Under the pieces are notes generated by a model that saw nothing but the letters and a program-made list of their open reading frames with translations, did not search any database and had not been told where the DNA came from. Below, piece by piece: positions 1 to 28,032 of a stretch of DNA of 28,032 bases (the first letter of the stretch is position 1; each line of letters starts with the position of its first letter). Location of the stretch: positions 1 to 28,032 of the IMG/VR virus record IMGVR_UViG_3300009079_000092, one strand, 5' to 3'. Origin of the DNA: a virus. Made by a program: the position numbers and the translations under genes.

Positions 1-53
1 AATAAAATATAATCATAAAACAATGCTAAATCTTCTTTTAGTTTATTTTCCAT
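1..53 (-). CDS. 5' end of an unidentified gene (partial, runs off the left edge)
   Basis: An ATG at 53-51 opens a frame that stays open for 17 codons to the window edge, reading M-E-N-K-L-K-E-D-L-A-L-F-Y-D-Y-I-L. It is preceded by a GAGGA Shine-Dalgarno sequence eight bases upstream and overlaps the last codons of the ATPase gene, the same packing seen in the rest of this operon. The visible part is a charged helix followed by hydrophobic residues, which is too little to assign a function. As the gene after a helicase-like ATPase it could be another replication protein, but that is only inference from position. Confidence 0.55.
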   Translation of the reverse strand, partial: MENKLKEDLALFYDYIL

Positions 54-873
54 CTAGTTGATTCCTCAGTTTAAAAACCTTTTTAAGTTCTTCAAATGCT
101 ACAAATGCAGATTCTTTAAACGTGTTTGTTTCTTTGTCGTATTTAACGCCAATGTATTTTGAATGTATTGGTTGACCCCTGTGTTTTTTAGTAATTAAAA
201 ATTGAAATAATCTATTGCCTACATAAAACGGTTGTAAGATATATAAAAATTCAGCTAAATTTGGTAAAGTTTTATTGCCTCGTATGTCGTTTTCATCAAG
301 CAGTTTAGAACTATTTTCTTGTACGCTACCACCAGAGTGAGCAATGACAAACAATGCTAAATCATTTTTGCATAAACCTTTAAGCCAGCCAGCCGCTTGT
401 TCTTGTTCCTTTGGTGCTGAACCTAAGTAAAGTTTTGATGTTGTTAAGTTATCAATTATAATTAAATCATAATTAAAATGTTCAACAACTTGGTTTAAAT
501 ACTTGTAAACATCACTGGCACTTTCTTTTTCGCCCATGCTTTGTTCTGAAATGATGTGTAAGTTTTCAGAATTTTCCGCAACCTTGTCACTCATACCAAA
601 TGCAAATTCATCTTCAAAATCTTCTTTAGTTTCTTCCGTTAACCAAAGCAACACTTTCATTTCTGGGTTGTGTTCTATAAAATCAATTATCATAGTTCTT
701 ACAAATGTACTTTTCCCAACACCAGTCGGCGCAATAAGCAAGTGCATTTTATTTCTTCTTAGACCGTTGTGGTTTGAAAAAAGTTTTATGTTAGTTGGGA
801 ATTGCCTAGCTTTTCGTTTAGACATTCTTTCAATTCTGTTTTCTTTGGTTATATCAATTTCTAGTGGAAACAC
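43..873 (-). CDS. DnaB/RecA-like P-loop ATPase, probable phage replicative helicase
   Basis: A 276-residue P-loop ATPase. The Walker A motif APTGVGKST is at residues 48-56. A Walker B strand (DLIIIDN) is at about 136-142, and the VIAHSGG stretch near 177-183 sits where RecA/DnaB folds carry a gamma-phosphate-sensing strand. The DIRGNKTLPNLAEFLYIL segment (about 197-214) resembles the DnaB region that follows this strand. There is no separate DnaB N-terminal primase-binding domain, so this is a short single-domain form. The start is GTG, sharing one base with the TAG stop of the upstream initiator gene, with a GGGGG ribosome-binding tract six bases before it. Its place after a winged-helix initiator suggests the pair acts together in origin opening and helicase loading. 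A RecA-like repair ATPase is possible but fits the position less well. Confidence 0.75.
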   Translation of the reverse strand: MFPLEIDITKENRIERMSKRKARQFPTNIKLFSNHNGLRRNKMHLLIAPTGVGKSTFVRTMIIDFIEHNPEMKVLLWLTEETKEDFEDEFAFGMSDKVAENSENLHIISEQSMGEKESASDVYKYLNQVVEHFNYDLIIIDNLTTSKLYLGSAPKEQEQAAGWLKGLCKNDLALFVIAHSGGSVQENSSKLLDENDIRGNKTLPNLAEFLYILQPFYVGNRLFQFLITKKHRGQPIHSKYIGVKYDKETNTFKESAFVAFEELKKVFKLRNQLDGK

Positions 874-1598
874 TAAAACCCCCTATTAAGTAAAGCTTCA
901 ACTTCATTTTGCAATTCAATTGTTTTGTTCTCTTGGTTTTCGTATTGGCTTAAGTATTCATCTTCCCAGTGTTCCCCATTAACAAAAGTTGAAAACTGTT
1001 TAATATATTTAATATCTGTGTTTTCTTCCTTGCAGTGTTTTCCGTAATTAATTACACCTTGCATTACTTTATTATATGTTTCATCGGTTTTAATTATTGT
1101 TTGTAATTTTTTAACACCAGCCGCTTTACCAACTTTTTTCGGGTAAGCAGAATAAATTGCATCAATATCAAATTTACTTTTAACGCTATGCTTTACAGGT
1201 TCAGTCTTTTCTTTTTCTTTTCTTTTCTTTTCTTTTCTTTTATTAGGAAGGTTTGGATCACTTTTGTTTGTATATTTCCCCATATATTTCGATAAGTTAG
1301 GTATACTAACCTCCACCCGATTTTCAGTATAAGTGTAGTTTAATATAGATATACTTGCAGAATACTCTAAGAATACTTTCAACTTATTCTTATGTAATCT
1401 TAATTCTTTTATCAAAGTTCGTTGGTGATAAACGCATATTTCGTTATATTCATCCGAACAATTTGATGCCTGTAATTCCAGTAAAGCAAAGAAATAGAAG
1501 TAACCAGCAAGCCCAAATCTATCCATTAAATCTTGAATTTTATCATCATTTCTGGCGTTGAATAAATGCCTAAAATAATTTTTTTTGCCGCTTGCCAT
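873..1598 (-). CDS. Winged-helix phage replication initiator / replisome organiser-like protein
   Basis: 241 residues. Residues 1-110 resemble the Lin1244/Lin1753-type N-terminal domain of phage replication proteins: an opening 'YFRHLFNARNDDKIQDL' helix, then alternating helices and a beta wing. A very basic linker (about residues 117-134, K/R/E rich) follows. The C-terminal part (about 140-215) begins FDIDAIYSAYPKK and continues into the helical 'yP.K..K..a' domain common in phage replication proteins and DnaT/DnaD-like helicase loaders. I infer DNA binding at the origin and recruitment of the adjacent ATPase. The basic linker is encoded by a pentanucleotide repeat described separately. The ATG start is followed downstream by the GTG of the ATPase gene in a TAGTG overlap, so the two are probably translationally coupled. 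The assignment rests on domain style and gene order, not on a catalytic motif. Confidence 0.7.
   Translation of the reverse strand: MASGKKNYFRHLFNARNDDKIQDLMDRFGLAGYFYFFALLELQASNCSDEYNEICVYHQRTLIKELRLHKNKLKVFLEYSASISILNYTYTENRVEVSIPNLSKYMGKYTNKSDPNLPNKRKEKKRKEKEKTEPVKHSVKSKFDIDAIYSAYPKKVGKAAGVKKLQTIIKTDETYNKVMQGVINYGKHCKEENTDIKYIKQFSTFVNGEHWEDEYLSQYENQENKTIELQNEVEALLNRGF
1205..1241. repeat. Period-5 homopyrimidine tract (CTTTT)n inside the initiator gene
   Basis: A 37-base uninterrupted pyrimidine run on the plus strand, with C at 1206, 1211, 1217, 1222, 1227, 1232 and 1237, so five of the six steps are exactly five bases. On the coding strand it is AAAAG repeats encoding the Lys/Arg/Glu linker of the initiator. 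The unit length is not a multiple of three, so gain or loss of one unit would shift the reading frame. The strand asymmetry and near mirror symmetry also make it a candidate for unwinding or triplex (H-DNA) formation. Confidence 0.8.
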
Positions 1599-1599
1599 T

Positions 1600-1761
1600 T
1601 TATTTTCCCTCTAAGTAATCGTTTAAAGCCTTTTCACTCACTTTTATTTTACCCATACCAGATAATTTTTTAATTTTACCTGTTGATATTAACTTTAATA
1701 TTGTTCTATAGCCTGTTCCTAAGATTTTTTGCAGCTCTTCTACACTGTAAACTTTTTGCAT
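1600..1761 (-). CDS. Small excisionase/MerR-like helix-turn-helix DNA-binding protein
   Basis: 53 residues, M-Q-K-V-Y-S-V-E-E-L onward. The pattern 'ysveElqkiLgtGyrtilklIstGkIk...Gkikvsekalndyle' matches the winged HTH of excisionase/HTH_17 proteins: a helix, a turn, a recognition helix, a short wing, and a closing helix for 'the last residues bind the site'. I chose the ATG at 1761 because a strong AAGGGGAA ribosome-binding site lies just upstream; a longer reading from 1794 has no such site. It is the first gene of the leftward operon and lies beside the divergent control region with inverted repeats. A regulator of the early promoters or an accessory origin-binding protein is the likely role. 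There is no integrase gene in the window, so a true excisionase role is unsupported. Confidence 0.75.
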   Translation of the reverse strand: MQKVYSVEELQKILGTGYRTILKLISTGKIKKLSGMGKIKVSEKALNDYLEGK

Positions 1762-1881
1762 TTGTTTTTCCCCTTTGGTATATAATTTGTACATTATTGT
1801 AAAATAACTATTTACTTTTTATTTTTCATAAAGTAAATTACAAAAACAAAAATTATACATTTTACAAACGAGGTGAAGAAA
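1762..1881. promoter_or_regulatory. Divergent early control region with nested inverted repeats
   Basis: An extremely AT-rich stretch separates the leftward replication operon from the rightward recombination operon. It holds two perfect nine-base inverted repeats, one inside the other. The outer pair is TTGTAAAAT (1797-1805) with ATTTTACAA (1859-1867). The inner pair is ATTTACTTT (1810-1818) with AAAGTAAAT (1830-1838). Perfect TATAAT hexamers occur at 1781-1786 on the plus strand and 1857-1852 on the minus strand, but neither has a convincing -35 box at 17 bases, so the exact promoters are uncertain. The repeats look like operators for a dimeric or tetrameric repressor, with the HTH protein next door the nearest candidate, or for an initiator. 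Confidence 0.5.
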
Positions 1882-2490
1882 ATGACTACTAAACTAAATG
1901 TTTATCAAAAAGTTAACAAAGTAATGAGTGAAATATCTTACTTACAAAAAACAGCAAAAGTTGGTTCTGGTTCTTACGGCTATACTGCTTTAACACACGA
2001 TCATGTTACAAGTTCAATTCAACCATTAATGGTCAAGTACGGATTAGTTGCGGAAACATCAATGATAAATTCTGTTTTTAACCGCTACGAAGTTAAAACT
2101 AAAAAAGGTGATATACAAGACAGGTACGACGTGCAATGTGATGCAAAGGTAACTATTGTAAACATAGATGAACCAACAGAAAGGTTTTCAGTTACGGCAT
2201 CAGCACAGGGTTTTGATCCGCAAGACAAAGCAAGTGGTAAAGCTTATTCTATGGCAACAAAGTATGCTTTATTAAAATTATTTATGTTAGCCTCTGGTGA
2301 TGACGAAGAAACTAGAGTTGAAGAAACAAAAGCTGTTAATAGTATAAATGATGATTTAAGAATTGAGTTAACAGAGCTATTAAAAGCCAATGGAAAATAT
2401 ACACCAGACTTAGTAAAAATAATAAACTCATTAGATTACAAAACTTTAATCACTAAGATTGAAAAAAACAAACAACCAACAAAGGGGTAA
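1882..2490 (+). CDS. erf: ERF-family single-strand annealing recombinase
   Basis: 202 residues from the ATG at 1882. I prefer it to an in-frame GTG at 1873 because AGGTG lies at good ribosome-binding distance before the ATG and the GTG is part of it. The family signature is the segment around residues 108-135, containing GFDPQDKASGKA, YSMATKYALLK and a following LFMLASGDDEE, typical of ERF/Sak-type proteins. The N-terminal YQKVNKVMSEI helix and GYTALTHDHV also match. ERF proteins form rings that anneal complementary single strands, supporting phage recombination and genome circularisation. Here it is the first gene of the rightward operon, directly followed by SSB, its usual partner, with an exonuclease and RusA further on. 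Confidence 0.88.
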   Translation: MTTKLNVYQKVNKVMSEISYLQKTAKVGSGSYGYTALTHDHVTSSIQPLMVKYGLVAETSMINSVFNRYEVKTKKGDIQDRYDVQCDAKVTIVNIDEPTERFSVTASAQGFDPQDKASGKAYSMATKYALLKLFMLASGDDEETRVEETKAVNSINDDLRIELTELLKANGKYTPDLVKIINSLDYKTLITKIEKNKQPTKG

Positions 2491-2494
2491 GAAA

Positions 2495-2872
2495 ATGTAC
2501 GCAAACACAACAATTCTAGGAAGAATCGTAAGATCAGAATTAAAAACACTTCCAACAGGTAAATCAGTATTGAATTTTTCGGTAGCTGTTAACAAAAAGT
2601 ACAAAGAAAAAGAAACAACAGTATATTTTGACTGTGTTGCATGGGAAAAGACAGCAGAAGTTATTGAAAAGTTTTTTGACAAAGGTGCAATGATTTTTCT
2701 TTCAACTGAGCCAGAAGATGCTAGTTACGAAAAAGATGGTAACAAGGTTTATAAGACAAATTACCGAGTTAATACTTTTGCATTTACTGGTGAGAAAAGA
2801 GAAAGCAGTGAAAACAAAGTTGCAGCACCAAAACCAGAAGCTAAATTTGCAGCGGATGATATTCCGTTCTAA
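2495..2872 (+). CDS. ssb: Single-stranded DNA-binding protein
   Basis: 125 residues starting M-Y-A-N-T-T-I-L-G-R with AAAGGGG just upstream. A longer reading from 2459 has no ribosome-binding site and would overlap erf. The OB-fold pattern is clear: NTTILGRIVRSELKTLPTGKS, then LNFSVAVN, then TVYFDCVAWEKTAEVIEKFF, then GAMIFLSTEPE. The acidic tail ends in DDIPF, the bacterial-type SSB tip that docks onto DNA-replication and repair partners. So the phage SSB probably engages host or phage proteins through that tail. It overlaps the next start codon by one base (TAATG), so downstream translation is likely coupled. Confidence 0.93.
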   Translation: MYANTTILGRIVRSELKTLPTGKSVLNFSVAVNKKYKEKETTVYFDCVAWEKTAEVIEKFFDKGAMIFLSTEPEDASYEKDGNKVYKTNYRVNTFAFTGEKRESSENKVAAPKPEAKFAADDIPF

Positions 2873-3081
2873 TGAATAGCAACGACCTTAAGAAAATAGC
2901 AACCGATGTAAATCTTGATAAAGAAATTTATGATAATTGCATCGTTTGTTCTACAGAAACGCATATCGCTAATCTATCACTGGTTAGCGGTAAGTGTTTT
3001 ATTTGTGAAAACAACGCTGCTAAGAATAAAAAGGTATTAAAGGAAATGGTTAGAATCAGCAAAGAAATGGGGGAATTATGA
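2872..3081 (+). CDS. Small protein with two Cys-x-x-C pairs (possible zinc ribbon)
   Basis: 69 residues with no recognisable family. It has two cysteine knuckles, C-I-V-C (around residues 24-27) and C-F-I-C (around 43-46), separated by about 15 residues, the spacing of a small zinc ribbon. A basic C-terminal helix (KNKKVLKEMVRISKEMGEL) follows. The start overlaps the ssb stop in TAATG and the stop overlaps the next gene in ATGA. Zinc binding is an inference from the cysteine pattern; nucleic acid binding or protein contact within the replication module would fit. Confidence 0.65.
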   Translation: MNSNDLKKIATDVNLDKEIYDNCIVCSTETHIANLSLVSGKCFICENNAAKNKKVLKEMVRISKEMGEL

Positions 3082-3320
3082 AAAGTTACCAATTAAATTT
3101 TGTTAAAGATATGAACGAAAAGCATTCTTTTGAATTTGTAAAATTAATCGATGGTGTCTATCGTTTTAAAAAGCATAAAAAATATGGAAAAAAGCTTATA
3201 GAATATATGTACTACACTGAGGGAACTTGCTCTATTTGTATGCAACCGCACTTTAAGCGCCGTAACAATAAGACAAAATCTGTTCACATTGCCTGTCAAA
3301 TTAAAGAGAGGTTTAAATGA
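3078..3320 (+). CDS. Small basic protein with a possible Cys/His zinc site
   Basis: 80 residues, strongly basic. The C-terminal half has C-S-I-C followed, about 18 residues later, by H-I-A-C, giving a possible C2HC zinc site with a Lys/Arg-rich loop between (HFKRRNNKTKS). The sequence before it (YRFKKHKKYGKKLIEYMYYTEG) is beta-like and basic. A GGGGGAA ribosome-binding tract precedes the ATG, which overlaps the previous stop (ATGA). The function is not recognised; zinc and nucleic acid binding are inferred. Confidence 0.65.
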   Translation: MKSYQLNFVKDMNEKHSFEFVKLIDGVYRFKKHKKYGKKLIEYMYYTEGTCSICMQPHFKRRNNKTKSVHIACQIKERFK

Positions 3321-3514
3321 TTAGTTATTTTTATAATGCAATTCTAGATCACGAATCTATAGTAAATTGCATCAGTTTTTTTGCGCTACTTATTTCTATA
3401 AGTGTTCCGATTAAAAATAATTTGGAATTATCTTTTTATGGTGGCTTAACAATTTTGAGCTTTGTAATGATTTGTCTTAGCTTATTTGTAAATGTTTTAG
3501 AGAAGGGTTTTTAA
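3317..3514 (+). CDS. Small membrane protein with two predicted spans
   Basis: 65 residues with two hydrophobic stretches, about residues 15-32 and 40-60, joined by a short polar turn (KNNLE). There is no signal peptidase site. The start overlaps the previous stop by four bases and follows a GAGAGG ribosome-binding site. A two-span hairpin made early in infection could be a membrane anchor or an exclusion factor. A holin is less likely because this is the early operon and lysis candidates occur in the late operon. No family recognised. Confidence 0.6.
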   Translation: MISYFYNAILDHESIVNCISFFALLISISVPIKNNLELSFYGGLTILSFVMICLSLFVNVLEKGF

Positions 3515-3515
3515 T

Positions 3516-3782
3516 ATGAAAACAGTAAATTTTATAGAAGCAGTAAATAGTGGTAAGAAAATTTGCCCCATAGATTATAGTCAGTTTTATTATACCGTAA
3601 AGGATTTGTTGGGCGGCGACTATACTATTCAAGAATTAGTAAATTCTAAATTCATACTAGAAGAAAAAGAAATCACAATTACTGAGTCTCAATTTGATAA
3701 GGCTTGGAACTTAGCTAGTACGGAAGCTTTTGCAAATTTTAAAAGTATTCCCCACACAATCAAAAAAGAGCTAGGTTTTTAG
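3516..3782 (+). CDS. Hypothetical early protein
   Basis: 88 residues, soluble and slightly acidic, beginning M-K-T-V-N-F-I-E-A-V-N-S-G-K-K. This opening, a short strand then 'EAv.sGkk', is seen in many small phage proteins of unknown role. The C-terminal part (ITESQFDKAWNLASTEAF) is helical. A GAAGGG ribosome-binding site precedes it and it sits two bases after the previous gene. No function can be given. Confidence 0.6.
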   Translation: MKTVNFIEAVNSGKKICPIDYSQFYYTVKDLLGGDYTIQELVNSKFILEEKEITITESQFDKAWNLASTEAFANFKSIPHTIKKELGF

Positions 3783-3784
3783 TT

Positions 3785-3994
3785 ATGACAAATGAAAAAC
3801 TATTAATAGAAGCCTATAGGGAAACAATAGAAAATATTCAAAGGCAACGTGTAGAAATATTTAAAGACATTAAAAGGTTAAAAGAAATTAATGAGTCTAA
3901 TCCTTGCAGAAAAGAATATGGAAAACTTGCATCACTATTAAGTAAAATAAAAGGCATAAGAAAAGCTGCCTTAAAGGAAAATATAAATGTTTAA
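3785..3994 (+). CDS. Small helical, basic hypothetical protein
   Basis: 69 residues predicted to be nearly all helix, with alternating Lys/Glu and Leu/Ile (for example IENIQRQRVEIFKDIKRLKE), so a coiled-coil hairpin is likely. It ends inside the start of the metalloprotease gene, overlapping it by eight bases. No family or function recognised. It resembles the 73-residue protein encoded at 4610-4831 in general style (short, charged, helical), but I cannot show homology. Confidence 0.6.
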   Translation: MTNEKLLIEAYRETIENIQRQRVEIFKDIKRLKEINESNPCRKEYGKLASLLSKIKGIRKAALKENINV

Positions 3995-4613
3995 ATATGA
4001 AGGCAACAGCCACCTAATAAAAGATTGTATAGTTATTGCAAATGAACTTGTTTTAAATAATGAGTTTAGAGACAGAATAAAAGAATGTGAATTTGATATG
4101 GCAACTTGTGACGGTGTTGTCATAGAGGAAGATATAAAAGATTCTGCTGAATATGCAAAAGTTTCTTTGGGTTTTCCAATGTACCCAGCTAGTGAAAAGA
4201 TGGAAAAGACAAGACATTTTGTTAATTATATACCGGTTCACCCTTTAATTGTTAAAACTTACAGGTCTAAAAACCCTTGGTCATCAGCACTTGGTTATTT
4301 TTCACCAAGCAAGCCGGATCACATTTTTTTAAATAACAGAAAATTAAACAGAACTAAAGGTTCAATTGTCGCAACACTAATTCACGAAATGGTACACTAT
4401 TGTGATTTTTTAAACGAAGTTGAGAGTTACGGGCATGGCGATAATTCACCAAATGGAAAAGAAAATACAGCACCATTTTACATTGATAATATTGCTGAGA
4501 GCATGGTTGATAATAAAGAGCCAAATTTTAAAAACGTAGAAAATGAAAATATTAAAACGCATATACCATTATTTACAAAAATTATTAATATGATAAAGGG
4601 GTTTTTCCAATGA
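3987..4613 (+). CDS. Predicted HExxH zinc metalloprotease-like protein
   Basis: 208 residues. The helix LIHEMVHYCDF carries the zincin motif H133-E134-x-x-H137, with two zinc ligands and the catalytic glutamate. A possible third ligand lies in the following GHGDN segment (H150) or among nearby acidic residues. No signal peptide is present, so the protein acts in the cytoplasm, as SprT-like and M78-like phage proteins do. AAGGA precedes the ATG at a distance of eight bases. The C-terminus (TKIINMIKGFFQ) is an amphipathic helix. Substrate and family are unknown; processing of a host or phage protein during early infection is a reasonable guess. Confidence 0.65.
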   Translation: MFKYEGNSHLIKDCIVIANELVLNNEFRDRIKECEFDMATCDGVVIEEDIKDSAEYAKVSLGFPMYPASEKMEKTRHFVNYIPVHPLIVKTYRSKNPWSSALGYFSPSKPDHIFLNNRKLNRTKGSIVATLIHEMVHYCDFLNEVESYGHGDNSPNGKENTAPFYIDNIAESMVDNKEPNFKNVENENIKTHIPLFTKIINMIKGFFQ

Positions 4614-4831
4614 TTGATGACAAAATATTTAATAGAATTTTAGAACTAACAAACGAGAAGATGAAGCTCGGTGCAAAGTATAAAGAAGAAAGAAACAAAC
4701 TTGTAAACATGAGTTATTCAGATAGAACAAGAACTAAGCTAGCTAAAAGAATATTGACATTAGAGCAATCTATAGAGCACTGCGAAAACAATCTTAAACT
4801 TAATCAATACTTATCTGGTGGCTTTAAATAG
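4610..4831 (+). CDS. Small helical hypothetical protein
   Basis: 73 residues, mainly charged helix (LELTNEKMKLGAKYKEERN, then RTKLAKRILTLEQSIEH). It starts with an ATGA overlap with the metalloprotease gene after AAGGGG. Its TAG stop shares a base with the GTG start of the exonuclease gene. No family recognised; a helical hairpin that binds DNA or a protein partner is possible. Confidence 0.6.
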   Translation: MIDDKIFNRILELTNEKMKLGAKYKEERNKLVNMSYSDRTRTKLAKRILTLEQSIEHCENNLKLNQYLSGGFK

Positions 4832-5442
4832 TGAAATGTTTTTTTGACATTGAAACCAACTCGAAAGAAATTTACGAGGCTGAAATAATAGAGGCATATT
4901 TTTTGCTTGAATCCGGCGAAGAATATTTTTTTCAGTCTCAGATAGATAATTGGTCGTTCGAAGCTCAAGAGATTCACAAAATTGAGCAGAAAACAATGCT
5001 GTGTTATCCACCGAAGAAAGATGCTTTTCGGTCTTTACTAAAGTGGATATCACAGTTTAATATTACCGAGTTTATTTGTTTTGCAAATCCAAATACTATG
5101 CAAGGTTTTATGCACTTTGACCTAGCTGTTATTAAAGTTCAGCTAGATCAACTCAGTTCTAACCACACGCTGTTTTATAAATACTTCAATGACAATGTAA
5201 CCAGTGTTCATACAATGGCTAGAACAGCCGCTAGAGACCGATTATTCACACCTGTCAAAAAATTGTCACCAACTGGCAAAATTGTTCAACAATTAAATCA
5301 GTCTGCGGTTTATTTTGCACTGTTTAATAAATATTTTGATAATGCGCATTCGGCTAAAGATGATACACTTGCAATGATAGAAATATATAATGAACTTCTA
5401 AGGCTGCAAAATGAAACTAGAGATTTCTTTACCAAACATTGA
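4831..5442 (+). CDS. DnaQ-like DEDD 3'-5' exonuclease
   Basis: 203 residues with the three exonuclease motifs of the RNase H-like DEDD superfamily. Exo I is FFDIETNS with D6 and E8. Exo II lies in the FMHFDLAVI segment with D97. Exo III is H173-S-A-K-D-D178, the H-x4-D form (DEDDh). The start codon is GTG at 4831, since the frame reads GTG-AAA-TGT-TTT-TTT-GAC from there and GGTGG lies upstream. No polymerase domain is attached. In this neighbourhood (ERF, SSB, RusA) it may resect DNA ends for annealing, or proofread or degrade. A phage-encoded proofreading subunit is the alternative. Confidence 0.8.
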   Translation: MKCFFDIETNSKEIYEAEIIEAYFLLESGEEYFFQSQIDNWSFEAQEIHKIEQKTMLCYPPKKDAFRSLLKWISQFNITEFICFANPNTMQGFMHFDLAVIKVQLDQLSSNHTLFYKYFNDNVTSVHTMARTAARDRLFTPVKKLSPTGKIVQQLNQSAVYFALFNKYFDNAHSAKDDTLAMIEIYNELLRLQNETRDFFTKH

Positions 5443-5842
5443 ACCAATAAGTTTAAACCACGCTACAAAAATCTCAACTAGAGGCAAATTTGCCACCAAA
5501 TACAAGACCGAAGCATATAAGCAACTAGAGTCATCCATGGGGAATGCACTAAGAGGTTATAGAAAAGAAATCAACAAATTTAATAATAAATATACAAGCG
5601 GAAAATATTACCTAGTTGCCGAGTATAGGTTCTTTTATCCAATACTTTTAAAATCTGGTGATGCGATTTCAAAGAAATCTAAAGACGTTTCTAATTTAAC
5701 AAAAGTTGTGGAAGATATTTTGTTTAAACAAATAATGGCTGACGATGCCGAAGTCATTTCTTTGACAGTTACAAAAATTCACAGCAAAGATATTAGAACC
5801 GAAATAATACTTGAGCTGAAAGATCTCAGACATATTCTTTAA
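5411..5842 (+). CDS. rusA: RusA-like Holliday junction resolvase
   Basis: 143 residues, close to the usual 120-145 of the family. The catalytic signature is present: D92 in KKSKDVSNLTKVVEDIL with the asparagine-leucine and K98, D102 ten residues on, and the D111-D112 pair in MADDAEV. RusA homodimers cut four-way junctions symmetrically, here probably clearing branched replication or annealing intermediates before packaging. The start lies inside the exonuclease gene, overlapping it by 32 bases. AAGG is a weak ribosome-binding site for it, so coupling to the upstream gene is likely. Confidence 0.85.
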   Translation: MKLEISLPNIEPISLNHATKISTRGKFATKYKTEAYKQLESSMGNALRGYRKEINKFNNKYTSGKYYLVAEYRFFYPILLKSGDAISKKSKDVSNLTKVVEDILFKQIMADDAEVISLTVTKIHSKDIRTEIILELKDLRHIL

Positions 5843-5878
5843 TTTTACTTTACACGACTTAGTTGAAACAATTACTGC

Positions 5879-6268
5879 ATGAGTAAAACACAAGGCACTG
5901 CAAGTGAAATATTATTTCGCTATTTATGCTTAAAGAAAGATGTAGTTGCATCCACGCCAGATGTTGACAATGGTTGCGGCTTTGATGTTATCACCTCATA
6001 TAATGGCAAATTATTAAAAGTTCAAATCAAAAGCACTACCTATAAAGAAAAAAATGGATACAGAGCAATGGCGTCTCATGGGTCTAATGGAAAGAAAAGC
6101 TATACAAAAAATCATTGTGATATTATTGCTGTTCACATAGTAGATATTAATACTTGGTACTTAATACCAATAGAAGAAATAAAAGCTAAGATAATAAAGC
6201 TATACCCCGATAAATTAAACCATAGATATTCAAAATATAAATCTGCATGGCATCTATTAGCAAGCTAA
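5879..6268 (+). CDS. PD-(D/E)XK nuclease-like protein
   Basis: 129 residues. The motif order E10 (helix GTASEILFRYL), D36 (GFDVITS), then Q49-x-K51 (LLKVQIKST) is that of PD-(D/E)XK nucleases of the Holliday-resolvase-like 'PDDEXK_5' type; the C-terminal strand and helix DIIAVHIVDINTWYLIPIEEI also fits. It is the last gene of the rightward operon. No good ribosome-binding site precedes the ATG, unlike the neighbours, and a 36-base gap follows rusA. So it may have its own weak signal or depend on readthrough. A second nuclease beside RusA suggests different substrates. Confidence 0.72.
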   Translation: MSKTQGTASEILFRYLCLKKDVVASTPDVDNGCGFDVITSYNGKLLKVQIKSTTYKEKNGYRAMASHGSNGKKSYTKNHCDIIAVHIVDINTWYLIPIEEIKAKIIKLYPDKLNHRYSKYKSAWHLLAS

Positions 6269-6392
6269 AATAGGTCTGATCTGACTGTTCCGTTAGTATT
6301 CTAAATTGCTTGATGCCATATCACCAAAAGCCTCTAATGCCATCCGTGGCACTAGAGACAATCGGGAGTAATCAAGTGGAATTAAACCTATT
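6269..6392. ncRNA. Structured RNA candidate / convergent-terminator region
   Basis: The gap between the converging early and late operons folds into nested helices by eye. Outer: AATAGGT (6269-6275) with ACCTATT (6386-6392). A side hairpin: CTGAC (6281-6285) with GTTAG (6292-6296), including a G-T pair. Middle: AATT and CTTGAT (6304-6314) with ATCAAG and AATT (6371-6383). Inner: CTCTA/TAGAG and TGCCA/TGGCA (6332-6357) closed by a TCCG loop of the stable UNCG class. There is no T-run after the inner hairpin on either strand, so it is not a plain intrinsic terminator. Which strand is transcribed is unknown. It may be a small RNA, a 3'-end stabiliser for both operons, or simply a bidirectional stop. 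Confidence 0.4.
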
Positions 6393-6777
6393 CAGATTTA
6401 ATGCCAAATTGTGAATGTATTGAGAGGTGAATGTGAGGGGCATTCCCTATGTGAAAATAAGCCAATCTTTTTTGACCGCCACTAGATAAATAATGGAATC
6501 TTTTATATTCTGTTTTGTTGTTTATGTAGTTAACAAGCTCAGAAATTAAAAATGGATCTAAATCTTTTGTTCTAATGTCTATAGCTCTACATTCTCTGTG
6601 TGAGCTTGAAGTTCTATTTAATTTTTTATCTTCCGCTAGCGTTGAAATAGTTTCTGTAATTGTAAGGTCTACAAAGTGCCTTGATTTAGCATACCAATTT
6701 AAGTCTGCGTAAATCATGATAAGAATTGGATGCAATGAAGTGAATAATAGCATGTCTTTCTCGTGTTTAAAGTTCAT
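6388..6777 (-). CDS. Endolysin candidate, M15-like peptidoglycan peptidase
   Basis: 129 residues, a single domain of the size usual for L-alanyl-D-glutamate or D-Ala-D-Ala peptidases of phages. The zinc site is visible as S-S-S-H60-R-E-C-R-A-I-D67 (the SxHxxgxAxD motif) and a later H-I-H-L pair (H115, H117). It starts with the 'T.TETISTLAEDKKLNRTSSSH' layout common in M15 endolysins. No signal peptide is present, so release depends on a holin. It is the last gene of the late operon, away from the other lysis genes at about 10-11 kb. Its stop lies inside the outer helix of the structured region. The enzyme probably cuts cross-links or stems in the host cell wall. Confidence 0.75.
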   Translation of the reverse strand: MNFKHEKDMLLFTSLHPILIMIYADLNWYAKSRHFVDLTITETISTLAEDKKLNRTSSSHRECRAIDIRTKDLDPFLISELVNYINNKTEYKRFHYLSSGGQKRLAYFHIGNAPHIHLSIHSQFGIKSE

Positions 6778-7079
6778 TATGGATTTTTGTATAATCTAAC
6801 AATGATGTGATAATCCGTAAAATCCTGAGCATTCGCCACCTTTCCACCAGAGGTTAAAAACAACATTGAAGTTCCTGCCGTGCTTGAAACAATACTCACG
6901 TTAGTGAGGTTACCAGCTGGAGAGAAGATTGCTAACCCACTATTCAAACTGCATTTCAAAATATTAAGGCTAGCATAAAACCCAGCTGGAACTGTATATA
7001 TATCACCCGTGCCTACTGTAGTTATACCAGTGAGAGCAAATATATCTACTAATTGTTCGCCGCCGTAAAAAGTACTCAT
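6777..7079 (-). CDS. Small tail/virion structural protein
   Basis: 100 residues, beta-rich with many Ser, Gly and Thr. The segment GDIYTVPAGFYASLNILKCS resembles the 'Y.VPaGk.a.i..i.i.N' opening seen in small phage receptor-binding or decoration domains. Start preceded by GAGGAATAA; the stop overlaps the endolysin start in TAATG. It lies between the tail hub with its following structural gene and the endolysin, so a tail-tip accessory or receptor-binding role is likely. No family named with confidence. Confidence 0.55.
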   Translation of the reverse strand: MSTFYGGEQLVDIFALTGITTVGTGDIYTVPAGFYASLNILKCSLNSGLAIFSPAGNLTNVSIVSSTAGTSMLFLTSGGKVANAQDFTDYHIIVRLYKNP

Positions 7080-7089
7080 ATTTATTCCT

Positions 7090-7629
7090 CTAGTTTATGG
7101 GTCTATAAAACAAATTAAGACCGCTATTAAATCCGCTTATCATAGCAGTATTAAGTTTTAGGTATAAAGATTCGCCCTCAAGAAAAGTTGTCTTTGCAAA
7201 TGTTGGCAAAACTGTTCCTGCTGGATTAACCTCTGTATTTGTTACTAAGTTTTTAAAAGCTGAAACTTGGCTTGTTGCTGTGACTTTTGGTGTTACAATA
7301 AAAATGCTTCCCTGATCAACACCATTGACATCAATCCAATTTATATCAAATTCAGTTGTTCCACTTACACCGCTTTGATTCCAAAAGTTAACGCCTGTTA
7401 TTTCCGAGTTAAAAAAGAAAGCAGTGACACCATCATAAAAATTAAGACCAGTTGCAACGCCGTATGATCCATTTAAAACCCACCTATGCGAATCAACTTG
7501 ATAGGTGTTTATAAAATTATTTTGAGCAGCAACACGAGTAAAAACAGCCTCACTTATAGCGGCTTTATAACGCACATCACCAACTCTTAATTCTTCTCTT
7601 GATGGTATAACTAAATCACTATCAGCCAT
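7090..7629 (-). CDS. Structural protein, probable tail-tip or receptor-binding component
   Basis: 179 residues with alternating strands and few charged helices, rich in Asn, Thr, Gly and aromatic residues (FYDGVTAFFFNSEITGVNFW). The first 30 residues (SDLVIPSREELRVGDVRYKA) are more polar and could be an attachment segment. It directly follows the tail hub gene in the late operon. Nothing catalytic is visible. Assignment is from composition and position only. Confidence 0.5.
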   Translation of the reverse strand: MADSDLVIPSREELRVGDVRYKAAISEAVFTRVAAQNNFINTYQVDSHRWVLNGSYGVATGLNFYDGVTAFFFNSEITGVNFWNQSGVSGTTEFDINWIDVNGVDQGSIFIVTPKVTATSQVSAFKNLVTNTEVNPAGTVLPTFAKTTFLEGESLYLKLNTAMISGFNSGLNLFYRPIN

Positions 7630-7681
7630 TATTTATTCCTTTCTTGTTTTAATTTTACTCACAACATTTTCAAAAGTAAAT

Positions 7682-10108
7682 TTAGATAAAAGTATATGGA
7701 AAACCATCGTCTTTAAAGTTACTTCTATCAACTATGTGATTAATTTGTGGCGTAAATGGTAAATCACTTTCTAGCGTTACCGTATTGCCTATTATAGATT
7801 CTATTCTTATTAATTCGCTTGAACTTGTTTCTAAATAATCGTCAGAGTGAACATAAATTAAAGATGTTAATGATAAATTATCTGGTAAATCTACATCAAA
7901 AGTCTTGTTATCGGTCACGCTCGTTATTGTTACCCTTGCTGTGTTGTATCCAAACTGCAACTTATACTCAGAATCAATTCCAGCACCAGCATCATTGTAA
8001 TCTGGCACTTCAACTATGTACCCAGCACTAGGTGTAAATGATAGAGGTGTATCTAAAATTAATGCAGCATTATTTGTCGGGTCAATTTCAAAGGCAACTG
8101 TATCATCATCAAGGTAATCTTTACTTCTAACTCTAATGTTTTTACCTCTAAATATTTCCCACTGAGATGTTGGGCTTCTAAAGCTTCCAAGATCATTTAT
8201 TGGCTCTATTATAAGCCTCGTATCAGTTGAGCCAGTAACAACACGACTAGATAAGCTTACAACAACATATCTTGATTCTATTTCAAAAGCACTAGAGATT
8301 AGTGATAATTTTATTTTGCCAGTTTTAATATTTAGAGACTTATTTGTTACCTCATAAAGCTTTGATCTTTGACCGCTACCAGTTCTTAAATCTTTTGTTT
8401 TTGTTTCAGATGGAAATGCCTCTATAATGTCGCCAACTTCTACGGCGTATCCAGTTTTATAATTAACCTCAACACCTTCAAAATAAGTCGGCGCTAAAGA
8501 ATATTTATCTATCAATCTTTGTGATAAATTGTTAACCAAATTAAATGTTTCGACGTTACTTCTTAGCCCTCTAGATTCTATTTTTAATTGCTTCTTACCA
8601 ACCTTTATTCTTTGCACTGATGTATTATTTAAAACAACCTTACCAGTTAAAAATTTGTCTTCTATAGAATCTTGATTGAAGCGCCAGACATAAGTATTAT
8701 ATAAATATTTATGAACAGATCTTCTCTGTTTTATTTTTGTAATATTTGTAATCGTATTATTGTCTAATGTTGGTAGTATATCGCTACTAAATGGCGGCAC
8801 TACAAATTTGACTGATGATCTTGCTTTTCTCGGGATAGAATAAAGACCCTGTGGAAAAAATAATTCAGAATCCATATATGTTTTCATATCGTCTATTGAA
8901 TCTTTAATATATAAATCATAATCAATGAAGTTAGAACTAAAAGAAGCTTTCAGGTTTTCAAATTCTTCAATATCAACTTCGTTAGAAATCATTCCCAAGC
9001 CAGTTGGTAGAACATTATATTTAGACTTATATTTAAAAGTTCCAAGATATTCACTTTCAGTTACTAGAGTTTCAAATGTTTCAATAAAGCTATCGCCAGT
9101 TTCTAGTTGCCCAAAACCTCTAATCGTATATGTATTTGTATTTAATGTTGTGTCGAGTTGAAAAGTATCGCCAACAACTAAGCCGGTCTTTTCTTTTATG
9201 TCGTAGTAATCAAATATAATTGTATTTGCTAACTGCTCTGTTATAGAAATAAAATTTACACTCTTTGGAATGTCATCGCTTTCAAAATATTCATTACCCT
9301 CTTCGGATAGCATTATTTTTAAAGATAAATCTAGCGGCTTGCCTTGCATTCTGTAAAATGTTTCAAACTCTGTGGCTTCGTGTGTATTCGCTAAAGTATT
9401 TAATTGCGCTCTTATTACTTCAATGCTTGTATCTGTGAATGATAGCACTTGCATTAATTCATCATCAATTCTTATATAAGTTGTTAATGCATCTTGAGAT
9501 TCATACATTCCATTAGTGTCTAATACTGGTATTGTGGTTACTAAATTATCTATATCAGCACTAAGCTCACCTTGAAACTTTTCTAAAAACACTTGTCGCT
9601 TTAATGATTCACTTGAAGCCAATGACACCATAACGATTCCAGCTTCCGTATAAAAATCTACAACTATACCTCTAAAAATAGCTTGATAATCTTGTGGGTA
9701 AACAGCCGCTTCATTAAAGAAGCCAATTGAGAAAGTAGCTTTTTTTCCCAGTATTTCAGTAATTGAATCGAATGATAATGCTTTAGAGACCTTACCGTCA
9801 ACATCTACAATTGCAACATTAACAGTTGATATTGAGCTGGTGCTTCCCTTATCTGGTCTAATCTGTTGCGAAATACTTGTAGTTGTTCCCTGCAATGAAA
9901 TCCAATCAACTGAATTTGGATCGTTTATAGTTCCATCCCAGTTTAAATTATCATCCCAGTTAGCGTTAGAATCATCCCACTCAAGCGATTTAAATACAGG
10001 TTGAGCAGCATATAGAGTATCTACACCTTCAATGTCTAAAGCTATTTGCGGTTGTATGCCAACTTGTTTTAGTAATGATTGTGCCGTAACACTTAAACCA
10101 ACAGCCAT
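7682..10108 (-). CDS. Large tail hub / tail tip protein
   Basis: 808 residues, the largest gene in the window. The N-terminus (residues 20-70) has an odd WDDSNANWDDNLNWDG tract of Trp-Asp repeats. The middle includes 'RIDDELMQVLSF...IEVIRAQLNTLANTHEA' and later GYAVEVGDIIEAF, resembling hub proteins of the gp27/Tal superfamily, in which a central ring connects tail tube to fibres. The C-terminal third is beta-rich (DDTVAFEIDPTNNA, LIIEPINDLG). There is no signal peptide and no lysozyme motif. It begins with TAATG overlap with the lipoprotein gene. It is separated from the tape measure by fibre, adhesin and lysis genes, which is unusual; normally the hub follows the tape measure directly. Confidence 0.65.
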   Translation of the reverse strand: MAVGLSVTAQSLLKQVGIQPQIALDIEGVDTLYAAQPVFKSLEWDDSNANWDDNLNWDGTINDPNSVDWISLQGTTTSISQQIRPDKGSTSSISTVNVAIVDVDGKVSKALSFDSITEILGKKATFSIGFFNEAAVYPQDYQAIFRGIVVDFYTEAGIVMVSLASSESLKRQVFLEKFQGELSADIDNLVTTIPVLDTNGMYESQDALTTYIRIDDELMQVLSFTDTSIEVIRAQLNTLANTHEATEFETFYRMQGKPLDLSLKIMLSEEGNEYFESDDIPKSVNFISITEQLANTIIFDYYDIKEKTGLVVGDTFQLDTTLNTNTYTIRGFGQLETGDSFIETFETLVTESEYLGTFKYKSKYNVLPTGLGMISNEVDIEEFENLKASFSSNFIDYDLYIKDSIDDMKTYMDSELFFPQGLYSIPRKARSSVKFVVPPFSSDILPTLDNNTITNITKIKQRRSVHKYLYNTYVWRFNQDSIEDKFLTGKVVLNNTSVQRIKVGKKQLKIESRGLRSNVETFNLVNNLSQRLIDKYSLAPTYFEGVEVNYKTGYAVEVGDIIEAFPSETKTKDLRTGSGQRSKLYEVTNKSLNIKTGKIKLSLISSAFEIESRYVVVSLSSRVVTGSTDTRLIIEPINDLGSFRSPTSQWEIFRGKNIRVRSKDYLDDDTVAFEIDPTNNAALILDTPLSFTPSAGYIVEVPDYNDAGAGIDSEYKLQFGYNTARVTITSVTDNKTFDVDLPDNLSLTSLIYVHSDDYLETSSSELIRIESIIGNTVTLESDLPFTPQINHIVDRSNFKDDGFPYTFI

Positions 10109-10362
10109 TAGTTACACCTTCCGAATTTTAAGCATTTGTATAATCTAAACTCTTTATCTTCAAAATATAGCTGAATAGTTTCATACTCTTTAGGGTCAAC
10201 ACATAAGAAATTAGTAGTATCTATTTCAATACCATTACGAAAACCAGTACCAATACTATTAATTGTCGGTATTACATTCGGTCTATTGAAATAACTATTT
10301 GGTGTCGTGCAACTAACTATAAATATCAGCGAGAACAACACTAAGTTTCTTTCTATCTTCAT
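10108..10362 (-). CDS. Outer-membrane lipoprotein, probable o-spanin (Rz1-like)
   Basis: 84 residues with a lipoprotein signal peptide: basic start M-K-I-E-R-N, hydrophobic core LVLFSLIFIV, and lipobox I-V-S-C ending at C18. The residue after the cysteine is Thr, not Asp, so outer-membrane sorting is expected. The mature part is short (67 residues) and beta-like. The gene starts 50 bases inside the preceding gene in another frame, as Rz1 does inside Rz. AGG lies seven bases upstream of the ATG. Proline is less frequent than in lambda Rz1, so the call is by signal and architecture. It would join with an inner-membrane spanin to fuse the two membranes at lysis. Confidence 0.62.
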   Translation of the reverse strand: MKIERNLVLFSLIFIVSCTTPNSYFNRPNVIPTINSIGTGFRNGIEIDTTNFLCVDPKEYETIQLYFEDKEFRLYKCLKFGRCN

Positions 10363-10549
10363 CTGTTTTAGCCTGTGAAATAGCCTTGATAATCGCAGCT
10401 CTTTTCTGTTGTTTTGTATAAATTATTTTTTGTGCTTTATCTATTTGAATGTCGATATATTTTTCAATAAACATATCTATATAATTTGCGACTATAGGCA
10501 CAGCTTTAGCCACAGCAAATACACCAGTAACTATAGTCGCGAAGCTCAT
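10313..10549 (-). CDS. Small membrane protein, inner-membrane spanin or holin candidate
   Basis: 78 residues. Residues 3-28 (FATIVTGVFAVAKAVPIVANYIDMF) form one hydrophobic span; the rest is a charged helix (EKYIDIQIDKAQKIIYTKQQ...). One N-terminal membrane anchor plus a helical periplasmic arm is the layout of an Rz-type inner-membrane spanin. The lipoprotein gene starts inside its 3' end, supporting that reading. A pinholin or a membrane-anchored tail factor is an alternative. Confidence 0.5.
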   Translation of the reverse strand: MSFATIVTGVFAVAKAVPIVANYIDMFIEKYIDIQIDKAQKIIYTKQQKRAAIIKAISQAKTDEDRKKLSVVLADIYS

Positions 10550-10812
10550 TAAGCTTGTTCTACTTTTTTAATCATTTCGTATAGCTTGCCAATAATAGCA
10601 ATGATTTCGGCTTGCTCAAGATCTTTAATTTCTTCACCAGCTTCTTTTAATCCGCTGAATGCTTCTTTTAAAGTTTCAAACTCTTGTGCAATTTTTACTA
10701 GATGTGCAATATCGTCAACACCGATACCACCTTTTGAAATCTTTTTAGCTTGCTCACCAATTAATGTTAAGCCATCAATTAACTCACCAATCTCTTTAAT
10801 ACCTTTACTCAT
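10549..10812 (-). CDS. Small helical hypothetical protein in the lysis cluster
   Basis: 87 residues with a repeated helical pattern (IKEIGELIDGLTLIGEQAKK, then FETLKEAFSGLKEAGEEIKD) and a Gly-rich turn (SKGGIGVDD). It is acidic and has no clear membrane span. Its stop overlaps the start of the spanin-like gene by one base (TAATG). Proteins of this type occur near lysis genes of several phages, but no function is established in my knowledge. It might be a holin regulator or antiholin. Confidence 0.5.
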   Translation of the reverse strand: MSKGIKEIGELIDGLTLIGEQAKKISKGGIGVDDIAHLVKIAQEFETLKEAFSGLKEAGEEIKDLEQAEIIAIIGKLYEMIKKVEQA

Positions 10813-10830
10813 TTCAACTCCCTTGTTAAT

Positions 10831-11082
10831 TTATTTTTGTGATTCTAGCCATACCAGTAATTGACCTTGACCACCCTCTAAACTATGTAATCGTTCCCAC
10901 ACTCTGTCTAGCTCTTTCTTGTTTTCCTTAGATCTCTCGTCAGTGGCATCATGTTTTGTAGTGTATTCTACCAACCTTAATTCCACTGAAGATATTTTCT
11001 CTAAAGTTTTCCTCGTAAAGTAAGCATTCACCATAAGTAATAAACTTACAAACGACCCAAATAATACTAATATGCTTTCCAT
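10831..11082 (-). CDS. Membrane protein with N-terminal span and coiled coil, holin or i-spanin candidate
   Basis: 83 residues: a hydrophobic span at about residues 3-22 (ILVLFGSFVSLLLMVNAYF) followed by a highly charged coiled coil (SSVELRLVEYTTKHDATDE, then KKELDRVWERLHSLE). This fits either an XhlA-like or DUF2746-like holin accessory or an Rz-type spanin. The start shares a base with the stop of the 49-residue gene (TAATG) and has only a weak ribosome-binding site, so it is probably coupled. Which of this gene and the one at 10313 is the inner spanin cannot be decided here. Confidence 0.5.
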   Translation of the reverse strand: MESILVLFGSFVSLLLMVNAYFTRKTLEKISSVELRLVEYTTKHDATDERSKENKKELDRVWERLHSLEGGQGQLLVWLESQK

Positions 11083-11231
11083 TATTTTTTAGCTCTAAAG
11101 TTAAGATCTCTCTCGTGTAGAACTTTTGCAGTTGCACAGTAATCACCTTTAAACTTATCAAACTCACAATGATTGTATTTCTCTTGCCAGTTTAAAAAAG
11201 ATGCGACAATAATTCCAAATAAAATGCTCAT
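11082..11231 (-). CDS. 49-residue membrane miniprotein in the lysis cluster
   Basis: A short open frame with an AGAAGGG ribosome-binding site eight bases before the ATG. It begins M-S-I-L-F-G-I-I-V-A-S-F-L-N-W, one short hydrophobic helix, then a charged tail with two cysteines (N-H-C-E-F and D-Y-C-A-T). It starts with an ATGA overlap on the AlkB-like gene and ends TAATG on the next gene, so it is tightly built into the operon. Its size is at the lower limit of gene calling. Cysteines in the tail suggest a disulphide in the periplasm, if the tail is outside. Could be a holin, antiholin or small lysis factor. Confidence 0.6.
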   Translation of the reverse strand: MSILFGIIVASFLNWQEKYNHCEFDKFKGDYCATAKVLHERDLNFRAKK

Positions 11232-11845
11232 AATATACCCTTCTTTTTATTTATTAGTATTTGTTTATTCATAAATCTAAAATATTTCTTTGGCATCAGT
11301 GGTAAATAAATATGCATCAAACTTTTAAAATCCACATTATATATAACTGGAAACCTTCCAATTTTTTTTAAGTGGTGTTTTGAATGGTAACCAAGCCCTA
11401 ACATTAAATAATTAAACTTTTTGCCTAAAACATTCCAAGACCATTTAAACTTATCTTTAGTTATACCTTTAAGCGCATAGTGTGACCAGTATTCAAATAT
11501 TTCCCAGTGAAAAGTGAAACTAATTACGATTACAATATAATACCAACCAAAAAAGTATGACATTACAGAAAAAGATAACATATCAAGGATAAAAGATTTT
11601 TTCCCAGCCATTACTCTTCTTTTTAGATGTGTTCTTTTGAAAAACTTGTAAAAACTCTCATTTTTTCTTGCCCAAGAAAAATCGTCTTCGCCCTCTAAGA
11701 AGTTTTTGTGGTGCATCGCATGAAATGGTTTTAAATACCATCCACAAGTAATGATTGAAGTTATCCAGTGTTTATTTCTGTGAATTGCATCATGTTGAAC
11801 ATTCATCATTAATACGCCAACAAAAAAGCTAAGAATAAAATACAT
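11228..11845 (-). CDS. Compact AlkB-like membrane di-iron hydroxylase/desaturase homologue
   Basis: 205 residues, with all the histidine clusters of the AlkB/XylM branch of membrane non-haem di-iron enzymes. Box 1: H18-D-A-I-H22. Box 2: H42-A-M-H45-H46, followed as in AlkB by an acidic 'EDDFSWARKNESFYKF' stretch. The family's NYxEHYG motif appears as F-E118-Y-W-S-H122-Y. Box 3: H154-S-K-H157-H158. Hydrophobic spans lie around residues 1-15 and 89-117. It is about half the length of bacterial AlkB (roughly 400), lacking the first spans. The reaction is probably O2-dependent oxidation of a lipid or alkyl chain in the membrane; substrate and electron donor are unknown, and no rubredoxin is in view. 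AAAGGA precedes the ATG. It overlaps the upstream gene by 17 bases and the downstream gene by ATGA, so it belongs to the late operon. The family is better supported than the activity. Confidence 0.78.
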   Translation of the reverse strand: MYFILSFFVGVLMMNVQHDAIHRNKHWITSIITCGWYLKPFHAMHHKNFLEGEDDFSWARKNESFYKFFKRTHLKRRVMAGKKSFILDMLSFSVMSYFFGWYYIVIVISFTFHWEIFEYWSHYALKGITKDKFKWSWNVLGKKFNYLMLGLGYHSKHHLKKIGRFPVIYNVDFKSLMHIYLPLMPKKYFRFMNKQILINKKKGIL

Positions 11846-12206
11846 CTAACATCCTTTGTTTATATAGTTCCTTGTCTTCAATAGAGACGTTGCAAAAATA
11901 GTTCTCTACAAATTTCACCTTGCAATTTTCACTAGCGCAGTTCATTATTTTAAAATTTTCATCATTAGGTGATGGGTTTTCAGATATAAAAATATTAATT
12001 TTTTCCGTAACATACTTTTCAGTTTCAACCTTGCCAGACCAATCGCCACCACCGAACAACCAACCAACCAAATCTACAAAATTAAACTTAGGATCATTTC
12101 TAAAAGAATCTATTAATAACTTGCTATCATATTCCTTTGTAGTGTCTATTTTTCCGCTCAACTTATCGCAAAGAACATTTTCAATTTCAGAACCAATTCT
12201 TATCAT
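11829..12206 (-). CDS. Hypothetical protein between adhesin and AlkB-like gene
   Basis: 125 residues, acidic, apparently soluble, with three cysteines near the end (NCASENCKVKF and YFCNVS) and a GWLFGGGDWSG turn in the middle. The gene begins with an ATGA overlap on the adhesin stop and overlaps the AlkB-like start by 17 bases. No family recognised. By position it could be an adhesin chaperone, as small genes after receptor-binding proteins often are, or a partner of the oxidase; neither is shown by the sequence. Confidence 0.5.
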   Translation of the reverse strand: MIRIGSEIENVLCDKLSGKIDTTKEYDSKLLIDSFRNDPKFNFVDLVGWLFGGGDWSGKVETEKYVTEKINIFISENPSPNDENFKIMNCASENCKVKFVENYFCNVSIEDKELYKQRMLDVFYS

Positions 12207-13261
12207 ATTATTACCTCTTGTATTGCACCAATTAAACCAGATTGACCAGCACCGCCTGGAGTTCCACCTGGAGTTCCGCCACTACCATTCGCACCACCAC
12301 CGCCACCAGATCCACCAGTTACAATGAGGCTGGGATTATTAGATGGTGATTCAATTATTATTTTACCACCGCCGCCACCAGCACCACCGCCGCCACCGCC
12401 GCCGCCAGCGTTGTTTGTTCCAGCATTGCCACCATTAAAACCATTTGTTCCACTAGCAAAACAGTTTCCTGTTCCTGTTATTGTCTGCACTGAATAAATG
12501 AAAACTATTCCACCATGTAATCCTTTATGACCGCCGCCACCGCCGCCGCCGCCAGAAAATGCAAAAGAAACCTTGCCACCGCCTTCATAATAAGCGCCAC
12601 CGCCACCGCCGCCAGAACCACCGCCAGAACCGCCAGCACCACCTCTAGGTGGATTTGCCAAGCCATTTGCGCCGCCACCGCCATTTGCGTTCGTAACATT
12701 ACCGCCACCACCAGCACCGCCGACCGCTTGTGTTGCACCAATATTGACTACTCCACCAGTTGCTCCAGATGAATTATTAGATCCACCATTGCCGCCCTTG
12801 GCTACAGTTATTTCATTGAGAGTTACACCACCGCCACCACCGCCACCGCCGTATCCGTTTGTTCCACTCCCGCCAATTCCCCTCGTAGAAGGAACAGCCG
12901 AGTTTCCACCATTACCACCAGTTCCACCAATTCTTTGAGTTACCGTATGTGAATAAGGCAAGCCTGAAATAGTTGTTCCAGAATAAGAATACCCATTTCT
13001 TTCGGTCGCTCTGCAAATTATATTACCATCTATATTAAAAGAACCAGAACAAAGTATTTGAGCAAGGTTTCCATCTCCAGTAATATTTAAAGTACCACCA
13101 GATTGAATATCAATTGATGTGTATGTTTTTGTTATTGGTGCGGTAAATGTTACAGTCTGACCGTTTAAAATAATTAAATCGCCTTCACTTGGCGGAAAGA
13201 ATGGTGGAACACCGCCGCCAGAAACCTTTTTATTCAAAATAGATATTGGCAAGACTTTCAT
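12203..13261 (-). CDS. Glycine-rich tail adhesin, receptor-binding protein candidate
   Basis: 352 residues. The first 100 or so form a beta-rich domain (TITKTYTSIDIQSG-like strands, SGGTLNITGDGN). From about residue 110 on it is dominated by Gly-rich segments separated by short strands, with several poly-Gly blocks of six to ten. This is the composition of T-even gp38-like adhesins, in which glycine-rich motifs pack as a polyglycine type II sandwich with receptor-binding loops between. It follows a tail-fibre gene and a small structural gene, the right place for a fibre-tip adhesin. The coding strand is GGC/GGT rich, far richer in G+C than its neighbours. Receptor and homologue cannot be named from sequence alone. 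Confidence 0.68.
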   Translation of the reverse strand: MKVLPISILNKKVSGGGVPPFFPPSEGDLIILNGQTVTFTAPITKTYTSIDIQSGGTLNITGDGNLAQILCSGSFNIDGNIICRATERNGYSYSGTTISGLPYSHTVTQRIGGTGGNGGNSAVPSTRGIGGSGTNGYGGGGGGGGVTLNEITVAKGGNGGSNNSSGATGGVVNIGATQAVGGAGGGGNVTNANGGGGANGLANPPRGGAGGSGGGSGGGGGGAYYEGGGKVSFAFSGGGGGGGGHKGLHGGIVFIYSVQTITGTGNCFASGTNGFNGGNAGTNNAGGGGGGGGAGGGGGKIIIESPSNNPSLIVTGGSGGGGGANGSGGTPGGTPGGAGQSGLIGAIQEVII

Positions 13262-13603
13262 TTATGCTATTTCCTTAATTTCCGCAACGTAAACCACGCT
13301 ATTTATTTTAACGAAAGTGAAAAGAGTGGTCGTGCCATTAACAACAGTTCCATCATAATTGAGATCAGACTTTACACCAACCGGAAGAGTTATTGCTCGG
13401 TCTATTGTATCTGTATTCGTAATTGCAAGTATAATTGATTTACCATTCACATCATTTGAAAAGGTAAGTGTGATAGCTGTAGATATTGATTTGTGATAAG
13501 TATCACCCAGCGCCCAATCAACATCTAAAGCCGTGACAGCTATATCAAGTGGAAGTGATTCTTTAACATTTTCAAATATCGGTGTGTTTCCTGTATAACT
13601 CAA
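13262..13603 (-). CDS. Small tail-fibre-associated structural protein
   Basis: 113 residues, beta-rich (STAITLTFSNDVNGKSIILAITNTDTIDRAITLP), similar in style to C-terminal domains of tail fibres that end in short strands, e.g. 'VNGKSIILAITNTD'. It sits between the tail fibre (nine bases downstream of its stop) and the Gly-rich adhesin (adjacent). It may be a fibre-tip adaptor. No catalytic motif. Confidence 0.55.
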   Translation of the reverse strand: MSYTGNTPIFENVKESLPLDIAVTALDVDWALGDTYHKSISTAITLTFSNDVNGKSIILAITNTDTIDRAITLPVGVKSDLNYDGTVVNGTTTLFTFVKINSVVYVAEIKEIA

Positions 13604-13612
13604 AGTATTCCC

Positions 13613-14650
13613 CTAGTATATAAACCAATCTGTTCCATCGCTTATAATATTAATTGATTGATAATTTGATGTGATAGAAAAATCACTAGCAACACCATCT
13701 ATATTCTCAACACCATTTCTGACTATATTTATTGGATTGTTATCAACGTCGCCAGTGATATCCTTTATAACACAATAGAAATCAGTGCTTGGTGCTGGTA
13801 GCTGAATATCTAAACCAGCCGTTATTGGATAAAGTTTTTTATTCTGTGCTGTAAAGTTAACAGACTGTGAAACATCAACAGATAAGTTATTGGTAGATAA
13901 AATATTAGAAATTTTTATTTTCTTTTTATTAAGTGAGTCTTCTGAGTCTTCCAGTAATAAAATATCATCTTCAACTGGTAATAATTTTTCTGTAAATGTA
14001 TTTATATCCCCAGCTGATCTTTTTAATTGTGAGTCATCAGTTACATTTGTTAAGCCAACATCTGATTTAGTTATCGTAACAATTCCAGTTTGACCATTTA
14101 CACTATTCACATCTGATGGTGAAATTTCAACATAAATTGAACCTGACCACCTGTAAGTTTTTCCGGTGTCTATTGCCACATATATTTTACCAGTTTCGCC
14201 AGTTACGGGAAAGCTTGCAAGGTCTGCATATTCTTCAACATCATCAACATAAGACGGAAGATTGATAGCTGGAACTTTTGAATCACCGCCAAGAGGTGCT
14301 ATTCCATTTGCAGCACCAACACTATCTTCTATTGCTTGTATATCTGTTGTATTTGTTCCGATGTTAGTTGTGTTTGTAGATATATTAGTTTCGTTTGCTC
14401 CAATTCTAGTTTCATGATCTATTAATTGTAATTCATTATCGCTAATTCTAGTTTCATGATCAGCAAGTTCTATATCGTTGCTGTTAACATCTGTTCTTAG
14501 TGTGTTTAAAAATAATTGTATGTTTTCTATGTGAGCAGAACTATTTTCTCTTAGACTAAATTTTCCAACAGTCGCATCATCAATTGTTTTATCTAGCCAT
14601 GTTGCATTCGCAATTGAAGAACTTAATTTACTCTTAAATAATACTGGAAT
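13613..14650 (-). CDS. Tail fibre protein, read from an AUU start
   Basis: The frame of a 188-residue reading (GTG at 14179) continues upstream without a stop to 14654. The region before the GTG reads as typical tail-fibre sequence: PVLFKSKLSSSIANATWLDK, a run of heptads (DHETRIS, DHETRIG, ANETNIS, TNTTNIG, TNTTDIQ) and then ANGIAPLGGDSKVPAINLP. No ATG, GTG or TTG occurs in these 157 codons. An AGGTGGTGA ribosome-binding site lies six bases (from AGGTGG) before an ATT at 14650-14648, thirteen bases after the stop of the upstream gene, so AUU is the probable start, giving 345 residues. The heptads predict a trimeric coiled-coil shaft; the C-terminal half is beta-rich. A frameshift from the upstream gene is excluded by the in-frame TGA at 14656-14654. 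A sequencing error is the alternative. Confidence 0.75.
   Translation of the reverse strand: MPVLFKSKLSSSIANATWLDKTIDDATVGKFSLRENSSAHIENIQLFLNTLRTDVNSNDIELADHETRISDNELQLIDHETRIGANETNISTNTTNIGTNTTDIQAIEDSVGAANGIAPLGGDSKVPAINLPSYVDDVEEYADLASFPVTGETGKIYVAIDTGKTYRWSGSIYVEISPSDVNSVNGQTGIVTITKSDVGLTNVTDDSQLKRSAGDINTFTEKLLPVEDDILLLEDSEDSLNKKKIKISNILSTNNLSVDVSQSVNFTAQNKKLYPITAGLDIQLPAPSTDFYCVIKDITGDVDNNPINIVRNGVENIDGVASDFSITSNYQSINIISDGTDWFIY
14402..14461. repeat. 18-base direct repeat in the fibre coiled coil
   Basis: AATTCTAGTTTCATGATC occurs at 14402-14419 and again at 14444-14461, 42 bases (14 codons, two heptads) apart. On the coding strand both copies encode D-H-E-T-R-I. The copies are in the same reading frame, so recombination between them would remove or add exactly two heptads of the fibre shaft without breaking the gene. 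Confidence 0.85.
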
Positions 14651-14663
14651 ATTTCACCACCTG

Positions 14664-15428
14664 TTAAAGTTTTCTAAATGTTATAGTTTTTGTTTCAAAG
14701 TAACCAGCCAATTTTCTTGAATATAACTCGTTCAATTTAAATCCAGTTCCCTTTGAATCACCATTAGTTTTTTCTAGTAAAGCAGACTCAAATATGTTCG
14801 GGCTTTCTAAATCTGCAACAAACTCAATTGGATTCTTATTAATAGCGTAATTTAAAAATTGTCTCAAGTCACTAACGCCATTAATATTTTCTTTAATAAC
14901 ACCTTGCGGAATTATATCTGTCGCTAGAGTGATGTTGCATTCCATAAACTCGTTTTTACCAAATGAAACAATCTCAACAACCCCACTAGCTGATTGATTA
15001 ACCGATGCTTGAGCTGTTTTAACATTGTCTTCAAATGCAACGTAATTTTGAAGTAAAAATTGAGGTTCATAAAAGAAACCGCTAGCAATATCAGCTTCAT
15101 AGGTGTTTGATCCGGTTTTATCTTGAGTAAAGCCGATTATCCCATACGCTGAAATAGAGGCTTGCGTTCCACTTGTTACTAATAATGAAAAATTAGACGC
15201 AGCGGAAACAGTTATTTTCCTAGTCGACCTATCAATAGTGCCGCTATATTCTTGAGTTCCACCAGAGTTAAAAGCCTCTAAAACTTTGTCTAAAAAATCG
15301 TTTAATGTATATGAACCAATTTCAATTTGCTCCGATACTTCACCAGCACCATCGTCAAAATTAATAAATTCATTGCTAGATGATATTTCGTGACCATAAG
15401 TAAATCCTGAGTAAGTTGTTATTGACAT
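14664..15428 (-). CDS. Distal tail protein (Dit)-like candidate
   Basis: 254 residues, beta-rich. A DFLDKVLEAFNSGG helix is followed by strands (YSGTIDRSTRKITVSAASNF), and the C-terminus ends in a short basic strand (ETKTITFRKL). The gene directly follows the tape measure, the place of the distal tail or first tail-tip protein in siphoviruses. No Dit signature can be named exactly, so this rests on position, size and fold style. It ends 13 bases before the AUU start of the fibre. Confidence 0.5.
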   Translation of the reverse strand: MSITTYSGFTYGHEISSSNEFINFDDGAGEVSEQIEIGSYTLNDFLDKVLEAFNSGGTQEYSGTIDRSTRKITVSAASNFSLLVTSGTQASISAYGIIGFTQDKTGSNTYEADIASGFFYEPQFLLQNYVAFEDNVKTAQASVNQSASGVVEIVSFGKNEFMECNITLATDIIPQGVIKENINGVSDLRQFLNYAINKNPIEFVADLESPNIFESALLEKTNGDSKGTGFKLNELYSRKLAGYFETKTITFRKL

Positions 15429-15436
15429 TTTTTCCT

Positions 15437-17704
15437 TTAAGCAAATCTGGCATCTGTTAAAGTGACGCCTTGTTTACCAAATGATTCGTTGAGTGTTTCT
15501 GTTATAAATGTTCCTAACTCTTCTTGTTGAACCAAAGAGCCTTGAACAACTATTTCAACATTTGTTTTCGGTTCTTCTCTTTCTAGGTCTGCTTGATCTA
15601 AAACGCCATTATCAAATAAATCATTTTGACCACCGCCGCCACCAGCACCGCCACCGCCAGTTGAAGCATTCGCACCACCACCGCCACCAGAAGAACCCAA
15701 TGCACCGGCTAAAACTTTTAAAGCTGAACCACCGGCAATTGTTGCCCAACCACTAGCACCCTTTGTATCTGCAACTTCTGCAACACCGACTTTAATATAG
15801 TAATCACCAAAGGCACTTGCAGCTTCACCAGCCGTTGCCTTTGCACTGTCAACAAAAGCTTGATTTACATTTTCACCCTTTGCTAAAGCATTTCCAATTG
15901 ATTTCATTGCGCGACCATAACCATTGATCGCTAAATTGTTTAAAGCCTTTCCTAGTGCGACTGTAGAAGATTTTGTATTTTTTGCCGCATCTAAAAACGC
16001 ATCAGAAATAGAACCACTTGCCTCTATAGACTTAGCAACCTTCTCTCTTTCTAATTCATTTAATTTTTCATCTGTCTGCGCCCTTATTTGAACCAATGCC
16101 ATTGCATAGTCTGATTCTGTTATCAATCTCTTTTCATTTAACTCATTTAATTTTGCTATTTTTGCGTCTTCCGCTGCAACTAGTGTTCCAATTGATTTTA
16201 CACCCAGTGCTGCGAGTGCTGAAAACAAAGTAACTCTTTCGGCTAGTATTGTTTTATCGGCTGTTTTTTCGTTTTCTACTCTGGCATCATTTGAACCTTT
16301 CTCTAGTTCCCTTACCTCTACAATATCTTTTCTTAAATCTATTCTTCTTTCTTTTAATTCTACTAGGTCACGACTTAGTGCTTGAACTCTTTTCCCACTT
16401 GCTGATATGCCACCAAATAAAGTCTTCTGTGGAAAACCTTTTGCAGTTGCCAAACTTGCTTCGACGGCTTTTATATCTTTATTTACTGTTTTTAAACTCG
16501 CAGATAAATTATCCACCAGTGATGGTTTTTTATTTTCAAAGAAAGAATTAAAACCCTTTCCAATAAATTTTAAGCCGTCAGCAAATGTAGTTAATGCTGG
16601 ATTAACAACTCTTAAAAGATTTAAACCTAGAGATGAAAACTCACTAGAAACTCTGTCTAATTTAAAGTCTAGGTTTTTTGATATTTCTGAAAATGCTGTT
16701 GCAGTTGCGCCACTAGAGTTTTTTGTTTCACCCAGTATTCTGTCTAGTTCTTTAAAGTTACCACCAGCAACCTGTAAGATTGGCGTCAATGCTCTGACGT
16801 TTCCAAATAGTTTACCAAGAGCAACTTCTGACCCACCAGTTTTCTTTATAAGGTCTTGTAAAAAACCGCCCAACTTTTTAGATTTTAATCCGGCTGTGCT
16901 AAAATCTATTCCTAATCTTTTAGCCTCGTCAGAAGCTTCTTTAGATGGTTTTATCAAACTAGTTAATACTTGTCTCAATCCAGTTACGGCAACATCAGTT
17001 GCAAGACCGTTTTTAGTTGTGAATGCTAAGAACCCTGCAAGCTCGCTAAAACCTAAACCGGCTGCTGATGCAACAGAAGTTACGTTCCCAAGAAAACTTG
17101 CTAACTCACCAAATGTTGTTTGACCTTCTCGTACCGCTACAAATAAAGCATCTGATGCTTCTTTGGCTGTTAATCCACTTCTTGCATAAGCATTAACCGA
17201 TGAAACTAAAACCTTTGCAGAGGAATCTATATCAACTAAACCTGCAACCGCCGCCGTATTGGCAATGGCTAAAGTTTTTAATTGTTTAGATGTACCCTTA
17301 ACACCAGCTGAAACAATATTGTAAAATGCTCTTGCTTGTGATTGTTGGTCTGAACCAAATACAGCGGAAAACTTTATTAAACTTCGTGTAGATTGTTCTG
17401 TTAGTTTTTGGTTTTTTGGTAGTATAGAATTTATTTCAGATACACCACGAGAAAAACCTCTAAGATTATCAAAAGATGCACCTAGCAAATCCATTGCCTT
17501 TCTTAAACCAACGGCTGCAACTGTAACACCAATGAAACCCTTGATAGCCTTTGATGCTGCACCTTTCACGCTTGTAGAAAATGATCGCCCAAAGCCTTCA
17601 CCAGATTTCTTTCCAGCCTTTTCAGCTTTCTTTTCAACTTCTGTAAATGCTTTTTTGGTGTCTGCCTTGGTTAAGACAATTTCAATTTCTAACTTTTCGC
17701 TCAT
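15437..17704 (-). CDS. Tail tape measure protein
   Basis: 755 residues. The region at about 60-400 shows the TP901-type tape-measure core: FSAVFGSDQQSQARAFYNIV, ALFVAVREGQTTFGELASFL, ATDVAVTGLRQVLTSLIKPS and FGNVRALTPILQVAGG. Long helical and coiled-coil stretches follow (KSIEASG, NELEREKVAK), and a Gly-rich linker (about residues 670-700) leads to the C-terminus. It sets the length of the tail: at about 1.5 angstroms per residue the tail would be about 110 nm. The ATG overlaps the stop of the chaperone frameshift product (ATGA). No lysozyme or peptidase domain is seen in it. Confidence 0.93.
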   Translation of the reverse strand: MSEKLEIEIVLTKADTKKAFTEVEKKAEKAGKKSGEGFGRSFSTSVKGAASKAIKGFIGVTVAAVGLRKAMDLLGASFDNLRGFSRGVSEINSILPKNQKLTEQSTRSLIKFSAVFGSDQQSQARAFYNIVSAGVKGTSKQLKTLAIANTAAVAGLVDIDSSAKVLVSSVNAYARSGLTAKEASDALFVAVREGQTTFGELASFLGNVTSVASAAGLGFSELAGFLAFTTKNGLATDVAVTGLRQVLTSLIKPSKEASDEAKRLGIDFSTAGLKSKKLGGFLQDLIKKTGGSEVALGKLFGNVRALTPILQVAGGNFKELDRILGETKNSSGATATAFSEISKNLDFKLDRVSSEFSSLGLNLLRVVNPALTTFADGLKFIGKGFNSFFENKKPSLVDNLSASLKTVNKDIKAVEASLATAKGFPQKTLFGGISASGKRVQALSRDLVELKERRIDLRKDIVEVRELEKGSNDARVENEKTADKTILAERVTLFSALAALGVKSIGTLVAAEDAKIAKLNELNEKRLITESDYAMALVQIRAQTDEKLNELEREKVAKSIEASGSISDAFLDAAKNTKSSTVALGKALNNLAINGYGRAMKSIGNALAKGENVNQAFVDSAKATAGEAASAFGDYYIKVGVAEVADTKGASGWATIAGGSALKVLAGALGSSGGGGGANASTGGGGAGGGGGQNDLFDNGVLDQADLEREEPKTNVEIVVQGSLVQQEELGTFITETLNESFGKQGVTLTDARFA

Positions 17705-18281
17705 TTATTTTTCCCTACAAGGCTTGCGATATCTACAATGCCTTTTAAGTCTGATGACTTCACAGCCCGTTCTTTCATTGCATTTGGATAACCAACTTTA
17801 AATGTATTTCTATGAATTTTACTTCTATCTTCTGATTTTAATTTAGGGTAATCACCAACTGTAAAATCCCTTAACATTTTTCTTGCTTCAATCTTTTGCA
17901 TACCAAGATAAAGCGTTTCAAATTCATCAGAACATATTTCATAAATTTCACTTAGCTTATAGCCATAAAAGTGTGCAAGCTCGCAAGCTTCAATCTCGTA
18001 TGACTTTAATTCTTTTTTATATCGATCACCGTATTGATAACTTCAATCTGATGATTCTCTTCCATGCTATCAAAAGTTTTTTCTGGAAAACCCAATGAGC
18101 TTAGAAATTTTTTTGTAATTCTATAATCTTCGTCGTAGTCGTAAGCTTCACCGTCTTTTGCTTTGTCTGCAATTTCGCCTAAATCTACTAACCATTTTTT
18201 CTTTTCTAATCCAGTTGGTTTTCTGAATACTATTTGTTCACCGTAAACATTAATCTTATACTCTGTTCTTTTAAATTCCAT
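17701..18281 (-). CDS. Tail assembly chaperone, -1 frameshift fusion product (gpGT-like)
   Basis: A -1 shift at the A AAA AAG site joins the 91-codon first frame to a second frame: bases 18281-18012, then 18012-17701, giving 193 residues (90 from the first frame, 103 from the second). The second frame is open across the whole gap: after the slip it reads K-E-L-K-S-Y-E-I-E-A-C-E-L-A-H-F and continues into M-Q-K-I-E-A-R-K at 17901, which looks like a separate 66-residue gene but has no ribosome-binding site of its own. This matches lambda gpG/gpGT, where the fusion recruits tail tube and tape measure. It ends on ATGA with the tape-measure start. Confidence 0.88.
18006..18281 (-). CDS. Tail assembly chaperone, unshifted product (gpG-like)
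   Basis: 91 residues, charged and helical in the second half (DEDYRITKKFLSSLGF), with an N-terminal beta part (YKINVYGEQIVFRKP) and the 'lekkkWl..l.eia.ka' style of gpG-type chaperones. It stops at TAA only two codons after the A AAA AAG slippery site. As in lambda, most ribosomes would end here, and a minority would shift to make the longer GT-like form. It lies between the major tail protein and the tape measure, the expected place. Confidence 0.85.
   Translation of the reverse strand: MEFKRTEYKINVYGEQIVFRKPTGLEKKKWLVDLGEIADKAKDGEAYDYDEDYRITKKFLSSLGFPEKTFDSMEENHQIEVINTVIDIKKN
18012..18018 (-). promoter_or_regulatory. -1 ribosomal frameshift slippery site A AAA AAG
   Basis: On the minus strand the zero frame reads GAT ATA AAA AAG AAT TAA, so the heptamer is in the exact X-XXY-YYZ phase, the same as the dnaX site of E. 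coli. The zero-frame stop follows six bases later. A small hairpin (AAGCT with AGCTT, loop TGCG, 17990-17977) lies about 21 bases downstream and may or may not stimulate the shift. Confidence 0.9.
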
Positions 18282-18301
18282 TATCCACTCCCATAGAAAT
18301 A

Positions 18302-18319
18302 GGGAAGCCGAAGCCCCCC
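18302..18319 (-). terminator. C(UUCG)G hairpin after the tail tube gene
   Basis: On the minus strand GGGGGGC-TTCG-GCTTCCC folds into a seven-pair stem, two of the pairs G-T, closed by the very stable C(UUCG)G tetraloop. It is followed by TATTTCTATGG, a weak T-run. It lies between the major tail protein and the first chaperone. It probably attenuates transcription or protects the 3' end of the abundant tail-tube transcript, giving less chaperone and tape measure, rather than fully terminating. Confidence 0.65.
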
Positions 18320-18337
18320 GTTATTTAATTTTTAATA

Positions 18338-19234
18338 CTAGAATAAACTATGATCACCTCTTGTGAAAAGATCAATTGTTGATGGCTTAGTAGAATCTTT
18401 AAGAGCTACGAAGCTGAACTCAGCTGCTTGAACTTCTGAACCTGAATAAGAAATTGAATTCATATTTGGTGCAGTTTTCCACATTGTTACATCAGCACTT
18501 CTGTCTGAAAGTGGTAATCTTACTGGGTGACCAGATAATTGAGCTGCAAAGCTAAATGAACTGTTATAAAGCTTAGAAGTACCATATCCAACTGATGCAC
18601 CTTCTGTTGCCCCATAACCTTCACCGATTAATGCTTCCCATCTTTCAGTATTCATTTCAAGTAAAGTTAAATCAATATTCACTGATGCACCTTTAATGAT
18701 TTGATCTAAAATAATTTCACCTGTTGAATCCGATTTAATATCTTCAAGTTCTTGTGCTGTGTTAATTGTTCCACCACCCTGAGCAATCGCCCCTAGTAAG
18801 CCACCGAATCCAATTCTGTTTACTACTCCAGAGATTGAACCAGCATTAGAATAATCTTCAACACTTATTTCACCTAAAAACTTATTTTCAACTTCTGCAA
18901 CCGCACCGCTAGCTTCTGAACTAAATTCTGGTAAAGAATCTATGGCAGCACTAACTAGACCAGAAATAATTGAAGCCGAATCGCCGCTAGTATAAACAAC
19001 TTGTACACCTGTTTTTCCAGCAACCATTGGGTCAACACCAGTTCCAGCATCTAACCAAACGTAATATTGTTTTTCCGAATAACTTTCATCAATACCGTTT
19101 AAATCAAAATATAAATCTTCTTGATCTCCAGCCGTATCGTCTTGAAGAGTGATAGATCTACATTGTCTAGCCCCAAAGTACCATGACATTGCTTCTAAAA
19201 CCTGTTCTGTTTTTTTTGTTGTTGTACAACCCAT
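18338..19234 (-). CDS. Major tail (tube) protein
   Basis: 298 residues, beta-rich, with many Gly, Ser and Ala residues and no helix-rich parts. It lies directly between the tail terminator and the chaperone pair, the fixed position of the tail tube gene. Segments such as GFGGLLGAIAQGGGTINTAQELEDIKSD and NSISYSGSEVQAAEFSFVALKDS resemble tube-forming beta-sandwich proteins. The N-terminus is unusual, with cysteine at position 3 (M-G-C-T-T-T-K-K). A strong hairpin follows the gene. The identification rests on gene order, size and fold style. Confidence 0.75.
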   Translation of the reverse strand: MGCTTTKKTEQVLEAMSWYFGARQCRSITLQDDTAGDQEDLYFDLNGIDESYSEKQYYVWLDAGTGVDPMVAGKTGVQVVYTSGDSASIISGLVSAAIDSLPEFSSEASGAVAEVENKFLGEISVEDYSNAGSISGVVNRIGFGGLLGAIAQGGGTINTAQELEDIKSDSTGEIILDQIIKGASVNIDLTLLEMNTERWEALIGEGYGATEGASVGYGTSKLYNSSFSFAAQLSGHPVRLPLSDRSADVTMWKTAPNMNSISYSGSEVQAAEFSFVALKDSTKPSTIDLFTRGDHSLF

Positions 19235-19257
19235 TTTATTATCCTTTGAAAAGTTTA

Positions 19258-19680
19258 TTATTCTTTGTGTTCGTAAGTTACAGTTATTGTAAATTGTATA
19301 GAGAATTTAAACATATTGTCATTATTATTTATTGTTTCGACTACAATACCCGATGAAGTTACATTTTTAATGTAATCCATTTGCAAAATATTCTTTTTAT
19401 ATAATGCATTGGCTTGAATGTTTATAGCTTCACAGTAAGCATCATCGTAATCATCCACAGGATCGCTGTCACCGGCTTTGTAAATACTAAGCACAACTGT
19501 AATGTCGCTTTCTATAGTCGTGTCTATAAGGTCGCTAGACGTGTTCTGAATGCCAATAAAGAATGAGTCTTCAAGCACTGTGTCTGACATTTCATCCGTA
19601 ACGGGATTGCTTATAACTCTGAGATCTCTGTTTTCAGACTTAACAACACCTTTCAAATATGTTCTTATTTCATTAATCAT
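19258..19680 (-). CDS. Tail terminator-like protein (gpU-like)
   Basis: 140 residues, the usual size of tail terminators. The pattern begins 'INEIRTYLKGVVKS', then strands (ESDITVVLSIYKAGD), a helix (YCEAINIQANALYKKN), then 'SSGIVVETINNNDNMFKFSIQFTITVTYE'. This alternation and the closing strand pair are characteristic of lambda U/HK97 terminators, whose hexamer caps the tube. It sits between the connector and the tail tube gene as expected. It overlaps the connector gene by four bases (ATGA). Confidence 0.7.
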   Translation of the reverse strand: MINEIRTYLKGVVKSENRDLRVISNPVTDEMSDTVLEDSFFIGIQNTSSDLIDTTIESDITVVLSIYKAGDSDPVDDYDDAYCEAINIQANALYKKNILQMDYIKNVTSSGIVVETINNNDNMFKFSIQFTITVTYEHKE

Positions 19681-20399
19681 CTTCTATATAACCTAGTCGT
19701 GCGAATATCATAAGGTGTAATATCTAGTTCACCATCACCATTTTGGTCTAACCTTAGTGCTGATCGAGTTCTTGCGCTGTTTCTTAGTGCTGTATAATCC
19801 AATTTCTTTTCTTGAAAAATATCGCCCGTTGATACTTGAAAAGACTCAAATATAATTAACAATGTTTCAAAGCTTGACCATTGTCTAAATTGATCTTTAA
19901 ATTCTGGGTCAGTCACAGTTGATAAATCCAACTTACCATATCTTGAATTATCGTCTTTCCATATTCTCTGCTCGTCTAAATATGCAATTATTCTTTCTTG
20001 CGCTTTCCTGTGAGCATATATAAAAGAATTTTTTCCCTTTGGTAAGTATCTCATTATTTTTGGTTCAAATGGAAGAATATCATTGTCATTACTTAGCAGT
20101 GCGTCGATTTCTTCCGTTAATACATTGATTCCAGAAGAATAAATTTTTGTTTTATCGCCACTTACAGCAACAATTCTTACAGAAGCATCTTTAAAACCAT
20201 CAGACTCGTAAGCCCAATCTAAAAACCATTTTTCATTATCACCACCATTAAAAACAGACATAAAAGTTATATTGTCTGGTGAGATTAAAACATCTGTAAT
20301 TTCTTCATCGTCAGTAACAAAAGATAAGCTAGCATCTAGTCTAGTTTTCTCTTCAACTTGCAGAACTCTTTCAATTGATAAGCTTGGAAATAAAGCCAT
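19677..20399 (-). CDS. Head-tail connector / neck protein with a calcium-loop-like motif
   Basis: 240 residues. N-terminal half beta-rich (LDASLSFVTDDEEITDVLISPDN), C-terminal half helical (YAHRKAQERIIAYLDEQRIW, SFETLLIIFESFQVSTGD). The C-terminal half resembles head-to-tail adaptor proteins, which have a helical bundle. Near the end, D218-Q-N-G-D-G-E-L-D226 matches the EF-hand/dockerin loop D-x-N-x-D-G-x-x-D. Calcium may help the neck assemble, but this single loop could be a coincidence. It starts with TAATG on the upstream gene and ends in ATGA on the terminator gene. Confidence 0.6.
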   Translation of the reverse strand: MALFPSLSIERVLQVEEKTRLDASLSFVTDDEEITDVLISPDNITFMSVFNGGDNEKWFLDWAYESDGFKDASVRIVAVSGDKTKIYSSGINVLTEEIDALLSNDNDILPFEPKIMRYLPKGKNSFIYAHRKAQERIIAYLDEQRIWKDDNSRYGKLDLSTVTDPEFKDQFRQWSSFETLLIIFESFQVSTGDIFQEKKLDYTALRNSARTRSALRLDQNGDGELDITPYDIRTTRLYRR

Positions 20400-20875
20400 T
20401 AATCACCATCCAGTATATTTTTAATATCGTTCAAGCCTATATAATCTAAAGACTTGCTTAAGTCATAACCTAAATTATCTCTTAATATCATCCCAGCCAA
20501 TTCAGAGCATATAAACCTATTATCTCTATTGTTACTTAACTCGACCTTAAAAGCAATTCCTAGAAGCTGTATAAATCCGTAAGGTTTTCCGAGTTGATGC
20601 CACAACCAAGTTGCAATTTCATAATATTTTTCATCTTCTACTTCTATTTCAAATTCATGGAATATTTTATTGTGTTCACTAAAAACATCATAAGCAACTG
20701 CATTAACATCACCATGAGAAGCTTGAAATACTTTAGCAAATGGCAACTTACTCTTGCTTGAAGCTTCCATTTTAATATATATATGAGAATACTCAGAATT
20801 TTCAAAACATCTTATTAACCTAGATGCAACTCTAAACTTTTTTGGTGTAGAAAATCCAATTGCTATTTTTCGCAT
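20399..20875 (-). CDS. Permuted NlpC/P60-like (YiiX-type) cysteine hydrolase
   Basis: 158 residues. The order of motifs is histidine first, E-Y-S-H31-I-Y-I, then cysteine, F-I-C123-S-E-L-A-G, typical of circularly permuted papain-fold enzymes of the NlpC/P60 or YiiX-LRAT type. A GKPYGF segment (about 96-101) lies before the cysteine. No signal peptide or membrane span. It sits between connector and head-fibre genes, so a virion-associated peptidoglycan hydrolase or a processing enzyme is plausible. The family covers peptidases, amidases and acyltransferases, so the substrate is unknown. Confidence 0.65.
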   Translation of the reverse strand: MRKIAIGFSTPKKFRVASRLIRCFENSEYSHIYIKMEASSKSKLPFAKVFQASHGDVNAVAYDVFSEHNKIFHEFEIEVEDEKYYEIATWLWHQLGKPYGFIQLLGIAFKVELSNNRDNRFICSELAGMILRDNLGYDLSKSLDYIGLNDIKNILDGD

Positions 20876-20876
20876 T

Positions 20877-21515
20877 TTACTCTTCGTGTATATAATAGTT
20901 AACCATTAACTCTAGCTCACTATCAGTGTTGTTTGTGTATTCAATAACTATTCTCATTGTTTGATATAAATCTGCTACATAAGGCAACATTTCTTTTGTA
21001 CCCGAAGACATTACATTCCAATCAAAGCCAAATTGATCTAATGTATAATCTGGTATACTTGAAAAAGTACCAGTGCTATTATCTAAAATTTTTAAGTTGC
21101 ATGTATCGCCACTATTGCCACTTAAAAGATTGATGCCATTAAACTTCACATGACCATATTCAATTGCATACTCACAAGATGTTGTTGCATTGGCTGGGCA
21201 AGTAAACTTTTTGCCCGATCCTCTAAAGTGGTAATCACCTTTACTTGCAAAAGCATTATTTATAATAGGTGTGCTAACTTCTACCTTTTGAACATGGCTT
21301 TCTTTTGGGTATGATTCGCCACTGTGACTAGAAATTATATTACTTAGAATGTCATTGCTTGCCTGTGACAATACAGATAAAAATATAATACTTACACTAT
21401 TTCCTTCAGTGTCTATTCTTTCAAGTGTTTCATTTATAGAGCTTTCATTGATTTCTGTTTCAAGTCTAGGTGTAAAAACCTTATTGTTTAATGTTTCTGT
21501 TATTAAGAATTGCAT
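20877..21515 (-). CDS. Structural protein, probable fibre or decoration protein
   Basis: 212 residues, mostly beta strands and Ser/Asn-rich turns, with cysteines in KKFTCPANATTSCEYAI and DTCNLKILDN that could form a disulphide. The ending strand 'LMVNYYIHEE' is typical of fibre domains. It belongs to a run of genes between capsid and connector that look like surface fibres. No family recognised. Confidence 0.5.
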   Translation of the reverse strand: MQFLITETLNNKVFTPRLETEINESSINETLERIDTEGNSVSIIFLSVLSQASNDILSNIISSHSGESYPKESHVQKVEVSTPIINNAFASKGDYHFRGSGKKFTCPANATTSCEYAIEYGHVKFNGINLLSGNSGDTCNLKILDNSTGTFSSIPDYTLDQFGFDWNVMSSGTKEMLPYVADLYQTMRIVIEYTNNTDSELELMVNYYIHEE

Positions 21516-21518
21516 TTA

Positions 21519-22628
21519 TTAAACTCCAGTTATAGATATTCTTGCTCGTCTTATTTTAGCCGTGCCGCCTAGTCTTTTGTAATCAATATCAATTTCATGC
21601 ACACCACTTGAGAGAGTGACCTGTTTTAAACCTGAGAATGGCTTGAAATAATCCTCGGAATGATGTCTATCGTCTTCTGTTTCTGCGATTGTCGTTGTGT
21701 CATCTAGCTCAATAATACATGCCACACCGTCATTGTCTGTGCTTGTGATTTCACAATACCACTGTATTAAGTAATTCCCCTGAGCCAGTGAAGGCGTAGT
21801 TAGTTTTAATTTTTGCTGATAATTGTTGCTAGTAGTAGTGCTTTCCGCTTCACTTTCACTATATGTATAATTTGCAAAACCACCTGGAACACCTTGTATC
21901 CCTTGTATGCCTTGCTCACCAACTAATGTATCAAGAAAATCTTGCTCTGTTCCGGTATTACCTAGACTCAACCAAGCTTCATAAGCTGATGTTATCCCCT
22001 GTGGAGAGGCATCACCTAGCACAGTTACACCATGGTTCAAATCTGCAAGAGTATCAACACTTGTTCCATTGTCACCAATACCTGTTGTAAGAGTAAACCC
22101 ATTAACAGTTTTATTATCTATAAAATAATTTGTATCTGTATTAGTTCCTAAATTGAAAAATGAAGCTGTCGGAATATAGTTTGCATCTGGCGTAGCTGTA
22201 GTAAAAGAATATTGGTAAGTTCCTGTTGCTGTTTTACTTACTGTTAATCCTCTAGCCTTTAAAACAGTTCCATCAGATGATGTATTACTAAATGCATAGA
22301 TACCAAAACCATTTGCACCAGTGTCACCTTGCACACCTTGCGCACCAACTAAAGTACCAAGACCAACATCAATAACTTCTGGAACAATTCTAGTTAGATA
22401 TTCCCACTGCTCTGTTACCTCAGCAATATCACCAGTTCCACTATCATCTTTTGCAATTTGTGCATTACCACTAGCAATTAAAGTGAAAACAGTTGTATCA
22501 CTAGCCCAATCATCAACTTCAACCAATGGGATTAAATAATAACCGTTATTGCTTATGGTGTTACCTCTTATAGTTACAGAACTTCCAGAGGTGTTTTTAA
22601 TGTAAATCATAAAATTGCCGTAGCTCAT
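21519..22628 (-). CDS. Collagen-like head fibre / appendage protein
   Basis: 369 residues. Short collagen-type Gly-x-y runs occur twice: GAQGVQGDTGANGFG near residue 95 and GEQGIQGIQGVPGG near residue 240. The second run follows SAYEAWLSLGNTGTEQDFL, a motif common in phage fibres. The first part has beta strands (TIRGNTISNNGYYLIPL) and the C-terminus a beta-sandwich (SGLKQVTLSSGVHEIDIDY). Trimeric fibre is the likely form, attached to the capsid or neck. It starts with an ATGA overlap on the preceding gene. Confidence 0.65.
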   Translation of the reverse strand: MSYGNFMIYIKNTSGSSVTIRGNTISNNGYYLIPLVEVDDWASDTTVFTLIASGNAQIAKDDSGTGDIAEVTEQWEYLTRIVPEVIDVGLGTLVGAQGVQGDTGANGFGIYAFSNTSSDGTVLKARGLTVSKTATGTYQYSFTTATPDANYIPTASFFNLGTNTDTNYFIDNKTVNGFTLTTGIGDNGTSVDTLADLNHGVTVLGDASPQGITSAYEAWLSLGNTGTEQDFLDTLVGEQGIQGIQGVPGGFANYTYSESEAESTTTSNNYQQKLKLTTPSLAQGNYLIQWYCEITSTDNDGVACIIELDDTTTIAETEDDRHHSEDYFKPFSGLKQVTLSSGVHEIDIDYKRLGGTAKIRRARISITGV

Positions 22629-23095
22629 AAAATTGCCCTAAATGCTAGAACGATAACAACATCATTAGAATTGCCACCCTCGTCTAAATATTTCACAGTA
22701 ATTGTATCACCAGCATTGAAAATTTGGCTTGGATTATTATCTGCAAAAAATCTTGTATTGTTTTTTGAAACGCTATAAAAAGCTGTTCCAGTTGATGTAT
22801 TTATTCTAAATTCAAGACCAAAATCAGCACCATTCCTGGAGTTAGAGAAAGTGAAACTAGTAAATTCTGAATTAACAGGTATTACTATCGGCGAGTTTGG
22901 TGTCAGGTTTGAATAGCTTATAAATGTGTCTGAACTTATTGTTCCATTGTAAACTAATGGTATTGTAAAGACAGCTACATTCAATTGTTCTTTTAATTCA
23001 TCTATTGCATCTTTAACATTTTCAGCAACTAGACCGCTATCGCTATTGTCATAAGGCGTAGCTTGAGCAACTGGAAAAGTAAATGGTGCGCCCAT
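22625..23095 (-). CDS. Fibre/decoration protein with 'DAIDEL' repeat-type N-terminus
   Basis: 156 residues. The N-terminus 'TPYDNSDSGLVAENVKDAIDELKEQ' matches the 'YDNs.SGLtAtnVqdAIdEl' segment found in many phage fibres and their assembly modules, followed by beta-rich sequence. It overlaps its neighbours by one and four bases, so it is part of the same fibre block. Confidence 0.6.
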   Translation of the reverse strand: MGAPFTFPVAQATPYDNSDSGLVAENVKDAIDELKEQLNVAVFTIPLVYNGTISSDTFISYSNLTPNSPIVIPVNSEFTSFTFSNSRNGADFGLEFRINTSTGTAFYSVSKNNTRFFADNNPSQIFNAGDTITVKYLDEGGNSNDVVIVLAFRAIL

Positions 23096-23460
23096 TATTT
23101 CTCACTTACTGCAATATTTGCAGTTCCAACACTTGTTTTTAAATATAAAGTGCAATTCTCTCCACACGGTAGCGAAAAGAATTGATTCTTAAATAAGTCG
23201 AAATCACAATTAGTATTATATCCCCACTTAATATTCTTATCTAATGCTTGCATCTCTATAAGCTTTCTATTAACTAAAGCAACAGCACCAACTTTAAGCT
23301 CTTGTGCTGTCGTTGTTAGTGTAAGTGTAGCCGATAACCCCTGTTGTGGAGTATCATTGACACTGAACTCTAATATATTATTGACGCTAACAATGTTTTC
23401 TTCATTAGCGCCAGATATACGAGTTACTTCTGATTGTTGTTCATCGCCTATATCAGCCAT
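23095..23460 (-). CDS. Small structural protein of the fibre/decoration block
   Basis: 121 residues, beta-rich, acidic at the N-terminus, with three cysteines in the latter half (NTNCDF, LPCGENCTLYL). The 'ALVNRKLIEMQALDKNIKWGYN' segment is reminiscent of small adaptor or tail domains. No family. Its stop overlaps the start of the next gene by one base. Confidence 0.5.
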   Translation of the reverse strand: MADIGDEQQSEVTRISGANEENIVSVNNILEFSVNDTPQQGLSATLTLTTTAQELKVGAVALVNRKLIEMQALDKNIKWGYNTNCDFDLFKNQFFSLPCGENCTLYLKTSVGTANIAVSEK

Positions 23461-23463
23461 ATA

Positions 23464-24192
23464 TTATATCTCTAATCCAGTAAGAGTTGAGTAAACATCT
23501 TGTGCTTGCTTGTCTCTGTTTGTGATTGTAAACCTAATAACTTCAGTAGCATTTGCCTTCATTATTTTTTCTAGTGGTATTCTAATATTTGGATTAGCTG
23601 TAGAATTGAAACCAACCCATTTAATTGCACCATTAACAAGTAATTCAGCTTTAAGTTTTCCACTTCCAGAAACCCAAGCTTCCTCACCTAAGAATGTTTT
23701 ACCAGCGCTTACAGTGTAGTCATGATTAACTGATGCATCTTTTGCAACAGCAGCACTTGTATTGAAATCAACAATTTCATCACCTGATTGATCTTGTGTA
23801 AGTTCTACTGGTAATGGATTAGCTTGCGAATAAGCAACTCCAGCTTCATCAAATAGATTAGCTTGCACGCTGTCTGTTGATGCTGATAAATCTCTAATAT
23901 CAAGATCAACAGCCGTAACAGTAGCAGTGACATCAGAACCAGAAACATCAACAGTATCAGTTGCAAAGGCTAACTTGTCTTGTTTAACATTAATTGAACC
24001 GTCAGCATTTACTTCTAAATCATCTGTTCCATCAGTAATAATTATTTTTGAACCAGCTACTTGATTCGTATCAATTGAACCATCAGCATTAACTTTTAAT
24101 TTTTGTGTTGATGTTGTTGCATCCGAAATAAATACATCAATATCACCAGCGCTCTCAGTTCTTACTGGTAATGAGCTATCGTAATCAGCCAT
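23464..24192 (-). CDS. Structural protein with duplicated VNADGSI motif
   Basis: 242 residues, beta-rich. The segment K-L-K-V-N-A-D-G-S-I (residues 31-40) recurs as D-L-E-V-N-A-D-G-S-I (58-67), a 27-residue repeat with the DG turn of a beta-structure. The C-terminal 100 residues form a beta domain (FTITNRDKQAQDVYSTLTGLEI). Head decoration or fibre base is likely by position. No family recognised. Confidence 0.55.
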   Translation of the reverse strand: MADYDSSLPVRTESAGDIDVFISDATTSTQKLKVNADGSIDTNQVAGSKIIITDGTDDLEVNADGSINVKQDKLAFATDTVDVSGSDVTATVTAVDLDIRDLSASTDSVQANLFDEAGVAYSQANPLPVELTQDQSGDEIVDFNTSAAVAKDASVNHDYTVSAGKTFLGEEAWVSGSGKLKAELLVNGAIKWVGFNSTANPNIRIPLEKIMKANATEVIRFTITNRDKQAQDVYSTLTGLEI

Positions 24193-24208
24193 AATAAAAT
24201 CCTTTTAA

Positions 24209-24385
24209 CTATTTGTTTAGTTCTTTAATTTCTTCTTTTAAAGCAGCAATTCTAATATCTTGGTTAGCCATGTTATCTTTTAATCTTTGAATGTTTTCTT
24301 CAGACTCCATAACTTTCATGCTCATTTCAGCTTTTGCGCATTCAACTTTCATTAGTTCAACTTCTTTCTTTTTTAACTCAAGCAT
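24209..24385 (-). CDS. Short coiled-coil protein in the head gene block
   Basis: 58 residues from the ATG at 24385, almost all charged helix with heptad spacing (ELKKKEVELMKVEC and RLKDNMANQDIRIAALKEEIKE). The eight-base overlap with the previous stop and an AAGG about 11 bases upstream support this start. An ATG at 24412 would give 67 residues but would overlap the previous gene by 35 bases with no ribosome-binding site. Function unknown; a structural or assembly helper is likely. Confidence 0.55.
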   Translation of the reverse strand: MLELKKKEVELMKVECAKAEMSMKVMESEENIQRLKDNMANQDIRIAALKEEIKELNK

Positions 24386-24842
24386 CCTGTAATCTACCTT
24401 GTAAATTGCCATTAAAGTCGGCTGTCATATTAGTTTTATTTTCTACTATTAGTTTAATGACATCACCTTCAACTAGCAATAAATCATTAAAGATAATCTC
24501 ACCATTAAAGTTTGTGTAATATGTTCGGCGCTTAGCTTCTATTGAATTGTTAACATCTATTGAGTAAACAGCTATATTTTCGCCACTAAAGTCTATTCGT
24601 TTTAGTTGCAATTGTTTTCCAGCAGCAACAGTATATAGAACAACTGTAGCTGTAGCCAATCCAGCAAGTGATAGTATTTCACTATAAGAATTAACTGTTT
24701 CACCAGCACCACCCTCAACAATATCAACTTTGATTGGCGCTGTATTACCAACAAGAACTTCAACTAATGAATGTTGAGGTCTGTTTTCTGATTCTACAAA
24801 TTTAGTAAATTCTCGACCTTCAATTGTTCTTGGCTGTGTCAT
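24378..24842 (-). CDS. Structural protein (decoration or fibre domain)
   Basis: 154 residues from the ATG at 24842, beta-rich (QLKRIDFSGENIAVYSIDVNN and NDLLLVEGDVIKLIVENKT). The 'VLYTVAAGKQLQLKRI' segment resembles the receptor-type 'Y.VpaGk.l.l..i' element also seen in the small structural protein at 6777-7079. An upstream TTG at 24857 is less likely. It overlaps the previous gene by 23 bases. Confidence 0.55.
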   Translation of the reverse strand: MTQPRTIEGREFTKFVESENRPQHSLVEVLVGNTAPIKVDIVEGGAGETVNSYSEILSLAGLATATVVLYTVAAGKQLQLKRIDFSGENIAVYSIDVNNSIEAKRRTYYTNFNGEIIFNDLLLVEGDVIKLIVENKTNMTADFNGNLQGRLQDA

Positions 24843-25044
24843 TGTTCTCGCTTTCAATTTGCATTACATTTGCATCGCTCGCTATTTCATAATACCAAGC
24901 AAACCAATAACCTTTGGCGTAGGTGATATTATCAAATTCCAAGGCAACCATTTTTAATTCTAGTTGCTTATGAAACATTAAAGAGCGAAGCCGTTTTTCA
25001 GACTTCGCCTTTATGTAATTTCTAATTTTAAAAGTATTAGACAT
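24820..25044 (-). CDS. Small hypothetical protein after the capsid gene
   Basis: 74 residues, basic at the start and acidic at the end, with aromatic-rich YAKGYWFAWYYEIASD in the middle. It begins seven bases after the capsid stop with AAGG before the ATG. A strong hairpin in its coding sequence (24985-25008) falls soon after the capsid stop. No family recognised; maybe a decoration protein or a head completion factor. Confidence 0.5.
   Translation of the reverse strand: MSNTFKIRNYIKAKSEKRLRSLMFHKQLELKMVALEFDNITYAKGYWFAWYYEIASDANVMQIESENNDTAKNN
24985..25008 (-). promoter_or_regulatory. Intragenic hairpin just after the capsid gene
   Basis: Perfect six-base arms GCGAAG (24985-24990) and CTTCGC (25003-25008) with a 12-base loop, extendable with a G-T pair and a bulge. 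It lies 44 bases past the capsid stop on the transcript, within the following coding frame. It could limit 3' exonuclease or slow transcription to keep capsid message in excess. No T-run follows, so it is not an intrinsic terminator. Confidence 0.4.
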
Positions 25045-25051
25045 TTAAACC

Positions 25052-25897
25052 TTATGCAACAAGTTTAGCCACTAAAGGTGATTCAGTTGATAGAGCACCT
25101 TGCTCACCTAACTCTAATCCACCAGTACCGAAGACCTGATCCATTGCGATTCTTTTTGAAGATGCACCATACTCGTTAGCGTCTTGTTCTGACATTTCTA
25201 CGCCACCTTGAAAAGCTAAACCAATACCATCAGCATCGTACATTTTCATTTCATCACCAGAAATTAGTCTTGAAATAATTACAGGAACACCGTAAAGTTG
25301 ACCAATTTGACCAGTTCTTACGTTAGCTGATCCGTAAAAATCTGCTCTAACGAAATCACTTTCTGCAAGCATCTCAGCCTCTTTATCAACACCGCAAGCA
25401 AGAGTCATACGACCAATGTCTGAACCATTTTGCAAAAGTTGTCTTCTCATTTCTAAAACTTGCTCTTTAACAGTTGTAAATACAGCCTTAGAAACTTGAA
25501 CACCTGCAACAGCGTCGATTGTAGCGATGATTTGCTCGTCAACATTTTTTGCATGTGAAAGTGAAGCTCTCATTGCAGCTTCAATCTTGTATTCTATTGT
25601 TGATTGATAATTATCTCTTGAATCATATAACCATGCAATGTAAGCATTGAAGTTTAAGTCAATCTTGTCACTAGAGTCAGTAAGCGCAGTTGCATCAGCA
25701 GCCGCACCAAACGCCCTGTTTACAACAGTAAAGTTTGAAAGTTTAGGCACGTTGAAAGAAGTTGTTCCCTTTCCAGCAAAAGCACTTACGTCTCTTACAG
25801 TTCCAGCAAGAACAGATTTTTCAATTAAGTTTTTTTGAACCGCAGCAACGATTAAATCATTCTTTGAATTCGGTAGTGTTTGGATAGCATCAGCCAT
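25052..25897 (-). CDS. Major capsid protein (HK97-fold)
   Basis: 281 residues, right after the scaffold gene, with AAAGGA before its ATG. The sequence has the character of HK97-fold coats: an N-terminal part with VAAVQKNLIEKSVLAGTVRD, a long spine-helix region (KIEAAMRASLSHAKNVDEQIIATIDA), and the P-domain pattern around MRRQLLQNGSDIGRMTLACGVD, followed by VRTGQIGQLYGVPVIISRL, typical of coat proteins that read 'G.ig.l.G.PV..s'. The C-terminus has EYGASSKRIAMDQVFG. The most abundant virion protein; the strong ribosome-binding site fits. Confidence 0.92.
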   Translation of the reverse strand: MADAIQTLPNSKNDLIVAAVQKNLIEKSVLAGTVRDVSAFAGKGTTSFNVPKLSNFTVVNRAFGAAADATALTDSSDKIDLNFNAYIAWLYDSRDNYQSTIEYKIEAAMRASLSHAKNVDEQIIATIDAVAGVQVSKAVFTTVKEQVLEMRRQLLQNGSDIGRMTLACGVDKEAEMLAESDFVRADFYGSANVRTGQIGQLYGVPVIISRLISGDEMKMYDADGIGLAFQGGVEMSEQDANEYGASSKRIAMDQVFGTGGLELGEQGALSTESPLVAKLVA

Positions 25898-25921
25898 TTT
25901 AAATTCCTTTGTTATTAGTTG

Positions 25922-26530
25922 TTATTTTAATTTATCTTGATTAGCTAGTAAATGAGCAACTATCTCGTCAGCACTAGCCGTTTTTTTATTAAATTCTTTT
26001 CCACTTGGTCTGTTGATTGGATTATTATTTGGTGACTGGTCGATTACATTGGCTTTTAATTTAAAAATCTCGCCATACCTTTTCATGTGATCGTCAACCA
26101 AATTTGCAACATCTTCCGACTTTGCATTAAACCTTTCATCAAACTCAACAACACCTTTCGCATCATGGTCTATTAGTTTAGTAAACACTTCAAGTTGAGT
26201 TCCCTTTAAACCTTTAGAAATTGCCATGTTTTCAATAGCCTTGTCTAAAACATTTTCAGCAAAAGTTTGTTTCAGTTCAGCATTTTCTTTTTGGTACTCA
26301 GAAACTTTATCTTTTAAGCTACCGATTACACCTTCAAAATTGCCTTTCTTCTGCTCGCCCTCTAGTGCTATTGCATCTAATTGAGCTTGCCTATCTTTTG
26401 CTAGTTGCTTGTAACGAAACATATCTTCTTTATACTTGTTAGTACTACTAGAATTGTTTTCGTTTGTTAAATCAGTTTGAACACTGTTCTCATCTGGTTG
26501 AGCCACTGGCTCGGTAACTAAATTCTTCAT
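25922..26530 (-). CDS. Capsid scaffolding protein
   Basis: 202 residues, highly charged and mainly helical. A flexible acidic N-terminus (QPDENSVQTDLTNENNSSS) is followed by a long coiled coil (YKEDMFRYKQLAKDRQAQLDA, then VSEYQKENAELKQTF). The C-terminal part (KEFNKKTASADEIVAHLLAN) is helical and fits the coat-binding tail of GP20-like scaffolds. It immediately precedes the capsid gene and starts after AAGGAAAC. It shapes the procapsid and is lost or degraded before packaging. No protease domain is fused to it. Confidence 0.85.
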   Translation of the reverse strand: MKNLVTEPVAQPDENSVQTDLTNENNSSSTNKYKEDMFRYKQLAKDRQAQLDAIALEGEQKKGNFEGVIGSLKDKVSEYQKENAELKQTFAENVLDKAIENMAISKGLKGTQLEVFTKLIDHDAKGVVEFDERFNAKSEDVANLVDDHMKRYGEIFKLKANVIDQSPNNNPINRPSGKEFNKKTASADEIVAHLLANQDKLK

Positions 26531-26558
26531 TTTAAGTTTCCTTGTTTTTGTTTATTGT

Positions 26559-26573
26559 GTCAACACAGTTGAC
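26559..26573. promoter_or_regulatory. Palindrome between morphogenesis and scaffold genes
   Basis: GTCAAC-ACA-GTTGAC is a perfect inverted repeat with six-base arms and a three-base loop, next to the stop of the preceding gene and 29 bases before the scaffold start. On the minus strand it overlaps a TTGACA hexamer, but no good -10 box is found at the right distance. It may be an operator, or a hairpin separating expression of scaffold and capsid from the upstream genes. Confidence 0.4.
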
Positions 26574-26574
26574 T

Positions 26575-27135
26575 TCACTTTAAATTTTTAAATAAGTTAT
26601 CCTTGATAAATTTAATCACCTTAGATTTGGTTTTGCTACTAAATTTTAAATAATCGTAGTATTTACTAACACCATCGGATATTTCTTGATAAGTAGATCT
26701 GTTTCCTTTTGCGGTCTTACCCTTTTTATAGTTCTTTATTTGCTTGTAAGTTCTCTTTCTTTTGCTGGTGCTTAAATCGCCCCTAGATGTTTTGTATTTT
26801 TTGTGCTTCTTATTGCTGTGCTCCAAGAATATATTTGCACGACCATCGCTGAACTGAGCTTTAGCGTTAGTAATAAGATCTTGAAGCAATTCACCTGTAA
26901 ATGTTATATTTATTTTATTGAGCTTATATTCTGGGTCTAACTTATTGTATCGACCATTTTTCATTCGCCATTTTTTATACTTAGCACTAGGTGAACCAAA
27001 TTTAGTTGCTTTAATTTCCTTAACAACAACTTCCGCAACACCTTTACGAATAGCCGGTGTTCTTAGCTGTGTTATTATTTTCTTTCTAACAGCCGTCTTT
27101 ACTCTATTTAAATTTGTTATTTTTAAAGTTGCCAT
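26575..27135 (-). CDS. Phage morphogenesis-like basic protein (second copy)
   Basis: 186 residues, very basic (many Lys). The region 'FGSPSAKYKKWRMKNGRYNKLDPEYKLNK...TFTGELLQDL' parallels the conserved 'dG..f.kYs..Ya..KG...L.l.G.mld.l' layout of the upstream neighbour, so the two are probably distant copies of a virion-morphogenesis or neck (HK97 gp10-like) family. The function would be head-tail joining or tail completion. It starts with TAATG overlap on the preceding gene. Basic charge suggests contact with DNA or an acidic partner. Confidence 0.6.
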   Translation of the reverse strand: MATLKITNLNRVKTAVRKKIITQLRTPAIRKGVAEVVVKEIKATKFGSPSAKYKKWRMKNGRYNKLDPEYKLNKINITFTGELLQDLITNAKAQFSDGRANIFLEHSNKKHKKYKTSRGDLSTSKRKRTYKQIKNYKKGKTAKGNRSTYQEISDGVSKYYDYLKFSSKTKSKVIKFIKDNLFKNLK

Positions 27136-27650
27136 TAATCAACCTGTTCTATGTCTAATAGATCTATTGCCGCTCTAAGCTCCGACAAAGATGTTCCTGT
27201 TCCAGCGCTTGCCTTACGCTTTTCTTCTTTTGTTTCGGCAATTTCTTTTGCTATTGCTTTAGCCTCTTCATCTGTTAGCCCAAAAAACTCTCTCTTTGGT
27301 AAGGTGTCGCCGGTATTATGATTAAATGCCTTGAGTGTTTCCTTGCCTTTCTTCATTTGCACGAAAACTGTTCCAGACTTCTCTTTTGACTTTCTTCTAC
27401 CCAGACCATCAAGCATCTTGCCTTTTAAAAAAAGATCAACACTGTCACGAGTAACGCCTTTTGCATCTGCATATTCTTTTGAGTACTTTTTAAACTTACC
27501 ACCGTTGATTGTTCTACCATCTAGTGTTCGGTTTTCAATTACATCTATAGCGAGTTCTGCAAAAAGTTTTTTCTGTTTTGCAGTTGGTGTGTCGCCTAAA
27601 TATTCCTTAAGGTTTATATCTTGTGATAGCTGTTTTAAGCTAACAATCAT
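27135..27650 (-). CDS. Virion morphogenesis protein (gpG/gp10-like)
   Basis: 171 residues from the ATG at 27650, chosen because AAAGGG lies just before it and it follows the portal stop by seven bases. Upstream ATGs at 27680 and 27686 overlap the portal and are possible. Conserved pieces are 'TLDGRTINGGKFKKYSKEYADAKG', 'DLFLKGKMLDGLG' and near the end 'NTGDTLPKREFFGLTDEEAKAIAKEI', like the 'lP.R.flGls..d...i' of phage virion-morphogenesis proteins. These proteins act in head or tail completion. Position after portal is typical for head-side genes. Confidence 0.68.
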   Translation of the reverse strand: MIVSLKQLSQDINLKEYLGDTPTAKQKKLFAELAIDVIENRTLDGRTINGGKFKKYSKEYADAKGVTRDSVDLFLKGKMLDGLGRRKSKEKSGTVFVQMKKGKETLKAFNHNTGDTLPKREFFGLTDEEAKAIAKEIAETKEEKRKASAGTGTSLSELRAAIDLLDIEQVD

Positions 27651-27657
27651 ATTCCCT

Positions 27658-28032
27658 TTAGCTCTCTTCTTCTTCGCCATCTTCATCCGTTGTTGGTACT
27701 TCATTAATTACAATTGGTGAAAGTTCATTATCTTTTTTGATCTCGTCTAGTAAGCTTTGAGCCTTGTCTTCATCTTCAATTCCGTGAAGCATCATAACCG
27801 CTTGCTTTCTTGAAATTAATTCCATTTCTAATTTCTTTTCTATATTAGTAAGCTTTTCAGTTTCAGTTTCAATCATTTCTGGTTTGTAGTAATCTAACTC
27901 TAGTTCGCTATTTTCTGGCAGTGTTGTGAAATATTTCTGATCTAATTGTGTTACATCTAAAACACTCAGCCACTTTTTAATTATTCTAAAGATTTCATCT
28001 TCTGCGCATTTAAAAGCCTCATAGTCGTCAAC
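27658..28032 (-). CDS. Portal protein, C-terminal end (partial, runs off the right edge)
   Basis: The frame of a 72-residue ATG reading is open all the way to the window edge, giving 124 visible residues with no start; the true gene continues beyond. The segment MELISRKQAVMMLHGIEDEDKAQSLLDEIKKD is the typical C-terminal helix-turn of portal proteins (isk.ta...lg.id....e...i), and the final residues are acidic (DEDGEEEES). The portal is the head vertex ring for DNA packaging, and it precedes scaffold and capsid genes here as in many phages. Identification is by this segment and position, not by the N-terminal core. Confidence 0.7.
   Translation of the reverse strand, partial: VDDYEAFKCAEDEIFRIIKKWLSVLDVTQLDQKYFTTLPENSELELDYYKPEMIETETEKLTNIEKKLEMELISRKQAVMMLHGIEDEDKAQSLLDEIKKDNELSPIVINEVPTTDEDGEEEES

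Follow-up and report, generated by a model that had tools for sequence, protein, structure and literature searches.

A hairpin with a conserved loop motif of CsrA/RsmA type at the convergence of late and early operons in an uncultured phage lineage

The question raised by this locus is whether the short gap between two converging phage operons holds a structured RNA and, if so, from which strand it is made and what it might do. The window, that is the whole stretch of DNA analysed, is a complete IMG/VR virus record of 28,032 bases. Early-type genes lie on its plus strand from position 1873 to a PD-(D/E)XK nuclease gene at 5879-6268, and its minus strand encodes the structural genes, with capsid and tape-measure genes, the last of the series being an endolysin-like gene at 6388-6777; we assign the labels early and late by gene content. 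Between the converging stop codons lies a gap of 119 nt (6269-6387). A preliminary description had seen here a branched RNA of four helices, possibly a small regulatory RNA or a dual 3′-end protector, in a gap without a gene. Indeed no open reading frame of at least 50 aa is found in 6269-6387, and the outermost (closing) stem of the proposed fold does include the stop codon of the endolysin-like gene. The features of the junction are as follows.

5879 to 6268, plus strand: converging early gene, PD-(D/E)XK endonuclease (PF11645, E = 1.7e-12)
6249 to 6317, minus strand: possible second stem in the fold, GGCAUC (6317-6312) with GAUGCC (6254-6249)
6293 to 6327, minus strand: downstream flank, 35 of 35 positions identical to the nearest relative L002 in the alignment
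6322 to 6329, minus strand: tail TTTTGGTG after the 13-bp stem, five T of eight, a weak-to-moderate terminator tail
6324 to 6365, minus strand: core hairpin with a 4-bp base, a 2x2 internal loop, a 13-bp apical stem and a CGGA loop, -25.2 kcal/mol
6330 to 6359, minus strand: 13-bp apical stem–loop, from the scan for terminator-like sites and the pair count against L002
6341 to 6348, minus strand: loop motif CACGGAUG (CANGGANG; CsrA/RsmA-type A(N)GGA, after PMC8450108, PMC4066749 and PMC7366521)
6364 to 6375, minus strand: upstream flank TTGATTACTCCC, 12 of 12 positions identical to L002 in the alignment
6388 to 6777, minus strand: last late gene, endolysin-like, 129 aa; the name is that of the preliminary description, and the resemblance to LAS/M15 peptidases is weak

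The Pfam domain M15_3 is matched by one of six members of the endolysin-like family (E = 0.15) and the Hedgehog N-domain by two of the six (best E = 0.0096), the window's own protein matching neither; a comparison of the endolysin-like protein with solved structures gave no credible match. Two scans of species genomes found no prophage or relative. Among cultured phages, DNA searches returned only short matches at chance level, and searches with the endolysin-like protein and an 808-aa protein found no relative; the capsid, tape-measure and terminase proteins have distant cultured-phage matches, which come without host information. A clear Shine–Dalgarno core precedes 15 of 41 starts and is not decisive for the host. 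The record contains no tRNA or tmRNA in our search and no second copy of the junction element. Two other findings may be mentioned in passing: a fatty-acid-desaturase domain (PF00487, E = 9e-14) at 11228-11845 amid the structural operon, and a phosphoadenosine phosphosulfate reductase gene at 3536-4753 of the relative L041 (phrog_2302, E = 2e-81).

Folding bears out the claim of structure beyond chance. Region 6269-6392 has a minimum free energy (MFE) of -30.5 kcal/mol on the plus strand (z = -2.32, with 3 of 200 shuffles as good) and of -39.1 kcal/mol on the minus, late-gene strand (z = -3.92, 0 of 200). Taken alone, the core hairpin at 6324-6365 has z = -6.0 when read from the minus strand and z = -3.7 when read from the plus strand. 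Unbranched and 42 nt long, it lies 22 nt beyond the stop of the endolysin-like gene. Its inner stem runs unbroken over 13 bp on the minus strand, since G.U pairs there take the place of two A.C mismatches seen on the plus strand; the latter strand keeps 11 of the 13 pairs and shows the loop motif as UCCG. All helices named in the preliminary description are present in the plus-strand MFE fold, namely a 7-bp closing stem, a 5-bp side hairpin, a 7-bp middle stem and an inner stem of two 5-bp halves with the UCCG loop. However, by manual reading of the window–L002 alignment the closing stem and the side hairpin do not form in L002, and so two of the four helices are not kept; in the middle stem a changed pair survives in L002 as no more than a minus-strand wobble, likewise by manual reading. 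Nor does the plus strand appear to be the acting strand, since the minus strand folds better and the G.U pairs place the stem on it. Because of the strand asymmetry and the missing conservation we reject the branched plus-strand fold. The junction structure is real, its main part is on the minus strand, and it is simpler than first described.

An attC-like or other DNA-hairpin function was also considered and rejected, as the G.U pairs argue for RNA. Rfam gave no match at the window locus, including E values up to 10 for 6200-6450, and none in the loci of six relatives at E up to 1. The GAUGCC arm of the possible second stem falls within the end of the converging nuclease gene, and the pairing recurs in the fold of L002, without covariation. 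We observe in addition that the conserved flank 6293-6327 is non-coding and might form base pairs with the terminal part of the nuclease gene.

The nearest relative L002 (contig IMGVR_UViG_3300027861_000223) has the gene order of the window. The two share 83% identity in the endolysin-like protein and 89% in the nuclease; at the third codon positions of the two genes the identity is 61% and 67%, respectively, whereas the flanks of the hairpin (12 positions upstream, 35 downstream) are unchanged throughout. When the register of the 13-bp stem is set by hand from the loop, MAFFT having misplaced the stem, eight pairs are changed on both sides, one on one side and four are unchanged, and none is broken. 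Compensatory changes in relatives, for which the preliminary description had itself proposed to look, are therefore present. The arms of the two hairpins differ nearly throughout and yet both consist of 13 bp and an NGGA loop; on the complementary strand 11 (window) and 10 (L002) of the 13 pairs stand. Because the arms were rewritten without a broken pair and the complementary strand pairs fewer, the structure must be constrained, and constrained on the late strand. An exact 33-mer of the downstream flank occurs among the IMG/VR records only in the contig of L002. Further upstream, the 100-aa protein encoded at 6777-7079 is 42% identical to its counterpart in L002 and that of the next gene (7090-7629) 98%, which points to a fast-changing gene.

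Searches with the endolysin-like, the tape-measure and the 808-aa proteins found further relatives and gave 11 junctions in all (window, L002, L003, L004, L008, L019, L025, L026, L029, L033 and L034). Two loci were left aside: L014, where late and early genes overlap so that there is no junction, and the distant L037, in which the motif was not found. In this set, whose rows are partly dependent (window/L002, L025/L026/L029 and probably L033/L034 are related groups), CANGGATG is located at the hairpin tip in 5 of 11 junctions (window, L002, L003, L004, L033) versus 0.006 expected from dinucleotide shuffles. Adding L034, CANGGANG lies in the apical loop in 6 of 11 (0.022 expected), and adding L008, ANGGA lies in a junction hairpin in 7 of 11 (0.28 expected). 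The complementary strand of the 11 junctions carries the motif hairpin in none. The motif idea had been fixed from the window, L002, L003 and L004 before the seven further junctions were read, and among these seven the strict CANGGANG hairpin is present in two (L033, L034), with a summed expectation of 0.012. The individual loops are ACAAGGAUGU in L002, UCAUGGAUGA in L003 and L004, UCAAGGAUGA in L033 and UCAGGGAAGA in L034.

In the remaining junctions CANGGANG is displaced in three, reduced to plain AAGGA in one and absent in one. The near-identical L025 and L026 as well as L029 have no motif hairpin in their 56-nt junction; a homologous hairpin, with GAACACGGAUGCUC or GAGCAUGGACGCUC in a longer stem, lies some 0.5 kb beyond the junction, between early genes. 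In L025/L026 the other strand of this hairpin folds better (-18.2 vs. -16.8), and overall seven of nine hairpins with CANGGANG fold better on the late strand. L008 has AAGGA alone, in a weak 8-bp hairpin overlapping the ribosome site of the next gene (L008 17353), and L004 carries a second CAAGGATG just upstream of the next gene's start (L004 6551). L019 has an ordinary UUUCGG-type terminator hairpin (UUUC-type loop) instead of the motif hairpin. The MFE folds of the 11 hairpins place ANGGA at the tip in ten, L019 being the one without. L033 (12896-12977) and L034 (4399-4464) share a common leader GAGATG..TCTCGTCCTCC and the same loop class, and their arms are unrelated, so that here, too, one stem has been replaced by another. 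In L025, L026, L029, L033 and L034 an apparently non-coding stretch of about 150 nt behind the endolysin-like gene resembled a homologue, but on manual inspection it reads as a short open reading frame and was rejected.

For covariation we used 10 rows (9 distinct), which exclude L019 as lacking the motif and were chosen partly by the loop-adjacent pairs. Over the five apical pairs 86.7% of the cells are paired, and 12 cells are changed on both sides compared to a shuffled mean of 3.6, a count reached in 0 of 500 shuffles. The covariation score of 0.678 (0.142 in the shuffled rows) collapses when the pairing is slid by 1 to 3 columns. The loop-adjacent pairs (C-G, A-U) hardly vary across these rows. 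In the 10-row alignment A6, whose rows were selected partly for the motif, CA..UG surrounds NGGA in 7 of 10, CANGGANG is present in 9 of 10 and ANGGA in all 10, on stems that are unrelated. Is such a loop then common in these genomes? A background scan over 257,465 bases of 19 phage loci, which requires an unbroken 7-bp stem and so does not include the two-part hairpins of most relatives, found ANGGA in the loop or closing pair of 8 of 446 hairpins of at least 7 bp; among terminator-like hairpins it was 1 of 46, the window's own, and the other 45 have other loops. Thus, the loop is not a general habit of the hairpins of these genomes. The hairpin is conserved in structure, in strand and in its loop, and the CsrA/RsmA-like motif common to the relatives, which did not figure in the preliminary description, is its most informative feature.

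We turn to the end of the transcript. The 13-bp stem has TTTT behind it on the minus strand, and the window hairpin satisfies a simple terminator consensus; the T-run said to be missing from the gap is missing on the plus strand only. In the region 5600-7100 there are three terminator-like sites including the window hairpin versus 0.7 in shuffles. In most relatives the U tracts after the hairpin are weak, with 1-5 T of 8, counts that are rough since the L019 tail was read from a point several bases too far downstream and some other tails lie 1-2 bases off the stem; L033, L029 and L008 have poor tails. We infer that late-operon transcription probably ends at or near the hairpin, and weakly so in several relatives. 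The earlier idea of a 3′-end protector fits the late strand. A separate small RNA of about 120 nt is conceivable, but no promoter rises above chance, 7 promoter-like sites comparing with 7.0 in shuffles.

We tentatively favor, as quite possible, a 3′-end hairpin of the late mRNA, terminator-like in the window, which carries a putative docking loop of CsrA/RsmA type. The hairpin would form in the minus-strand transcript of the late genes for structural and lysis proteins, at its 3′ end. Late transcription would end at or near it (in the window a short U tract comes next), so that the hairpin caps the 3′ end. A host protein of the CsrA/RsmA family, which we infer solely from the loop motif, might then dock on the loop. 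Docking could stabilize or regulate the late mRNA, or it could draw CsrA/RsmA away from host messages. Titration is conceivable because late mRNA is abundant; a single ANGGA site per transcript, however, makes a poor sponge. We regard as unlikely the bolder proposal that this uncultured lineage ends its late transcripts with a decoy hairpin which titrates the global regulator of the host, selection acting on the loop while the stem sequence turns over and the flood of late mRNA binding up the regulator. If true, it would be an RNA counterpart to the phage-coded RsmA proteins.

A simpler possibility is a plain intrinsic terminator or 3′-end stabilizing hairpin in which NGGA merely reflects a structural preference for a tetraloop and no protein partner is involved. 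The location where the late operon ends and the early one runs towards it, the flagging of the window hairpin as terminator-like with its 13-bp stem and TTTT, and the ordinary terminator hairpin at the same place in L019 all speak for it. Yet terminators do not need a fixed loop, and 45 of the 46 terminator-like hairpins have other loops; the tails are poor in the three relatives named above, and CA..UG around NGGA (7 of 10) and CANGGANG (9 of 10) recur on unrelated stems in A6, whose rows were partly motif-chosen. We judge this explanation to be somewhat improbable. The loop could also be read by another RNA-binding protein of phage or host, for late-gene control, antitermination or RNase processing. 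Conservation of the loop while the stem turns over would suit such a protein as well, as would the fact that no csrA gene scores over the cut-off in 10 phage records. The extended stem with its 2x2 internal loop could suit RNase III, which counts in the same direction. On the other hand we know of no protein outside the CsrA family for CANGGANG hairpins, and the 3′-end position argues against antitermination of the late genes; altogether we hold a different reader of the loop to be distinctly unlikely. Very improbable, finally, is the branched regulatory RNA of about 120 nt, possibly from the plus strand, with which the description of this locus began. The plus-strand z of -2.3 and the unusually conserved flanks, which suggest more than a hairpin, are in its favor, whereas the closing stem and the side hairpin are missing in L002, the G.U pairs put the stem on the minus strand and promoters are not above chance.

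If CsrA/RsmA docks on the loop, as we tentatively favor, the 3′ ends of phage late mRNAs would be a new site of action for this protein family and would give phages a new means of influencing the Csr/Rsm pathway. Even without CsrA, the fixed loop between rewritten arms serves well as a marker of some factor that reads the loop at the 3′ ends of late phage transcripts.

How does the hairpin compare with known CsrA/RsmA sites? The longer form of the CsrA site is A/UCANGGANGU/A. It is fully matched in L002, L003, L004, L033 and L034, and the window fits in the core. The A(N)GGA core is present in the window as ACGGA and, in the MFE folds, is exposed in the hairpin loop. A hairpin combined with a ribosome site is an arrangement known for CsrA targets. 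The second CAAGGATG of L004 and the AAGGA loop at the ribosome site of L008 may resemble it. According to PMC8450108, ANGGA is contained in 459 of 827 RsmA-enriched peaks, the optimal CsrA site is ARGGAU, and the Csr/Rsm pathway controls flagella and CRISPR-Cas among others. Similarly, according to PMC4066749 a hairpin of RsmZ-2 with AAGGAU in the loop binds RsmA, and according to PMC7366521 CsrA prefers hairpins in which ANGGA is exposed, such hairpins being offered by decoy RNAs. Phages carrying rsmA/csrA genes are described in PMC8450108 and PMC7366521. We found no paper in the open-licence PubMed Central literature that describes the binding or titration of CsrA/RsmA by an RNA encoded in a phage.

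The phage-coded CsrA/RsmA proteins are alike in that they show phages to act on the Csr/Rsm pathway (PMC8450108 and PMC7366521), and unlike in being protein and not RNA. In the 10 phage records here none scores over the cut-off, with one sub-threshold fragment containing a stop in the record of L019. Like the decoy RNAs CsrB, CsrC and RsmX/Y/Z the phage hairpin could act by offering CsrA sites. The decoy RNAs, however, carry several ANGGA hairpins, whereas the window junction has one strong CANGGATG hairpin and no Rfam match; the single site and the missing match place the phage hairpin outside the CsrB/RsmZ decoy families. With intrinsic, Rho-independent terminators between converging operons it shares the G+C-containing hairpin and the TTTT on the late strand of the window, and it differs from them by the conserved loop, the long two-part stem and the weak U tract in most relatives. 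To the binding hairpins of CsrA/RsmA, as found in RsmZ and in 5′ leaders, it is similar in the apical NGGA loop, mostly closed by A-U and C-G. Unlike these, the candidate site of the phages would be displayed on a long stem, the CANGGANG hairpins having 12-20 pairs altogether, and its place is the 3′ end of a late operon rather than a 5′ leader or dedicated small RNA.
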